From the NCBI RefSeq assembly GCF_029543085.1, contig NZ_CP119967.1:3498501-3562500 (forward strand): DNA of 64,000 nucleotides, given 5' to 3'. The stretch is from Pseudomonas sp. A34-9. Its GTDB lineage: Bacteria > Pseudomonadota > Gammaproteobacteria > Pseudomonadales > Pseudomonadaceae. Numbering within the stretch: the stretch's first letter is position 1; every line of letters begins with the position of its first letter. This document shows, piece by piece, positions 1-64,000 of the stretch. The notes beneath the pieces are model-generated. The model had not been told where the DNA came from, did not search any database, and was given only the letters and a program-made list of their open reading frames with translations. The position numbers and the translations under genes are program-made.

Positions 1-1
1 C

Positions 2-1834
2 GCCGAGCAGATTCAGGGCGAGTTGAACAAAGTGCAGGCGCAACAGCGCAGCATCACCCAGACCATCCCGCTGCTCGACAGCGCCGCCATCGACACGGTG
101 CTGCCAGGCCTGGTGGATCAATACGGCGAGTTGAAGGTTTTCGGCGGCGGGATCTGGCCGCTGCCGGGGCAGCGAGAGGCCGGGCGCAATAAATTCAGTA
201 CGTTCTGGCACCGTGACGCATCGGGCAAACTGGCCGTGAACACGTTCTGGAACAGTGACGCGGCCCCCAACTATTACGACCAGAGCTGGTACAAGGGCGG
301 CATGGCCACACCGCGTGGCCAATGCGCCTGGGCGGCGGCTTATAAGGATGATGCCAGCGCCGAGCCGCGCACCAACTGCGCCATGGCCATCCAGAAAAAC
401 GGCAGCGCCTGGGGTGTTTCGACCATCGACGTGACCCTCGGCTTCTTCAATGATCTGGTGGCGCGCAAGGAGAAAGACCTCAACGCCGAAATGCTGATCA
501 TCGAAGCCGACGGCAAGATCATCAGTAACAGCTCGCGCATCAGTGGCCCGATCGTGCTGAAAAACATCAGCGAACTGGCCGCCACGTCGACGTTCGCCAG
601 CCAGGTAAAAAACGGCCTGCAGAACCGTGATCAAGCGCAACGCATCGAGTTCGACAACAACGGTGAAGCCAGCACCTTCTTCATGCGTCCGATTGAAGGT
701 ACGCCTTGGTTCCTCGCCACCGCCCTGCCGACAAAAATGCTCACGGCGCAGCGTGATGACGTCCTCAGCACCTTGAGCCTGTTGCAGATTCCGCTGGTGA
801 TTCTGCTGGTGCTGTTGCAGGTCTACGCGATTCGCCAATTGGTGCAGCGCATGAAAGCGTTGAAAGCCAACATCGATTTGCTGTCCAGCGGCGATGCCGA
901 CCTGACCCGCCGCATTACCATCCGCGCCGAAGATGAACTCGGGGCCATCGGTCACTCGGTCAACACCTTTATTGCCTACCTGCAAAACATGATCGGCGAA
1001 GTGACCCAGGCCACCGGCGCCATGGCGTCCAGCCTCGACAACCTGCAACGCACCTCGGCACACACCAGCCAGATTCTGCTGCGTCACGCCTCGGAAACCG
1101 ATCAGACCGTTACTGCCATCACCGAGATGAGTTCGACGGCAGAAAGCGTGGCGCAGAATGCCGCCGAAACCGCCGCATTCACCCAGCGCGCCAATGAAAA
1201 CGCCGACCGCTCCCGCGTGGTGGTGGGCGAAGCGACCAACAGCGTGGTGGCGCTGATCGATGAAGTGGCCAGCGCTACGCACAAAGTCGAAAACATGCAG
1301 CAGGACGCTCAGCGCATCACCGAAATCCTCGGGGTGATCGGTGCGATTGCCGGGCAGACCAACCTGTTGGCGCTCAACGCCGCGATCGAAGCAGCACGGG
1401 CCGGTGAGCAGGGCCGAGGTTTTGCCGTGGTCGCCGACGAAGTCCGCGCCCTCGCCGCACGCACCCAGGCCAGCACCTCGGAAATCAACGAGATGCTGAC
1501 GCGCCTGACTCAGGGCGTGAGTTCTTCGGTCAACGCCATGGAAAACACCCAGGCCAGTTGCCAGTCCGCCGCCGACGCCACCGCCCGGGTCAATTCGGGT
1601 CTGGATGAGATGGCCGGTTCGGTCAGCCACATCAACAGCCTCAGCACCCAGATCGCCACCGCCGCCGAGCAACAAAGTGCCGTGACCGAAGAGATCAACC
1701 GCAGCATGGTGCAGATCCGTCACATGGTCGATGAACTGGTGCAGAGCGGCAAAGCCAGCGAACTGAATACTCACCAGTTGCTGGAAGCCAACAGCCGGGT
1801 GAGCGCGATCATGGGGCGTTTCAAAGTCCGCTGA
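2..1834 (+). CDS. Methyl-accepting chemotaxis protein, 5' end outside the window
   Basis: Membrane chemoreceptor that would signal through CheW/CheA. The reading frame is open to the window edge; the first in-window start codon (TTG at 23) has no ribosome binding site, so the true start lies upstream and the first membrane helix is missing. Visible parts in order are a large periplasmic sensor region of the dCache type, a membrane helix ([17 protein letters not shown], about residue 250 of the visible part), a HAMP linker, and the cytoplasmic signalling coiled coil with the highly conserved hairpin tip ([20 protein letters not shown]). The ligand cannot be inferred. The gene stands alone and is followed by an interspersed palindrome. 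Confidence 0.93.
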
Positions 1835-1850
1835 CTCACCCTGATCCGCT

Positions 1851-1933
1851 GTAGGAGCTGCCGCAGGCTGCGATCTTTTGATCTTGTCTTTTAAAAACAA
1901 AGTCAAAAGATCGCAGCCTTCGGCAGCTCCTAC
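1851..1933. repeat. Interspersed palindromic (REP-type) element, GTAGGAGCTGCCG class
   Basis: Imperfect inverted repeat: the left arm starts GTAGGAGCTGCCGCAGGCTG and the right arm ends CGGCAGCTCCTAC, around an AT-rich centre. The same sequence recurs at 29375, 40207 and 60965. It sits between the chemoreceptor stop and the DUF411 gene and could fold as a long hairpin in RNA. Confidence 0.85.
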
Positions 1934-1951
1934 AGTGGGATCGCATGCAAC

Positions 1952-1967
1952 CTGACAGATTTGTCAT
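1952..1967 (+). promoter_or_regulatory. Candidate CopR-type operator
   Basis: CTGACA-GATTT-GTCAT, differing at one position from the CTGACA-N5-GTAAT pattern described for copper-responsive CopR in Pseudomonas. It lies about 145 bases upstream of the DUF411 gene, whose Cys and Met motifs suggest copper. The match is seen directly; regulation by CopR is inferred. Confidence 0.4.
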
Positions 1968-2112
1968 CTCACGCTCAGCAACCTGTCAGCCTTGATCTAC
2001 GATCATCCTGGCCGCTTGTCTCGCAACAACTGGAAACATTGCGTTGAAGCCAGACAGGAAAAACCGGTCAAAATGCGTTCTTTTTGATCGTCACCCGAGC
2101 CGAGAATCCGCT

Positions 2113-2559
2113 ATGCGTACCCACCTGCGTCTGGTCGCCCTGAGCGCCCTGTTCATTTCTTCCCTGGCGCAAGCCGCCGATCTGATCCCGATCGAAGTCC
2201 ATCGTGACGCCAATTGCGGCTGCTGCAAAAAATGGATCAGCCACCTCGAAGCCAACGGTTTCAAGGTCGAAGACCACGTCGAAAGCGACATGAGCAGCTT
2301 CAAGCAACAACATGGCGTGCCGCCGCGTCTGGCGTCGTGCCACACCGCAATCATCAACGGCAAATTCGTCGAAGGCCACGTGCCGGCGGAACAGGTGTTG
2401 GCCCTGAGCAAGCGTGACGATCTGCTCGGCGTGGCCGCTCCGGGCATGCCGATGGGCTCGCCGGGCATGGAAATGGACGGCATGAGCGATGCGTATCAAG
2501 TCATCGGCCTGAAAAAGGATGGCGCTGACGTGGTGGTGGCGGATTACCCGGCCCATTGA
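2113..2559 (+). CDS. DUF411 family periplasmic metal-binding protein
   Basis: Exported 148-residue protein of the DUF411 family, often found with copper-handling genes. The start at 2113 is chosen over an in-frame start at 2044 because it gives a normal signal peptide (MRTHLRLVALSALFISSLAQAA). The mature protein has the hallmark CGCC motif after VHRDAN, a later SCHTA cysteine/histidine, and a Met-rich tail (GMPMGSPGMEMDGM) resembling Cu(I)-binding methionine motifs. A copper role is inferred from these residues and from the CopR-like site upstream. The stop overlaps the start of the next gene by four bases (TTGA), so the two are probably translated together. Confidence 0.88.
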   Translation: MRTHLRLVALSALFISSLAQAADLIPIEVHRDANCGCCKKWISHLEANGFKVEDHVESDMSSFKQQHGVPPRLASCHTAIINGKFVEGHVPAEQVLALSKRDDLLGVAAPGMPMGSPGMEMDGMSDAYQVIGLKKDGADVVVADYPAH

Positions 2560-2993
2560 TCAGCGCCGCTTACCTCGGGTTGTTCTTTGCTGCGTTCGGT
2601 GCAGCGACCTTACTGCCGATGCAGTCCGAGGCATTGCTGGTCGGTTTGCTCATCAGCGAGCGCTACTGGCTGTGGGGTCTGCTCGCCGTGGCAACGCTGG
2701 GCAACGTACTCGGTTCGCTGGTCAACTGGTGGCTGGGCCGCGGCATCGAACGCTTTCAGGCTCGACGCTGGTTTCCGGTCGGCCCCGCGCACATGGCCCG
2801 GGCGCGCAAACATTATGAGCGTTACGGCCACTGGTCATTGCTGCTGAGTTGGTTGCCGATCATTGGCGATCCGCTGACACTGATTGCCGGCGTCATGCGT
2901 GAACCGCTCGGGCGGTTTTTGTTGATCGTCACCCTGGCCAAAGCTGCACGTTACGGTGTGCTGGCCATGCTGACGCTGGGCTGGCTGGGTTGA
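2556..2993 (+). CDS. YqaA family (DedA-like) inner-membrane protein
   Basis: Small 145-residue membrane protein resembling YqaA/DedA-superfamily proteins. It starts at a TTG overlapping the DUF411 stop (TTGA), which implies translational coupling. Hydrophobic segments fill the N-terminal half (AAYLGLFFAAFGAATLLP, WLWGLLAVATLGNVLG) and the C-terminus (FLLIVTLAKAARYGVLAML). The motif GNVLGSLVNWWLGRG and the re-entrant-like stretch SWLPIIGDPLTLIAG are typical of the family. The family's transported substrate is not established here. Pairing with a DUF411 protein suggests, weakly, a shared metal or envelope function. Confidence 0.85.
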   Translation: MISAAYLGLFFAAFGAATLLPMQSEALLVGLLISERYWLWGLLAVATLGNVLGSLVNWWLGRGIERFQARRWFPVGPAHMARARKHYERYGHWSLLLSWLPIIGDPLTLIAGVMREPLGRFLLIVTLAKAARYGVLAMLTLGWLG

Positions 2994-3080
2994 ACGATCA
3001 GACGCGGGCATTGCCTGTGTTTAACGTCGGCATAATCCAGTCATTCCAGCATCGGCCGATTTCAAACGGAGTTTGACCTT

Positions 3081-4130
3081 ATGTCTGTCATGTTTTCCCG
3101 TTGGCTCCCCGGTTTGCTCCTGTGCGCTGCGCTGCCCCTGTCTGCACACGCTGCCACGCCAACCGAAACAGCACCGGAAGGCCCGGCCTATGGCCCGGAA
3201 CTGCAAGGTTTCGAATACCCCTACACCCTGAAACACTTCGCTTTTCAATCTCAGGGTAAGTCCCTGCAGATGGGCTACATGGATGTCGCCGCTCACGGCA
3301 AGGCCAATGGCCGCACCGTGGTGCTGATGCATGGCAAGAATTTTTGCGCAGCGACCTGGGACAGTTCGATCAAGGCCTTGAGCGAGTCCGGTTACCGCGT
3401 GATCGCGCCGGATCAGATCGGCTTCTGCACCTCCAGCAAACCTGACAACTATCAGTACAGCTTTCAACAACTGGCGACCAACACTCAGCAGTTGCTCAAA
3501 GCGCTGGGCATTCAGAAAGCCACGTTGCTCGGCCACTCCACCGGCGGCATGCTCGCCACCCGCTATGCCTTGCTATTCCCCGAGCAGGTCGAGCAACTGG
3601 CACTGGTCAACCCAATCGGTCTGGAAGACTGGAAGGCCCTCGGCGTGCCCTATCGCACGGTGGACCAGTGGTATCAGCGCGAGCTGAAAGTCAGCGCCCA
3701 AGGTATTCGCGATTACGAACGCACCACCTACTACGACGGCCGCTGGAAACCGGAATTCGACCGCTGGGTGGACATGCTCGCCGGCCTGAGCAAAGGCTCG
3801 GGCAAGACCCAGGTCGCGTGGAACTCGGCGCTGATCTACGACATGATTTTCACCCAACCGGTGTACTACGAGTTCAAGGACTTGAAGATGCCGACCCTAC
3901 TGCTGATCGGCACCTCCGACACCACGGCCATCGGCAAAGATCTCGCGCCGCCAGAAGTGAAAGCGAAAATCGGCCACTATGACGTGCTCGGCAAACAAGT
4001 GGCCAAGCTCATCCCGCAGTCGACGCTGGTGGAATTTCCCGGCATGGGCCACGCGCCGCAAATGGAAGAACCGGCGCAGTTCCACAAGGCCCTGCTCGAC
4101 TGGCTCAATACATCCAATTCCGTTCGTTGA
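3081..4130 (+). CDS. Exported alpha/beta-hydrolase
   Basis: Alpha/beta-hydrolase-fold protein of 349 residues with a Sec signal peptide (MSVMFSRWLPGLLLCAALPLSAHAA), so it probably acts in the periplasm. It shows the oxyanion-hole region VVLMHGKNFCAATW, the nucleophile elbow GHSTGG, a DTTAIG acid-loop region and the terminal GMGHAPQMEEP catalytic histidine. The substrate is not predictable; the family includes esterases, lipases and haloalkane-dehalogenase-like enzymes. A start at 3081 is supported by an upstream purine stretch (AACGGAGTTTGACC). It ends 13 bases before the dehydrogenase gene, so the two may be cotranscribed. Confidence 0.9.
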   Translation: MSVMFSRWLPGLLLCAALPLSAHAATPTETAPEGPAYGPELQGFEYPYTLKHFAFQSQGKSLQMGYMDVAAHGKANGRTVVLMHGKNFCAATWDSSIKALSESGYRVIAPDQIGFCTSSKPDNYQYSFQQLATNTQQLLKALGIQKATLLGHSTGGMLATRYALLFPEQVEQLALVNPIGLEDWKALGVPYRTVDQWYQRELKVSAQGIRDYERTTYYDGRWKPEFDRWVDMLAGLSKGSGKTQVAWNSALIYDMIFTQPVYYEFKDLKMPTLLLIGTSDTTAIGKDLAPPEVKAKIGHYDVLGKQVAKLIPQSTLVEFPGMGHAPQMEEPAQFHKALLDWLNTSNSVR

Positions 4131-4143
4131 TGAGGTAAGGCTG

Positions 4144-5097
4144 ATGGCGGTGCAGATTGCAGTGATCGATGACTGGCAGGACGTGGCCCGCGACGTGGTC
4201 GACTGGTCCGTGCTCGACGGCATTGGCGAAGTGACGTTCGAACATGACTACCCGACAGACCACGCCACCCTGGCCGAGCGTCTGGGCAAGTATCAGGTGA
4301 TCTGCGTCATGCGCGAACGCACGCGCTTCGACGAAGACCTGCTCAAGCGTCTGCCCAAGCTGAAGTTGCTGGTCACCGGCGGCATGCGCAACGCGGCGCT
4401 GGACATGCAAGCGGCAGCGAAACTGGGCATCAAGGTGTGTGGCACCGACAGTTACAAGCATGCGGCCCCGGAGTTGACCTGGGCACTGATCATGGCTGCG
4501 ACGCGCAATCTGCTGAATGAAGCCAATGCCCTGCGCAACGGCCACTGGCAGCAAGGGCTGGGCGGCGATCTGCACGGCAAGACCCTGGGCATTCTCGGCC
4601 TGGGCAGCATCGGTCAACGGGTTGCACAGTTTGGCCAGGTGTTTGGCATGCAGGTGATCGCCTGGAGCGAGAACCTTACCGCTGAACGTGCGCAACAGGC
4701 GGGCGTGACGTATGTCAGCAAGCAGGCCTTGTTCGAACAGGCGGACGTGCTGTCGGTGCATCTGGTGCTCAGCGAACGCAGTCGCGGCCTGGTCGACGCG
4801 CAAGCGTTAAGCTGGATGAAACCGACCGCGCTGCTGGTCAACACCGCGCGCGGGCCGATTGTCGATGAAGGGGCGCTGATCAAGGCCCTGCAAAAAAAGC
4901 ACATCGCCGGGGCAGCCCTGGACGTGTTCGAACACGAACCGCTGCCGGCCATGCACCCGTTTCGCACACTGGACAATGTGCTGGCGACGCCGCATGTGGG
5001 GTATGTCAGTCGGCAGAACTATGAACAGTTCTTTTCCCAGATGATCGAGGATATTCAGGCCTGGTCGAGCGGTAACCCGGTTCGCCTGCTGAACTGA
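4144..5097 (+). CDS. D-2-hydroxyacid dehydrogenase, NAD-binding
   Basis: 317-residue cytoplasmic oxidoreductase of the D-isomer-specific 2-hydroxyacid dehydrogenase family, which interconverts 2-keto acids and D-2-hydroxy acids. The Rossmann motif is GILGLGSIGQRVAQFG. The catalytic set is visible as the Arg in NTARGPIVDEGAL, the Glu in DVFEHEPLP and the His in ATPHVGYVS. The start at 4144 (AGGTAAGGCTGATG context) is preferred over a longer frame overlapping the hydrolase gene. The exact substrate is unknown. It runs convergent to the large toxin-like gene, with only about 8 bases between the two stop codons. Confidence 0.92.
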   Translation: MAVQIAVIDDWQDVARDVVDWSVLDGIGEVTFEHDYPTDHATLAERLGKYQVICVMRERTRFDEDLLKRLPKLKLLVTGGMRNAALDMQAAAKLGIKVCGTDSYKHAAPELTWALIMAATRNLLNEANALRNGHWQQGLGGDLHGKTLGILGLGSIGQRVAQFGQVFGMQVIAWSENLTAERAQQAGVTYVSKQALFEQADVLSVHLVLSERSRGLVDAQALSWMKPTALLVNTARGPIVDEGALIKALQKKHIAGAALDVFEHEPLPAMHPFRTLDNVLATPHVGYVSRQNYEQFFSQMIEDIQAWSSGNPVRLLN

Positions 5098-5105
5098 GTT
5101 GTGCG

Positions 5106-8100
5106 TCAATGATCAGGGTCGGGCTTGATCGCGATATCAGGCAGCGGGTTGTAGGACGTCCCATAGTCCACCAGCAATTCGTCACCTTTTTTGATGTCCT
5201 TCAGCGCTACATAGAACGTCAGGTTTTTCCCGACCCCGACGGAGATCACATTGTTCGACCTCCACACCGGCCCATTGCCCATTTGCGAGGTATTGATCAG
5301 GCTCAGGGTGTTGCCCGTATGCAGCGCACTCACCGAGCGCGAGTCCGAACGAGTACCGAACAGGTAGGTCAGGACAGCCCGTGAACCCTGCTTGCGTTGT
5401 TCCTGGAACAACGACGCCTCTGATGCATGGTATTTGCCGGCATACGGCCCAAGCACTTCAAATTGGGGAATGTCGCGCCGCGCCCACACCGAAGCGCCTC
5501 GATCCGGGCCGCCATCGTCCAGCTTCGTGACCACCTCCAGTGTTTCATCAAACCGCGACTGATGTTGACCTTCGGTGCGCAACCAGTCTTTGATCGACTC
5601 CTTCATTTGCACTCTGACGCGCGCTTTCGTCGCAGTATCAAGGTCTGCCAGAAGGCCACTCCAGTTGGTGATACGGATGTCATCGATGGGGCCCTCAAGC
5701 AAGCGGGTCAGGCTCACTGCAGGGTTTGTCGGGTCTTGCAGAATCGGCAGTGTGTTGTCGATTTGATGCGGAGGTAATCGCGGGGAGACGCCGGCTTCCA
5801 CCTTGATAACCACAGGCAAGTCTTGCGTCGATGGCCCGGGGACCGGTTCGCTCGGTGGCGTGTCGGCGGGCTGGTTCTGATCCGGATATTTCGGCGGTGG
5901 CGCATCCACAGGCTCTTGCGCAGGGCGCTTTCGTGTCGGAGTCGTCGCCGGTTGGTCGGGCAGGCGAGGCAGTTCGGTGTTCTGCACAGGCGGATAAAGA
6001 CGCTGCAAAGTCGTGTTCTTCAAAGACCCGTCAAAGTTGACCTGTTTCAGCCATTTGATGGGATCGAGTCGACGTTCGCGCATGAATTGCGTGGGGGTGA
6101 AGGTATTGCCCGCTGTCTCGGTCAGCGCCCTCCATTCGCGTAAAAGGTCATCGGTAATCTCTCTATAACGGTGGCGGACCACCGCCATACCAGCAGGTGT
6201 CAAAGTACCATTGTGCCGGACATGGCTTTGAAATGTACTCAGCTGCAGATGATGACGACGAGCAAATTCCTCCATTGTCATTGCGTCACGCTGCGCTTGT
6301 GTCATGTCCAGCCAGGTATGAATATTTGTTTCGTAGGGCGCGTAGACAGGGGGTTTACGTACGGTAACGCCAGCCTTCGGCGGCTTTGCTTTCAACGCCG
6401 GCAATTCATTACCAGTGGTGCCCTGCGCGTTGCCACTCAAAGCCCCGTCCGGCGCCTCAACCTGCGGGATAACAGGTGCATCTGGCTGCAGGACTGGGAG
6501 GGGTCGCTTGTTGCTGGTTTGCGCTGCGCGCTTGAGACGCTGCAAGCCCCTGACTTTCAAGGGGCCATTAAATGTAACGTAATTGCGCCATTTGACGGGG
6601 TCGAGTTGTCTTTGTTGCATGAATTGCGTTTGCGTGACGACGTTGCCCGGACTCTCGAAAATCGCCTTCCAATCGCGTAAATCGTCCTCGGTAATCGATT
6701 TATAGGTGCCGCCGGCCAGGCTGTGCAACAGCGCCTCTCCCTTAGGCTTCAGCGTGCCATTTTGCCGTGCATGTTTTTCGAACACATTGTGATCAAGGTG
6801 ATGCTGACCGACAAATCCGGACATGGTCATAGTGTCACGCTCAACTTGTGACAGGGCTTGCCAGGTATGAAGATGCATTTTGTTCAGTTGATTGAAGGGG
6901 GTATTGGCCGGGCGATGAAGCACGAGCCTGCCGACATCGCTCAACTGGCCATCGACCTTCACGTAATACTCAAAGGTTTTCACGGCCAAGTCGTTCTGTA
7001 TGGCAAAGCCCCGACGGCCAAGCCTCAATTGTTCTTCGCTCGATAACGCCTCCCAAATCCGTAAATGGTCTGCGGTAACCGTCATGCCCCCAATATTTTG
7101 CCGTAAGTGTTTCAGGAACACGTCAGGATCAAAGTGATGCTGACCGACAAATCCGGCCATGGTCATAGTGTTACGCTCAGTTTGTGTCATGGTTTGCCAC
7201 GCCCGAAGGTGCGTTTCGTCCGGTAGATTGAAGGGCGTGTTGGCCGGGCGATGACGCACGAGCATGCCGGCATCGCTCAACTGGCCATCGAACATCACGA
7301 AATACTCAAAGGTTTTCACTGACAGGTCATTCTGTCGGGCAAAACCCTCACGGGTAAGCCTTTGCCGCTCCTCGCCCGACAACGCCTCCCAGGCCTGCAA
7401 ATGCTCAGCGGTGATCGGCTTGCCCCCACCGCCGGCCCCCAGACGTCGCCATTGGTCACCCTCTATATGCCCGACCCGCAAATGGGTTGGCTTGCCATTG
7501 TGATAAATCATTGCATTGACTACGCCCTCCGCCCGGCTGGAAACATCCCGCACCTCGTACACAGCCGTTCTGCCACTGCCGTCGGTATGGCGGATATGAG
7601 TCAGGTGCCCATCGGCGGCAATGTACAAGCCCCGACTGTTGCGGGAGAGGCCGGCGATGCGCGACTCGGGAACTTCGAAGTGACCGGACAGCGTATTGCT
7701 CAGCTCATGCAGGTCATCAATATGCGCGATGTCCACCTGACCCGCGACAGCCTGGGTCGCGACCCTGAACTCGTCGAGCGGACTGCCATAAGGTCGCATC
7801 ACGTCGGCATCAAAGGCATACCAGTGGCCATTTTTCAGCACGGCAGCGCCTTCCTTCGTCTGACCAGCGACCTTCACGACCCCTGTCGCCGCAGCGTCAT
7901 AATCTAGGCTGATTGCCTTCAACACATCGTAACTGCCACTGGCGCCCCTGAGCCGGTTGACGAGTTTGGCGCCTTTGGACAACAGATAAAGACCACCGGT
8001 CCCCAGCAGCCTGGCCAGATCCCCCAGACCGCCAACAGGGTTAAGTGCATCGATGGTGGCGACGCCAATGACCTTGACCGCGCGTAATACTCTGGCCCCG

Positions 8101-9275
8101 CCGGAAAGGGCAGAACGGCCGATCTTGATCAACTTTCCTGCAGTAGCGGCGCCAGCGGTGAGGAACCCGAAGACATCCAGCAAGAGATCGAATACGCCCT
8201 CCCCCACGTGGCCTTTGTGAAAATTGACAATGGCTGATCTGAAAGGGATCAGGTTTAGCAAAAACTCGGTCAGCGGCTTGGGACCACCCAGTAATTTGTC
8301 CAGGGTGGTCTGCCCGCGCGCCTGTTCTTTTATCGTCGGATCGTCGAGATCGAGGTGCTCGACAAAAGCCTTGGCAATCCCATGGGATCGCTCGCTGTTG
8401 AAGCTATCGGGGGGGAATCGGTTCGCGGGGCGCTCACGACCGAGATCATTCGCCGCCTCACGGGGCGTGAACAGTCGGGTGGTAAAAACCCGGTTGGCTT
8501 CTCGTGACTCCTGATGCCTCACTCTGTACAGCGCCGTATGTGCAATCGTGCCCTTGTTGAAATTAACTTCGTACGCTTGCGGAGCAACGCCTGCGCGCTC
8601 AACCCTGACCAGCAGCCCCGGTTTATTCTGACCGGGCGTCCTGTCGAAAAAACCCGTGCCGATCTGGTATGAGCCTTCCTGGAAAAAGCTGATGGCTCCC
8701 CACTCGAAGTTCTTCCGATCCTCCAATGGCAACTGCGAGAGCAGGTGCCTGACCGTTGTATTGACGGCAGCTTTTTTTTCCTCGATCGCGCTTTTGAACT
8801 GTGTTTCGAACGCTGTCCGTACGCCAAACTGCGGTTTATCGTTCAGCGTCCTCAGCACCTCGCGCAGTTTTTCCGAGTTGAGTGAACTCAGGCGTTCATC
8901 CGCCTTGAACGGTCTGGGATTGGCCCAGTCCATCATGGCGATATCCAGTAATGAATGCAGACCACTCAGCCCGGTCTGTTCGGCTGTACCGCGATATTCA
9001 TCAGTACTGAATATTGGCTCTTCGAAAAACGCGCCCAGGTCGCCAAATCGCGCTATCAACTGCTCCCGGCCGATGCCTTCCCGTGTGGGCAGTTCGTTAT
9101 CCAGAGTCCGCGAGGCAGAGAGCCGAGTGACAAGTTGCGCGTTGAAGGTGGTTCTTGCGGATTCCAATTGTGCGGGGAGACGGGTGTCATCGTGGGTTTT
9201 GGTGATCACTGCGTTAACGACCCCCCCAATCCAGCAATGCGGCTGTCTGTGCCCACTGGGTGGACCCGGAATCAA
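5106..9275 (-). CDS. C-terminal part of a frameshifted toxin-like protein: helical repeats and SET-like domain
   Basis: About 1370-1389 residues that appear to continue the 9214-10098 reading frame; no ribosome binding site precedes the nominal TTG start at 9275. Residues about 1-300 resemble the DUF6543/dermonecrotic-toxin-like family of Pseudomonas, followed by a hydrophobic stretch (LLNLIPFRSAIVNFHKGHVG, near 340-390). From about 617 to 915 and 980 to 1095 run imperfect repeats of about 50 residues (pattern HLxxWxALSxEERxxLT, then GFxxQxxL, then FxxYVxxDGxL). Pro-rich linkers follow, then a SET-like domain at about 1250-1375 (RDIPQFEVLGPYAGKY, NTLSLINTSQ, ALKDIKKGDELLVDYG), where the canonical NHS/C motif reads NTS. 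No export signal is seen. Effector or toxin function is inference. Confidence 0.75.
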   Translation of the reverse strand: MIPGPPSGHRQPHCWIGGVVNAVITKTHDDTRLPAQLESARTTFNAQLVTRLSASRTLDNELPTREGIGREQLIARFGDLGAFFEEPIFSTDEYRGTAEQTGLSGLHSLLDIAMMDWANPRPFKADERLSSLNSEKLREVLRTLNDKPQFGVRTAFETQFKSAIEEKKAAVNTTVRHLLSQLPLEDRKNFEWGAISFFQEGSYQIGTGFFDRTPGQNKPGLLVRVERAGVAPQAYEVNFNKGTIAHTALYRVRHQESREANRVFTTRLFTPREAANDLGRERPANRFPPDSFNSERSHGIAKAFVEHLDLDDPTIKEQARGQTTLDKLLGGPKPLTEFLLNLIPFRSAIVNFHKGHVGEGVFDLLLDVFGFLTAGAATAGKLIKIGRSALSGGARVLRAVKVIGVATIDALNPVGGLGDLARLLGTGGLYLLSKGAKLVNRLRGASGSYDVLKAISLDYDAAATGVVKVAGQTKEGAAVLKNGHWYAFDADVMRPYGSPLDEFRVATQAVAGQVDIAHIDDLHELSNTLSGHFEVPESRIAGLSRNSRGLYIAADGHLTHIRHTDGSGRTAVYEVRDVSSRAEGVVNAMIYHNGKPTHLRVGHIEGDQWRRLGAGGGGKPITAEHLQAWEALSGEERQRLTREGFARQNDLSVKTFEYFVMFDGQLSDAGMLVRHRPANTPFNLPDETHLRAWQTMTQTERNTMTMAGFVGQHHFDPDVFLKHLRQNIGGMTVTADHLRIWEALSSEEQLRLGRRGFAIQNDLAVKTFEYYVKVDGQLSDVGRLVLHRPANTPFNQLNKMHLHTWQALSQVERDTMTMSGFVGQHHLDHNVFEKHARQNGTLKPKGEALLHSLAGGTYKSITEDDLRDWKAIFESPGNVVTQTQFMQQRQLDPVKWRNYVTFNGPLKVRGLQRLKRAAQTSNKRPLPVLQPDAPVIPQVEAPDGALSGNAQGTTGNELPALKAKPPKAGVTVRKPPVYAPYETNIHTWLDMTQAQRDAMTMEEFARRHHLQLSTFQSHVRHNGTLTPAGMAVVRHRYREITDDLLREWRALTETAGNTFTPTQFMRERRLDPIKWLKQVNFDGSLKNTTLQRLYPPVQNTELPRLPDQPATTPTRKRPAQEPVDAPPPKYPDQNQPADTPPSEPVPGPSTQDLPVVIKVEAGVSPRLPPHQIDNTLPILQDPTNPAVSLTRLLEGPIDDIRITNWSGLLADLDTATKARVRVQMKESIKDWLRTEGQHQSRFDETLEVVTKLDDGGPDRGASVWARRDIPQFEVLGPYAGKYHASEASLFQEQRKQGSRAVLTYLFGTRSDSRSVSALHTGNTLSLINTSQMGNGPVWRSNNVISVGVGKNLTFYVALKDIKKGDELLVDYGTSYNPLPDIAIKPDPDH

Positions 9276-10098
9276 TCAGGAGAGCTTTTTCGGCTTCACT
9301 CATGACGTGGGCAAACGTCATGCCGGGGACTTTCCCCGGCGTATGAGCCTCGATCGTCATGGCTGCAATCGTCAGGTTCGCCCATGCCTGGCTGCCGATC
9401 TTCACATCCGCGGGAATGTCTTTGATCAGCCACTGCGGCGCGGCTCTGGCCAGCAAGAGGTGGGCAGCGACTGTTGCCAGTCCCGCGCTGGTTCTGCCTG
9501 TGCTGCTCAAGTGCTCGGCGAGGTTATCCAACAGGACGCCAGCGGGTTGGCCCCAATATTCGTCACTGGTCAGATTGAAACCGGCTATTTTGTCGCGGTC
9601 AGGGGCGGTGATCGACTCGGGATCCATCTGCAGTGCAATACCGGCCAACAGGTAATCCGTCACGCTGCTTTCGCTGTCAATGCCTTGCATGCTTTTTTGC
9701 AGCGCTTTGCCCATCAGTCGGGCCTGCACAGAACTGATCAGAGCTTCGAGCGTTGCGGCAGGGTCGCTCAGTACGTGCTCCGGGAGGGGTTGGCGATAAC
9801 GCAAGAATTCCAACACACCGCCCCGGGTTTGCATCACCAGCGGCTGGTCGCCCAATGGGTGTTGGTAATTCATCGTGATCAGACGCAAGCGACGTTGTTC
9901 ATCTGCACTCAATGGAATCGGCCAGGACAACGCCCCGCCCAGATTACCGAGTGAGAGATCCCGGGTCTTGCCAGTGAGGGTATCGCCGTGGGCGGGCGCC
10001 ATCAACGAGCCGGCTCCATCGGCCATCGGCGGTGGTTGATGGTCAGGCGTAAGCGAGGTCAGCGAGGATTGTGTGGCAACTGCGATAGCGTTTGTCAT
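9214..10098 (-). CDS. N-terminal part of the same frameshifted toxin-like protein
   Basis: Encodes about 294 residues from an ATG at 10098 (an in-frame ATG at 10128 is also possible; neither has a strong ribosome binding site). It ends at TAA 9214-9216 after ALLDWGGR. The adjoining frame reads on as VVNAVITKTHDDTRLPAQ. Removing one G from the G7 run at 9221-9227 joins the two frames as ALLDWGVVNAVITK, giving about 1670 residues. The N-terminal region (LSADEQRRLRLITMNYQHPL, FNLTSDEYWGQPAGVLLDNL) resembles the start of Pseudomonas dermonecrotic-toxin-like proteins. No signal peptide is visible. The gene is either a real mutant, phase variable, rescued by slippage, or a sequencing error. Confidence 0.7.
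   Translation of the reverse strand: MTNAIAVATQSSLTSLTPDHQPPPMADGAGSLMAPAHGDTLTGKTRDLSLGNLGGALSWPIPLSADEQRRLRLITMNYQHPLGDQPLVMQTRGGVLEFLRYRQPLPEHVLSDPAATLEALISSVQARLMGKALQKSMQGIDSESSVTDYLLAGIALQMDPESITAPDRDKIAGFNLTSDEYWGQPAGVLLDNLAEHLSSTGRTSAGLATVAAHLLLARAAPQWLIKDIPADVKIGSQAWANLTIAAMTIEAHTPGKVPGMTFAHVMSEAEKALLIDSGSTQWAQTAALLDWGGR
9221..9227 (-). other. G7 homopolymer at the frameshift point
   Basis: Seven C on the plus strand, which is seven G in the coding sense. Reading six G would fuse the upstream and downstream frames of the toxin-like gene; reading seven gives a stop nine bases later. Confidence 0.85.
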
Positions 10099-10734
10099 AG
10101 AAGGGACTGTCCATAGTCTGAGAATCATCCTTGTGCGATGTTGATTAATTAATCTATCCGCAAGTGGTTGACGCAGTCGCCTCAGGAGCGCCCGAAATTT
10201 GATTCAAAATGTCAGCTTCGCTGGCGCTCCGGCAGGACGTCATTGCTGCCCTCCCGTTCACCCCAGCAACAAACTGTCCGCACCACAACAGTGCGACCGC
10301 CCTCCCCGCTAGCACAGAATCGTGACCAACCAGTCACCGTTTTGGCCCTTACCCGTCCATAAACCTGCACTTCGTCGGTGCGTTTACCCCTCCAGACCCG
10401 GGTTGCCGTTAACGGCAAACCGATTGTCGAACAATTTACCCATTTGCTCTGGCCCGCTCTAGGATCTGGCCTAGACTGATTTTTTCGGGGCTCGACCCAG
10501 CGGTCACATTGGGCAAAAAAAGTCGAAACTTTTGCTTCGCGTGACGGGTCATCTGAGAGACAGGGCCACAGCGACTGGTGCAATCCTTGCAACGGCCCGA
10601 TCACCCATTCTGCTTGCGCGTGTTGGGTAGCGTTTGCTCACCGATGCGTGGCGCGTTTGCGCCCGGCCACAGGACTTGGCCATGGACATCGCTTGTTCAA
10701 GACAAGAATCAGATCAACGATACGGGAGATACAT
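10099..10734. other. Intergenic region between divergent toxin-like gene and glgA
   Basis: About 630 bases with no convincing gene. It should hold promoters for both directions. Short open frames here lack ribosome binding sites and resemblance to known proteins. A CTAGACT hexamer-like element at 10471-10477 resembles the RpoS-type extended -10 box (CTATACT), which would leave a 250-base untranslated leader before glgA. The C-rich stretches and small inverted repeats (for example GCCGTTAACGGC near 10412) have no assigned role. Confidence 0.5.
10471..10477 (+). promoter_or_regulatory. Candidate RpoS-like -10 element for the glgA operon
   Basis: CTAGACT followed by GATTTTTTCG, one mismatch from CTATACT. 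Stationary-phase control would suit glycogen and trehalose genes, but the distance to the start codon is long and no -35 is evident. Treat as a weak prediction. Confidence 0.22.
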
Positions 10735-12321
10735 ATGATCAGTGCGGCATTGGATATTCAGGGAGAGCGTGCTCAGCAGGCGGTTGGTGAATCGAGCACC
10801 ATCAGTGTTCCCGGCAGCCGACAGATCAACGTCCCCGGCACCAAAACGCTGACTCCAGTAGCGAGCCAGAACCCCAACAAGAAAAAAGTATTGTTCGTCA
10901 CCTCGGAAATCGCCGATCTGGTCAAGACCGGCGGCCTGGGTGACGTGTCTGCCGCCCTGCCCCGCGCCATGGCCCATCTGCACGACGTGCGGGTACTGAT
11001 CCCCGGTTATCCGCAGGTGATGCACAGCGAGAACCCGATCCACATCATCGGGGAACTCGGTGGCCATGCAGCGCTGCCGCCGTGCAAGATCGGGCGCATG
11101 GACATGCCCGACGGTCTGGTGATCTACGTGTTGATCTGCCCCGAGCTCTACGAGCGTGAAGGCTCGCCGTACGGCGCGAACAACGGCCGCGACTGGCCGG
11201 ACAACCATATCCGTTTCGCCCGCCTGGGCCTCGCGGCTGCCGATATCGCCGCCAATCTCGCCCAGATTCACTGGTGCCCGGATCTGGTGCACGCCCATGA
11301 CTGGCCGGCCGGTCTGGCCCCGGCTTATATGCACTGGCGCGGGCAGCGCACGCCGACCCTGTTCACCATTCACAACCTTGCGTATCAAGGCGTGACCAGC
11401 CTCGGCTCGTGCCCGGAACTCGGCATTCCCACCCATGCCCTGCAACAGGAAGGCATGGAGTTCTACGGCAAGATGTCGTTTCTCAAGGCCGGCATGGCTT
11501 ATTCGAGCCATATCACCACGGTCAGCGCGACTTACGCGCAGGAAATCACCACCCCGGATTTCGGCTGCGGCCTCGACGGCTTTCTCGCCGCCAAGACCCA
11601 GCAAGGCTTGCTCAGTGGCATCCCCAACGGCATCGATGAGAGTTGGGACGCTGCCACCGATCCGCACCTGTTCGCACCGTTCGCCATTGGTGACTGGGAA
11701 GGCAAAGCGGTCAACGCCGCGCATGTGCGTGAGTTATTTGAATTGAATGACTCAGAGGGCCCGCTGTTCGCCGTGGTGTCGCGACTGGTCTATCAAAAAG
11801 GTCTGGACCTGACGATAGCGGTGTCCGAGTACATCGTTAAAAACGGCGGCCAGATCGCGATCATCGGGCGTGGCGAGCCGGAAGAAGAACAAGCCATGCG
11901 CGAACTCGCCCTGCGTTTCCCCGGCCAGATCGGTGTGCGCATCGGCTTCAACGAAACCGACGCCCGCCGCATGTTCGCCGGCAGCGATTTCCTGCTGATG
12001 CCATCGCGTTATGAACCGTGCGGCTTGAGCCAGATGTACGCCCAGCGTTTCGGTTCGTTGCCGGTGGCGCGCAATACCGGCGGCTTGGCCGACACCATTG
12101 AAAACGGCGTCACCGGTTTCCTCTTTGATGAGTCCACCGCCGAGAGTTATCAGGAAGCCCTGAGCCGTGCGTTCAAGGTGTTCGCCTTTCCCGAGTTGCT
12201 CAACGCCATGCGCTGCCGCGCCATGGCTGCACCGTTCAACTGGTCCAAGGCTGTCGAACCGTACGCTGAACTTTACGAACGACTGGTGGCCAAGGCGCTG
12301 GGTAAAGCTCACCACAAATAA
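10735..12321 (+). CDS. glgA: Glycogen synthase GlgA (GT5)
   Basis: Transfers glucose from a nucleotide sugar (ADP-glucose in the family) to the non-reducing end of alpha-1,4-glucan in the cytoplasm. 528 residues from the ATG at 10735, which has a GGGAG ribosome binding site; a longer frame from 10648 is not supported. A polar N-terminal extension of about 50 residues precedes the GT5 core (KKVLFVTSEIADLVKTGGLGDV, residues about 50-71, shown here in two halves: KKVLFVTSEIA and KTGGLGDV). Further conserved motifs are HAHDWPAGL, SRLVYQKGLDL and PSRYEPCGLSQ...NTGGLADT. First gene of an operon of polysaccharide genes; treZ starts 18 bases downstream. Confidence 0.97.
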   Translation: MISAALDIQGERAQQAVGESSTISVPGSRQINVPGTKTLTPVASQNPNKKKVLFVTSEIADLVKTGGLGDVSAALPRAMAHLHDVRVLIPGYPQVMHSENPIHIIGELGGHAALPPCKIGRMDMPDGLVIYVLICPELYEREGSPYGANNGRDWPDNHIRFARLGLAAADIAANLAQIHWCPDLVHAHDWPAGLAPAYMHWRGQRTPTLFTIHNLAYQGVTSLGSCPELGIPTHALQQEGMEFYGKMSFLKAGMAYSSHITTVSATYAQEITTPDFGCGLDGFLAAKTQQGLLSGIPNGIDESWDAATDPHLFAPFAIGDWEGKAVNAAHVRELFELNDSEGPLFAVVSRLVYQKGLDLTIAVSEYIVKNGGQIAIIGRGEPEEEQAMRELALRFPGQIGVRIGFNETDARRMFAGSDFLLMPSRYEPCGLSQMYAQRFGSLPVARNTGGLADTIENGVTGFLFDESTAESYQEALSRAFKVFAFPELLNAMRCRAMAAPFNWSKAVEPYAELYERLVAKALGKAHHK

Positions 12322-12339
12322 TCACGGAGTTGTCACACA

Positions 12340-14142
12340 ATGCCGTTACGGACCCAAGAGAACTGGCCCCACGGCGCGATCATGCAGGACGCCGAACATA
12401 CACAATTTGCGCTGTGGGCGCCGGATGCGTTTTACGTCAGCGTCGAGCTGGGAGACGGCCAGTCACTGCCGATGTTGCCGCAGGCAGATGGCTGGTTCGT
12501 GATCAAGGCCCGCTGCCCGGCGGGTACGCGTTACCGCTTCAACATCGATGGCGAACTGGAGGTGCCGGACCCGGCCTCCAGAGCGCAAGACGGTGACCTC
12601 GACCGCCACAGCGTGGTGGTCGATCCGCTGGCCTATCAATGGCGACACAGTACCTGGCACGGTCGGCCGTGGAACGAAGCGGTGATCTACGAGGTGCACG
12701 TGGGTGCGCTGGGCGGATTCGCGGCCATTGAAGCGCATCTGTCGCGGCTCGCCGAGTTGGGCATTACCGCCATTGAACTGATGCCCATCGCGCAGTTTCC
12801 CGGCGAGCGTAACTGGGGCTACGACGGCGTTCTGCACTACGCGCCACAAGCGTCCTATGGCACGCCGGAGCAACTCAAACATTTGATCGACACCGCCCAC
12901 GGCCACGGTCTGGCGGTGATACTCGACGTGGTCTACAACCACTTCGGCCCAGATGGCAACTACCTGAGCCACTACGCCAAAGGGTTTTTCCGCGAGGACA
13001 AACACACGCCATGGGGCGCCGGGATCGATTTCAGGCGCCGTGAAGTGCGCGAATTCTTCATCGAAAATGCCCTGATGTGGCTGCTTGAGTACCGCTTCGA
13101 CGGCTTACGCCTGGACGCCGTACATGCCATCGAGGACCCGCATTTTCTCCGTGAACTGGCGCAACGCATCCGCCAGCAAGTCGATCCGGCACGGCATGTC
13201 TGGCTCACGGTCGAGAACGAACTGAACCAGTCGAGCCTGCTCGAAGAAGACTACGACGCACAGTGGAACGACGACGGTCATAACGCCTTGCACGTGCTGC
13301 TGACCGGAGAAACCGACGCCTACTACGCCGATTATGCGATGCAGCCGACCGAGCAACTGGCGCGCTGCCTGAGTCAGGGGTTCGTGTTCCAGGGCCATAT
13401 CACCCGTCACGGCGAACCCCGTGGCGAGCCGAGCGAACACCTGCCCTCCACGGCATTTGTGTTGTTCCTGCAGAACCACGACCAGATCGGCAACCGCGCC
13501 TTCGGCGAGCGCCTGCATCAACTGGCCGATCCGCGGGCATTGCAAGCCGCCACCGTGTTGCTGCTGCTCTCGCCGATGATCCCGTTGATGTTCATGGGCG
13601 ACGAGTTTGCGTGTGAGCAACCCTTCCTGTTTTTCACCAGCCACCACGGCGAACTGGCGGAGCTGGTACGTGAAGGCCGGCGCAACGAATTTGCCGCGTT
13701 CAGCGCCTTTACCGACCCGCACCAACGCGAGCAGATCCCCGACCCGAATGCCGAACAGACCTTCCATGCCTCACAGCCACGGCTGATCGGCGAGGGCACG
13801 GCGCAGCAGAAAGAGACATTTGAGCTGTACCGCCAGCTCCTGCAACTGCGCCATCAATACATCATCCCGCACCTCTGCGGAACCCAGGCCCTGGGCGCGC
13901 AAATGCTCGGGCGCGGGGCCGTCAGCGCCCGCTGGCGCCTGGGCGATGGCAGTGAGCTGCGAATCGACCTGAACCTCAGCGATACGGCAGTGGTCAACCC
14001 TCCACGGACCGGCGCAGTGTGGCTGTTTCAAAAGCCACCCGCCGAAGAACACGCCGATGAGGGCCTGCTTCCCCCGTATTGCGCGCTCGTCAGCCTCACG
14101 GCCGCAACCCCCTTGCAACCTCTGAATGGAGAGCGCCTATGA
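12340..14142 (+). CDS. treZ: Malto-oligosyltrehalose trehalohydrolase TreZ (GH13)
   Basis: Cytoplasmic GH13 hydrolase that releases free trehalose from maltooligosyl-trehalose made by TreY. 600 residues, the usual length. An N-terminal carbohydrate-binding-like domain (FALWAPDAFYVSVELGDG) precedes the barrel. Catalytic motifs are LDVVYNHFGPDGNYL, the nucleophile in GLRLDAVHAI (about residue 255), the acid in TVENELNQ (about 291) and the LQNHDQIGNRA site. Start at 12340 follows ATAATCACGGAGTTG. The stop overlaps the malQ start as ATGA, a sign of translational coupling within the glgA operon. Confidence 0.97.
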   Translation: MPLRTQENWPHGAIMQDAEHTQFALWAPDAFYVSVELGDGQSLPMLPQADGWFVIKARCPAGTRYRFNIDGELEVPDPASRAQDGDLDRHSVVVDPLAYQWRHSTWHGRPWNEAVIYEVHVGALGGFAAIEAHLSRLAELGITAIELMPIAQFPGERNWGYDGVLHYAPQASYGTPEQLKHLIDTAHGHGLAVILDVVYNHFGPDGNYLSHYAKGFFREDKHTPWGAGIDFRRREVREFFIENALMWLLEYRFDGLRLDAVHAIEDPHFLRELAQRIRQQVDPARHVWLTVENELNQSSLLEEDYDAQWNDDGHNALHVLLTGETDAYYADYAMQPTEQLARCLSQGFVFQGHITRHGEPRGEPSEHLPSTAFVLFLQNHDQIGNRAFGERLHQLADPRALQAATVLLLLSPMIPLMFMGDEFACEQPFLFFTSHHGELAELVREGRRNEFAAFSAFTDPHQREQIPDPNAEQTFHASQPRLIGEGTAQQKETFELYRQLLQLRHQYIIPHLCGTQALGAQMLGRGAVSARWRLGDGSELRIDLNLSDTAVVNPPRTGAVWLFQKPPAEEHADEGLLPPYCALVSLTAATPLQPLNGERL

Positions 14143-16217
14143 GCGATGCGCAACTGGAAATTCTTGCAAGCCGCGCCGGCCTTGCCGTCGACTGGATCGA
14201 CGCCAACGGCCGTCCGCAAAAAGTCGCCCCGGCGGTGCTGCGCAATGTGCTTATCGGGCTCGGCCATCCGGCCAGCACGGCGCAGGAAATCGACGCCAGC
14301 CTGTTGGAACTGCAAGCCGTTCAACAAGACCGCCATCTGCCGCCGCTGCTGACCAGCGATGTCGGCGTCGGCGTTGACTTGGCGCGCTATTTCGCCCCGG
14401 AAACTCCGTGTGAAATTCATCTTGAAGACGGCTCGCGGTTGAACCTGAAACTCGACTCCGAAGCGGTGTTGCCGGGCCTGATCCCGGTGGGCTATCAACA
14501 AGTACACATCGCCGATCAATATTTCACCCTCGCTGTGGCCCCGGAGCGCTGCTTCAGCGTCGGCGATGCGGTCGATAACCCGATTCCCCGCGCCTGGGGC
14601 TTGAGTGCGCAGCTGTATGCCTTGCGCCGTCCCGGCGACGGCGGTTTCGGCGACACTCAAGCGCTGGAAGAACTGGTGCGCGTGGCCGGTGAGCGTGGCG
14701 CCGATGCCTTGGCAATCAGCCCGCTGCACGCCATGTTCAGCGCCGATACCGGCCGTTATAGCCCTTATTCGCCGTCCAGCCGGCTGTTCCTTAATCCGCT
14801 GTACGCCGCACCGGGCGCGATTCTCGGTGAACGCGCCTTGCGCGATGCGATCGATGCCACAGGTTTGGCCGAGCAGTTTGCGCAACTCGAAGACCTGAAA
14901 CTGATCGACTGGCCTGCGGCTGCCGAGGCCAAGCAAAAGCTTTTGCAAGCCTTGTACGAAGGCTTCGTCGCCGGTGACCATCCGTTACACCCCGACTTTG
15001 CCAGTTTCCGCCACGCCGGTGGCGAAGCACTGGAAAACCACTGCCGGTTCGAAGCGATTCAGGAAATGCGCGCCGCCCGTGGCGAAAACCTCGACTGGCG
15101 GCAATGGCCAGAGCACTGGCACGACCCGCGCGGCGCCGCGCTGGAAGCCTTTGCCGAGGAATATGCCGAGCGCATCGGCTACTTCGCCTTTTGCCAATGG
15201 CTGATCCACCGCTGCCTCGAGCGTGCGCAAACCGCTGCCCGCAGTGCCGGCATGGGCATCGGCCTGATTGCCGATCTGGCCGTCGGTGCTGACGGCGCCG
15301 GCAGTCAGGCGTGGAGCTTTCAGGATGAATTGCTCGCCTCGCTCACCGTGGGCGCGCCGCCGGACATTCTCAATCGCTCCGGCCAGGGCTGGGGGATTTC
15401 CGCGTTTTCCCCTGAGGGCCTGATTCGCAATGGTTTTCGTGCCTTCATCGACATGCTGCGTGCCAATTTCGCCCACGCCGGCGGCTTGCGCATCGACCAC
15501 GTCATGGGCCTGCAACGCTTGTGGGTGATCCCCAATGGCGCCGCGCCCGCCGACGGCGCCTACCTGTATTACCCGGTGGATGATCTGCTGCGTTTGCTGA
15601 CCCTGGAATCCCATCGTCATCAAGCCATCGTCCTCGGCGAAGACCTCGGCACTGTGCCCGATGGCTTGCAGGAAAAACTCATCGCCCGCTCCATGCTCGG
15701 CATGCGCGTGCTGTTGTTCGAACAGAACAACAGCCATTTCAAACCGATTCTCGATTGGCCGGACAATGCGCTGGCAACCACCAGCACTCACGACCTGCCG
15801 ACGCTCAATGGCTGGTGGCATGGCCGCGACATCGACTGGAACGCGCGCCTGGGGTTTGTCGACGCCAACGGCGAAATCGAATGGCGCCATCACCGCCAGC
15901 GCGAGCGCGAAGGCCTGCGCAACGCCTTGAGTCAGGACCCGCAGAATTTTCGCGAGGAGTCCCACGAGGCCGATCAAGTGGTCGATGCCAGCGTGCGTTT
16001 CCTGGGCCACACCCGTGCGCCGCTGGTGCTGTTACCGCTGGAAGATGCGCTGGGCATTAACGAGCAGGCCAATCTGCCGGGGACCATCGACACCCATCCG
16101 AACTGGTCGCGACGCTTGCCCGCCCCGAGCGAAACCTTGCTCGATGGCGCGGATGCGGCGCGACGTCTTGAACTACTGGCGTGCGCGCGCCTCCAGGCTG
16201 CCGAGCGTGACCAATGA
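14139..16217 (+). CDS. malQ: 4-alpha-glucanotransferase MalQ (amylomaltase, GH77)
   Basis: Transfers maltooligosaccharide units between alpha-1,4-glucans, rebuilding short chains left by debranching. 692 residues from the ATG that overlaps the treZ stop (ATGA). GH77 features are the early RAWGLSAQLYALRRPGDGGF-type substrate loop, the SPYSPSSR motif, the nucleophile in GLRIDHVMG (about residue 450), the acid/base in LGEDLGTVP (about 498) and STHDLPTLNGWW. The in-frame extension upstream to 14079 is rejected because it overlaps treZ without a ribosome binding site. In this operon it probably conditions chains for TreY. Confidence 0.96.
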   Translation: MSDAQLEILASRAGLAVDWIDANGRPQKVAPAVLRNVLIGLGHPASTAQEIDASLLELQAVQQDRHLPPLLTSDVGVGVDLARYFAPETPCEIHLEDGSRLNLKLDSEAVLPGLIPVGYQQVHIADQYFTLAVAPERCFSVGDAVDNPIPRAWGLSAQLYALRRPGDGGFGDTQALEELVRVAGERGADALAISPLHAMFSADTGRYSPYSPSSRLFLNPLYAAPGAILGERALRDAIDATGLAEQFAQLEDLKLIDWPAAAEAKQKLLQALYEGFVAGDHPLHPDFASFRHAGGEALENHCRFEAIQEMRAARGENLDWRQWPEHWHDPRGAALEAFAEEYAERIGYFAFCQWLIHRCLERAQTAARSAGMGIGLIADLAVGADGAGSQAWSFQDELLASLTVGAPPDILNRSGQGWGISAFSPEGLIRNGFRAFIDMLRANFAHAGGLRIDHVMGLQRLWVIPNGAAPADGAYLYYPVDDLLRLLTLESHRHQAIVLGEDLGTVPDGLQEKLIARSMLGMRVLLFEQNNSHFKPILDWPDNALATTSTHDLPTLNGWWHGRDIDWNARLGFVDANGEIEWRHHRQREREGLRNALSQDPQNFREESHEADQVVDASVRFLGHTRAPLVLLPLEDALGINEQANLPGTIDTHPNWSRRLPAPSETLLDGADAARRLELLACARLQAAERDQ

Positions 16218-18982
16218 ATCAAACGCTTATCCAGCCATTGCGTGCGACATTACGTCTGCAATTTCATAAGGGCTTCACCCTCGAACAAGCCGTGCCGCTG
16301 GTGCCGTACTTTGCCCGACTGGGCATCAGCCACATTTACGCCTCGCCGCTGCTCGCCGCCCGCGCAGGTTCAATGCATGGCTACGACGTGGTCGACCCGA
16401 CTCAGGTCAATCCGGAACTGGGTGGCGAACCCGCGTTGCGGCGTCTGGTCAGCACCCTGCGTGACCACGACATGGGGCTGATCCTCGACATCGTTTCCAA
16501 CCACATGGCGGTCGGCGGCAATGACAATCCGTGGTGGCTGGATTTGCTCGAATGGGGACGCCTGAGTCCCTATGGCGAATTCTTCGACATCCAGTGGCAC
16601 TCGCCGGACCCGCTGATGGAAGGCCAGTTGCTGCTGCCGTTTCTCGGCAGCGATTACGGGGTCGCGTTGCAGGAAGGCACGCTGAAGCTGCGCTTCAATG
16701 CGCAGACCGGCAGCTTTTACGTCGAGCATTACGACCATCACTTCCCGATCTGCCCGAATGATTACGGTGAGTTGCTCAAATCCGCAGAGGCGTTGAAACC
16801 ACTGGCCGATCGTTTCACTGCGCTCAGCTATCAGACCGACGCCCATTCGCTGGCCATGCCATTAAAGGAAGAGTTGCGGCAACTGGCGAGCGATCCGCGA
16901 ACGCTCGACGCGATCCAAAGCCTTCTGGCGCACTACGATTCCACCACCGAGGAAGGCTTCCACAAGCTGCATCAATTGCTGGAGCGTCAGAGCTATCGTC
17001 TGGCGAGTTGGCGCACGGCGGCGGACGACATCAACTGGCGGCGCTTCTTCGACATCAACGAGCTCGGTGGGCTGCGCGTCGAGCGCCCGGCGGTGTTCGA
17101 AGCCACCCACGGCAAAATCTTCCAGTTGATCGCTGAAGGGCTGGTCGACGGTCTGCGCATCGACCATATCGACGGCCTCGCCGATCCGCGTGGTTATTGC
17201 CGCAAACTGCGGCGGCGCGTCGATCTGCTGGCACCGGGCAGGCACCTGCCGATCTACATAGAGAAGATCCTCGGCGCCGGTGAAACCCCGCGCCGCGACT
17301 GGGCAGTGGACGGCACCACCGGTTATGAGTTCATGAACCAGTTGTCGCTGCTGCAACACGACCCGGACGGCGAATACGTGCTCGGTGATCTGTGGCAACG
17401 GCGCAGCGAACGCCCCGCCGCGTTCATCGAAGAAGCACAACTGGCGCGGCAGCAAATTCTCAACGGCTCGCTGGCCAGTGATTGCGAAAGCGTCGCCCAG
17501 GCCCTGCTGCAAGTCGCCCGCGATGACCTGATGACCCGCGATTTGACCCTGGGTGCAATCCGCCGGGTGTTGCAGGCGCTGATCGTGCACTTCCCGGTGT
17601 ACCGCACTTACATCAGCGCCTTGGGCCGCTCGGCGCAGGACGAGGTGTTTTTCCAGCAGGCCATGGACGGCGCCCGGCAAACGCTGAGCGAAGCCGACTG
17701 GCCGGTGCTCGACTGCGTTGCCGCCTGGCTCGGTGGCACACCGTGGCGGCGCAAACCGCACGGCCGCTCACGCAAGATTCTCAAGCATGCCTGCGTACGC
17801 TTTCAACAACTGACTTCTCCGGCGGCGGCCAAAGCGGTCGAGGACACCGCGCTGTACCGCTCGGCGGTACTGTTGTCGCGCAATGACGTCGGCTACAACA
17901 CTGAACAGTTCAGTGCCCCGGTCAGCGACTTTCATGCGGTCAATCAGCAACGGTTGAATGAATTCCCCGACAACTTGCTCGCCACCGCGACCCATGATCA
18001 CAAACGTGGCGAAGACACCCGCGCACGGCTGGCCGTGCTCAGTGAACGCAGCCATTGGTACGCCGAGCAGATCGAACTATGGCGCGCCCTCGCCCGCCCG
18101 GTGCGGGTTGACGAGCAAATGCCGTCGAGCGGCGATGAGCTGATCCTCTATCAAGCGTTGCTGGGCAGTTGGCCGCTGCAATTGTGCGATGACGATCAGG
18201 CCGGGTTCGCCGACTACGCCAGACGCATCTGGCAATGGCAACAGAAAGCCCTGCGCGAGGCGAAGCTGCAAAGCAGTTGGAGCGCACCCAATGAAGCCTA
18301 TGAAAACGCCGCGCAGGCGTTCACGGAAAAACTCCTCACCGGTGAAGAAGGCGAACTGCTGCGCGCAGCACTGAGCAAGACCGTCAACAGTATCGCCGCT
18401 GCCGGCGCCCTCAATGGCTTGGCGCAAACCTTGCTGCGCATGACCGTGCCGGGGGTGCCGGATCTGTATCAGGGTAACGAGTTCTGGGACTTCAGCCTAG
18501 TCGATCCGGACAATCGCCGGCCGGTGGATTACGCCGCTCGCGAGCAATCACTGCAAGCACCTGCGCCGATCGCGGACTTGTTGCCGCACTGGCGTGACGG
18601 GCGCATCAAGCAAGCCTTGATCGCCCAAGTGTTGAACCTGCGTGTCGAGCATGCCGAGCTGTTCCGCCGTGGCAGCTACCAGGCCCTGGAAGTGCTCGGC
18701 AGTCAGGCGCACAACGTGCTCGCGTTTGCCCGTGAGCACGAGGGGCAGCAGGCCATCGTGATCGTGCCGATCCGTTGCGCAAACCTGCTGGAAAACGGTG
18801 CTGTACCTCAGGTTGATGCGCTGCGCTGGGGCGATACGCGGGTGGTTCTACCGTTCGCCGCCTCTGAAACAAACCTGAAGGGACTTTTTTCAAGCCGCGC
18901 AGTCACAAAAAACAGGGAGCTGAATATCAGCGACGCGCTGGGGGATGTCCCGGTCAATCTCTTTATCCAACACTTAACGTGA
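16214..18982 (+). CDS. treY: Malto-oligosyltrehalose synthase TreY (GH13)
   Basis: Intramolecular transglucosylase that converts the reducing-end alpha-1,4 bond of maltodextrins to the alpha,alpha-1,1 bond of trehalose, giving the TreZ substrate. 922 residues. Motifs include the start LRLQFHKGFTLEQA, ISHIYASPLLAARAGSMHGY, LDIVSNHMAVGG, the nucleophile in GLRIDHIDGLADPRGY (about 314), the acid in PIYIEKILG (about 348) and ATATHDHKRGEDTRAR. The start overlaps the malQ stop (ATGA). Active in the cytoplasm with TreZ. Confidence 0.97.
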   Translation: MNQTLIQPLRATLRLQFHKGFTLEQAVPLVPYFARLGISHIYASPLLAARAGSMHGYDVVDPTQVNPELGGEPALRRLVSTLRDHDMGLILDIVSNHMAVGGNDNPWWLDLLEWGRLSPYGEFFDIQWHSPDPLMEGQLLLPFLGSDYGVALQEGTLKLRFNAQTGSFYVEHYDHHFPICPNDYGELLKSAEALKPLADRFTALSYQTDAHSLAMPLKEELRQLASDPRTLDAIQSLLAHYDSTTEEGFHKLHQLLERQSYRLASWRTAADDINWRRFFDINELGGLRVERPAVFEATHGKIFQLIAEGLVDGLRIDHIDGLADPRGYCRKLRRRVDLLAPGRHLPIYIEKILGAGETPRRDWAVDGTTGYEFMNQLSLLQHDPDGEYVLGDLWQRRSERPAAFIEEAQLARQQILNGSLASDCESVAQALLQVARDDLMTRDLTLGAIRRVLQALIVHFPVYRTYISALGRSAQDEVFFQQAMDGARQTLSEADWPVLDCVAAWLGGTPWRRKPHGRSRKILKHACVRFQQLTSPAAAKAVEDTALYRSAVLLSRNDVGYNTEQFSAPVSDFHAVNQQRLNEFPDNLLATATHDHKRGEDTRARLAVLSERSHWYAEQIELWRALARPVRVDEQMPSSGDELILYQALLGSWPLQLCDDDQAGFADYARRIWQWQQKALREAKLQSSWSAPNEAYENAAQAFTEKLLTGEEGELLRAALSKTVNSIAAAGALNGLAQTLLRMTVPGVPDLYQGNEFWDFSLVDPDNRRPVDYAAREQSLQAPAPIADLLPHWRDGRIKQALIAQVLNLRVEHAELFRRGSYQALEVLGSQAHNVLAFAREHEGQQAIVIVPIRCANLLENGAVPQVDALRWGDTRVVLPFAASETNLKGLFSSRAVTKNRELNISDALGDVPVNLFIQHLT

Positions 18983-19009
18983 GCATGAGTTCAGATCAGG
19001 AGCATTGCG

Positions 19010-19324
19010 ATGAGTACCGACGATAAACGCATTCGCGAATTCGCCTATCAAATCTGGGAATCGGAAGGCAAGCCTGAAGGGCACGAGGAGCGCCACTGGG
19101 AGATGGCGCGCAAACTGGCCGAAGCGGAAGCCCTGGCACCGAAGAAACCACCGAAGGCTGCCGGCAGCAAAACCGCAGGCAAGGCCGCCGAGGCCAAAGC
19201 GCCGGCCGCCAAACCGAAACCTGCGGCCAAAGCCAAACCCGCCAGCGCCGCCAAAGTGATTCCCCCGGGCGAAAAAGCCGCCGAGAAAAAGCCTAAAGCG
19301 CCGCGAAAGCCTTCGGCGATCTGA
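19010..19324 (+). CDS. DUF2934 protein with a Lys/Ala/Pro-rich tail
   Basis: 104-residue protein, function unknown. Residues 5-40 (RIREFAYQIWESEGKPEGHE...HWEMARKLAEAEA) match the short DUF2934 helical motif. The rest is a low-complexity basic tail of KPKPAAKAKPAS-type repeats that recalls histone H1-like or AlgP-like C-termini. A good GGAG ribosome binding site precedes the start. It lies 27 bases after treY and before glgX, a position that suggests coregulation with the glucan operon. Nucleic-acid or polyanion binding is only an inference from the tail. Confidence 0.85.
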   Translation: MSTDDKRIREFAYQIWESEGKPEGHEERHWEMARKLAEAEALAPKKPPKAAGSKTAGKAAEAKAPAAKPKPAAKAKPASAAKVIPPGEKAAEKKPKAPRKPSAI

Positions 19325-19414
19325 CGCTTACCGGACTGTTGAAATGAATCAATGTGTGGCGGGTCAGCTCGCCACCCAGGGCTCACTCGCCCTCAAGAAA
19401 CACACAAAACCCCT

Positions 19415-19502
19415 GTGGGAGCGAGCCTGCTCGCGAAAGCGTCGGCACATCCGACACCTCTGTTAGCTGACCCAGCGCTTTCGCGAGCAGGCTCGCTCCC
19501 AC
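19415..19502. repeat. Interspersed palindromic element, GTGGGAGCGAGCCTGCTCG class
   Basis: Arms GTGGGAGCGAGCCTGCTCGC and GCGAGCAGGCTCGCTCCCAC face each other in the DUF2934-glgX gap. A hairpin here could separate the glgA-side transcript from glgX. Confidence 0.88.
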
Positions 19503-19550
19503 AGGGGAAACAGTGTCAACCGAACCATCCCGATTTTTGCAGGAGCAATC

Positions 19551-21710
19551 ATGACCCGTCCAAAGAAAGCCGAGCCCACCGCGCACGCCGAGCCGTCGAG
19601 AATCCGTGAAGGCCTGCCCTTCCCGCTCGGAGCGACCTGGGATGGTCTGGGGGTGAACTTTGCTCTGTTTTCCGCCAACGCCACCAAGGTCGAACTGTGC
19701 ATCTTCGACGATGCCGGCGAGGTCGAACTCGAACGCATCGAACTGCCCGAATACACCGACGAGATTTACCACGGCTACTTGCCCGATGCGCACCCGGGGC
19801 TGATCTACGGCTACCGCGTCTACGGCCCGTATGACCCGGCCAACGGCCACCGTTTCAACCACAACAAATTGCTCATCGACCCGTACGCCAAACAATTGGT
19901 CGGCGAACTGAAATGGTCGGAAGCGCTGTTCGGCTACACCATCGGCCACCCTGACGCCGATCTGAGTTTCGACGAACGCGACAGCGCGCCCTTCGTGCCC
20001 AAATGCAAGGTCATCGACCCGGCGCACACCTGGGGCAACGACCACCGCGTCAGCGTGCCGTGGGACAAGACCATCATTTATGAAACCCATGTGCGCGGCA
20101 TCAGCATGCGCCACCCTGCGGTGCCGGAGAACGTGCGCGGTACCTTCGCCGGGTTGATGGTCGACGACGTGCTCGAACACATTCGCAAGCTCGGCGTTTC
20201 CACGGTCGAGTTGCTGCCAATTCACGCCTTCGTCAACGACCAGCACTTGCTGCACAAAGGCATGACCAACTACTGGGGCTACAACAGCATCGCGTTTTTC
20301 GCCCCCGACCCGCGCTATCTCGCCAGCGGCAAGATCGCCGAGTTCAAGGAGATGGTTGCGCACCTGCACGAAGCCAATCTCGAAGTGATTCTCGACGTGG
20401 TCTATAACCACACCGCCGAAGGCAACGAGCAAGGCCCGACCCTATCGATGCGCGGCATCGACAACGCCTCATACTACCGACTGATGCCGGATGACAAACG
20501 CTTCTACATCAACGATTCCGGCACCGGCAACACCCTCGACCTGAGTCATCCGTGCGTGCTGCAAATGGTCACCGACTCGCTGCGCTACTGGGCCAGTGAG
20601 ATGCATGTCGACGGCTTCCGTTTCGATCTGGCGACCATTCTCGGCCGCTATCACGACGGTTTCGACGAGCGCCACAGCTTCCTCGTCGCCTGTCGTCAGG
20701 ACCCGGTGTTGCGTCAGGTGAAAATGATCGCCGAGCCGTGGGACTGCGGCCCCGGTGGCTATCAGGTCGGCAACTTCCCGCCGGGCTGGGTCGAATGGAA
20801 CGACAAGTTCCGCGACACCGTGCGTGCGTTCTGGAAAGGTGATGACGGCCAGGTTGCCGACTTCGCCAGTCGCATGACCGCCTCCGGCGAGATGTTCAAC
20901 CAGCGCGGGCGGCGTCCGTATTCCTCGGTGAACTTCATCACCGCCCACGACGGTTTCACTCTCAACGATCTGGTCTCGTACAACGACAAGCACAACGAAG
21001 CCAACGACGAGAACAATCAGGACGGCAGCAACAACAACCTGTCGTGGAACCACGGCGTCGAAGGCCCGACCGACGATCCGGAAATCAATGCCCTGCGCCA
21101 CCGGCAGATGCGCAATTTCTTCGCCACGTTGCTGCTGGCCCAAGGCACGCCGATGATCGTCGCCGGTGACGAGTTCGCGCGCACTCAGGACGGCAACAAC
21201 AACGCCTATTGCCAGGACAGCGAAATCGGCTGGGTCAACTGGGATCTGAGCGAGGACGGCAAGGCCCTGCTCAAGTTCGTCAAACGTCTGATCAAGTTGC
21301 GTCTGGCCTATCCGATCCTGCGCCGTGGGCGTTTTCTGGTTGGCGAGTACAACGAGGACATCGGCGTCAAGGACGTCACCTGGCTGGCCCCGGACGCCAC
21401 CGAGATGACCACCGAGCACTGGCACGACGCGCACAATCGCTGCCTGGGCATGTTGCTCGATGGTCGCGCGCAAGAAACCGGCATTCGCCGCAAAGGCGCC
21501 GACGCGACCCTGCTGCTGGTGGTCAACGCCCATCATGACGTCGTCAACTTCACGTTGCCGGAAGTGCCGGAAGGCAGTTTCTGGACCTGCATGATCGACA
21601 CCAATCAGCCGGCGATCCGTGGCCAGGAACGCTTCGACTTCGGCCACGAATACTCGGTCACCGGGCGCTCGCTGCTGCTGTTCGAACTGCAACGTGAAGA
21701 AGAAGACTGA
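19551..21710 (+). CDS. glgX: Glycogen debranching enzyme GlgX (GH13)
   Basis: Hydrolyses alpha-1,6 branches of glycogen, releasing linear maltodextrins that MalQ and TreY use. 719 residues with an N-terminal CBM48-like domain (GLPFPLGATWDGLGVNFALF) and a GH13 barrel showing LDVVYNHTAEGNEQGP, the nucleophile in GFRFDLATILGR (about 355), the acid in MIAEPWDCGPGGYQVG (about 393) and ITAHDGFTLNDLVSYNDKHN. A GCAGGAGCAATC ribosome binding site precedes the ATG. Its stop is one base before the start of the acyl-CoA dehydrogenase-like gene, so the four-gene cluster downstream is likely on the same mRNA. Confidence 0.97.
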   Translation: MTRPKKAEPTAHAEPSRIREGLPFPLGATWDGLGVNFALFSANATKVELCIFDDAGEVELERIELPEYTDEIYHGYLPDAHPGLIYGYRVYGPYDPANGHRFNHNKLLIDPYAKQLVGELKWSEALFGYTIGHPDADLSFDERDSAPFVPKCKVIDPAHTWGNDHRVSVPWDKTIIYETHVRGISMRHPAVPENVRGTFAGLMVDDVLEHIRKLGVSTVELLPIHAFVNDQHLLHKGMTNYWGYNSIAFFAPDPRYLASGKIAEFKEMVAHLHEANLEVILDVVYNHTAEGNEQGPTLSMRGIDNASYYRLMPDDKRFYINDSGTGNTLDLSHPCVLQMVTDSLRYWASEMHVDGFRFDLATILGRYHDGFDERHSFLVACRQDPVLRQVKMIAEPWDCGPGGYQVGNFPPGWVEWNDKFRDTVRAFWKGDDGQVADFASRMTASGEMFNQRGRRPYSSVNFITAHDGFTLNDLVSYNDKHNEANDENNQDGSNNNLSWNHGVEGPTDDPEINALRHRQMRNFFATLLLAQGTPMIVAGDEFARTQDGNNNAYCQDSEIGWVNWDLSEDGKALLKFVKRLIKLRLAYPILRRGRFLVGEYNEDIGVKDVTWLAPDATEMTTEHWHDAHNRCLGMLLDGRAQETGIRRKGADATLLLVVNAHHDVVNFTLPEVPEGSFWTCMIDTNQPAIRGQERFDFGHEYSVTGRSLLLFELQREEED

Positions 21711-21711
21711 T

Positions 21712-22710
21712 ATGGACTTGCACAACTACATCGCTCGCCGTCCGCCGGACTATGCCGACACGGTGGCCCTCGGCAATTGTCTGCGGGCCATGGTCGAGGC
21801 CGGGCTGGACCGTTTGCCGTTGCCGGGCAGTGGCCACACGCTGGAACGTTTTCAGTGTCTGGCGCAGGTCGCCGGGCATGATCTCGGTTTGTGCAAACTG
21901 TTCGAAGGCCATACCGACGCACTGGCGATTATCGAGCAACTGGGCGGCACGCCGACGCCGGGCAGCACCTGGGGCATGTGGGCGGCTGAACCGCCGCAGG
22001 CGCGAGTCAAGGTCAGCCAGGCCAGGCACATGGTCACGCTGCACGGGCGCAAGGCCTGGTGCTCCGGGGCCGCCGTGCTCAGCCATGCCTTGCTCACCGC
22101 GTGGGATGCCGAGGATCAGCAACAACTGGTGGCCGTCGCCCTCGACCAACCTGGCGTGACCGTCACCGAGCAAGGCTGGCAAGCCGTGGGCATGGCCGCC
22201 ACCGGCAGCGTGGAGGTGCTGTTCGACGGCGCCGAAGCGCAGGCCATCGGCAATCCCGGCGACTATCTGCAACGACCGGGCTTCTGGCAAGGCGGGATCG
22301 GGATTGCGGCGTGCTGGTATGGCGCCGCCAGGCAAATTGCCGAAGCGTTGCGCGCACAGTGTGGACAGCGCCCGGAGCCGCACGCCCTCGCCCACCTTGG
22401 CGCGGTCGATAGCGCCTTGCAGGCAGCCGCCGATGTGCTGCGTTTCAGCGCCCTGCACATCGATGCACATCCCGAAGACAACGCCGAACTGCTCGCCCGT
22501 CGTGCCCGCGCGGTGGTCGAACAGTCAGCTGAGCAGGTGATCCGTGAAGTCGGTCGCGCCCTCGGCGCCGGGCCGTTTTGCAAGAATCGCCACTTTGCCC
22601 GGCTCAGCGCTGATCTGCCGGTGTTCCTGCGGCAAAGCCACGCCGAACGCGACCTCGCGGCCCTGGGCCAAATGGTCACCGCCCAATCCAGGGAGGCATG
22701 GCGGCTATGA
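21712..22710 (+). CDS. Acyl-CoA dehydrogenase-like flavoprotein, short form
   Basis: 332 residues with acyl-CoA dehydrogenase family features: an all-helical N-terminal region, a middle beta domain (ARHMVTLHGRKAWCSGAA; TVTEQGWQAVGMAATGSVEV) and a C-terminal helical domain ending LPVFLRQSHAERDLAALG. It is shorter than the usual roughly 380 residues, and the usual C-terminal catalytic Glu region is not recognisable, so dehydrogenation of an acyl-CoA is not assured. Start at 21712, one base after glgX; a longer in-frame start inside glgX is rejected. Its stop overlaps the PIG-L start (ATGA). It could oxidise an acyl group attached to, or destined for, the product of the cluster. Confidence 0.85.
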   Translation: MDLHNYIARRPPDYADTVALGNCLRAMVEAGLDRLPLPGSGHTLERFQCLAQVAGHDLGLCKLFEGHTDALAIIEQLGGTPTPGSTWGMWAAEPPQARVKVSQARHMVTLHGRKAWCSGAAVLSHALLTAWDAEDQQQLVAVALDQPGVTVTEQGWQAVGMAATGSVEVLFDGAEAQAIGNPGDYLQRPGFWQGGIGIAACWYGAARQIAEALRAQCGQRPEPHALAHLGAVDSALQAAADVLRFSALHIDAHPEDNAELLARRARAVVEQSAEQVIREVGRALGAGPFCKNRHFARLSADLPVFLRQSHAERDLAALGQMVTAQSREAWRL

Positions 22711-23477
22711 GCGCGGTCAAGAAAGATAATCCGATCGTCGGCCAAGGCACGTCACTGCAGCAATGGCAGGGCTCGCGGCAACTGGCGGAACTGGACAGCA
22801 TCGATGTTCTCGATCTGGTCCCGCCGGGTTCGCGGGCGGTGATCATTGCGCCGCACCCTGACGATGAAGTGCTCGGTTGCGGCGGTTTGTTGCAACTGCT
22901 CGCCGCCGCTGGCCGACCTTTGCAACTGATCTCGGTCACCGACGGCAGCGCCAGTCATCCCGGTTCCGAGCGCTGGTCCGTCGAGCGCCTCAGCGTGATC
23001 CGTCCGCAGGAATCCTCTGAAGCACTGCGCCGTCTCGGCGTACCCATGCATCGTCTGAAGTGGCTGCGTGGCGGGTTCACCGACACCCAGGTGGCGGCGC
23101 AAGAAGCCGAGCTGAGCGATTTCCTCGAGCGCCATCTGCGCGCCGAAGATGTCATTTTTACCACGTGGCGCGAAGACGGCCATTGCGACCACGAAGCCGT
23201 CGGCCGCGCCAGTGCCGAGGCCGCCCGCCGCGTCGGTGCGAGTTGCCATGAACTGCCGGTGTGGACGTGGCACTGGGCAACCCCGGAAGACGCCGTCGTA
23301 CCCTGGCAACGGGCACGCAAGATTCTCCTGACGCCGGCGCAAGTCGCGCGCAAGCGCCACGCGGTGCATGCCTTCGCCAGTCAACTGGAAGGCGATGCTG
23401 ACGCCGGACTCGCTCCGGTGCTGGCGCCCTACGTGCTTGATCGCCTGTTGCAGCCCTTCGAAGTGGTGTTTCTATGA
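22707..23477 (+). CDS. PIG-L family N-deacetylase, intact active site
   Basis: 256-residue zinc-dependent deacetylase of the PIG-L/MshB family, which removes N-acetyl groups from amino sugars. The metal and catalytic motif is complete (APHPDDEVLGCGG, about residues 47-59) and the second motif is EDGHCDHEAVG, with both histidines of the HxxH pattern. No signal peptide. The start at 22707 overlaps the upstream stop (ATGA). The stop overlaps the methyltransferase start (ATGA). In this four-gene set it probably provides a free amine for methylation or acylation. Substrate unknown. Confidence 0.92.
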   Translation: MSAVKKDNPIVGQGTSLQQWQGSRQLAELDSIDVLDLVPPGSRAVIIAPHPDDEVLGCGGLLQLLAAAGRPLQLISVTDGSASHPGSERWSVERLSVIRPQESSEALRRLGVPMHRLKWLRGGFTDTQVAAQEAELSDFLERHLRAEDVIFTTWREDGHCDHEAVGRASAEAARRVGASCHELPVWTWHWATPEDAVVPWQRARKILLTPAQVARKRHAVHAFASQLEGDADAGLAPVLAPYVLDRLLQPFEVVFL

Positions 23478-24073
23478 GTGTCGAGGATCGCTATTTCGAC
23501 GGCCTGTTTGCCGGCAACGATGACCCGTGGGCCTTCCGCGATCGCTGGTACGAGCAGCGCAAACGCGCGATCACCCTCGCCGCCCTGCCGCGTCCGCATT
23601 ATCGGGCAATCTTTGAGCCGGGATGCGCCAACGGCGAGTTGAGCGCCGAACTGGCCAGCCGCTGCGATCGCTTGCTGTGCTGCGACACCGCCAGTGCGGC
23701 GGTGACCTTGGCGCGCACGCGTTTGAGTCTGTTCGATCACGCCGAAGTGCGGCAAAACCGTCTTCCCGGCGACTGGCCGGAGGAAAAATTCGACCTGATT
23801 GTATTTAGCGAGATCGGCTACTACCTCGATGGCGAAGATCTGACAGAAGTAATCCGTCGGGCCAGTGATTGCCTGACTGCCGACGGCCAGCTCCTCGCCT
23901 GTCACTGGCGTCCGCCCATCGATGGCTGCCCGCTGAACGCGCGACAGGTTCATGACCTGATCCACGAAAAACTGCATCTGCCGCGACTGGTGCTGCATCA
24001 GGAAGCGGATTTCATCCTTGAGCTGTGGAGCCGCGAACCGCGCTCGGTGGCGGCACTGGAGGGATTGCGATGA
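23474..24073 (+). CDS. NodS-like SAM-dependent methyltransferase
   Basis: 199-residue class I methyltransferase. The SAM-binding motif I is FEPGCANGELSAEL, followed by LLCCDTASAAV (motif II acid) and LIVFSEIGYYLDGEDL. The N-terminal pattern DDPWAFRDRWYEQRKRAITL resembles the NodS-like group; NodS N-methylates the deacetylated sugar of Nod factors. Both ends overlap neighbours by ATGA, so it is translationally coupled to the deacetylase and the glycosyltransferase. Methylation of a deacetylated amino sugar is a reasonable inference from the neighbours, not shown by the sequence. Confidence 0.88.
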   Translation: MSVEDRYFDGLFAGNDDPWAFRDRWYEQRKRAITLAALPRPHYRAIFEPGCANGELSAELASRCDRLLCCDTASAAVTLARTRLSLFDHAEVRQNRLPGDWPEEKFDLIVFSEIGYYLDGEDLTEVIRRASDCLTADGQLLACHWRPPIDGCPLNARQVHDLIHEKLHLPRLVLHQEADFILELWSREPRSVAALEGLR

Positions 24074-24756
24074 TCGGCATTTTGATCCCGGCGCACAACG
24101 AGGAAGACTTGCTCGACGATTGCCTGAAGGCAGCGATGCGCGCCAGCCGGCACGGCTTGCTGGCCGGCGAACGGGTCGAGGTATTGGTGGTGCTCGACAG
24201 CTGCACTGACCGCTCGGCGCAAATTGTCAGCGGCTATCCAGTGCTGAGCCTTCACATCGACGCGCGCAATGTTGGTAAGGCCCGCGCGGCGGGTGCACAG
24301 CTTTTGCTGGAGCGCGGCGCGCGCTGGATCTCCTGCTCGGATGCCGACAGCCGCGTGGCCGACGACTGGCTGGTGGCGCAGTTGGGCTTGGGTGCGGACG
24401 CAGTCTGCGGTACCGTCACGGTCGAACGCTGGCATGAGTCGTTCGATGCGGCGGCGCAAATCCGCTACCACCGGCATTACCGTGCCTGCGATGGCCATCG
24501 GCACATTCATGGCGCTAATCTGGGCATCAGCGCCGACGCTTATCGCTGGGCCGGAGGCTTTAAACCGTTGGCGTGCGACGAAGATGTGCAGCTGGTGAGG
24601 GAGCTGGAACGGGACGGTGCCAACATCGCCTGGAGTCATCGCCCGCAAGTCCACACCAGCGCTCGATTCGACAGCCGTGCTCGCGGTGGCTTTGGTGACT
24701 ATCTGCGAAATCTGGCACAGGTGGAGCAAAAAAAAGCGGATCAGATTGATCTGTGA
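24070..24756 (+). CDS. Family 2 glycosyltransferase
   Basis: 228-residue GT-A fold glycosyltransferase. It shows the N-terminal nucleotide-sugar site (GILIPAHNEEDLLDDCL), a VVLDSCTDRSAQI segment, the metal-binding SDADSRV motif, and the acceptor-side acid in LACDEDVQLVREL. No membrane helices, so probably cytoplasmic or peripheral. The start overlaps the methyltransferase stop (ATGA). Last gene of the tight four-gene set. The donor and acceptor cannot be told from sequence. Confidence 0.88.
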   Translation: MIGILIPAHNEEDLLDDCLKAAMRASRHGLLAGERVEVLVVLDSCTDRSAQIVSGYPVLSLHIDARNVGKARAAGAQLLLERGARWISCSDADSRVADDWLVAQLGLGADAVCGTVTVERWHESFDAAAQIRYHRHYRACDGHRHIHGANLGISADAYRWAGGFKPLACDEDVQLVRELERDGANIAWSHRPQVHTSARFDSRARGGFGDYLRNLAQVEQKKADQIDL

Positions 24757-24912
24757 CGCGACGGATCTGCCTTCATGAGCAATACTCTGCTGCGCGGCAA
24801 TCCAGGGTTCGGAGCGTCGCAAGGCATTCAACCAGCCTTCACGGGTCGGTGGCGTCTGGCAATCACGGCCACGCACACGACTGAGGGCGAGACAACACAA
24901 GGACGTCAGACC

Positions 24913-25671
24913 ATGAAACCGTTATCCCTGAGCGACAGCAGTCTGCCGGCGCAAATATGGAACAGCGCCGCACAACTGGACAACATTCCCGTCATCAATA
25001 CCCGCAGCCTGGTGCCCGACGGTGCCCGCGCCGTGGTCATCGCGCCGCATCCCGGCGATGAAGTGGTCACCTGCGGCGGACTGCTGCAATTACTTGCCAG
25101 CCTAGGCCATCCGCTGCAACTGCTGTCGATCACTGACGGCAGTGCCAGCCACCCGGGCTCGCGGCAGTGGTCGGAAAAACGCCTGAGCGTGTTTCGCCCG
25201 CAAGAAAGCGTCGAAGCCTTGCGCCGCCTCGGTCTGCCGATGCACAGCCTGAAATGGGTGCGTGGCGGCTTCACCGACAACGCCCTGTGCGACCAGCAGG
25301 CGCAAGTGACCGAGTTCATCAGCCGTTACCTGCGCCCCGGTGACGTGGTGTTCAGCACCTGGCGCGGCGATGGCAACGACGATCACGAAGCAGTGGGACG
25401 GGCCAGCGCGCAAGCGGCGGAACAGGCCGGCGCGACGTTCCATGATGTACCGGTCTGGGCGTGGCACTGGCCCGAGCGCGACCAACAGATGATCCCATGG
25501 GAGCGTGCACGCAAACTGCGCCTCGACACCTGGACCGTGGCGCGCAAGAGCCACGCCACTCACGCCTATGCCAGCCAGCTCAAGGGCGAACCGGCCATAG
25601 GCATCGCGCCGATGCTACCGCCGGTAATTCTTGAGCGGATGCGTTTGCCGTATGAAATCGTCTTCGTCTGA
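24913..25671 (+). CDS. PIG-L family paralogue with altered active site
   Basis: 252 residues, collinear with the PIG-L protein at 22707 (shared LQLLSITDGSASHPGS-type and RPQES-EALRRLG blocks). The start at 24913 has an AAGGAC ribosome binding site; the open frame extends to 24775 without support. Key residues differ: the PHPDDE motif reads PHPGDE, losing the first Asp (general base in MshB), and the HxxH motif reads NDDH, losing its first His. The zinc ligands (His, second Asp, last His) remain. It may be inactive as a deacetylase, have another activity, or regulate the intact enzyme. About 155 bases separate it from the glycosyltransferase gene, so it may have its own promoter. Confidence 0.88.
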   Translation: MKPLSLSDSSLPAQIWNSAAQLDNIPVINTRSLVPDGARAVVIAPHPGDEVVTCGGLLQLLASLGHPLQLLSITDGSASHPGSRQWSEKRLSVFRPQESVEALRRLGLPMHSLKWVRGGFTDNALCDQQAQVTEFISRYLRPGDVVFSTWRGDGNDDHEAVGRASAQAAEQAGATFHDVPVWAWHWPERDQQMIPWERARKLRLDTWTVARKSHATHAYASQLKGEPAIGIAPMLPPVILERMRLPYEIVFV

Positions 25672-25703
25672 CTGCTACAAGATTCAAAAACAGCAAAATC
25701 CCT

Positions 25704-25787
25704 GTGGGAGCTGGCTTGCCAGCGATGCGTCGGGTCAGCCAATGAAGGCGTCGCTGGTGGCGCCATCGCGGGCAAGCCCGCTCCCAC
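25704..25787. repeat. Interspersed palindromic element, GTGGGAGCTGGCTTGCC variant
   Basis: Arms GTGGGAGCTGGCTTGCC and GGGCAAGCCCGCTCCCAC, a diverged member of the GTGGGAGCGAGCC class, downstream of the second PIG-L gene. Confidence 0.75.
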
Positions 25788-25852
25788 GGAACCCGTAGCC
25801 TTAAAAAACCACGCCTGACCGCCTTAACCGTTCGTCTGGAAACCGCCCATAC

Positions 25853-25868
25853 CTGTCAACTCTGACAG
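25853..25868. promoter_or_regulatory. Palindrome CTGTCA-N4-TGACAG upstream of the Ig-like repeat gene
   Basis: Perfect 6-base inverted repeat with a 4-base spacer (ACTC), about 80 bases before the start codon at 25947. An identical palindrome with a different spacer occurs at 61363. The size suits a dimeric regulator; no regulator is identified. Confidence 0.4.
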
Positions 25869-25946
25869 TACCCGGTTTCTCCTGCCTGATGTGTGATGAG
25901 CCCACTTTCCGAACGCATTCGGGCCTCTCGTCTCCAGGAGCAAGTG

Positions 25947-28187
25947 ATGGATATCCAGTCCTCTGTACTCAACGAACTGTTCGTGCTGTACCCGGTGATC
26001 ATTCAGGGCTGGGTCACCCCGGTAAAACCGGACGGTATTGCCCACGGCGGCATTCCCAAAGTGCTCTACGACGGGCAACCACAGGGCCTTGAGTGCCTGA
26101 TCGATCCCTGGACCGAGTTGCAACTGAAATCCTGGACCATGGCCGCCGATGATCGCGTGGATTTGTACGTCAACGACGACCCCTCACCGGCAACCGGCAC
26201 GACCGTGAAACCCGGGGAGGAAAATCTGCGCGTGCGTCTGTACCTGCCCCACGGGCATTTGAGGCAGGGTCCGAATCCGCTGAAATATATAGTCACCCGC
26301 GTCGGCGGCAACACTGAGACATCCCGTGAACTGGTGGTGCTGTATCACCTGCGCGCACCGGACAGTCTGGATCTGGTCATCCCGCCAGACGTTATCAAGG
26401 ACGGTGTCAGCGCCGCACGGGCCGCACAAGGAGTGATATTCACGTTCCTCTATAACAATCGACGCCAATACGACCGCATCCAATGCCTGGTGGGCGATAC
26501 CCAATTCTGGTTCGACGTCCCCGACGGCACAGCACCCATCACTTACACCCTGTACACCGACACCTTCCGCGCGGCGGGCGACAACCCCAGCGCGGTGGTC
26601 GAATTCTTTGTCGTCGACCAGTTGGGCAACCGTAGCCAATCACCGGAGAAACGGCTGGATATTCATCTGGATCGAGTGGATCTGACCACGCCAGTTCTCG
26701 ACAACGTATTGGACGCCGCCAATAAGGAAGTGCTGGAGGGCACAAGCACTTTTAGCACCACGCTGAAACTCAAAGGCAAGGCGAGCAATGGTCAGCAAGT
26801 CGAGATTTTTGACGGGAGCGGTGCCAGCGCGGTGCCCAAAGGCACAGTAACCGCCCATCCAACGACGGGCGAATGGGAACGCACGATCACCGTACCGGTG
26901 GGTGTTCGCCGGTTGTATGCCAAGGCGCTGTATGCGGTGAGTCCGGTGTATTCGAATGTGCGTAACCTGACCGTTACGGCCGCCACCACTCCGACACTGG
27001 TCAATGTGCTGGATGCGAGCAACGAGGAAGTGCTGGAAGGTACGTTCACCATCAGCACCACACTGAAACTCAGAGGCAAGGCCAGCAACGGACAGCAAGT
27101 CGAGATTTTTGACGGGAGCGGCGCCAGCGCCGTCCCCAAAGGCACAGTAACCGCCCATCCAACGACAGGCGATTGGGAGCACGAGATTACCGTGCCGGTG
27201 GGTGCTCGCCGGTTGTATGCCAAGGCACTGTATGCCGTGAGTCCGGTGTATTCGAATGTGCGTAACCTGACCGTTACGGCCGCCACCACTCCGACACTGG
27301 TCAATGTGCTGGATGCGAGCAACAAGGAAGTGCTGGAAGGTACGTTCACCATCAGCACCACACTGAAACTCAGAGGCAAGGCCAGCAACGGACAGCAAGT
27401 CGAGATTTTTGACGGGAGCGGCGCCAGCGCTGTGCCCAAAGGCAAAGCAACCGCTCATCCAGCGACAGGCGATTGGGAGCACGCGATCACCGTACCGGTG
27501 GGTGCTCGCCGGTTGTATGCCAAGGCGCTGTATGCGGTGAATCCGGTGGATTCGAATGTGCGCAATCTGACCGTAACATCGCCATCGGACTTTGTAATAA
27601 CACCGTCCACTTTAACTATTAACGGGTTTAACTTGTTCATCGAAGACTCTGGGTTGAACTGGACTAAAACGGGTGCCGACGCCCCGAATACTTTCCAGCA
27701 AGTGACAGTAACGGGCGGTGTTCCACCCTACTTTTACAGTATCCCTCCAAACCAATTCGCATCCGTAGACTCCACCGGATTAGTCAGATCGATAGGGAAC
27801 GGCACGTCGACACTCACCGTCAGGGACAGCGCTGGGAATGCCAAAACTGTCAGCGTGAATACGTCAAGCGTTTACAAAATCCTGGTCAATAACACACCGC
27901 AGAGCCGTGCCCAGGCAGAGGCTTGGATGAGGTCTGTAGGAGGTACACCGATATATGACCAACCCGACGACGAACAGTACAAACACGAAAATTATGTCTC
28001 CTTTCAAATCGTCTCAAAATTCAATCGACCACCCGGTGAACGGCAGGACTATCACAACGTAAGATTGCGGAAAAACAACGCAGAAACATACATTACAATA
28101 AACGCGAGACCTAATTACAGATGGTGTTGGACATCTAACTCCCCCCCAACACTTGTTGCTCCAGCCATGTGCAAAAAACCAATTTAG
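25947..28187 (+). CDS. Large Ig-like tandem-repeat protein
   Basis: 746 residues; function unknown, probably an adhesin or surface protein. The start at 25947 has AGGAG six bases upstream; an in-frame ATG at 25893 lacks one. The N-terminal 250 residues hold beta-rich Ig-like segments (LKSWTMAADDRVDLYVNDD; TFLYNNRRQYDRIQCLVG). Three tandem repeats of exactly 100 residues follow (TLVNVLDASN, EVLEGTFTIS, GQQVEIFDGSGASAVPKG, RRLYAKALYAV). Then comes a Big-type domain (VTVTGGVPPYFYSI, LTVRDSAGNAKTVSVNTS) and a unique C-terminal tip with lower GC and a final Cys. There is no classical signal peptide, so the secretion route is unclear. Confidence 0.82.
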   Translation: MDIQSSVLNELFVLYPVIIQGWVTPVKPDGIAHGGIPKVLYDGQPQGLECLIDPWTELQLKSWTMAADDRVDLYVNDDPSPATGTTVKPGEENLRVRLYLPHGHLRQGPNPLKYIVTRVGGNTETSRELVVLYHLRAPDSLDLVIPPDVIKDGVSAARAAQGVIFTFLYNNRRQYDRIQCLVGDTQFWFDVPDGTAPITYTLYTDTFRAAGDNPSAVVEFFVVDQLGNRSQSPEKRLDIHLDRVDLTTPVLDNVLDAANKEVLEGTSTFSTTLKLKGKASNGQQVEIFDGSGASAVPKGTVTAHPTTGEWERTITVPVGVRRLYAKALYAVSPVYSNVRNLTVTAATTPTLVNVLDASNEEVLEGTFTISTTLKLRGKASNGQQVEIFDGSGASAVPKGTVTAHPTTGDWEHEITVPVGARRLYAKALYAVSPVYSNVRNLTVTAATTPTLVNVLDASNKEVLEGTFTISTTLKLRGKASNGQQVEIFDGSGASAVPKGKATAHPATGDWEHAITVPVGARRLYAKALYAVNPVDSNVRNLTVTSPSDFVITPSTLTINGFNLFIEDSGLNWTKTGADAPNTFQQVTVTGGVPPYFYSIPPNQFASVDSTGLVRSIGNGTSTLTVRDSAGNAKTVSVNTSSVYKILVNNTPQSRAQAEAWMRSVGGTPIYDQPDDEQYKHENYVSFQIVSKFNRPPGERQDYHNVRLRKNNAETYITINARPNYRWCWTSNSPPTLVAPAMCKKPI
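26695..27594 (+). repeat. Three tandem 300-bp coding repeats
   Basis: Units at about 26695-26994, 26995-27294 and 27295-27594 with an exact 300-base period. Units 2 and 3 are almost identical in DNA, including silent positions. This indicates recent duplication or gene conversion, and unit number may vary between strains. Confidence 0.9.
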
Positions 28188-28206
28188 CCATGCCGTGAGC
28201 AATTGA

Positions 28207-28244
28207 GGAGAGACCACTTTTTCATAATGTGGTCTCTCCCCTTT
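28207..28244 (+). terminator. Rho-independent terminator after the Ig-like repeat gene
   Basis: An 11-base perfect stem, GGAGAGACCAC with GTGGTCTCTCC, an 11-base loop and a following CCCTTTT run, 20 bases after the stop codon. Confidence 0.85.
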
Positions 28245-28275
28245 TAGCGTTCGCCGCGCAATACAGGAGCTGCCG

Positions 28276-28370
28276 AACATTTATCAGGGACAAACATTTA
28301 TCAGGGACAGACCACGTTTCTATCCAGACAGATCACCCGGGTAAAAAGGGGACGGACTTATTTAACCATT
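28276..28370. other. Short tandem duplication and mobile-element-like remnant
   Basis: A 17-base unit (AACATTTATCAGGGACA) is repeated head to tail at 28276-28292 and 28293-28309. It is followed by GACAGACCACGTTTC and AAAAAGGGGACGGACTTATTT, motifs commonly seen flanking Y1-type transposase genes in proteobacteria. No transposase reading frame remains here. Confidence 0.4.
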
Positions 28371-28422
28371 GATTTAAACAGCGGGGCTTGATCGAGATTT
28401 TTCTGCTGACCGGGATGGCCCT

Positions 28423-28488
28423 TTCGCGAGCAAGCTCGCTCCCACAGGGAAACGCATTCCAAATGTGGGAGCGAGCCTGCTCGCGAAG
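28423..28488. repeat. Interspersed palindromic element, GTGGGAGCGAGCCTGCTCG class
   Basis: Arms TTCGCGAGCAAGCTCGCTCC and GGGAGCGAGCCTGCTCGCGAA, in the long gap before the DUF6124-type gene. Confidence 0.85.
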
Positions 28489-28666
28489 GGGCCAGTGAAG
28501 TCAGCGCAAATTGCGTTTTAAACTCAGGCGTTTAAAGGACACCTCCAGACACGCCTTTCAGGCTACAAATTCTTGCGTCATTGCCTACAGCCAAGCCAGA
28601 ATCCGCCGGCTTGTGCGCCTTGGGGTCGGGTTCTATTGTGGGTCGGTCGCTGATTGTTCAGTGATC

Positions 28667-28822
28667 GGGTTTAGCAGCCCGGATGTTTCTCTAGACGCAC
28701 AAAGTCCGTTGCCGTTATGGCGGCTTTGCGTGGGGCACTTCGGTGCGCCGGGTTCTAGAGTCCTGGTCTGCTAACCCGCGTACAGCCGCCACCTCCTTCG
28801 TTAGCAGCGAACGGTGGCAGCT
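28667..28822 (+). ncRNA. Candidate structured 5' leader with mutually exclusive pairings
   Basis: About 155 bases directly upstream of the DUF6124-type gene fold into nested helices. An outer stem pairs 28667-28677 (GGGTTTAGCAG) with 28768-28777 (CTGCTAACCC). A second stem pairs CTCTAGA (28689-28695) with TCTAGAG (28754-28760). They enclose a hairpin ACGCACAAAG/CTTTGCGT (28695-28731) and a UUCG-capped hairpin GCAC-TTCG-GTGC (28735-28746). A fourth hairpin, AGCCGCCACC/GGTGGCAGCT (28784-28822), ends 23 bases before the start codon. Segment 28768-28775 (CTGCTAAC) is also a perfect complement of 28800-28807 (GTTAGCAG) in that last hairpin, so two folds compete, as in a riboswitch or attenuator. 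No known class is recognised. Confidence 0.6.
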
Positions 28823-28845
28823 TCACTACTCTAGAGGCTTTACCG

Positions 28846-29205
28846 ATGATCAAACCAACGCCAAACCCACCCGAAACCGACCCCACCTCCCCCTACGAAT
28901 CCCTCGATTCAAAAAAACTCCACGAAGCCGCCGACCGCGCTCTCGACCACTACCTCTGCCCACCCGGCTCGACGCCACCGCCCCGTAAAACCCGCAGGAT
29001 GTACGCCGTAACTGCAGACTTCAAAAACGAGGAGCTGCTGGCCGAGGCCTTCGAGACCCTCGCGTCGGCAAGAACCATCGCCCATGACTTCGCCCATCTC
29101 ATACCCGCGTCGCAGCGCCGGACGCTGATGGGCATTGCGCAACTGATCATGCTCGGGGAGCTGGCGGTGAACCGGGTGATGGATAATTTGCAGTTGCCGG
29201 ACTGA
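28846..29205 (+). CDS. Small protein of DUF6124 type
   Basis: 119 residues, function unknown. A disordered, proline-rich N-terminus (MIKPTPNPPETDPTSPYESL) leads into a helical domain (KLHEAADRALDHYL; ELLAEAFETLASARTIAHDFAHLI; LMGIAQLIMLGELAVNRVMD) as in the Pseudomonas DUF6124/DUF3077-like small proteins. AGAGG eight bases before the ATG is the ribosome binding site. It has no signal peptide. The structured leader upstream implies post-transcriptional control. Family name is from pattern recognition, so moderately sure. Confidence 0.75.
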   Translation: MIKPTPNPPETDPTSPYESLDSKKLHEAADRALDHYLCPPGSTPPPRKTRRMYAVTADFKNEELLAEAFETLASARTIAHDFAHLIPASQRRTLMGIAQLIMLGELAVNRVMDNLQLPD

Positions 29206-29545
29206 CACCAGCCCACCCTGTGGCGGGGCAGCTTGTCGAATCGTCGCACCGTCTCGCTCGGCTGCGCAGCAGTCGTAAATCCTGAGTACGCAGTATTCTG
29301 AAGGATTGAATTCTCAGGTTTTGGGGCGGCTATGCAGTCCATCGGGGCTGAGTCCCTTTACCACCATCACGACTGTAGGAGCTGCGGCACGCTGCGATCT
29401 TTGGATCTTGATTTTTAACAGCAAGATCAAAAGATCGCAGCGTGTCGCAGCTCCTACACAGGGGCGGTGTAGTGTTTTTCAGACGGAACTGCCGCCCTCA
29501 CCCATCAGTCGCATGAACAGGCACTCAGGATTCAGAGGAGTAACC
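29206..29545. other. Intergenic region with a palindromic element
   Basis: 340 bases with no gene seen. It contains an inverted repeat around CTGAG...CTCAG (29283-29317) that could form a weak hairpin after the DUF6124-type gene, and a GTAGGAGCTGC-class element at 29375-29457. Confidence 0.5.
29375..29457. repeat. Interspersed palindromic element, GTAGGAGCTGC class
   Basis: Arms GTAGGAGCTGCGGCACGCTG and GCGTGTCGCAGCTCCTAC around a centre with GATCTTGATTTTTAACA; related to the copy at 1851. Confidence 0.85.
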
Positions 29546-30328
29546 GTGTCCAGCGATCCCAAGCGTCATGCCGTCGACGCCCCGGTCATCCAGCGCCTGC
29601 GGGTGCTGACGGTCAATACCCACAAGGGCTTCACCGCACTCAATCGGCGTTTCATCCTCCCGGAACTGCGCGAAGCGGTACGCAGTACCTCGGCCGATCT
29701 GGTGTTTTTGCAGGAAGTGGTGGGTGAACACGAGCGGCATTCGAACCGCTACAACGAATGGCCGCAAACCTCGCAATACGAATTCCTCGCCGACAGCATG
29801 TGGAGCGACTTCGCCTACGGACGCAATGCGGTCTACCCCGATGGCCACCACGGCAACGCACTATTGTCGAAATACCCGATTCGCGAATACCGCAACCTCG
29901 ACGTGTCAATCACCGGTCCCGAGCGCCGTGGCTTGTTGCACTGCGTGCTGGACGTGCCCGGTCACGCTGAAGTGCATGCGATCTGCGTGCATTTGAGTCT
30001 GCTGGAAAGTCATCGCCAATTGCAGCTGCAATTGCTTTGTCAGTTGCTCGAATCCCTGCCTGACGATGCGCCGGTGATCATCGCCGGCGACTTCAATGAC
30101 TGGCAGCTCCAGGGCAACGCCGCCCTCGCCCGGCGCGACTATCTACACGAAGCCTTTGAACGCCATCACGGCCGACCGGCCAAGACCTACCCGGCGCGTT
30201 TTCCGTTGCTGCGTCTGGACCGGATCTACCTGCGCAATGCCAGCAGCCATGACCCGCGGATCCTCGGCAACAAGCCGTGGACGCACCTGTCGGATCACCT
30301 GCCGCTGGCGGTGGAAGTGCACCTGTAA
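29546..30328 (+). CDS. Endonuclease/exonuclease/phosphatase family protein
   Basis: 260 residues of the EEP metal-dependent phosphodiesterase superfamily (YbhP-like). Conserved residues seen in order are [11 protein letters not shown] (Asn), [10 protein letters not shown] (metal-binding Glu), [20 protein letters not shown] (Asp/Asn) and the final [11 protein letters not shown] (Asp-His). The GTG at 29546 with GAGGAG five bases upstream is preferred over longer in-frame starts that run into the palindromic element. No signal peptide. In many genomes a YbhP-like gene precedes cardiolipin synthase clsB, but here it is followed by an autotransporter, so that context is missing. Substrate could be DNA, a phospholipid head group or a nucleotide. 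Confidence 0.88.
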
Positions 30329-30523
30329 TCGCCGTTCGGCGCAGACCGTCTGTCAGGACCACTTGCTCAGTGCACGAAAGCAACTACACCTAAAAGCAGC
30401 TCAAGGAGTAGCGCATTCAACTTGTTAGCGCATGGATCTCACGTAGTGCATCAGCTGCACAGGATGGCCGATCCAACGCTCGCTCAAGGATGAATTCCCC
30501 GTATTTGCCACCAGGGAATTGCC

Positions 30524-33061
30524 ATGACGCGCTACGCCAGAAAACTGCGGGCACTGCCCCAGTCCTTGATTCTGCCTGCCTCTTTGCTGCTGCTTTCCGG
30601 TTCGCCCGCCTCCGCCGCTTGTTTGCTGGTCCCGGGTCCCGGCAACGACGCTTTCAACTGTGACAGCGGCACCAGCGGTTCGCTGACCGATCTGTCGGGC
30701 AATAACAGCCTGACGTTCCCCGCCAATGGCACTGGCCGAATCAACGGCAGCGTGACTTTTGGCGCCGGCACCGACCGAGTCGAGATGAACTCCGGGGTGA
30801 TCACTGGCGCGGTGAACCAAGGCAACGGCATTGATGATTTCATCATGACCGGCGGCTCGATCGGTTCACTGGCCCAAGGCGACAGTCGCGACACTTTCTT
30901 GATGACCGGCGGCACCATCGTTGGCGCCTTCGAGGACGGCGATGTCGCACGCATGACCGGCGGCAGCATCGGCCGCGTCGACATGAAACTGGACAACAAT
31001 ATTTTCGACCTCTCGGGCGGGCAGATCATCGGCAATCTGGTCACCGGTTTCGGCACTGACACCATCATCGTCTCCGGTGGCCGCATCGGCGGTAACGTCA
31101 GTGTCAGCGGTGGCAACGACAGCATCACGGTGACCGGTGGAGAAATCGTCGGTGAGATCCGCGCCAGTGTCGGCGATGACCGCTTGCTGTGGGACGGTGG
31201 CGGCATCATCCGCTCGGCCATTCTGATGGACGTCGGCAATGACAGCGCGACGCTGCGCAATCTCGACGACAGTATTCTTGCACTCACTCCCAGTGTGGAC
31301 GGCGGCACAGGCAACGATGTGCTGAGCTTCGATAACAGCCGAACCGCCCTGCCCGCGCGCTTCACCCAGTGGGAAACGGTGAATCTGAGCAACGGCTCGC
31401 AACTGGATCTGAGCGCCAGCAGCCTGGTGCTGGGCGATGCCGGAACCGGCAGCGGCGTGTTAAATATCGATGCCAGCAGCGTGGTGTTGTCAACCCAGGG
31501 TGCAGTCTCGACTGCTGTGGCCGGGCAAGCCGTGACGCTCAACAACGCAGGCATCATCGATCTGACGCGCGGCAATAGTCGCACTGACGACACGCTCACC
31601 GTGCAAGGCAACTACGTCGGCAATAACGGCCAGTTGTTGCTGCAAACCGTGGTAGCCGGCGACGATTCGCCAAGCGACAGGTTGGTGGTCAACAATGGCA
31701 GTCTCAGTGGTGCCTCGATCATCAGCGTCAGCAATACCGGCGGTCTGGGCGCGCTGACCCAGGCCAACGGCATTCAATTGGTGCAGGCGCAAGGCAGCAC
31801 GGTCAGTACTGATACCGCGTTTACCCTCAGCGGCCCGGTGTCTGCCGGCGCCTACGATTACTACCTGTTCAAGGGCGGTGTCACTGCCGGCACCGAGAAC
31901 AGTTGGTACTTGCGCTCGGCGGTGGTCGCGCCGCAGGTGGTGAGCGTGCCCAATCCCGATCCGACGTTACCGCCGCTTCTGGTGCCGGTGGTGGCCACGC
32001 CTGTCGCGGCGGCTATTACGCCGATTGTCGCGACACCGGGCGAACCTGCGCCCACTCAATCGCTGCCTGTGCTGCCGGCGGCCGTGGCGGGTGCCGCTCC
32101 GATCCCTCTGTATCGCCCGGAGGTACCCACCTGGTCGGTGCTGCCACCCGCCGCCGCGCAATTGACCCTCAACGCGCTGGGCACCTTTCATGATCGTCAG
32201 GGCGATCAGCGCCTGCTCAGCGAAACCGGCGCGTTCGGCGCGGGTTGGGGTCGGGTCTACGGCAAGAATTTCGATCAGACCTGGGCCGGGACCGTCACCC
32301 CACGCCTGGACGGATCGCTCAACGGCTTTCAGGTCGGCAATGATCTCTACAGTGCACAAACCTCTGGCGGCCAGACTCAACGCCTCGGCTTTTTCGTCGG
32401 CCATAGCCGCCTACAGGGTGACGTCGACGGCTTCAATGAAGGTTTTCAGAACAAAAGCGCCGGTAAAATCAAACTTGAAGGCGACAGTTACGGCTTGTAT
32501 TGGACGCTGACCGATCCGTACGGCTGGTACATCGACACGGTCGTGATGGGCACACGTTTCGATGGCGACAACCACTCCGACCGTGGTGTGAAGCTGGACA
32601 ATCGCGGTCATGCCCTGACGCTTTCGGCGGAAGCGGGTTATCCGTTTGCGCTCGACGACACCTGGGTGGTCGAGCCACAAGCGCAAATCATTCACCAGAA
32701 AATCTCCCTCGACAGCCAGGACGACGGCATTTCACAGGTCTCGTTCGATTCCGATGGAGCCTGGACCGGTCGCCTCGGTGCGCGCCTCAAAGGACGTTAT
32801 CAAATCAGTGGCTTGCCGGTGGAGCCGTATCTGCGCGCCAACCTGTGGCACACGTTCTCCGGCACCGATTCGGTAACCTTTGGCGACAACGATGTGATCA
32901 GTAGCGAACAGAAGTCGTCGACGGCGGACGTCGGTCTCGGTTTGGTGCTGACACTGGATGGCGCGGTGAGTGTCTACGCCAGTACCGATTACAGCCGCAA
33001 TATTGACAGCAATGACTTGCGCGGGGTGTCGGGCAACCTCGGGGTTCGTATCAGCTGGTAA
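30524..33061 (+). CDS. Autotransporter with beta-helix passenger and outer-membrane barrel
   Basis: 845-residue type Va secretion protein. Signal peptide LPQSLILPASLLLLSGSPASA ends at about residue 36 (given here from its hydrophobic core). The passenger (about 37-460) is rich in Gly/Asp/Thr and built of short repeats such as VTGGEIVGEI, MTGGSIGSLAQG and VSGGRIGGNVSV, as expected of a right-handed beta-helix. A Pro/Val/Ala linker (about 465-525) leads to a C-terminal 12-strand autotransporter barrel (about 540-845) ending in NLGVRISW with a terminal aromatic residue. It has AGGGA before the ATG. Cargo activity is unknown; adhesion is the common role. Confidence 0.92.
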   Translation: MTRYARKLRALPQSLILPASLLLLSGSPASAACLLVPGPGNDAFNCDSGTSGSLTDLSGNNSLTFPANGTGRINGSVTFGAGTDRVEMNSGVITGAVNQGNGIDDFIMTGGSIGSLAQGDSRDTFLMTGGTIVGAFEDGDVARMTGGSIGRVDMKLDNNIFDLSGGQIIGNLVTGFGTDTIIVSGGRIGGNVSVSGGNDSITVTGGEIVGEIRASVGDDRLLWDGGGIIRSAILMDVGNDSATLRNLDDSILALTPSVDGGTGNDVLSFDNSRTALPARFTQWETVNLSNGSQLDLSASSLVLGDAGTGSGVLNIDASSVVLSTQGAVSTAVAGQAVTLNNAGIIDLTRGNSRTDDTLTVQGNYVGNNGQLLLQTVVAGDDSPSDRLVVNNGSLSGASIISVSNTGGLGALTQANGIQLVQAQGSTVSTDTAFTLSGPVSAGAYDYYLFKGGVTAGTENSWYLRSAVVAPQVVSVPNPDPTLPPLLVPVVATPVAAAITPIVATPGEPAPTQSLPVLPAAVAGAAPIPLYRPEVPTWSVLPPAAAQLTLNALGTFHDRQGDQRLLSETGAFGAGWGRVYGKNFDQTWAGTVTPRLDGSLNGFQVGNDLYSAQTSGGQTQRLGFFVGHSRLQGDVDGFNEGFQNKSAGKIKLEGDSYGLYWTLTDPYGWYIDTVVMGTRFDGDNHSDRGVKLDNRGHALTLSAEAGYPFALDDTWVVEPQAQIIHQKISLDSQDDGISQVSFDSDGAWTGRLGARLKGRYQISGLPVEPYLRANLWHTFSGTDSVTFGDNDVISSEQKSSTADVGLGLVLTLDGAVSVYASTDYSRNIDSNDLRGVSGNLGVRISW

Positions 33062-33383
33062 ACCTTCTGTCGGCAATAAAACACCTCTGGCGCGGGGCTT
33101 TCGCAGCGATTTTCCATACAAACAACCACTTAGTTATGCTCGATAAAACAAACGCTTGCAAAGCCTGATTTGCCACTACCGCTCATCGTTCAATTTCTTG
33201 ACGGCTGCGCACGACTCTTCTTATCTCTACCTTACTACCCCCGGAATCACTACCCGGGATGAGCCTTCGGACACTCGCGAAATCGAGCGGCCACGGTTCG
33301 CCCCGCTCCATTCGGTCGCCCCTCGTTCGGGGTAGGAGAGACGCCACATCGAGATACCGCATGCGCCTGCAAGGTAGACCTCC
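33062..33383. other. Intergenic region between the two autotransporter genes
   Basis: About 320 bases with no gene seen. It holds a candidate sigma-70 promoter at 33198-33226 and short inverted repeats (CCCGGAATCACTACCCGGG-like at 33239-33258; CCCCTCGTTCGGGG at 33321-33334). Confidence 0.5.
33198..33226 (+). promoter_or_regulatory. Candidate sigma-70 promoter for the orphan barrel gene
   Basis: TTGACG (33198-33203), 17-base spacer, TTATCT (33221-33226), about 155 bases upstream of the start codon at 33384. Confidence 0.35.
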
Positions 33384-34451
33384 ATGAAAATTTCAATCAC
33401 CCCACACGAGATCAAAATCACTTTCTGCACAGTGTCGAGTTCTATCTTGCTGTGCTCATCCATGGAGGCGCAGGCCGGTCCTGCGGCGGATGAAACGGCC
33501 CCGTGGTACCGCGCGGATGTGCCCGTCATGACCTTGCCCGCCACCGTCATCACCCCCGGACCGCAGCGTTTGAGTCCACGGCCTGACTTGCAAGGCGCCA
33601 ACCTGATCACCGAAGACCTGGCCCCCGGCGCCTGGGATCAACTCTATGGCCGCAGTGCCCGGCAAGCGCAAACCGATGTGCTCTCTTCAGGTTTCGCAAC
33701 GCCCGGCAGCGGCGACTTCAAAGGTCCCGCCGTGCTGACCGTCCAAGGTGGCAGCCATACCCAGACCATTGGCCTGATCGGCGGCCTCAACCAGATTCAA
33801 GCCAACGCCAATGGTCTGCTCACCAGCCGTGCCTTGGCAGATCCGAACAGTGACACCCTCAACCTGCAAGGCCAGAGCCTCGGCGCCTACTACAGCCTGA
33901 TCGGCGCCCAGGGCTGGCATGTGGATCTATCGGCCAGCGGTGGCCGGGTCAGCGGTTTCAGTCGTAATGAACAAGGTGCGCGCCAGGCCACCGAAGGGAG
34001 CGCACTGACTTTGTCGGTAGAGGGCGGTTATCCGATTGGTTTGAGCGACAACTGGGTGGTCGAACCGCAGGCGCAATTGATCAATCAACGCATCACCCTC
34101 GACACGCCGTATGCCGGCTCGGACAACGCCTCCTCCACGGATTTGACAGCCTGGAGCGGCCGCGTCGGTGCGCGCTTGAAAGGCAGTTACGATCTGAACG
34201 GTTTGCCGGTCGAACCCTTCGTGCGCACCAACCTCTGGCACACGGTGTATACCGGCAGCACGGTGACCCTGGACCAGGTCGACAAGATCAGCAGCAGCCG
34301 CAAGTCATCCACCGTTGAGCTGGGCCTGGGCCTGGTAGCGCGGGTGACCCCGGCGGTGAGTCTTTACGTGAGTGCCGATTACAGCAGTGACGTCGATGAC
34401 AATGATTTGAACGGGATTATTGGCAGCCTTGGGGTGCGGATGCGCTGGTAA
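33384..34451 (+). CDS. Autotransporter-type beta-barrel protein almost lacking a passenger
   Basis: 355 residues. A putative signal peptide (about 1-31, ending SSMEAQA) is followed by only about 45 residues before the barrel begins (DLAPGAWDQLYGRSARQAQT). The barrel resembles that of the upstream autotransporter, sharing DNWVVEPQAQLI, GRVGARLKGSYDLNGLPVEP, RTNLWHTV and a C-terminal SLGVRMRW. It has AGACCTCC rather than a canonical ribosome binding site immediately upstream. Without a passenger it could be a remnant after passenger loss or a stand-alone outer-membrane barrel. Intact frame and conserved final aromatic residue argue that it is still made. Confidence 0.85.
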   Translation: MKISITPHEIKITFCTVSSSILLCSSMEAQAGPAADETAPWYRADVPVMTLPATVITPGPQRLSPRPDLQGANLITEDLAPGAWDQLYGRSARQAQTDVLSSGFATPGSGDFKGPAVLTVQGGSHTQTIGLIGGLNQIQANANGLLTSRALADPNSDTLNLQGQSLGAYYSLIGAQGWHVDLSASGGRVSGFSRNEQGARQATEGSALTLSVEGGYPIGLSDNWVVEPQAQLINQRITLDTPYAGSDNASSTDLTAWSGRVGARLKGSYDLNGLPVEPFVRTNLWHTVYTGSTVTLDQVDKISSSRKSSTVELGLGLVARVTPAVSLYVSADYSSDVDDNDLNGIIGSLGVRMRW

Positions 34452-34486
34452 GCGGTGAGCCGGATTTTGAAGGTGTCTGAACTGAC

Positions 34487-34558
34487 GCCTTCGCGAGCAG
34501 GCTCGCTCCCACATTTGGAATGTATTTCCCCTGTGGGAGCGAGCCTGCTCGCGAAGGC
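34487..34558. repeat. Interspersed palindromic element, GTGGGAGCGAGCCTGCTCG class
   Basis: Perfectly matched arms GCCTTCGCGAGCAGGCTCGC and GCGAGCCTGCTCGCGAAGGC between the convergent orphan-barrel and glgB genes. It may serve as a bidirectional terminator. Confidence 0.88.
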
Positions 34559-34575
34559 AGCGACGCGGTCTCGGA

Positions 34576-36807
34576 TCAGCCCTCCGGTTTGAGGATCAAC
34601 ACCGCCAACGGCGGCAGATTCAGCTCCAGCGACAACGACTGGCCATGACTCGGCACTTCCTCGGTAAACGCCCCGCCACCGTTGCCATAGTTGGAACCGG
34701 CGTAGGTGTCGGCGTCGCTGTTGAGCAACTCGCTCCAGCGCCCGGCAAACGGCACACCGACCCGATAGGATTGACGAGGCACCGGGGTGAAGTTGGCCAC
34801 CACCAGCACCGGTTCGCCTTCCTTGCTCCAGCGCAGCCAGGCATAAACGCTGTTGATCGCATCGTCGCCGATCAGCCACTGGAAGCCTTGCGGTGCGTCA
34901 TCCTGATCGTGCAGGGCGGGCAGTTCGCGGTACAGGCGATTGAGGTCGCCGACCAGTTTCTGCACGCCTTTGTGCTCGGAATACTGCAGCAAGTACCAAT
35001 CCAGTTGCTGATCGTGATTCCACTCGCGCCACTGACCAAATTCGCAGCCCATGAATAGCAGCTTCTTGCCCGGGTGGGTCCACATGAAACTCAGGTAAGC
35101 CCTCAGGTTGGCGAATTTCTGCCAGCGATCACCGGGCATCTTGTCGATCAGCGAATGCTTGCCGTGTACCACTTCGTCGTGGGAGATCGGCAGGATGAAC
35201 CGTTCGGACCAGGCGTAGACCAGACCAAAACTCAACTCGTTGTGATGATGGGCGCGGTACACCGGATCCTGCTGAATGTAATGCAGCGAATCGTGCATCC
35301 AGCCCATGTTCCATTTGTAGGCGAAACCCAGACCGCCCTGTTGCGTGCTTTGGCTGACACCGGGCCACGCGGTGGACTCTTCGGCGATCACCAGCGCGCC
35401 CGGCGCTTCCAGTTCGACCACGTCGTTCAAGTGGCGGAGGAAGTCGATGGCTTCCAGATTCTCGCGGCCGCCATGGCGGTTCGGCACCCATTCGCCGGCC
35501 TTGCGTGAATAGTCGCGATAAAGCATCGAAGCCACTGCATCCACTCGCAGGCCGTCGATGTGGAAATGTTTCAACCAGTGCAGCCCGGAGGCCAGCATGT
35601 AGCCATGCACCTCGGTGCGCCCGAGGTTGTAGATCAGTGTGTCCCAATCCTGATGGAAGCCTTCCAGCGGGTTGCCGTACTCGTACAGCGCGGTGCCGTC
35701 GAACTGCGCGAGACCGTGAGTATCTGTAGGGAAATGCGCCGGCACCCAGTCGAGAATCACGCCGATCTCGGCCCGGTGGCAGGCGTCGACGAATTCGGCG
35801 AACTGCGCCGGCGAGCCATACCGCGCGCTCGGCGCGAATTGTGAGAGCAGTTGATAACCCCAGGAGCCGCCGAACGGGTGCTCCATGATCGGCATCAGTT
35901 CGATGTGGGTGAAACCCAGTTCCTTGACGTAAGGAATCAACCGCTCGGCCAGTTCCGGCCAGGTGTACTGACGCGCGACTTCGCCCAGATCATCCAGTTC
36001 GCACTGCCAGGAGCCCGCATGCAGTTCGTAGATCGACAGCGGCGCAGAATGCTTTTGGCGTTCGCGGCGGCTGTTCATCCAGTCGTGATCCTGCCAGTCG
36101 ATTTGCAGCGGCTCGGCGACTTTCGACGCAGTGTCCGGCGGCAGGCTGGTGGCCAGCGCCATCGGGTCAGCCTTCAGCGGCAAAATCCCGTGAGCGCCAA
36201 GAATCTCGTATTTGTAAAACTCCCCCGCTTGCAGGCGCGGAATGAACAACTCCCAGACCCCGGACGGATGACGCAGACGCATTGGATGGCGGCGACCGTC
36301 CCAGACGTTGAAATCACCGACCACCGACACGCGTCGGGCATTCGGCGCCCACACGGCGAAGCGCACACCATCGACGCCATCAACGGTTTTCAGTTGCGCG
36401 CCAAGACAAGCGCTGAGGTCACGGTGATTGCCCTCGGCGAACAGATACAGATCCATTTCACCGAGCAACTGACCGAAGCTGTAAGGATCTTCCGCCTCCT
36501 GCTCGCCACCGGCCCAGCGGGTGCGCAGCCGATAGGGCCGCACCTGGTCGAAGTGGCCGACAAACAGCCCCGGCGTTTCGCTCTGCTCCAATGTGCCGAG
36601 CTCTTCACCTGAGTCCTTGTCGATTACCACAACGCTCAGCGCACCCGGTAAATAGGCGCGGATGAACTGCCCGCCGGCGCCATCGCCATGCGGACCGAGA
36701 ATGGAAAACGGATCGGGATGTTCAGCACGCACCAGCGCATCGATGTCTTTGGCCGACGGCAGCAACGCTTCTTTAAGCTGACCCTGTTCCTTGTTCGAGA
36801 AACTCAT
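34576..36807 (-). CDS. glgB: 1,4-alpha-glucan branching enzyme GlgB (GH13)
   Basis: Introduces alpha-1,6 branches into alpha-glucan. 743 residues: an N-terminal beta-sandwich region ([20 protein letters not shown]), a CBM48-like domain ([19 protein letters not shown]), then the barrel with [18 protein letters not shown], the nucleophile in [15 protein letters not shown] (about 421), the acid in [14 protein letters not shown] (about 474) and [12 protein letters not shown]. Starts two bases after the treS stop, so it is the last gene of glgE-treS-glgB. Works on chains extended by GlgE. Confidence 0.97.
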
Positions 36808-36809
36808 GA

Positions 36810-39800
36810 CTACTCTCCACCAAGATCGGAAAAGGGTTTAAGCCCTGTCAATAACCCATACAAACCGTGCAGTGGCACGGGCAGCCACGTCGGGCGATTT
36901 TCGGCTTCATAGGCCACTTCATAGGCCGCCTTCTCCAGGCCGAACAACGCCAGCGCGGCGTCGGCACCTTCAGGATCTTGCCAGGCATGATCAAGACTAG
37001 CTGCCGCGCGGCGATATGCCTGAACAAATGCCTCACGGGCCTCACGCAGATAGCGCTCGGCGACCAGACGCCGCGCGGTTTCAGACTCGGCGCTGTGGTC
37101 AACGTTGTGCACGTTGATGGTCATCGCCGCTGCGTAATCGAAGGACCGCAGCACACCGCTGACATCCTTGTACGGACTGTGTTTGCCACGACGCTCGCTC
37201 AATGGCCGCGCCGGTTCCCCCTCGAAGTCGATCAGATAGGCATCGCCTTTGATCACCAGCACCTGGCCCAGGTGCAAATCACCGTGGACGCGAATGCGCA
37301 AACCGCCCGTGGCTTTTTTCGCCAGATCCTGCACATGCGCAAGAATGGTTTTTTTCTCGTCGATCAATCGCTTGACCAGTTTCTGATCTGCCGCGTTGAG
37401 TTCGCCCTGATGCTGCTTGAGCAGCTTCAAGGCATGTTCGACCTGTGCCGCGACATCCTTGCCCGTAGCCTGCATATCCTTGGCCGTCGACACCTGGGGC
37501 GCGAAGTCCGGATTGTCGGTCGGCGCGGCAAGCACCTCATGCATTTCGCCCAGGCGCTGACCGAGCATGCCGGCAAAATCCTTCAACTCGCCGAGGGCGT
37601 TGTAGTGCTGTTCCTGCTCGGACATGGCATCGGCCAGTTCATCGCGCAACGCCCGTTCGAGGTTGTTCTGCGTCCACTCCCAGGCGTCGCCCTGATTGCT
37701 CAGATAACCCTGAGCGATCATCAACAGGTTGTCTTCACCCTGCGCGTCGCGGCGAATCACCGAACCGAGCAGCGGAGAGATATTGGCAAATCCGGCCTCG
37801 GTCAGGTAAGCGCTCATCTCCAGTTCGGGGTGTACGCCAGAAGCGACTTTACGTATCAGCTTGAGCACCAGGCTGTTGCCGATCACCACCGAACTGTTGG
37901 ATTGCTCGGCGGACAGATAACGCACTTCCGATTCGGCACCGAGGCCGAGTTTTTCCAGATGTGGCGTCGGCGCAAAGCGGATTTCACCCTCAGCCGACTC
38001 CAGCACGGTGTTGTTCTGCATGCCTTGCAGCACCGCACGGATAAACGCTTCAAGGCTGAACGCGTCAGTGATCAGACCGACTTGTCGCACTCGGCGCACA
38101 CGAGACAAGGCCAATTGCTGCGGCAGCGCCGGGCCGACCTGATCTTCAGCAATGAAGCCGAACGGCAGTTGATAACGACTGGTCTGCCCGCCGCTGGTGA
38201 CTTCGATTTCGCTGAGCAGCACCGGATGCTGTGCATCGCCAAAGCGCACGCCGTACGCCAGATGCACCTTGTCGATGGCCGCGTCCTTGCCGGCGAACCA
38301 GCGGCGGTTCTGCAGCCAGCTCGGCAGAATGCTTTGCTCCAGCGTCGTACGTGACGGCGCTTCGAGCAGTTCTTCCATGCGTTTTTTCAACACCAGCGTG
38401 GTGAAGTCCGGCAGGCTCTGCGCCGGTTCAACGTGCCAGCTCGGCATCTGGTTTTCCGCCGCCAGCGCGAACCAGTAGAAACCGTACGGCGCCAGGGTCA
38501 GCAGGAAATTCAACTGGCCAATCGGCGGGAACGCGTTACCGCCAAGCATCTCCACCGGCACCATGCCGACGTAGGCCGACAGGTCCAGCTCCGCCGCTTG
38601 CGCACTGCGCGAGACGTTGGCCACGCACAGAATGATTTCGTGCTTGCCATCGGCATCGGTGAATTCACGGGTGTAGGCGAGAATCCGCCGGTTGCTCGGC
38701 GAAAGCATTTTCAGCGTGCCGCGTCCGAACGCCTTGGACTGCTTGCGCACGGCGAGCATGCGTCGCGTCCAGTTCAGCAGCGAATGCGGATCGCCGGCCT
38801 GGGTTTCGACGTTGACCGACAGATAGCCGTACTGCGGGTCCATGATCGGCGGCAGCACCAGACTCGCCGGATCGGCGCGGGAAAAGCCGCCGTTGCGGTC
38901 GATCGACCACTGCATCGGCGTACGCACACCGTCGCGGTCGACGAGGTAGATGTTATCGCCCATGCCGATTTCATCGCCGTAATACAACGTCGGCGTGCCC
39001 GGCATCGACAGCAGCAGGCTGTTGAGCAATTCGACGCGACGACGGTCGCGCTCCATCAACGGTGCCAAGCGACGGCGAATACCTAGGTTGATCCGCGCGC
39101 GACGGTCAGCGGCGTAGTAATTCCACAGGTAGTCGCGTTCCTTGTCGGTGACCATTTCCAGGGTCAGTTCATCGTGGTTGCGCAGGAAAATCGCCCACTG
39201 ACAGTTGGCAGGAATTTCCGGGGTCTGGCGCAAAATGTCGGTGATCGGGAAGCGATCTTCCTGGGCCAACGCCATGTACATGCGCGGCATCAGCGGGAAG
39301 TGGAACGCCATGTGGCATTCGTCACCGTTGAGGCCTGCAGCATCGGTGTCGCCGAAGTACAGCTGAGTGTCTTCCGGCCATTGGTTGGCCTCGGCCAGCA
39401 GCATGCGGTCGGGATAGTTGGCGTCGATTTCCGCACGGATTTGCTTGAGGACGTCGTGGGTCTCAGGCAGGTTCTCGTTGTTGGTGCCGTCACGCTCGAT
39501 CAGGTACGGAATGGCGTCGAGGCGCAGGCCGTCGATGCCCATGTCCAGCCAGTAGCGCATCACCGACAGCACGGCTTTCATCACTTGCGGGTTGTCGAAA
39601 TTCAGATCCGGTTGGTGCGAATAGAAACGGTGCCAGAAGTACTGGCCCGCGACCGGGTCCCAGGTCCAGTTGGATTTTTCCGTGTCGAGAAAAATGATCC
39701 GCGTGCCGTCGTATTTCTGATCGTCATCCGACCATACGTAAAAGTCCCGCGCTGCCGAACCGGGCTTGGCCTTGCGCGCACGCTGGAACCACGGGTGCTG

Positions 39801-40151
39801 GTCGGAGGTGTGGTTGATAACCAGCTCGGTGATCACCCGCAATCCGCGTTTGTGCGCTTCGGCGATAAAACGCTTGGCGTCGGCCATGGTCCCGTAATCG
39901 CTGTGCACGCCCCGGTATTCGGCGATGTCGTAGCCGTCATCGCGGCGTGGCGAGGGATAGAACGGCAACAGCCAGATAGTATTGACGCCGAGTTCGGCGA
40001 TGTAATCGAGTTTGGCGATCAGGCCGGGAAAGTCGCCGATGCCGTCGTTGTTGGAGTCGAAAAACGATTTGACGTGAACTTGATAGATCACCGCGTCCTT
40101 GTACCAGAGCGGGTCTTTGATAAAGGTGGCTGCCTTGGGTTTCTTCGCCAT
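36810..40151 (-). CDS. treS: Trehalose synthase fused to maltokinase (TreS-Pep2)
   Basis: 1113-residue two-domain enzyme. Residues about 1-550 are the GH13 trehalose synthase, which interconverts trehalose and maltose ([33 protein letters not shown], nucleophile in [10 protein letters not shown] about 210, acid in LLAEANQWP about 253, [12 protein letters not shown]). From about 620 a maltokinase domain begins ([16 protein letters not shown]), with its phosphotransfer motif [20 protein letters not shown] (about 957), giving maltose-1-phosphate. The start at 40151 has CAGGAG upstream; the frame extends to 40181 without support. Second gene of the glgE operon, after a palindromic element. Confidence 0.97.
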
Positions 40152-40206
40152 GTGAAACTCCTGAAAAATTCGTCTCTGCACATCATCTGAGTGTGCTGAT
40201 ACCTGT

Positions 40207-40290
40207 GTAGGAGCTGCCGCAGGCTGCGATCTTTTGATCTTGCTGTTAAAAAATCACAGTCAAAAGATCGCAGCCTTCGGCAGCTCCTAC
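40207..40290. repeat. Interspersed palindromic element inside the glgE-treS operon
   Basis: Arms GTAGGAGCTGCCGCAGGCTG and CAGCCTTCGGCAGCTCCTAC in the gap between glgE and treS, same class as the copy at 1851. It could stabilise or attenuate the operon mRNA. Confidence 0.85.
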
Positions 40291-40310
40291 AGGGGGGGGT
40301 GTGCAATGTC

Positions 40311-42308
40311 TTAAGCGGCGCTGATTCTCCAGATGCCGAACGGCTGATACGCCGGGTCAATGCGCATGAACTGGTATTTGCCGTGCCAGTCCCAGCGATG
40401 CCCGTTCATCAAATCCTCGCCGTGGGTCGTTGCATCGTCCGGCAAGCCCATTTCCCACAACGGCAGCTCGAAATTCGCTTCCTGCACGTTATGCGGATCG
40501 AGGCTGACCGCGACCAAAATGAAATTGCTGCCGTCAAAGCTGCGCTTGCCGAAGTACAGAATGTTGTCGTTCCAGGCGCTGTAGACCTTCAGGCCCAGAT
40601 GCGTGTGCAGCGCCGGGTTCTGCCGGCGAATGCGGTTGAGCTGGGCGATCTCGGCAATGATGTTGCCGGGCGCGGTGAAGTCGCGGACGCGAATCTCATA
40701 CTTCTCCGAGTCAAGGTATTCCTCCTTGCCCGGCACCGGCGCCGACTCGCACAGCTCGAACCCCGAGTACATGCCCCACAGGCCCGAGCCCATGGTCGCC
40801 AGCGCGGCACGGATCAGAAAGCCCGGGCGGCCTGATTCGTGGAGAAATGCCGGGTTGATGTCTGGTGTGTTGACGAAGAAGTTCGGCCGGTAGCATTCGC
40901 GCCACGGCGATTCATTCAATTCGGTGAAATACGTCGCCAGCTCAGCCTTGGTATTGCGCCAGGTGAAATAGGTGTAGCTCTGGGTGTAACCGACCTTGCC
41001 CAGGCGCGCCATCATCGCTGGCGTGGTAAAGGCTTCGGCGAGAAAAATCACTTCCGGGTACAGCGCCCGCACATCGGCGATCAGCCATTGCCAGAACGGC
41101 AGCGGCTTGGTGTGCGGGTTGTCGACACGGAAGATCTTCACGCCCTCTTCGACCCAGCCGATGACGATGTCACGCAGCTCGACCCACAGGCTCGGAATCG
41201 CCTCCGGCGCGTAGAAGTCGACGTTGACGATGTCTTGATATTTCTTCGGCGGGTTTTCCGCGTACTTGATCGTGCCGTCCGGCCGCCAGTTGAACCAGCC
41301 CGGGTGCTGCTTGAGCCATGGGTGATCCTGAGAACACTGAATGGCGAAATCGAGCGCGATTTCCAGACCGTGATCGGCGGCAGCGGCCACCAGTCGGCGG
41401 AAGTCTTCGCGGCTACCCAGTTGCGAGTGAATGGCTTCGTGGCCGCCCTCCTCGCTACCGATGGCGTAAGGGCTGCCGGGATCATCGGGGCCGGCGGTCA
41501 ATGAGTTGTTGCGACCCTTGCGATGGGCGCGACCAATCGGATGGATCGGCGTGAAATACAGCACGTCGAAGCCCATGTCCTGAATCATTGGCAGACGTGC
41601 GTGCACATCATTAAAGGTGCCGTGACGGTGGGGATCGTCGGTGATCGAACGTGGAAACAGTTCGTACCAACTGGCGAATTCAGCCAGTTCACGCTCGACG
41701 TCCATGGGGAACTCAGGACTGACGCTCAAGTAGGCGCGGTGATCCGCTTGCGCCATCAGTTGCGCACTGCGCGAGTGCAGAAACAGCGCGACCTGCTCGG
41801 TTTCGAGCAACCCGGATAATTCGTGGTGCAATGCGGCGAGCTGTTCGCTCAGTTGGCCTTCGCTGCGTTCAGCGGCCTGTTGCACCATCGTGCGGCCTTC
41901 TTGCAACTCGAGCGAAACCGGTACGGCGGCGTTGTGTTTCTTCTCCAGCTCGTACTGGAAGCTGGCGAAGTGGTCAATCCACGCTTCGATACAATAAAGG
42001 AAACGGCCCTGATGCTCAGGACGGAACTGGCCTTGCCAGCCGTTATTGCCCTGATCGGCCATGACCTCGCTTTGCCAGGTCTCTTCGCCTTCCTCGCGCC
42101 AGCGGATGCGCACGGCCAGTTTGTCGTGGCCGTCGGCAAACACCTTGCTGGTGACCACCACTTCACGGCCGGCAATCGACTTCACGGCAAACTGTCCGCC
42201 GTCGAGGGTCGGCATGGTGTCTTCGATGACAATGCGCGGCAGCAGCAAGGCCTGCGACAACGGCATGTGTGGGTTGTAGCTCAGTTCTGAGGGTTTTTCA
42301 GCAGTCAT
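40311..42308 (-). CDS. glgE: Alpha-1,4-glucan:maltose-1-phosphate maltosyltransferase GlgE (GH13_3)
   Basis: Transfers maltosyl units from maltose-1-phosphate to the non-reducing end of alpha-glucan, the polymerising step of the TreS-Pep2-GlgE-GlgB route. 665 residues from the ATG at 42308 (AAGGAGA upstream); a frame reaching 42392 overlaps the predicted promoter and is rejected. N-terminal domain starts with LPRIVIEDTMPTLDGGQFAV. Catalytic residues are visible in GVKIFRVDNPHTKP (Asp, about 394) and VIFLAEAFTTP (Glu, about 423). The SQDHPWLKQHPGWFNWRPDG and KKYQDIVNVDF motifs are typical. First gene of the minus-strand operon, behind an AlgU-like promoter. Confidence 0.97.
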   Translation of the reverse strand: MTAEKPSELSYNPHMPLSQALLLPRIVIEDTMPTLDGGQFAVKSIAGREVVVTSKVFADGHDKLAVRIRWREEGEETWQSEVMADQGNNGWQGQFRPEHQGRFLYCIEAWIDHFASFQYELEKKHNAAVPVSLELQEGRTMVQQAAERSEGQLSEQLAALHHELSGLLETEQVALFLHSRSAQLMAQADHRAYLSVSPEFPMDVERELAEFASWYELFPRSITDDPHRHGTFNDVHARLPMIQDMGFDVLYFTPIHPIGRAHRKGRNNSLTAGPDDPGSPYAIGSEEGGHEAIHSQLGSREDFRRLVAAAADHGLEIALDFAIQCSQDHPWLKQHPGWFNWRPDGTIKYAENPPKKYQDIVNVDFYAPEAIPSLWVELRDIVIGWVEEGVKIFRVDNPHTKPLPFWQWLIADVRALYPEVIFLAEAFTTPAMMARLGKVGYTQSYTYFTWRNTKAELATYFTELNESPWRECYRPNFFVNTPDINPAFLHESGRPGFLIRAALATMGSGLWGMYSGFELCESAPVPGKEEYLDSEKYEIRVRDFTAPGNIIAEIAQLNRIRRQNPALHTHLGLKVYSAWNDNILYFGKRSFDGSNFILVAVSLDPHNVQEANFELPLWEMGLPDDATTHGEDLMNGHRWDWHGKYQFMRIDPAYQPFGIWRISAA

Positions 42309-42398
42309 TGAGCATCTCTCCTTAACGCCCCAAGGACGCTCTTGTGCCGGATCGGTGTTCACAACGAAGCACCTGCCCCGTAATGAACTCACTTAGGT

Positions 42399-42426
42399 TC
42401 CGAGCGACCGGCGCCGGGAAAAGTTC
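42399..42426 (-). promoter_or_regulatory. AlgU (sigma-22/RpoE)-type promoter of glgE
   Basis: On the minus strand GAACTT (42426-42421), a 17-base spacer, then TCGGA (42403-42399). This matches the GAACTT-N16/17-TCnnA pattern of AlgU promoters. It would start transcription about 80 bases before the glgE ATG. AlgU governs osmotic and envelope stress responses, consistent with a trehalose/glucan operon. Confidence 0.6.
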
Positions 42427-42525
42427 AGATGAAATTGCCGTGTCAGAAAAGCGGATCGAATTACGCGCAGGGCGGTCAATCCACTTAAGCACTTCTCACG
42501 CCATGTGCCACACGGAGGTCTACAA

Positions 42526-42684
42526 ATGAACAACCCGTTCCCGGCCGAAACGCCCGACCCGAACATCGACAACCCGACGATTCCCGAAACCGAACCGCAA
42601 CCGGTTCCCGAGCAGGAACCGCCGGGCACCACGCCACCGCCGAAGGAAGAACCGCCGAGCACGATGCCGCCAGTCATCGTCTAA
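42526..42684 (+). CDS. Small proline- and glutamate-rich protein
   Basis: 52 residues, too short for many gene callers. Starts at ATG 42526 with a strong GGAGG ribosome binding site eight bases upstream. Composition is extreme: mostly Pro, Glu, Thr and Asn (MNNPFPAETPDPNIDN; PETEPQPVPEQEPPGTTPPP), with no hydrophobic core, so it should be disordered. It is divergent from glgE and shares its upstream region, so stress-linked expression is possible. An opposite-strand open frame covering the same DNA looks like a shadow. Function unknown. Confidence 0.7.
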   Translation: MNNPFPAETPDPNIDNPTIPETEPQPVPEQEPPGTTPPPKEEPPSTMPPVIV

Positions 42685-42717
42685 CTGATCGTTCCCACGC
42701 GCAGCAAAGGCATAACT

Positions 42718-42823
42718 GATCGTTCCCACGCTCTGCGTGGGCATGCAGCCCGGGACGCTCTGCGTCCCAAAGCGGACGCGGAGCGTCCATTGAGGCATTC
42801 CCACGCGGAGCGTGGGAACGATC
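42718..42823. repeat. Interspersed palindromic element, GATCGTTCCCACGC class
   Basis: Arms GATCGTTCCCACGCTCTGCG and CGCGGAGCGTGGGAACGATC with an inner pair GGGACGCTCTGCGTCCC/GGACGCGGAGCGTCC. A partial left arm precedes it at 42687. Located between the proline-rich gene and the MgtC-type gene, which converge here. Confidence 0.85.
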
Positions 42824-42840
42824 AACGTGGCAACGATCAG

Positions 42841-43353
42841 TCAGTGGTCATCACTCTTCTCTTCTTCTTTTTCGAAAAATTTCACGATCCGCGGCATCAC
42901 GCTAAAAATCCCCAGCGCCAGAAAGGTGCTGAGCAACGCCGTTGCTTCCTTGCCCAACCCAGCCGCAACACCGATCGCGGCGGTCATCCACAGCCCGGCT
43001 GCCGTGGTCAGGCCTTTGACATGGCCTTCATCGCCTTCCTTGTTTTTCAGGATTGTCCCGGCACCGAGAAAGCCGATCCCGGCAATGACCCCTTGCACCA
43101 CCCGACTCATTGCATCGGACTCCGCCCCTGACGTTTGCGGCACCAGCACAAACAGCGCCGCCCCCAGCGCCACCAGCATATGCGTACGCACCCCGGCAGC
43201 CTTGCCCTTGTGCTCGCGTTCGAAGCCGAGAATCCCGCCCAGCACCGCCGCCATCAGCAGGCGAACGGTGATCCGCGTCAACTGTGAAGCATCACCAACG
43301 TCGGCGAATTCCGCTTGCAGGGTCTCCCACACTTCATGCCACCACGCGTTCAT
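42841..43353 (-). CDS. MgtC/SapB family membrane protein
   Basis: 170-residue inner-membrane protein of the MgtC/SapB family, associated in other bacteria with growth at low magnesium and with modulation of membrane ATPases. Hydrophobic segments cover LLMAAVLGGILGF, THMLVALGAALFVLVP, GVIAGIGFLGAGTIL, AAGLWMTAAIGVAAGLG and ALLSTFLALGIFSVM. The conserved GFEREHKGKAAGVRTH loop and the FLGAGTILK motif are present. The short charged C-terminus (FFEKEEEKSDDH) lacks the ACT-like domain of longer MgtC proteins. Monocistronic. Confidence 0.92.
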   Translation of the reverse strand: MNAWWHEVWETLQAEFADVGDASQLTRITVRLLMAAVLGGILGFEREHKGKAAGVRTHMLVALGAALFVLVPQTSGAESDAMSRVVQGVIAGIGFLGAGTILKNKEGDEGHVKGLTTAAGLWMTAAIGVAAGLGKEATALLSTFLALGIFSVMPRIVKFFEKEEEKSDDH

Positions 43354-43475
43354 CGTGCAGTCCTTGTTATTGGCTCGATAAACGATGGACAGCGGCGACC
43401 ATTAATCAGTTGCGCAGAACGATCAGCGAAGCGCGCGCCCTAACCTTTCAGACCTCCCTGAAAAAGGACTGCGCC

Positions 43476-43724
43476 ATGCCCCTTCGAGTCGATGAAACCA
43501 ATCCCGAGCAAAAAGTGTGTTTTTTCACCGTTGAAAATGGCGAGGAAATTCGCATCTGCGAGGCCCTGGTAGTCGAAACAGATAGCGACAAAGCCATGTC
43601 GTTCGTGGAAATAGACGGCCGCCGCGTTTACATCACCGAAAAAGAAGCCGACGAGTTGACCGTCGCAGGCGCCAAGGACGGTCGCAAGCACTTGAAGGCC
43701 GACGAGAGTGGTTCGGTGATTTGA
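43476..43724 (+). CDS. DUF3203-like small protein
   Basis: 82-residue soluble protein; function unknown. The sequence (MPLRVDETNPEQKVCFFTVE; MSFVEIDGRRVYITEKEADE; GAKDGRKHLKADESGSVI) resembles the small DUF3203 family found mainly in Pseudomonas. The start at 43476 has AAAAAGGA upstream; a longer frame from 43284 overlaps the MgtC-type gene and is rejected. A hairpin follows the stop by about 20 bases. Moderately sure of the family, sure that it is a gene. Confidence 0.8.
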   Translation: MPLRVDETNPEQKVCFFTVENGEEIRICEALVVETDSDKAMSFVEIDGRRVYITEKEADELTVAGAKDGRKHLKADESGSVI

Positions 43725-43744
43725 CTGACCTTGATCAACACTTC

Positions 43745-43773
43745 GCGCAAACGTCTGCGATAGGCGTTTGCGC
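43745..43773 (+). terminator. Hairpin after the DUF3203-like gene
   Basis: Perfect 9-base stem GCGCAAACG/CGTTTGCGC with an 11-base loop, followed only by CTTTGCC, so termination would be weak. Confidence 0.45.
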
Positions 43774-43919
43774 CTTTGCCTGCGGGCTGCTTCAAGTTGT
43801 CGCAGACGTTACGCAAAATCTCATCTGATCCGCTTTTTATTGAGATACCTGAGTCTGTTATGCAAACAGATCGACGCTCATAGTGCGCTGGCCTGATGGA
43901 GGCTGATGAGCGAATAACC

Positions 43920-45362
43920 ATGAGCGAACAAATCCCCGTCCGAACCGTAGAAGCATCCCCGACCATAGCTCCTCATATAAAGAAGGTGCCCGCGCGCCCA
44001 ATGAAGGCGACGGCCAAGTCCAGCGACAACCAGATCCACACCCGCAGCTTCACCGGCCTGTTCCGCACCTTGCGCATGAGTGGCGCGGGATTTCTGTTTG
44101 TGCTGTTTTTCGGCACCGTGTGGCTGAACTGGGGCGGTCGCCAGGCCGTGTTGTGGGATTTGTCGGAAAGCAAATTCCACATCTTCGGCGCAACCTTCTG
44201 GCCACAGGATTTCATTCTGCTCTCGGCGCTGCTGATCATCGCAGCCTTCGGTTTGTTCGCCATTACCGTGTTTGCCGGCCGGGTCTGGTGCGGCTACACC
44301 TGCCCGCAGAGTTCGTGGACATGGATCTTCATGTGGTGCGAGAAGATCACCGAAGGCGAGCGCAACCAGCGGATCAAACTGCAAGCCGCACCGTGGGGCC
44401 CGAGCAAACTGGCCCGGCGCGCCGCCAAACACACCTTGTGGCTGGCGATCAGCGTGCTCACCGGCCTGACCTTCGTCGGTTACTTCACGCCGATCCGGCC
44501 ACTGGCCGAAGAATTGCTGACCCTGCAAATCGGCGGTGTCAGCCTGTTCTGGGTGCTGTTCTTCACCGCCGCCACCTACATCAACGCCGGTTGGCTGCGC
44601 GAGGCGGTGTGCATGCACATGTGCCCGTATGCACGGTTCCAGAGCGTGATGTTCGACAAAGACACCCTGGCGATTTCCTACGACGTGGCCCGTGGCGAAA
44701 ACCGTGGCCCGCGTAAACGCGACGTGAAACCGCTTGAAGCCGGCCTCGGTGATTGCATCGACTGTCAGTTGTGCGTGCAGGTCTGCCCGACCGGCATCGA
44801 CATCCGCGACGGCTTGCAGATGGAATGCATCGGTTGCGCCGCGTGTATCGACGCCTGTGACTCGATCATGGACAAGATGAACTACCCGCGCGGTTTGATC
44901 CGCTACAGTTCCGAGCGCGAATTGCAGGGTGGCAAAACCCACCTGCTGCGCCCGCGACTGATTGGCTACACCGTGGTGCTGGTGGCGATGATCGGCGCAC
45001 TGGCATTGGCGCTGGTCGAACGGCCGATGGTCTCGCTGGACGTGACCAAGGATCGCGGCTTGTTCCGTGAAAACGGTCAGGGCCAGATCGAGAACATCTA
45101 TACCCTTAAAATCATCAACAAGACCCAGCAACGCCAGGATTACAACCTGACGCTGGTCGACGGCGACGGCTTCCAGTTGCAAGGCAAGACCGATCTGAGC
45201 CTGGCGCCGGGTGAAATTGTCGATGTACCGGTGTCGGTGGCGATGACCACGGAGCGCCCGGCCAGCAGCTCGCAGACTTTGAGTTTCAAGATTGCCGACA
45301 GCGATGAGCCAGAGGTTTATAGCGTGGCGAAGAGCAGGTTTGTTGCGCCGATGAATCGTTGA
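43920..45362 (+). CDS. ccoG: Cytochrome c oxidase accessory protein CcoG (FixG/RdxA)
   Basis: Membrane ferredoxin-like protein needed for cbb3-type oxidase maturation, with a reported role in copper reduction. 480 residues from the ATG at 43920; an in-frame ATG at 43896 is possible, and neither has an ideal ribosome binding site. Membrane helices at about 45-65, 90-110, 165-185, 200-220 and 345-365. The signature VWCGYTCPQSSWTWIFMWCE is present, with cluster ligands in CIDCQLCVQVCPTG and CIGCAACIDACD. A C-terminal Ig-like periplasmic domain follows. The ccoNOPQ and ccoS genes are not adjacent, which is common in pseudomonads with several ccoG copies. Confidence 0.93.
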   Translation: MSEQIPVRTVEASPTIAPHIKKVPARPMKATAKSSDNQIHTRSFTGLFRTLRMSGAGFLFVLFFGTVWLNWGGRQAVLWDLSESKFHIFGATFWPQDFILLSALLIIAAFGLFAITVFAGRVWCGYTCPQSSWTWIFMWCEKITEGERNQRIKLQAAPWGPSKLARRAAKHTLWLAISVLTGLTFVGYFTPIRPLAEELLTLQIGGVSLFWVLFFTAATYINAGWLREAVCMHMCPYARFQSVMFDKDTLAISYDVARGENRGPRKRDVKPLEAGLGDCIDCQLCVQVCPTGIDIRDGLQMECIGCAACIDACDSIMDKMNYPRGLIRYSSERELQGGKTHLLRPRLIGYTVVLVAMIGALALALVERPMVSLDVTKDRGLFRENGQGQIENIYTLKIINKTQQRQDYNLTLVDGDGFQLQGKTDLSLAPGEIVDVPVSVAMTTERPASSSQTLSFKIADSDEPEVYSVAKSRFVAPMNR

Positions 45363-45376
45363 TCCCTTAGAATCCG

Positions 45377-45554
45377 GCCCTCACCCCAGCCCTCTCCCAG
45401 GGGTAGAGGGAGCCGACCGAGGTGTCTGCCGCTATACATCGACCTGACAGACCGAGTTGATTATGGATTCGGCAAAGCACTTTCAGGTTGGTGTAGTTCA
45501 CAAGCATCCCCCAATCAGTGCCCTCTCCCTCTGGAAGAGGGTTAGGGTGAGGGC
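45377..45554. repeat. MITE-like element, GCCCTCACCC...GGGTGAGGGC class
   Basis: About 178 bases with terminal inverted repeats GCCCTCACCC and GGGTGAGGGC, and subterminal CCTCTCCCAGGGGTAGAGG and CCTCTCCCTCTGGAAGAGG. No coding capacity. The core is related, in opposite orientation, to the element at 62649. Confidence 0.75.
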
Positions 45555-45598
45555 TTGCTCCCTGACACACTTCAAAAACACCAGCACCAAGGTACTCG

Positions 45599-47008
45599 AT
45601 GAAACGCTACGAAAAATTCGCCGACGACATCGCTGAACTGATCCGCTCCGGCGTCCTCGGCCCCGGCCAGCGCGTGCCTTCGGTGCGCTACGCCAGCCAG
45701 ACCTACGGCGTCAGCCCGTCCACGGTGTTCCAGGCCTACTACCTGCTTGAACGCCGCGGCCTGATCCGCGCCCGGCCGCGCTCCGGCTATTTCGTCAACA
45801 CCCATGCGCCGAGCCCGTTTTCCGAGCCGGTGATCAGTAGCCACGTCAACGATTCCACCGAGGTCGACGTCAGCGAACTGGTGTTCTCGGTCCTTGATTC
45901 GATCAAGGATCCAAGTACCGTGCCGTTCGGTTCGGCATTCCCCAGCCCGACCCTGTTCCCGCTGCAACGCCTGTCGCGCTCGCTGGCCAGCGCCGCCCGC
46001 GAGATGGACCCGCGCATGGTTGTCACTGACATGTCGCCGGGCAATCCGCAACTGCGCCGGCAAATCGCCCTGCGTTACATGGTCGGCGGCCTGATGCTGC
46101 CGATGGAAGAGTTGCTGATCACCAACGGCGCCCTCGAAGCGCTGAACCTGTGCCTGCAAGCCGTCACCGAACCGGGCGATCTCGTCGCCATCGAAGCCCC
46201 GGCGTTCTACGCCAGCCTGCAAGTCCTCGAGCGGTTGAAACTCAAAGCCGTGGAAATCCCCGTGCACCCGCGCGACGGCATCGACCTCGGCGTACTCGCG
46301 CAAACGCTGGAACGCCACCCGATCAAGGCCTGCTGGTGCATGACCAGTTTCCAGAACCCGATGGGCGCGACCATGCCCGAAGCGAAGAAACAGGAGCTGG
46401 TCGAACTGCTGCGCCGCCATCAGGTGCCGCTGATCGAAGACGACGTCTACGCCGAACTCTATTACGGCCAGCAGGCACCAAAACCGGCCAAGGCTTTCGA
46501 CACTGAAGGTCTGGTGATGCACTGCGGCTCGTTCGCCAAGAGCCTGGCTCCTGGCTACCGCATCGGCTGGGTCGCCGCCGGCCGCTACGCGCAAAAGATC
46601 GAACGGCTGAAACTGATGACTTCGCTGTGTGCCTCGATGCCAGCGCAAGCGGCGATTGCCGACTATCTGCAACATGGCGGCTATGACCGCCACCTGCGCA
46701 AATTGCGGTACGCACTGGAAGAACAGCAGAGCGCAATGCTTGCAGCGATCGCCCGCTACTTCCCGGCACAGACGCGGGTCAGCCAACCGGCGGGCGGCTA
46801 CTTTTTGTGGCTGGAATTGCCGCCGCAGATGGATTCGCTGAAGTTGTTTCAGATGGCACTGGCGCAAGGCATCAGCATTGCGCCGGGGCCGATCTTTTCG
46901 CCGACGCAGCGGTTCAGGAATTGTATTCGGTTGAACTATGGCAGCCCGTGGACCGAGGATTCGGAGAAGGCGATGGAGACGTTGGGGCGGATTGTGCGGT
47001 CGTTCTGA
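45599..47008 (+). CDS. MocR-type GntR/aminotransferase transcriptional regulator
   Basis: 469-residue PLP-dependent regulator. An N-terminal GntR winged helix (residues about 1-70: MKRYEKFADDIAELIRSGVL; SVRYASQTYGVSPSTVFQAY) joins a fold-type-I aminotransferase domain. The PLP lysine lies in CGSFAKSLAPGYRIGW; the ligand Asp and Tyr are in LIEDDVYAELYYG. Such proteins bind operator DNA in response to PLP or an amino-containing ligand. The target is unknown; the neighbouring SDR gene is convergent. A TCGATG start with no strong ribosome binding site follows the MITE-like element closely. Confidence 0.93.
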   Translation: MKRYEKFADDIAELIRSGVLGPGQRVPSVRYASQTYGVSPSTVFQAYYLLERRGLIRARPRSGYFVNTHAPSPFSEPVISSHVNDSTEVDVSELVFSVLDSIKDPSTVPFGSAFPSPTLFPLQRLSRSLASAAREMDPRMVVTDMSPGNPQLRRQIALRYMVGGLMLPMEELLITNGALEALNLCLQAVTEPGDLVAIEAPAFYASLQVLERLKLKAVEIPVHPRDGIDLGVLAQTLERHPIKACWCMTSFQNPMGATMPEAKKQELVELLRRHQVPLIEDDVYAELYYGQQAPKPAKAFDTEGLVMHCGSFAKSLAPGYRIGWVAAGRYAQKIERLKLMTSLCASMPAQAAIADYLQHGGYDRHLRKLRYALEEQQSAMLAAIARYFPAQTRVSQPAGGYFLWLELPPQMDSLKLFQMALAQGISIAPGPIFSPTQRFRNCIRLNYGSPWTEDSEKAMETLGRIVRSF

Positions 47009-47032
47009 AGTGCGATGTCGCCTGGACTATTG

Positions 47033-47101
47033 CTTTCGCGAGCAGGCTCGCTCCCACAAGGAAATGCATTCCAAATGTGGGAGCGAGCCTGCTCGCGAAG
47101 G
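47033..47101. repeat. Interspersed palindromic element, GTGGGAGCGAGCCTGCTCG class
   Basis: Arms CTTTCGCGAGCAGGCTCGC and GCGAGCCTGCTCGCGAAG between the convergent MocR-type and SDR genes. Confidence 0.88.
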
Positions 47102-47131
47102 GGTCGGGTCAGGCAACACAGCTTTTGGAGC

Positions 47132-47878
47132 TCAGCGCCCGCCTCCGAGATCAACAAAAGTCCCTGTCGCATAAGAAGCCTTGTCCGATAGCAACCAGAC
47201 AATCGCCTCCGCCACCTCATCCGGCCGCCCGCCGCGGGCCATCGGGATCGCCGACTCCAGCTTGCTGACCCGATCCGGGTCGCCGCTCAAGGCGTGGAAA
47301 TCGGTGTAAATGTAGCCCGGGCGCACGGCGTTGACCCGAATCCCCTCGCCCGCCACTTCCTTGGACAAACCGATGGTGAAGGTGTCGAGCGCGCCTTTGG
47401 ACGCGGCGTAATCGACGTATTCGTTCGGCGACCCCAGGCGCGCGGCCACCGACGACACATTGACGATACTGCCGCCCTGCCCGCCGTGCTTGGGCGACAT
47501 GCGCAGAATCGCGTGCTTGGCGCAGAGGATTGGCGCCAGAACGTTGGTTTTCATGATTTTCAGAATGCGGAATTCGGACATTTCATCGACCCGCGATTTG
47601 TGTCCGACGGTGCCGGCGTTGTTCACCAGTGCGGTGACCCGACCCAGTTCACTGTCGACCCGCTGGAACAGCGCGATCACTTCATCTTCGATGCTGACGT
47701 CGGCGCGCACCGCAATGGCCTGCGCGCCCAATGCACGGACTTGCTCCAGCACGCTTTGCGCGGCCTGTTCATCCGACTGATAGTTGATGCAGATCCGATA
47801 GCCCTGCTCGGCAGCCAACAGCGCCGTAGCGGCGCCAATCCCGCGCCCGCCACCGGTGATCACAATGACTTTATCCAT
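47132..47878 (-). CDS. Short-chain dehydrogenase/reductase
   Basis: 248-residue NAD(P)-dependent oxidoreductase of the classical SDR family. Cofactor motif TGGGRGIG (residues about 8-15), NNAG at about 88, catalytic Ser in IVNVSSVAARLG and the YxxxK pair in YVDYAASKGALD. The RNAVRPGYIYTDFH segment and C-terminal ATGTFVDLGGGR are usual. The start at 47878 is taken over the frame extension to 47902. Substrate unknown; FabG-like and glucose dehydrogenase-like roles are both possible. Confidence 0.92.
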   Translation of the reverse strand: MDKVIVITGGGRGIGAATALLAAEQGYRICINYQSDEQAAQSVLEQVRALGAQAIAVRADVSIEDEVIALFQRVDSELGRVTALVNNAGTVGHKSRVDEMSEFRILKIMKTNVLAPILCAKHAILRMSPKHGGQGGSIVNVSSVAARLGSPNEYVDYAASKGALDTFTIGLSKEVAGEGIRVNAVRPGYIYTDFHALSGDPDRVSKLESAIPMARGGRPDEVAEAIVWLLSDKASYATGTFVDLGGGR

Positions 47879-47992
47879 GCTGGCCTTTCTCCCCCAATGC
47901 ACACGTAACAGTCGGGGGGAAGAATAACCGCCATTGGCGGGATTTGCATGAGGTCTGTTGTGTCTGCTCGCGAAGGACGATAACGCGGTCGA

Positions 47993-50074
47993 TCAGACCA
48001 CCGCCACCTGCTTGGCGCGCGCAATATCCTGCATGAATTTGTCCGCCGGCATCGGATGCCCCAGCAGATAACCCTGCAGCGAATCACAACCCAACTGCGT
48101 CAAGAACTCCTGCTGCACCCCGGTTTCCACACCTTCAGCGACAATGCGCAAACCGAGTGCCTGCCCCAATGCGACAATCGCCGAAACAATCGCTGCATCG
48201 TCGCTGTCATGCTCCAGATCCCGCACAAAACCACGGTCGATCTTCAGCTCGTTGGCTGGCAAACGCTTGAGGTACATCAGGCTGGAATAACCCGTGCCGA
48301 AGTCATCGATCGACAGATCGACGCCCATGTCCGACAACTCCTGCAACACTGTCATGCTCGCATCGGCATCGCTCATGGCCGTGGTCTCGGTGATTTCCAG
48401 GGTCAGGCTGTTGGCCGGCAAGTGATGCGTGGCCAACGCCTTGGCCACGCTGCGCACCAGTCCCGCGTGGCAGAACTGCAGCGCCGACAGGTTCACCGCG
48501 ATACGCCAATCGGTGTAACCGAGCACGTACCACTCGCGCATTTGCCGGCAGGCTTCATTGAGCACCCATTCACCGATCGGAATGATCAGCCCGGATTTCT
48601 CCGCCAGTTCGATGAACTTGTCCGGCATCAGCATGCCGTGAATCGGATGCTGCCAGCGCAGCAAGGCTTCAGCGCCGACCGCACGGCCATTGGCCGCGTC
48701 GAACTTCGGTTGGTAATGCAAACTGAACTGGCTGTGCTCCAGCGCCGCGCGCAGGTCCTGCAACAGCTGCAACTGCTTGCGCGCGTTGTTGTTCATCGAC
48801 GCGTCGAAAAAGCTGTAACCGTTTTTACCGCCGCCCTTGGCGTGGTACATCGCCGCGTCGGCGTTCATCAGCAGTTCCTGCGCGTTCTGGCCATTACCCG
48901 GATACAGGGCGATGCCGACGCTGGCGGAGATCTGCAAATCATGGTCGGCGACGCGGAATGCTTGCGCGATCAGGCCGACCTGACGTGCAGCCAGTCCCAG
49001 TGCGTCATTGGGTTCGGTCAGACGCACCAGCAGCACGAATTCATCGCCGCCGATTCGCGCCAGTGTGTCCGGACCGCGCAAGTCTTCACGCAGACGCAAC
49101 CCCACTTCACGCAACAACTGGTCGCCCATATGGTGACCGAACGCATCGTTGACCGGTTTGAAGCCGTCCAGATCGATGAACATCAAGGCAAAACAGCCGC
49201 CCTGTTCATGGACCTTTTTCATCGCCTGATTGATCCGGTCGTCCAGCAGCATGCGATTCGGCAGGCCGGTCAGGGTGTCGTGCAGGGCCAGTTGCGTGAG
49301 TTCACGGTTGGCCACGGTCAATGAGTGCGCCAGATCAGCGGTGCGCGCTTCGAGGCGTGCGTCGAGAATCGAGGTGAGCAAGGCGATCGACAGCACTGCC
49401 AACGTCGTGATCAACACCAGACTGTCGAGGCCGTTGCCCTTCAGACCATTGAGCGTGGCGCCGCAGAAGCTGCCATTAGGGAATTGCGCGGCGGCCATGC
49501 CGGTGTAATGCATGCCGACAATGGCCAGCCCCATGATCACCGCAGCGCCGGCGCGAATCAGCCGCACATATGGCGAGTGCTGACGCAGGCGGAAAGCGAT
49601 CCACAGTGCCGCCGCCGAGGCACCGACGGCGATCAGCAAGGAGGCGCCGAACAGTGTCGGGTCGTAGTCGATCCCGGGGGTCATGCGCATCGCCGCCATG
49701 CCGGTGTAGTGCATGGCGCTGATCCCGGTGCCCATGATCAGCGCGCCGAACGCCAGTTGCAGGATCGGCAGTTTCGGCTGACTGACCAGCCACAAGGCGA
49801 ACCCGCTGGAGAGCATCGCGATCAGTAGCGACAGCGCCGTGAGCGTGACGTCGTAACCGAGGTCGATCGGCAATTTGAACGCGAGCATGCCGATGAAGTG
49901 CATCGACCAGACGCCGACGCCCATGGCGAACGCGCCACCCGCCGTCCAGAAATGCACCGCACGCCCCTTGGCCGTGGCGATACGCCCGGTGAGGTCGAGC
50001 GCGGTGTACGAGGCGAGTATCGCCACGCACAACGAAATGAAAACCAGGGTGGAGGAATAACTACCGATGAGCAT
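47993..50074 (-). CDS. MHYT-GGDEF-EAL membrane protein, MucR-like
   Basis: 693-residue cyclic-di-GMP enzyme. The N-terminal integral-membrane MHYT sensor (about 1-240) carries the repeated MHFIGML and MHYTGMAA motifs, thought to bind a metal for gas sensing. The GGDEF domain (about 265-425) keeps RIGGDEFVLLV, and the EAL domain (about 440-693) keeps AEALLRWQHP, EITETTAMSD, IDDFGTGYSS and the VAEGVET motif, so both catalytic activities look possible. It resembles P. aeruginosa MucR (same domain order with intact GGDEF) more than NbdA. The start at 50074 places the first membrane helix properly; the frame runs on to 50188. Confidence 0.92.
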   Translation of the reverse strand: MLIGSYSSTLVFISLCVAILASYTALDLTGRIATAKGRAVHFWTAGGAFAMGVGVWSMHFIGMLAFKLPIDLGYDVTLTALSLLIAMLSSGFALWLVSQPKLPILQLAFGALIMGTGISAMHYTGMAAMRMTPGIDYDPTLFGASLLIAVGASAAALWIAFRLRQHSPYVRLIRAGAAVIMGLAIVGMHYTGMAAAQFPNGSFCGATLNGLKGNGLDSLVLITTLAVLSIALLTSILDARLEARTADLAHSLTVANRELTQLALHDTLTGLPNRMLLDDRINQAMKKVHEQGGCFALMFIDLDGFKPVNDAFGHHMGDQLLREVGLRLREDLRGPDTLARIGGDEFVLLVRLTEPNDALGLAARQVGLIAQAFRVADHDLQISASVGIALYPGNGQNAQELLMNADAAMYHAKGGGKNGYSFFDASMNNNARKQLQLLQDLRAALEHSQFSLHYQPKFDAANGRAVGAEALLRWQHPIHGMLMPDKFIELAEKSGLIIPIGEWVLNEACRQMREWYVLGYTDWRIAVNLSALQFCHAGLVRSVAKALATHHLPANSLTLEITETTAMSDADASMTVLQELSDMGVDLSIDDFGTGYSSLMYLKRLPANELKIDRGFVRDLEHDSDDAAIVSAIVALGQALGLRIVAEGVETGVQQEFLTQLGCDSLQGYLLGHPMPADKFMQDIARAKQVAVV

Positions 50075-50250
50075 GAGCGTTCTCGTGGCCACCCGACGCG
50101 GATTGCGTCCATTCTCGGTCGGGCAAATGCGGCGATTGTACTGATTGCACAGAAGAACGCACTGACAAAGTAACCAAATTGCCATCAACCCGATGAAACG
50201 CTTGTTCGATCGTCCTACAAGGCTCTGCCCCGGCGTTCACGGCTTTACCC

Positions 50251-50361
50251 GATCGTTCTCACGCTCTGCGTGGGAATGCCTCGGCGGCCGCTCTGCGTTC
50301 GGCTCTGGAGGGGACGCGGAGCGTCCCGGGCTGCATTCCCACGCGGAGCGTGGGAACGATC
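50251..50361. repeat. Interspersed palindromic element, GATCGTTCCCACGC class
   Basis: Arms GATCGTTCTCACGCTCTGCG and CGCGGAGCGTGGGAACGATC, with inner GGACGCGGAGCGTCC. Ends 15 bases after the opmB stop on that strand. Confidence 0.85.
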
Positions 50362-50375
50362 AAACATGGCGTGAT

Positions 50376-51845
50376 TTATTGGGCGTCACTGACATCCAGT
50401 TGCCCATCCCAGCCACCGCCCAGCGCAGCAATCAATTGCACGCTGGCAATCAAGCGGCTCTGCAGAATACCCAGCACGCTGCGTTCGTTGCTCAGTGCCG
50501 TGGCTTGCACCACGACCACATCGATGTAAGCAATCAACCCGGCCTTGTACTGGTTTTCCGTCAGACGCAGGGAGTCGCGCGCCGCATCCAGCGCTTCCTG
50601 ACGCACGGCGGCTTCGTCCTCGTACACCTTGAGCTGCACAAGATAGTTTTCCACCTCGCGGAAACCGTCGAGCACGGTCTGCCGGTATTTGGCCACGGTC
50701 TGGTCGTAGACTGCCTCAGTGCGGTCGACTTCTGCCGAACGGATACCGCCATCAAACAACGGTAGCGAAAGTTTCGGCCCCACCGACCAGAAGCGGTTCG
50801 GCAGGCTGATCAGGTTCTGCGAAGTACTGCTGCTGTAGCCGCCGCTCAGGCTCAGCGACAGGTCCGGGTAATACGCCGCTTTCGCCACACCAATGTTGGC
50901 GTTGGCGGCGATCACCGAACGCTCCGCCGAAGCGATGTCCGGGCGCCGCTCCAGCAACTGCGAGGGCAGGCTCAATGGCACCTGGGGCAGCTTCGGAATG
51001 GTCTGCACTTCGGCAATGTTGAAATCCGCCGGCGCTTGGCCGGTCAGTACGGCAATCGCATTTTCGAATTGCGCGCGCTGCCAGATAAGGTCGACCAGAT
51101 CGGCCTGGGTGCTTTTCAGTTGCGTCTGCGCCTGCGCCACCGCATCGCGCCCGGAAACCCCGGCGCGGTACTGGTTCTGAGTCATTTTCAACGAGCGCTC
51201 ATAGGCGGCGACCGTGGCTTCGAGCAGCCGTTTCTGCTGATCGATCACGCGCAGTTGCAGGTAGTTCTGCACCAGTTCCGATTGCTGGCTGAGGCGCATC
51301 GCCGCCAAGTCCGCAAAACTCGCCTGGGCGCTGGCCTTGTCGGCCTCGAGGCCGCGGCGCAACTTGCCCCACACATCGGCTTCCCAACTGACGCCCAACT
51401 CGGCGTTATAGGTGTCACGAATGCCGCTGGCGGAACTGCTCAGACTCGAACTGCTGCTACCGGTGCCCTGACTGGAGCGGGTCTTGCCCAGGCTCAAGTC
51501 AACGCTGGGGTAAAACGCGCCACGGGCACTGCGCACCAACGCCTGCGCCTGACGGAACTGGGCTTCCGATTGTGCGACTGTCTGGTTGGAGCTGTTGAGT
51601 TTCTCGATCAGCCCGTTGAGCTGCTGATCACCATACAACTCCCACCAGGCACCCCGGGCCAGCGAATCGCTCGGGTTGGCCTGAGTCCAGCCTTCGGCTT
51701 GCTTGTACTGGACGATTTCAGCGGTTTGCGGGCGCTGGTAATCAGGGCCGACAGCGCAGGCACTGAGCATCGCCACGCACAGTGACAAGCTCAGCAGACG
51801 CGAGCCCCGAACAGTGGCCAGATGGATAAGCGAACGGTCAGTCAT
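50376..51845 (-). CDS. opmB: Outer-membrane efflux lipoprotein of the NodT/OprM family, OpmB-like
   Basis: 489-residue outer-membrane channel of a tripartite RND pump. A lipoprotein signal ends at LSAC (about residue 30), followed by VGPDYQRPQ. Typical duplicated helical barrel segments include TVAQSEAQFRQAQALVRSARGA and TVAAYERSLKMTQNQYRAGV; ERRPDIASAERSVIAANANIG is the family signature. The start overlaps the muxC-like stop (ATGA), the last gene of the four-gene efflux operon. Assigned as OpmB from the operon structure (MFP, two RND pumps, OMF). Confidence 0.9.
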   Translation of the reverse strand: MTDRSLIHLATVRGSRLLSLSLCVAMLSACAVGPDYQRPQTAEIVQYKQAEGWTQANPSDSLARGAWWELYGDQQLNGLIEKLNSSNQTVAQSEAQFRQAQALVRSARGAFYPSVDLSLGKTRSSQGTGSSSSSLSSSASGIRDTYNAELGVSWEADVWGKLRRGLEADKASAQASFADLAAMRLSQQSELVQNYLQLRVIDQQKRLLEATVAAYERSLKMTQNQYRAGVSGRDAVAQAQTQLKSTQADLVDLIWQRAQFENAIAVLTGQAPADFNIAEVQTIPKLPQVPLSLPSQLLERRPDIASAERSVIAANANIGVAKAAYYPDLSLSLSGGYSSSTSQNLISLPNRFWSVGPKLSLPLFDGGIRSAEVDRTEAVYDQTVAKYRQTVLDGFREVENYLVQLKVYEDEAAVRQEALDAARDSLRLTENQYKAGLIAYIDVVVVQATALSNERSVLGILQSRLIASVQLIAALGGGWDGQLDVSDAQ

Positions 51846-54800
51846 AGCGGAGTTTCCAGAGCGGCGTCAGTGCGCACGCCACGCCATTTGTTGAAACGAT
51901 GGCGCAGCTTGTCGAGATAGAGGTAAACCACCGGGGTGGTGTAAAGCGTCAGCACCTGGCTGAAAATCAGCCCGCCGATGATGGTCAGACCCAGCGGCTG
52001 GCGCATTTCCGCGCCTTCGGCCCGGCTGAGCAGCAACGGCAAGGCACCGAGAATCGCCGCCAGCGTGGTCATCAGAATCGGCCGCAAGCGTTGCAGGCAG
52101 GCACTGCGGATCGACTCCAGCGGCGACAGCCCTTGATGCCGTTCCAGTTGCAGCGCGAGGTCGATCATCAGAATGGCGTTTTTCTTCACCACGCCAATCA
52201 GCAGGAACAACCCGAGCAACGAGATCAGGCTGAACTCGCCACCCAGCGCATAGATCGACAGCAACGCGCCGACCCCGGCCGACGGCAGGGTCGATAGAAT
52301 CGTCAGCGGATGGATGTAGCTTTCATACAACACACCCAACACCAGATACACCGCCAGCAGCGCTCCGAGAATCATGAACGGCTGGCTCTTCTGCGTAGCG
52401 GCAAACGCGTCGGCGGTACCGGCCATTTTCGCGATCACGTCTTCCGGCAGGCCGAGTTTGGCAATCGCCCGCTCGATGGCAGCACTGCCCTGCTCCACCG
52501 TCACGCCTTCGGCCATGTCGAAGGAAATGTCTTCGGAGGCGAACTGGCCTTCGTGACTGACGCGATCGTCTTCCAGGCTGTTTTCGTAATGAGCGAACGT
52601 CGACAGCGGCACCCGCGCACCGTCAGCGGTGATCACCTGCACTTGCTTGAGCGTCACCGGGTCCTGGGCGTATTTCGGGTTGACCTCCATGACCACCTGA
52701 TACTGGTTGAGGCTGTCATAGATCGTCGAAATCTGCCGCTGGCTGTAGGCGTTGTTCAGTACGGCGGTCACCATGTTCATGTCGACCCCCAGACGTTTGG
52801 CCTGATCGCGGTCGACGATCAACGTCACTTGCTGGGCACCTGCCCCCTCTCGGGCATCAATGGCTGTCAGTTCCGGCAAGGCCCTTAACGCCGCAACCAC
52901 TTTTGGATACCACTTGCGCAACTCGCCCAGATCACCACTTTGCAGGATGTAGCTGTATTGCGACGTGGTCTGCTCGCGACCACCGCCAAATTGCAGATCC
53001 TGATCCGCCATCAGCATCAGCTGCGCACCCGGCACCTTGGGCATTTCCTTGCGCAGGCGCTCGATGACTTTCTGTGCATTGAGCTGGCGATCCTTGATCG
53101 GCTTCAGACGCACCAGCATGAAAGCGTTATTGGTGCCGTTGGTGCCGCCGATGAACCCGGCGACACTTTCCACCGCTTCGTCCTTGAGCACGGCGCGGCG
53201 GAAAATTTCCATTTTCGGTTGCATCACGCTGAACGACAGGCCGTCGTCACCGCGCACAAAGCCGATCAACTGACCGGTGTCCTGCTGCGGCATAAAGGTT
53301 TTCGGCACCACCACGTACAGCGCAACGTTGACGCCGACGGTGATCAGCAAGCTGAGCAGGGTCAAGCGGCGGTGGCGTAACACCCAGTCGAGGCTGGTGG
53401 CGTATTTCTCGACCATCCAGTCGTTGGTGCGGCGGCTCCAGCGTTGCAGACGGTTTTCCTGCCCCGGCGTGTGCGGCTTCAGCCACCGGGCGCAGAGCAT
53501 CGGCGTCAGCGTCAGTGAAACCACCAGCGACACGACGATGGCCGCGGCCAAGGTGATGGAGAACTCGCGAAACAGGCTCTCGACGATCCCGCCCATGAAC
53601 AGAATCGACAGGAACACCGCCACCAGCGAGACGTTCATCGACAGCAACGTGAAACCGACTTCCTTGGCCCCCAGGTACGCGGCCTGCATCGGTTTGACGC
53701 CATCGTCGATGTGCCGGGAAATGTTCTCCAGCACCACGATGGCGTCGTCAACCACCAGGCCGGTGGCCAGAATCAGCGCCATCAGCGACAGGTTGTTCAG
53801 CGAGAAACCGTAGAGGTACATCACCGCAAAGGTGCCGACCAGCGACACCGGTACGGCCAACGTCGGAATCAGCGAGGCGCGGAAGTTACCGAGGAACAGG
53901 AACACCACCAGGATCACCAGTGCCACGGCAATCAGCAAGGTCATCTCGGCTTCATGCAGGGTAGCTTTGATCACCGGCGAGCGGTCCATGGCCAGATTCA
54001 GCTTCACGCTGGCTGGCAACACCGCTTGCAGCGCCGGCAGTTGCGCCTTGATCTCGTTGACCGTCTCAATGATGTTGGCGCCGGCCTGACGGTTGATGAC
54101 CAACAAAACCGCCGCGTCATCGTTGAAGAAACCACTGTTGTAGCGGTCTTCGACGCCGTCGCTGACCTTGGCCACGTCCTTGAGGCGCAACGCGGCGCCA
54201 TCGGCATAGTGGATGATCAGTGATTCGTAATCCTTGGCTTTCTCCAGCTGGTCATTGGCCTGGATCTGCCACAACCGTTGGCCGTCCTCAACCGAACCTT
54301 TCGGCCGGCGCACGTTGGCATCGGCGATGGTCTTGCGCACATCGTCGAGCGCCACGCCGTACTGGTTCAGTGCCTGCGGCTCGAGTTCGATACGCACCGC
54401 CGGCAGTGAACTGCCACCGATCTGTACTTCGCCGACGCCCTGCACCTGGGACAGGCTCTGGGACAAAATGGTCGAGGCCAAGTCGTAGAGCTGGCCTTTT
54501 TCCAGCACGTCCGAAGTCAGCGACAACACCATGATCGGCGCCTGCGACGGGTTGACCTTCTTGTAGGTCGGCATGCTGCGCATCCCGCTCGGCAACAGAT
54601 TGCGCGAAGCGTTGATCGCCGCCTGCACTTCCCGCGCCGCACCGTTGATGTCGCGGTCGAGGTCAAATTGCAGAATGACCCGGGTCGAGCCCTGACTGGA
54701 ACGGCTGCTCATGGTGTTGACGCCGGCGATCGCACCGAATGAACGCTCCAGCGGCGTCGCCACGGTGGACGCCATGACCTCCGGGCTGGCACCGGGCAGG

Positions 54801-54949
54801 CTCGCCTGCACGACGATCACCGGGAAGTCCATTTGCGGCAGCGGCGCCACTGGCAGCAGGCCGAAGCTGACACCACCGAGCAGCATGATTGCCAGGCTCA
54901 GCAGCATCGTCGCTACCGGGCGTTTGATGAAAGGACCGGAGAGATTCAT
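51842..54949 (-). CDS. muxC: RND efflux permease, MuxC/MdtC-like
   Basis: 1035-residue inner-membrane RND transporter powered by proton influx. Start MNLSGPFIKRPVATMLLSLA at 54949; the nominal TTG at 54958 is rejected. Twelve membrane helices are expected; TM4 carries the proton-relay Asp pair in ATGLVVDDAIVVLENI. Two large periplasmic loops follow TM1 and TM7. It probably pairs with the MuxB-like permease as a heteromultimer, as in MdtBC. A palindromic element fills the gap to the upstream permease gene. Confidence 0.93.
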   Translation of the reverse strand: MNLSGPFIKRPVATMLLSLAIMLLGGVSFGLLPVAPLPQMDFPVIVVQASLPGASPEVMASTVATPLERSFGAIAGVNTMSSRSSQGSTRVILQFDLDRDINGAAREVQAAINASRNLLPSGMRSMPTYKKVNPSQAPIMVLSLTSDVLEKGQLYDLASTILSQSLSQVQGVGEVQIGGSSLPAVRIELEPQALNQYGVALDDVRKTIADANVRRPKGSVEDGQRLWQIQANDQLEKAKDYESLIIHYADGAALRLKDVAKVSDGVEDRYNSGFFNDDAAVLLVINRQAGANIIETVNEIKAQLPALQAVLPASVKLNLAMDRSPVIKATLHEAEMTLLIAVALVILVVFLFLGNFRASLIPTLAVPVSLVGTFAVMYLYGFSLNNLSLMALILATGLVVDDAIVVLENISRHIDDGVKPMQAAYLGAKEVGFTLLSMNVSLVAVFLSILFMGGIVESLFREFSITLAAAIVVSLVVSLTLTPMLCARWLKPHTPGQENRLQRWSRRTNDWMVEKYATSLDWVLRHRRLTLLSLLITVGVNVALYVVVPKTFMPQQDTGQLIGFVRGDDGLSFSVMQPKMEIFRRAVLKDEAVESVAGFIGGTNGTNNAFMLVRLKPIKDRQLNAQKVIERLRKEMPKVPGAQLMLMADQDLQFGGGREQTTSQYSYILQSGDLGELRKWYPKVVAALRALPELTAIDAREGAGAQQVTLIVDRDQAKRLGVDMNMVTAVLNNAYSQRQISTIYDSLNQYQVVMEVNPKYAQDPVTLKQVQVITADGARVPLSTFAHYENSLEDDRVSHEGQFASEDISFDMAEGVTVEQGSAAIERAIAKLGLPEDVIAKMAGTADAFAATQKSQPFMILGALLAVYLVLGVLYESYIHPLTILSTLPSAGVGALLSIYALGGEFSLISLLGLFLLIGVVKKNAILMIDLALQLERHQGLSPLESIRSACLQRLRPILMTTLAAILGALPLLLSRAEGAEMRQPLGLTIIGGLIFSQVLTLYTTPVVYLYLDKLRHRFNKWRGVRTDAALETPL

Positions 54950-54982
54950 TGACCACAATCCCCAACTTCACACCGATCCCCT

Positions 54983-55070
54983 GTAGGAGTGAGCCTGCTC
55001 GCGATAGCGATGTGTCTGCCTCCACTGATATTGAATGTGCCGGCCTCATCGCGAGCAGGCTCACTCCTAC
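54983..55070. repeat. Palindromic element inside the mux operon
   Basis: Arms GTAGGAGTGAGCCTGCTCGC and GCGAGCAGGCTCACTCCTAC in the 142-base gap between the two permease genes, the only wide gap in an otherwise overlapping operon. Confidence 0.88.
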
Positions 55071-55091
55071 ATGGGTTATGTGTGCGGACAG

Positions 55092-58000
55092 TCATACCGA
55101 AACCTCTTCGGCGTCCGCATTGGTCTTGCCAAAGCGCCGACCGAGACGGTCGAAATACAGATAGATCACCGGCGTGGTGAACAGCGTCAGCACCTGACTC
55201 ACCAGCAGACCGCCAACCATCACCAGACCCAACGGCTGACGCAATTCAGCCCCGGAGCCGGTGGCCAACATCAACGGCACGGCGCCAAACAGCGCGGCCA
55301 GCGTGGTCATGAGGATTGGCCGGAAGCGCAACAATGCCGCCTGATAGATCGCCTGTTCCGGCGCCATGCCTTGGGTGCGTTCAGCATCGAGGGCGAAGTC
55401 GATCATCATGATCGCGTTCTTTTTCACGATACCGATCAGCAGGATGATGCCGATGATCGCAATCATGCCCAGGTCATTGCCGCTGAGCAGCAACGCCAGC
55501 AAGGCACCGACCGCCGCCGACGGCAAGGTCGAGAGAATGGTGATCGGGTGAATGTAGCTCTCGTACAGCACGCCCAGCACGATGTACATGGTCACCACGG
55601 CCGCCAGAATCAGCAGCAAGGTGCTCGACAACGACGCCTGGAAGGCTTCGGCCGCCCCCTGGAACTGGGTCTGCACGCCGACGGGCATGCCGATGTCTTT
55701 CTGTACCTGCTCGATGATGTCGACCGCATGCCCCAGTGCCACACCGGGCGCAAGGTTGAACGACATCATCACTGCCGGGAACTGGCCGATATGCGTGATC
55801 GCCAGTTGCGCCTGACGCTCTTCGACATGGGCCAGACTCGACAGGCGCACCTGCGCGCCATCGGTGGTTTTCACATGAATCTGATCCAGCGCCTGCGGGC
55901 CGATCTTTTCCCCGGCCTGGGCCTGCAGCACCACGCGGTACTGGCTGGCCTGGGTGTAAATGGTCGAGATCTGCCGCTGACCGAAGGCGTCGTACAACGC
56001 ATCGGTGATGTTCGCCACCGTGACGCCAAGGCGTGAGGCGGCATCGCGGTCGATCACCAGATAGACCTGCAAACCCTTGTCCTGCAAATCACTGGCGACG
56101 TCGGTCAGTTCCGGACGCTGCGCCAGCGCTTCGACCAGCCGGCCGCTCCACTGGCTGAGGAGTTCGGAGTCCGGCGAAGACATGCTGAACTGGTATTGCG
56201 TGCGGCTGACGCGGTCCTCGATGGTCAGATCCTGCACCGGTTGCATGAACAGACGGATGCCGACCAGTTTGTCCAGCTTCGGTTGCAGGCGCGCAATCAC
56301 TTCAGTGGCGCTCAGATCACGATCGCCATGGGGCTTGAGGTTGATCAGCAAGCGGCCACTGTTGAGCGTGGCGTTATCGCCGTCGACACCGATGTAGGAC
56401 GACAGGCTTTGCACCGCCGGATCTTCGAGAATGATTTTCGCCAGTTCCTGTTGGCGCTCGCCCATCGCCGCAAAGGAAATCGACTGCGGCGCCTCGGAAA
56501 TACCCTGAATCACCCCGGTGTCCTGCACCGGAAAGAAGCCTTTGGGCACAACCATGTACAGAAACACCGTCAGCGCCAGCGTGCCGATGGCCACCAGCAA
56601 CGTCAGCGGCTGGTGCTTGAGCACCCACTGCAACTTGCGCCCGTAAGCGGCGATCATCCAGTCAATGACCGCGCCACTGGCGCGGTAGAAACGGCCCTGC
56701 TCATGTTCTTCCGGCTCACGCTTGAGCAAACGCGCGCACATCATCGGCGTCAGGGTCAGCGAGACCACCAGCGAAATCAGGATAGCCACGGCCAGGGTGA
56801 TGGCGAATTCGCGGAACAACCGCCCGACCACATCGGCCATGAACAGCAGCGGGATCAGTACGGCGATCAGCGACAGGGTCAGGGAAATCAGGGTAAAGCC
56901 AATTTGCCGGGCGCCCTTGAGCGCCGCTTGCATCGGGCTGTCGCCCTCTTCGATGAAGCGTGCGATGTTCTCGAGCATGACGATGGCGTCGTCGACCACA
57001 AAACCGGTGGCAATGGTCAGCGCCATCAGGGTCAGGTTATTGACCGAGAACCCGGCCAGGTACATCACGCCGAAGGTGCCGATCAGCGACAGCGGCACGG
57101 CCACCGACGGAATGATCGTCGCGCTGGCACGCCGCAGGAACAGGAACGTCACCATGACCACCAGGGCGATGGCGATCAGCAATTCGTGTTGCACGTCAGT
57201 GACCGAGGCGCGAATGGTCTGCGTACGATCCGTCAGCACGGTGACATCAAGACCGGCCGGCAGGTTGTCGGTGATGCTCGGCAGCAGCGCCTTGATACGG
57301 TCGACCACCTCAATGACGTTGGCACCCGGCTGACGCTGGATGTTCAGCAACACGGCCTGATTCTGGTTGGCCCACGCCGCGAGACGTTCGTTCTCCGCGC
57401 CGTCGACGATTTCCGCCACGTCCTTGAGCCGCAGCGGTGCGCCGTTCTTGTAGGCGAGAATCAGATTGGCGTAATCCTTCGGCGAGGTCAGTTGGTCGTT
57501 GGCGTCGAGCATTGACACTCGGGTCGGGCCGTCGAAGTTGCCCTTCGGCTGGTTGACGTTGGAAGCGCTGATCAAGGTGCGCACGTCGGCCAGGTTCAGG
57601 CTGTTGGCCGCGAGCGCCTCGGGATTGACCTTGATTCGCACGGCCTGACGCTGACCGCCGGCAATGCTGACCATGCCGACGCCGCTGATCTGGGCAATTT
57701 TCTGCGCCATGCGCGTATCGACCAGATCATTAAGCTTTGGCAGCAACATGGTTTTCGAGGTGATCGCCAGGGTCAGCACCGGGGTGTCCGCCGGGTTGAC
57801 CTTGTTGTACACCGGTGGCGCCGGCAAATCGGTCGGCAGCAGATTGGTCGCGGCGTTGATCGCGGCTTGCACCTGCTGTTCGGCGACGTCCATGTTGATG
57901 TCGAGGCTGAAACGCAACGTCAGCACCGACGCACCGCCGGAACTGGTCGAGGCCATTTGCGTCAGGCCGGGCATCTGCCCGAACTGGCGCTCGAGCGGCG

Positions 58001-58193
58001 CCGTCACGGCACTGGTCATCACATCCGGGCTGGCGCCGGGGTACAGGGTCATGACGCGGATGGTCGGGTAATCGACTTGTGGCAGTGCAGAAACGGGCAG
58101 CAAGCGATAGGCAATCAGGCCGGCCAGAACAATGGCCAGCATGCTCAGGGTGGTGGCTACCGGTCGGAGGATGAACAGCCGCGAAATGTTCAT
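55092..58193 (-). CDS. muxB: RND efflux permease, MuxB/MdtB-like
   Basis: 1033-residue RND transporter. N-terminus [22 protein letters not shown]4 with [16 protein letters not shown] (proton-relay Asp pair), and the second-half signature [20 protein letters not shown]. It is paralogous to the next gene in the operon. The start overlaps the MFP stop by four bases. In P. aeruginosa the MuxABC-OpmB pump exports several antibiotics such as novobiocin and aztreonam; the substrate here is inferred only by homology. Confidence 0.93.
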
Positions 58194-59497
58194 GCGCCCT
58201 TCTTGGCCTTGTCGGTGACAGCAGCGTCAGTCGGGGTGGCGGCAGATTTGCCTTGCAGGTGTTCGGTCGGGGTGGTCGGCACTTGGTTGCTGTCGTTGAC
58301 CACTTCCACTTCGCTGCCTTCCTTCAGGCGGTCGGTGCCTTCCAGCACCACGCGGTCGCCGGCAGCCAGGCCTTCAGTGATCACGGTGTTTTCGCCATCA
58401 CTGGCGCCGATCTTCAGTTGGCGAATGGTGACTTTCTTGTCGCCGTCCAGCGCATAGACAAAGGTGCCGTTGGTGCCGAACTGGATCGCCGCCGACGGCG
58501 CCAGTACCACGCCTTTCAGTGTGTCAGCCAGCAAGTGAACGTTGACGAACTGATTGGGGAACAGCGCCTGATCGCGGTTTTCGTAGCGGGCCTTGAACTT
58601 CAGGGTGCCGGTGGCGACGTCGATCTGGTTGTCGAGGCTTTGCAGAACACCGGTGGCTTGCAGCTTGCTGTCGCCGCGATCCCACGCCTCGGCCGGCAGC
58701 TTGGCGCCGCTGCGATAGCGGGCGAGCACGGTTTCAAGGCTGTTTTCCGGCAGCGTGAAGGCCACGCTGATCGGTTGGGTCTGGGTGATCACGGCGAGGA
58801 ACGTGGTGTCGTTGGCCGTCACCAGGTTACCGACGTCAACCTGACGCAGACCGACACGGCCGGCAATCGGTGCGCGGATTTTAGTGAATTCGAGATTGAG
58901 TTTTGCATCGTTGACGGCGGCCTGGTTGGTCTTGACCGTGCCCAGATACTGGCCGACCAGCGCTTCGGCGGTGTCCAGTGTCTGCTTGGCGATGCTGTCC
59001 TCTTTAAACAGACCGCGATAACGCTCGACGTCGACCTGAGCATTCTTCAGTTGCGCCTGATTCTGCAGCAAGGTGCCTTCGGCCTGCAGCAAGGCGTTCT
59101 GGTACGGACGCGGGTCGATCTCGGCCAGCAGGTCACCGGACTTGACCATCTGCCCTTCTTCGAAATTGATTTTCACCAATTCGCCGCCCACCCGGCTACG
59201 CACATTGATGGTGTTGAGCGCCGTCACCGTGCCCAGCGCCTTGTAATACAGCGGGAAGTCGCCGGTGACGGCTGGCGCCACGCGCACCGGGATTGGCCCG
59301 CTACCACCACCGAAGCCCGGCCGCATCATGCCCGAACGCCCGGTGTGCCCAGCGGCTGCCTTGTCTGTGCCCTCTTTGTGGGCTGAACCGGCGGGCCAGA
59401 ATTTCCAGCACAGGACGGCGATCACCAACAGGACAAGCAGGCTGATCAGCCAGCGACGGGAGTTACGGGGGGACGATTGCATGGAGTGATTAACCAT
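58190..59497 (-). CDS. muxA: Periplasmic adaptor of the RND pump, MuxA/MdtA-like
   Basis: 435-residue membrane fusion protein. An N-terminal membrane anchor ([20 protein letters not shown], about 15-35) is followed by a lipoyl-like half-motif ([20 protein letters not shown]), a helical hairpin (about 125-185), the second lipoyl half ([20 protein letters not shown]) and beta-barrel domains. A second in-frame ATG at 59482 could be the true start; neither site has a strong ribosome binding site. First gene of the operon muxA-muxB-muxC-opmB, with ATGA overlap to muxB. Confidence 0.93.
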
Positions 59498-59630
59498 TGG
59501 GCGCGTGGGCTTCTTTTACGGGAGGCTGAACGATAAGCACTGATGGAGAAATAGCAAAGCAGCTTTACCGGCAATTTACCTTCAACTTACGTTTCAAGGT
59601 GTGAGGCAAAACACTGATACACAAATGAAA

Positions 59631-59658
59631 ACGGCCTGGACAGGGCCAGGCCGTTAAC
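59631..59658 (-). terminator. Rho-independent terminator of tpx
   Basis: Stem ACGGCCTGG/CCAGGCCGT (59631-59654) with a 6-base loop, followed on the minus strand by TTTTCATTTG; about 30 bases past the tpx stop. Confidence 0.72.
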
Positions 59659-59685
59659 AATTGTAAAGCGCTTGTTTCAGAACAC

Positions 59686-60186
59686 TTATTTCAAAACGGA
59701 AAGCGCCGCTTCGTAATTAGGCTCTTCCGCGATTTCCTTGACCAGTTCGCTGTGCAGGACGTTGTCGTTTTCGTCCAGCACTACCACGGCGCGAGCGGTC
59801 AGGCCTTTCAGCGGGCCGTCAGCGATGGCCACGCCATAGTTCTCGATGAACTCGGCACCGCGCAGGGTCGACAGGTTCTGTACGTTTTCCAGGCCTTCGG
59901 CGCCGCAGAAGCGCGCTTGGGCGAACGGCAGGTCAGCGGAGATGCACAGCACGACAGTGTTGGCGATGTCGTTGGCCTGAGCGTTGAACTTGCGCACGGA
60001 GGTGGCGCAGGTCGGGGTGTCGACGCTTGGGAAGATGTTCAGCACTTTGCGCTTGCCGGCAAAGTCTTTCAGGGTGACGTCGGACAGATTGCCGGCAACC
60101 AGAGAAAAGGCTGGCGCCTTGGAACCGGCTTGTGGCAACTGGCCGTTGACTTGAACCGGATTGCCTTTGAGGGTGACTTGAGCCAT
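59686..60186 (-). CDS. tpx: Thiol peroxidase Tpx (atypical 2-Cys peroxiredoxin)
   Basis: 166-residue peroxidase that reduces hydrogen peroxide and alkyl hydroperoxides with thioredoxin. The peroxidatic Cys lies in [14 protein letters not shown] (about 60) and the resolving Cys in ARFCGAEG (about 94), the spacing of Tpx proteins. The start at 60186 has AAGGACT upstream; the frame continues to 60297 without support. Soluble, with no signal peptide. Upstream on the minus strand a TTGTATACAA palindrome (60302-60311) could be an operator. Confidence 0.97.
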
Positions 60187-60330
60187 GACTTGAGTCCTTC
60201 TGATGTTTTGATTGGAAAGCATGCAAGAGGCCGAAGTTAACCACGAAATTGTCCGACGACCTATGCCCTGTTTTGAAATTGTTGGGTGCCTGCGCAAAAA
60301 ATTGTATACAAAGTTCCGCGCAATTCCCGT

Positions 60331-60418
60331 GTGGGAGGGAGCCTGCTCGCGAAAGCGCTGGATCAGTCAGCATAAATGTTGAACGTGACGACGTCTTCGC
60401 GAGCAGGCTCGCTCCTAC
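60331..60418. repeat. Interspersed palindromic element, GTGGGAGCGAGCC class
   Basis: Arms GTGGGAGGGAGCCTGCTCGC and GCGAGCAGGCTCGCTCCTAC between tpx and the YciI-like gene, with a slightly diverged left arm. Confidence 0.85.
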
Positions 60419-60524
60419 ATTGGATTCTGCGGTGTGACTGGTCTTTTATTTAGAGACCCTGTCGATTCACCGCTGGCCCGTTCGACTAAGCAGTGAATCC
60501 CCCACACTCCACGGAGTAACCGCC

Positions 60525-60950
60525 ATGCGATTCATGATCCTTGTAAAAGCCAACGCCGCCTCTGAAGCCGGCATCATGCCCAGCGAAGAACTGATCACCG
60601 CGATGGGCAACTTCAATGAAGAACTGGTCAAGGCCGGCATTCTGGTCGATTGCGATGGCCTGCACCCCAGCAGCAAAGGTGCCCGCGTGCACTTCTCCGG
60701 CGACAAACGCACGGTCATCGACGGGCCGTTCATCGAGACCAAAGAATTGGTGGCGGGTTATTGGATCTGGGAAGTGAAATCAAAAGAGGAAGCCATCGAA
60801 TGGGTCAAGCGCTGCCCGAACCCGATGCCCGGTGAGTCCGATATTGAAATCCGCCAGATCTTCTCCGCCGAAGACTTCGGTGCCGAGTTCACCCCCGAAG
60901 CGCGCGAGCAAGAAGAGCGCATCCGCGAACAAGCCAAGAAAAACGCCTAA
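60525..60950 (+). CDS. YciI-like (DGPF-domain) protein
   Basis: 141-residue cytoplasmic protein of the YCII/DGPF superfamily. N-terminal MRFMILVKANAASEAG and the family motif DGPFIETKELVAGYWIWEV (about 66-84) are present. Members are small ferredoxin-like alpha/beta proteins, some fused to or encoded beside ECF sigma factors; none is adjacent here. The charged C-terminus (EAREQEERIREQAKKNA) is typical of the Pseudomonas form. Catalytic role unknown. The start has GGAG in CACGGAGTAACCGCC. Confidence 0.9.
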   Translation: MRFMILVKANAASEAGIMPSEELITAMGNFNEELVKAGILVDCDGLHPSSKGARVHFSGDKRTVIDGPFIETKELVAGYWIWEVKSKEEAIEWVKRCPNPMPGESDIEIRQIFSAEDFGAEFTPEAREQEERIREQAKKNA

Positions 60951-60964
60951 ACCGGATACCCCGT

Positions 60965-61061
60965 GTAGGAGCTGCCACAGGCTCGGGCCGCGATCGGACG
61001 ATCTTTTGATCCTGCTTTGATAGATCAAGGTCAAAAGATCGCAGCCTGCGGCAGCTCCTAC
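60965..61061. repeat. Interspersed palindromic element, GTAGGAGCTGC class
   Basis: Arms GTAGGAGCTGCCACAGGCTC and GCGGCAGCTCCTAC, between the YciI-like gene and the broken cold-shock gene. Confidence 0.82.
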
Positions 61062-61075
61062 AGTCGCGGGGATGC

Positions 61076-61274
61076 TCAGATCGACCGGATATTATTAGCG
61101 TAGGCGCCTTTCTTGTTTTGCATTACCTCGAATTCAACTTTCTGACCTTCTGTAAGCTTTTTTTTCAGATGCAATCTTCGAGAAATGCGCAAGTAATTCC
61201 AAGCCACCATCATCCGCTGTAATAAATCCGAAACCCTTTTCTGCGCTAACCCTTGTCACCGTTCCCGTTGCCAT
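61076..61274 (-). pseudogene. Cold-shock domain protein, frameshifted at an A8 run
   Basis: Starts MATGTVTRVSAEKGFGFI from the ATG at 61274, with an excellent GAGGAGG ribosome binding site. As written it stops after HFSKIASEKKAYRRSES. Reading seven instead of eight A at 61158-61165 restores a normal end, SEKKLTEGQKVEFEV then MQNKKGAYANNIRSI, with stop at 61076-61078. RNP1 (KGFGFI) is intact, but the usual WFN after TVK is replaced by RVS, and RNP2 (LFVHFS) reads LLAHFS. The gene is therefore either decaying, divergent, or affected by a read error in the homopolymer. Length would be about 65 residues. Confidence 0.78.
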
Positions 61275-61544
61275 ACTCGCCCTCCTCTCAGCCGGTTTGC
61301 GCACAAGCCAAGAATCTTGCGCGACACCCAACCATCAAACGCCCTTCCCCACACCCCGACAACTGTCAAACCTGACAGGGTGTAAATATCCACAGTCTCA
61401 CCTCCGCCTGCCAGCCACTGGCCAAGCCCGGTTTAACTGCTAGCTTCAATCAGACGTGTCCTGCAGATGTGGCAAACCCAGGATGACGCAACGACGGCAC
61501 ACTGGTGCCGGCATCGACAATGGTCATCGGAGCATCATGAAGTC
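61275..61544. other. Intergenic region with a palindrome
   Basis: About 270 bases with no convincing gene. It contains the palindrome at 61363-61378 and probably the promoter of the cold-shock gene on the minus strand. Confidence 0.4.
61363..61378. promoter_or_regulatory. Palindrome CTGTCA-N4-TGACAG, second copy
   Basis: Same 6-base arms as at 25853 with a different spacer (AACC). It lies about 90 bases upstream of the cold-shock gene on the minus strand and 180 bases upstream of the candidate tiny ORF on the plus strand. Confidence 0.4.
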
Positions 61545-61634
61545 ATGGCGAAGAAAATGAGAAGACATGCATGGCTATTGGCGGTGGCACTGCTGCCTGC
61601 GATTGCGTTTGTCAGCTGTGGCGTCGGTACTTGA
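61545..61634 (+). CDS. Candidate tiny lipoprotein (29 residues)
   Basis: ATG at 61545 gives MAKKMRRHAWLLAVALLPAI then AFVSCGVGT: a basic N-terminus, a hydrophobic stretch and a lipobox-like FVSC. The ribosome binding site is weak, and an inner ATG at 61557 is possible. A long inverted repeat follows. Could also be chance. Confidence 0.3.
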   Translation: MAKKMRRHAWLLAVALLPAIAFVSCGVGT

Positions 61635-61654
61635 GGCCGCGATGCACGGGGTGC

Positions 61655-61699
61655 TGTTGCCTCAGGCTGTGACCACCACCGATCACGCCTGAGACAACG
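61655..61699. repeat. Inverted repeat between convergent genes
   Basis: CTCAGGC (61661-61667) pairs with GCCTGAG (61687-61693), extended outward by GTTG/CAAC and inward by GTGA/TCAC. No T-run on either side, so a terminator role is uncertain. Confidence 0.5.
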
Positions 61700-61712
61700 C
61701 CCAAGCATCGGT

Positions 61713-62384
61713 TTATTTGGACTTGAGCTTGAGATACGACTGACGCAGGTCTGACGCCCAGCCATCGATCACGCTTTTAACGTCATCGGTCTTCAGCACC
61801 TGGGTGTCGTTTGCCAGTGGTTTACCGGAGCCTTTGCGCACGACCTGCGCAACCACCTTATTGTTGCCGCCGTCGAGGAACACCGCCTCGGTGGCCAACG
61901 TGGTTTCCTGATCACGTATACCACTGGCCGTGCTGACTGCCGCCGCCACCAAGGCAATCGGGATCACTTCATAGGGTTTTAGGCCCTCGGTCTTGCTGCT
62001 GACCGCAGTAATCGCCGCCCGCACCACAATCACACCCGGGCCCGGCCCGGTGGCCAGTGGCAGATCCTTGCCAATCTCACGCTTGAGCGCCTGGTCGTAG
62101 TAGCTGGTGATACCGTTGAGGGTTTGCTGTGGAATCTTCGCGGTCGGTTGCGGTTTGGGGTAGAGCTGAGTCGGTTCGATGTACACGCTGGTGAACTTTT
62201 TCACATCGACCTTCGGATCGATCCAGCGCATCACCTCGGCGCCGGACGGCGACTTGGCCTCCTTGAGCTGGCTGTAGTCCTTGAGAAACCCGGAGTACTC
62301 ATCGGGAGCAACGGTTTTGCTTGAGCAGCCGACCACGCCGAGGGTGGCGACGCAGAGCGTGCCCATCATTACTGCTAGCTTCAT
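61713..62384 (-). CDS. DUF3313-type lipoprotein
   Basis: 223-residue exported lipoprotein. Signal peptide MKLAVMMGTLCVATLGVVGC with lipobox VVGC at about residue 20. The mature part (DEYSGFLKDYSQLKEAKSP, VYIEPTQLYPKPQPTAKIPQ, PGVIVVRAAITAVSSKTEGL) matches the DUF3313 family of unknown function. The start at 62384 has AGGAG upstream; the frame continues to 62411. Ser after the lipid-bearing Cys suggests outer-membrane sorting. Monocistronic, convergent with the candidate tiny ORF. Confidence 0.9.
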   Translation of the reverse strand: MKLAVMMGTLCVATLGVVGCSSKTVAPDEYSGFLKDYSQLKEAKSPSGAEVMRWIDPKVDVKKFTSVYIEPTQLYPKPQPTAKIPQQTLNGITSYYDQALKREIGKDLPLATGPGPGVIVVRAAITAVSSKTEGLKPYEVIPIALVAAAVSTASGIRDQETTLATEAVFLDGGNNKVVAQVVRKGSGKPLANDTQVLKTDDVKSVIDGWASDLRQSYLKLKSK

Positions 62385-62506
62385 GCTGTAACTCCTGTCA
62401 GAAGACCTCATTGGTTTGTTCGAGGGGTGAATTCAGGTATAGCTAAAACTCTGACAATTGCTGCTTGGAATTAAAAAAAACTCGCGAAACCTGCAGGCGT
62501 TTCGCA

Positions 62507-62629
62507 ATGAAGCGCCATGCGCGGTTGTCGCTGATTCAGTGGTATCTCGACAGTGGACAGGAACCGAAGGCGCTGGTGTTGGTGCAGGGGTGGAAGAAGA
62601 TGAATAGGGGGGATCCGGCGCTTAAGTGA
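62507..62629 (+). CDS. Candidate short ORF (40 residues), unrecognised
   Basis: ATG at 62507 gives a basic peptide (MKRHARLSLIQWYLDSGQEP then KALVLVQGWKKM). It resembles a TPR-like helix pair and is preceded by the palindrome GCGAAAC-CTGCAG-GCGTTTCGC (62484-62505). No clear ribosome binding site; the reading frame also extends upstream without a start. It may be a fragment of a lost gene. Confidence 0.22.
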   Translation: MKRHARLSLIQWYLDSGQEPKALVLVQGWKKMNRGDPALK

Positions 62630-62648
62630 CCGGCTGGAGATTGTCTTG

Positions 62649-62955
62649 CCCTCACCCTAGCCCTCTCCCAGGGGTAGAGGGGACCGATTGGGGGATATCC
62701 AAGAGATACGCCGACGTGAACGATAGGCTCTGAATCCATAATCGACTCGGTCTTTTACGTCGGTGCAGGACGACAGACACCTCGGTCAGTCCCCTCTCCC
62801 AGAGGTAGAGGGACCGATTGGGGGATATCCAAGAGATACGCCGACGTGAACGATAGGCTTTGAATCCATAATCGACTCGGTCTTTCACGTCGGTGCAGGA
62901 CGACAGACACCTCGGTCAGTCCCCTCTCCCTCTGGGAGAGGGTTAGGGTGAGGGG
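62649..62955. repeat. MITE-like element with an internal tandem duplication
   Basis: Terminal GCCCTCACCC and GGGTGAGGGGC enclose two copies of a roughly 130-base core (62682-62810 and 62811-62939) that differ at only a few positions. Each core contains GACCGATTGGGGGATATCC and CATAATCGACTCGGTC. The core is the reverse complement of a diverged version at 45377. Confidence 0.8.
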
Positions 62956-62974
62956 CTTTTAAGGGTTCACGCCA

Positions 62975-63949
62975 TTACCAGGACGAAGTCTCGCCACTGC
63001 GCAACGCCATCTCGCGCCGACTATTGATGTGCATCGCCTTGATCAGCGACACCGTCCCGACCATCAAAATCGCCGCCCCCAACAGGAAGTCGATGTTGTA
63101 CAGCTGGAAGTCCTGCACCGGCCCGATCAGCAACACCCGTACGATCGCGGCGCCCAACAGCGTGGCGAGGAAGTCGATTCCCGGCTCATTGCGGTAAAAC
63201 ACCAGCAGTAATGGCAGACACAGCACCAACAACAGCAACATAACCACAACCTTGAACGAACCTTTACGCTCAACGCTGAAGGCACATTCGTGCGGCCCGT
63301 AAGCCTTGTAATCGTCGTCGCGGATCATCGAGTTGTTCTCGTTGATGTAGTCGACGCGGTTGTATTTCTGAATCGGTGTGAAGGTGTTGGACATCTCCAT
63401 CAGCGTGGTGATGTTCTTGAAGCGCAGGTCGATGCGCTCGCTGCCCTTGAGGTAGTAAAGGACCGGTTTGTAGCCGTAGCGATAGGTGTCGAAGGGGAAT
63501 TCGGTGACCTGACCCTGCACGCCGATCGGCCGTGGTTCGAGTTCGGCGTAGGCGCTTTTGTTGGTGGCGGACAGGTTGCGGCTCAGCGGCTGAACCTTGA
63601 CCTGTTCAAGGAAGATCGGCGTGACGCCGTAGGACCACTGCAACGGTTCCAGACGCAGGCGCAGTTCGTTGCGGCCCAGGTCGTAACGGTTGAAGGTGCG
63701 TTCCGAAACCACCAATGAGCCACTGAGCATGAACTCGCCGCGCAGGTTGTTGGTCACGCGCAAGGTCAGTTGGTCCTTGCCCAGCAACGCCGCCTCCGTG
63801 GACGGCGGCGTGCCGCACCATGCGCTGCTTTCGCCGACACCGCCGAGCTGGCCGCTGCGGTTTTCCTTGAATACGTAAAAGTAACTGGCCCACAGCGTCA
63901 GCATCAACAGCATCGCTGTGAGACCGAGGATTTTTTTGCCCGGACTCAC
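62975..63949 (-). CDS. Membrane protein of unknown function (DUF4436-like)
   Basis: 324 residues from a GTG at 63949 with GGGAG upstream, inside the end of the preceding gene. One N-terminal membrane helix (LGLTAMLLMLTLWASYFYVF) precedes a large periplasmic beta-rich region (about 35-225: LTLRVTNNLRGEFMLSGSLV; QVTEFPFDTYRYGYKPVLYY). Three C-terminal helices follow (VVVMLLLLVLCLPLLLVFY, FLATLLGAAIVRVLLIG, FLLGAAILMVGTVSLIKAM). The layout and the FPFDTY motif fit DUF4436-like proteins. Function unknown. It lies 3 bases after the upstream stop, so it is in an operon that continues beyond the window. Confidence 0.82.
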   Translation of the reverse strand: MSPGKKILGLTAMLLMLTLWASYFYVFKENRSGQLGGVGESSAWCGTPPSTEAALLGKDQLTLRVTNNLRGEFMLSGSLVVSERTFNRYDLGRNELRLRLEPLQWSYGVTPIFLEQVKVQPLSRNLSATNKSAYAELEPRPIGVQGQVTEFPFDTYRYGYKPVLYYLKGSERIDLRFKNITTLMEMSNTFTPIQKYNRVDYINENNSMIRDDDYKAYGPHECAFSVERKGSFKVVVMLLLLVLCLPLLLVFYRNEPGIDFLATLLGAAIVRVLLIGPVQDFQLYNIDFLLGAAILMVGTVSLIKAMHINSRREMALRSGETSSW

Positions 63950-63952
63950 TGA

Positions 63953-64000
63953 TCAGACTCCCTTCTTCGATTCCATCGTCCAGCCGAAAACCCGCTGGCG
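63953..64000 (-). CDS. C-terminal end of an unidentified gene, 5' part outside the window
   Basis: An open frame enters from the right edge and ends at TGA 63953-63955 after RQRVFGWTMESKKGV. Its last codons contain the ribosome binding site of the next gene, which supports a real coupled pair. Too short to identify. Confidence 0.45.
   Translation of the reverse strand, partial: RQRVFGWTMESKKGV

Follow-up and report, generated by a model that had tools for sequence, protein, structure and literature searches.

The window analysed here, a stretch of 64,000 nt from the chromosome of Pseudomonas sp. A34-9, contains a highly structured leader immediately upstream of a gene for a DUF6124 protein, and the question raised by this locus is what kind of regulator the leader represents. 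The initial annotation, made from the sequence alone, described it as a switch-like element in which nested long-range stems are mutually exclusive with another hairpin, in the manner of attenuators and riboswitches, and did not recognise a known class. The pairings themselves were present: GGG-TTAGCAG at window positions 28667-28677 pairs, with one bulged T, with CTGCTAACCC at 28768-28777; CTCTAGA (28689-28695) pairs with TCTAGAG (28754-28760); and CTGCTAAC (28768-28775) is perfectly complementary to GTTAGCAG at 28800-28807. The downstream gene had also been labelled correctly (PF19619, 65.7 bits, cut-off 27). The 221-nt stretch from 28640 to 28860 has a predicted folding energy of -91.4 kcal/mol (z = -3.58), which none of 200 dinucleotide shuffles could equal.

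The leader does, however, belong to a known class. Positions 28713-28796 on the plus strand matched the whole model (1-87) of the C4 antisense RNA (Rfam RF01695; 68.3 bits, gathering threshold 45), and positions 28633-28685 on the same strand matched the c4-a1b1 element (RF03163; 50.5 bits, gathering threshold 46.7). These were the sole Rfam matches over gathering within the 64-kb window. No riboswitch family matched between 28500 and 28960, even at E values up to 10, and the idea of a new riboswitch or attenuator class was rejected once C4 had been identified. What stands of the original description is a structured leader with mutually exclusive, covarying pairings; the cis-acting attenuator or riboswitch gave way to the two Rfam families.

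The elements of the module follow each other on the plus strand. The a1 target, TTAGCAGC (28671-28678), has 8 nt identical to the a2 target, GTTAGCAGC (28800-28808), and both pair with the a' segment of C4 (28768-28775). The b1 target is CTCTAGA at 28689-28695, a sequence that is common to b2; it pairs with the b' loop of C4, TTCTAGAGT (28753-28761), which has the character of an anti-Shine-Dalgarno sequence. The three complementary segments noted initially are a1, a' and a2, with the nested stems corresponding to a1:a' and b1:b' and the alternative fold to a':a2. The strand that had been overlooked is b2, ACTCTAGAG at 28828-28836, with which b' forms a 9-nt pairing in the sequence and in the pairing test described below. 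This second triple, b1, b' and b2, brings a loop of C4 to the Shine-Dalgarno region in front of the DUF6124 gene, the predicted regulated ORF (28846-29205, plus strand, 119 aa), which starts with ATG at 28846. Both a2 and b2 are located between C4 and this start codon.

A probable promoter precedes these elements on the plus strand, with a -35 hexamer TTGTGC (28611-28616), a 17-nt spacer and a -10 hexamer TATTGT (28634-28639) that is overlapped by the c4-a1b1 match. A scan with a promoter consensus called no promoter, and the assignment rests on conservation in the alignment of 41 modules introduced below: the pattern TT[GC]NNN-N16-18-TANNNT occurs 60-130 nt before C4 in 22 of the 41, compared to 2.0 expected from mononucleotide shuffling. 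A transcript start downstream of 28780, which would have undermined the original proposal, is thus not favoured.

In phages P1 and P7, RNase P excises C4 as a small antisense RNA, as summarised in PMC5320573 (citing Hartmann 1995); according to the accounts of P1 in PMC5320573 and PMC12197685, RNase P makes the 5' end and the ribosome binding site is masked by the b' loop. The deposited P1 annotation lists a1 at 48255, b1 at 48269, C4 at 48343-48419, a2 at 48423, b2 at 48452 and icd at 48470. Since the ends of this 77-nt P1 RNA (GG...CCACC) are matched here, with identical boundaries TTAT^GG and CCACC^, the mature RNA of our module is predicted to extend from 28719 to 28793 on the plus strand, a length of 75 nt. 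By the same analogy, a single promoter would give rise to a transcript containing a1-b1, C4, a2-b2 and DUF6124, from which C4 would be cut out as an RNA of ≈75 nt, with its 5' end most likely made by RNase P. In the freed C4, a' would bind a2 and b' would bind b2, and translation of DUF6124 would be blocked because b2 covers the Shine-Dalgarno region. The upstream a1-b1 would compete for a' and b', acting either as a decoy or, while the transcript is still unprocessed, as a lid in cis. C4 should thereby silence its own DUF6124 gene.

The module under study is one of many. In the source genome (6.54 Mb, one contig), a covariance-model search found at least 41 C4 sequences over the cut-off, at least 37 matches to c4-a1b1, of which at least 21 were over the cut-off, and 38 matches to DUF6124 were also found. 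Because 150 candidates were scored in each RNA search (out of 1,737 first-look candidates for C4 and 3,758 for c4-a1b1), weak copies may be absent from these counts. The C4 modules were numbered M01-M41 by position, with the studied copy being M24. They are scattered along the chromosome with a median gap of 124 kb, and three pairs are less than 5 kb apart. A DUF6124 gene lies directly behind C4 in 33 of the 41 modules, including two in which the gene is damaged (a broken frame in M05, ATT in place of ATG in M39). Among the rest, C4 is followed by DUF3077 in M02 and M10, by a 76-aa ORF and then a DUF3077-like ORF 40% identical to that of M10 in M35, by an antirepressor-like gene of Bro-N type (PHROG 2899, anti-repressor Ant) in M40, and by ORFs without a significant Pfam family in M01, M03, M17 and M21. 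Conversely, five of the 38 DUF6124 genes have no C4 directly upstream.

Several of these loci have features of their own. M35 (L183, G000:C1:5294000-5305000) has a phage-type integrase on one side and a primase-like DUF927 gene on the other, with a queuosine synthesis gene adjacent, and resembles a small integrative element under C4-type regulation. M40 (L184, G000:C1:6298000-6309000) adjoins P-II and ammonium transporter genes, and visual inspection of the ORFs listed around it revealed no prophage cluster. In M02 (L028), the usual position of the gene start, behind b2, is taken by a 26-codon ORF whose end is close to where the DUF3077 gene begins, an arrangement suggestive of translational coupling. 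One of the DUF6124 genes that has no C4 adjoins a PrrF RNA (L063:1256-1403; 159.1 bits). Another (G000:C1:6360553) has the appearance of an orphan target, with a c4-a1b1 element shortly 5' of its start codon (L062:425-477, G000:C1:6360324-6360376). No convincing partner C4 was found for it: its best summed energy, for a longer target stretch, was -23.5, compared to a cognate mean of -23.9, and non-cognate combinations reach -31.9.

The leaders of the 41 C4 modules were aligned, providing the check for covariation that the initial annotation had called for, and the signal was strong. In the C4 fold itself, 96.2% of the cells were paired, compared to 86.5 in shuffled alignments, and two-sided changes were seen in 18 of 26 pairs (7.8 when shuffled). 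The a1:a' helix had a standard pair in 99.3% of cells, with a shuffled mean of 73.1, and 83 two-sided changes compared to 19.4, while for a':a2 the corresponding values were 86.3% and 64.9, and 78 and 19.5. Seven of the eight listed a':a2 pairs are well kept; the eighth, which lies outside the helix, pairs in 2 of 41 modules. For these two short helices the signal sits in the paired cells and in the covariation score, neither of which was equalled by any shuffle; neither the pairs that show a two-sided change nor the types of pair were clearly more numerous than in the shuffles (shuffles as high on these two measures: 84 and 107 of 500, and 319 and 437 of 500). Moreover, a1 and a2 have 7-11 identical nt in common in all 41 modules, despite 29 different a' segments; when modules were paired at random, 7 nt or more were common to a1 and a2 in 99 of 500 cases. 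A fourth helix used in the predicted fold, between the 3' arm of C4 and the a2-b2 spacer, was weakly supported (72.6% paired compared to 70.4 when shuffled; 222 of 10,000 permutations as good) and is not claimed.

The loops of C4 and their targets change together from copy to copy, so that each module has what amounts to a pairing code. The 41 modules of the source genome have 40 distinct b' loops, 29 distinct a' segments and 40 distinct combinations of the two, the sole shared code being that of M14 and M24. The longest b':b2 helix averaged 9.39 for a module's own target and 5.98 for the targets of others, the longest a':a2 helix 7.22 and 5.23, and the summed a'+b' duplex energy -23.7 and -14.6 kcal/mol; none of 10,000 permutations was as good for any of the three. 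(The loop of M20 was set by hand in the duplex-energy test; the starts of M35 and M39, where no ORF was called automatically, were likewise hand-set; for M02, the start of the 26-codon upstream ORF was used as the target.) By summed energy, no other target beat the own one in 27 of 41 rows, in 25 of which the own target was uniquely best, and a better-scoring non-cognate target existed for 14 modules. By helix length, the own b':b2 was strictly longest in 20 of 41 and tied or best in 29, with weak b2 pairing, in runs of 6 nt, in M05, M06, M12, M16 and M30. The least specific target is b1, with b':b1 helices of 7.98 for own and 6.67 for non-cognate combinations; the own b1 was tied or best in 9 of 41 modules when G-U pairs were allowed and in 21 of 41 when they were not.

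The same privacy was found in a second genome, G010, where the longest b':b2 helix was 9.55 for own and 5.78 for other targets (22 modules; 0 of 10,000 permutations as good). Here, 26 of 29 DUF6124 places were fetched and 25 modules found, of which three were left out of the pairing test: L314, whose loop was not parsed, and L315 and L322, for which no start codon was found. The 24 modules that could be coded have 23 codes. The repeated one belongs to the neighbours L322 (G010:C1:741755-741782) and L302, ≈0.7 kb apart, and the L322 gene has lost its start. As far as complementarity tells, most C4 RNAs fit their own target and mismatch most others, and the modules would therefore constitute largely separate antisense circuits, with imperfect privacy. 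Such circuits would be mutually blind or, in phage terms, would form separate immunity groups.

These observations also bear on the attenuator or riboswitch originally proposed, in which two exclusive forms of the leader would sense a ligand or the position of a ribosome without any separate small RNA. Exclusive folds do exist in the leader, the a1 hairpin and a T-rich sequence at 28665-28682 resemble a terminator (although the two such sites found do not exceed the 2.3 expected by chance), and there is a weak similarity to isrK (RF01394; 24.7 bits, below the cut-off of 50). A leader of this kind does not, however, explain a full-length C4 match over gathering or the covariation of the C4 fold itself, and loops that are recoded from copy to copy are the opposite of a conserved ligand pocket, in line with the failure of any riboswitch family to match. 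We consider this explanation very unlikely. With high confidence, the locus is instead a C4-type antisense module that would silence its own DUF6124 gene, one of about forty largely separate circuits in this chromosome.

Among known systems, the closest likeness is to the immI region (c4-icd-ant) of P1 and P7, which has the same RNA family, the same order a1-b1-C4-a2-b2-ORF, the same (here predicted) mature ends, and b2 just 5' of the start codon. P1 and P7 are described as heteroimmune through C4 (PMC12197685), which is the same idea as the private codes found here. Whereas each of these phages has one C4, a single chromosome here contains about forty copies with 40 coexisting codes, and icd and ant are replaced downstream by DUF6124. 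The operon is not of the P1 immI type, in that the DUF6124 gene has no similarity to Icd or to PHROGs, and in the source genome an antirepressor-like gene was found behind C4 for M40 only. The Group 1 sRNAs of Acinetobacter baumannii are also a large C4-like family in one genome, with 21 members in AB5075, apparent processing at a GG motif and variable a' loops (PMC5320573). As portrayed in the sections of that paper on Group 1, they are free sRNAs with unknown targets and no adjacent regulated gene is named, whereas here each C4 precedes its own covarying target and an ORF at the expected place. The IsrK-orf45-anrP leader of the Salmonella prophage Gifsy-1 is comparable, being a leader with alternative structures that precedes a small ORF and an antirepressor and exists in short and long forms, but in the account of PMC4825925 it activates translation in trans and is followed by orf45 and anrP; here, repression is predicted and DUF6124 follows. 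Weinberg 2010 reports C4 from Proteobacteria and phages, and a Burkholderia table and a Xylella table enter C4 beside isrK. In the literature library searched, no description of such modules in Pseudomonas was found.

M24 lies within a 3.7-kb segment (25679-29372) that is absent from four relatives, G011, G002, G005 and G010, in which the aligned flanks are 16, 52, 129 and 171 bp apart, respectively, and no C4 was found at the corresponding place. In a fifth relative, G007, the right side of the segment alone could be aligned. The segment also contains a repeat-containing ORF of 764 aa (25893-28187), and a stretch related to it (72-73% identical; L180:5322-5563) occurs between M13 and M14, so that M14 and M24 both adjoin such a repeat gene. 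Short palindromic repeats, REP-like by their look, flank the module at 28423-28511 and 29373-29458 and recur beside M13/M14 and beside a copy in G011. This G011 module is 88% alike M24 but sits at the place of M22/M23 of the present genome, and the 25-nt loop stretch of its C4 is identical at every position to that of M24 and M14; thus, one code is found at three different places. The homology of M24 to the M14 and G011 copies begins upstream of the promoter, continues as far as the gene's end and spans ≈670-685 bp.

Comparison of neighbouring modules showed that the gene and its C4 diverge unequally. The genes of M22 and M23 differ by 2.2% and their C4 sequences by 23%; for M13 and M14 the values are 3.1% and 31%, and for M19 and M20 they are 7.3% and 39%. 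M14 and M24 display the reverse, with genes that differ by 9.5% and C4 sequences that do not differ at all (0%). Judging from these sequences, the combination of gene and leader seems to have been reshuffled among modules. We could not establish a clearly faster evolution of the code sites: of 15 pairs chosen for comparison, divergence at these sites exceeded that of the remaining leader in 11 and fell below it in 4, and the comparison is confounded by alignment gaps.

Within the genus, C4 and DUF6124 occur together. Among 119 genomes sampled, C4 was present in 110 and DUF6124 in 95, the nine genomes without C4 were also without DUF6124, and the counts of the two per genome rose together (rho 0.886; the C4 count was entered as at least 33 for 17 of the 119). 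Of 508 relatives in named genomes, 79 loci were kept, all from Pseudomonas, and C4 was found 49-61 nt 5' of the start in 78 of them; the other, L121, is cut by a contig end. A phage locus, L145, the 80th record beside these, carries C4 as well. Outside the genus, no DUF6124 was found in 273 class-level genomes, whereas C4 was present in 17 of them, at 1-6 copies each. Of the 21 non-genus C4 sequences (on 18 stretches), 19 have a1 and a2 with at least 7 nt in common, a count made without a permutation control. Ten proteins encoded downstream of them were scanned: three are of antirepressor type (AntA, Rha, Bro-N), and the other seven, of 73-148 aa, had no Pfam match over the cut-off. These C4 sequences resemble the Pseudomonas modules in their shared a1/a2, and some precede antirepressors, but they are few per genome and not associated with DUF6124. 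In one 1.5-Mb genome of the same class (L293; G379:C9:1000-5000), four C4 sequences are arranged in tandem within ≈1.4 kb; their a' segments all differ, and each has a sequence of its own that is common to its a1 and a2.

In IMG/VR, 74 viral loci encode DUF6124 relatives, with C4 directly upstream in 59, 533-548 nt upstream in seven and absent from eight. About 3 kb of contig is present on both sides in 28 of the 74, and part of the remaining loci may be host flank. Two viral loci were viewed closely, and both have a phage tail gene nearby; on a viral contig (L250:3476-4864), a C4-DUF6124 module is followed by a RelA/SpoT-domain gene and then by a phage tail assembly chaperone gene, so that the module is in the position of a cargo gene. 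The code of M32 recurs in 11 viral contigs.

One way to account for this distribution is that the DUF6124 genes are ordinary bacterial genes that have kept a phage-type control, with codes that differ by drift and copies that are old. Consistent with this, the DUF6124 protein of the window had no match among 72,556 plasmid records and a single one among 50,697 phage records, located next to prtR at the margin of a phage locus, and the code sites are not clearly faster-diverging than their surroundings. Codes also recur across species, as expected of old lineages: 78 named loci, a narrow sample consisting of the best matches to one protein, have 20 codes, many of them common to several species. 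(All 78 were coded by a looser rule, since automatic parsing of the loops missed 21.) However, homologous flanks were shared by just 76 of 242 same-code pairs, compared to 439 of 2,761 different-code pairs, these pairwise counts being used because clustering of the flanks twice chained into one large group. The segment missing from four relatives and the relatives encoded on viral contigs also argue against simple residence. Furthermore, same-code pairs within one genome were rare (1 of 77, with 6.2 expected; 92 of 10,000 permutations as low), which drift alone leaves unexplained, while orthology can explain part of the deficit. The same-code pairs found in one genome are M14/M24, L071/L080 and the G010 neighbours L302/L322. 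Overall, we regard the domesticated reading as possible, though on balance improbable.

The protein itself gives few hints. The AlphaFold model of the 119-aa protein is a helical hairpin of moderate confidence (pLDDT 74, pTM 0.47) that had no match in the PDB at E ≤ 0.001, and the best hit in a sequence search against solved structures had E = 0.23. The DUF6124 profile matches 4,290 protein clusters, and our literature search found DUF6124 named in no paper and DUF3077 in one. A single superfamily of DUF6124, DUF3077 and the unassigned ORFs was considered and is not claimed (hhalign probabilities below 1%). In an arrangement like that of type I toxin-antitoxin systems, DUF6124 would be a growth inhibitor, the C4 RNA its antitoxin, and the copies addiction units. 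The icd gene of P1, which occupies the same position, carries the annotation of a cell division inhibitor; a spread in many copies under private codes would suit units that must avoid cross-silencing, and the presence of modules in viral contigs fits as well. On the other hand, DUF6124 has no similarity to P1 Icd (BLASTP E = 17), no toxin or defence family is named for it in Pfam, PHROGs, NCBIfam or PADLOC, and the fold search produced nothing significant. This suggestion, too, is possible but on balance improbable. The addiction-like and the domesticated readings compete about the purpose of the modules, not about the RNA, and the antisense module described above is common to both.

Selection for distinct codes would fit two of the observations, because the near-identical genes of M22 and M23 carry different codes and because the same-code neighbours in G010 include a gene that has lost its start. 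More speculatively, the chromosome might hold about forty C4 immunity groups that are blind to one another, a library in which modules would silence their own gene and that of any module that enters with a matching code, phage-borne ones included. Modules would move and duplicate, and working pairs with the same code would tend not to persist together, comparable to plasmid incompatibility groups. We consider this larger picture rather doubtful as it stands.

C4 is a classic phage immunity RNA that occurs in single copy in P1 and P7. The presence of about forty co-resident C4 modules in one chromosome, nearly all differently coded and with target genes of their own, constitutes a natural experiment, and opens the questions of how many antisense pairs can stay apart within one cell and how new codes arise. 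DUF6124 gains a regulatory handle and a first functional lead, and it becomes possible to test whether C4 RNAs encoded in the chromosome counteract modules with a matching code on phages.
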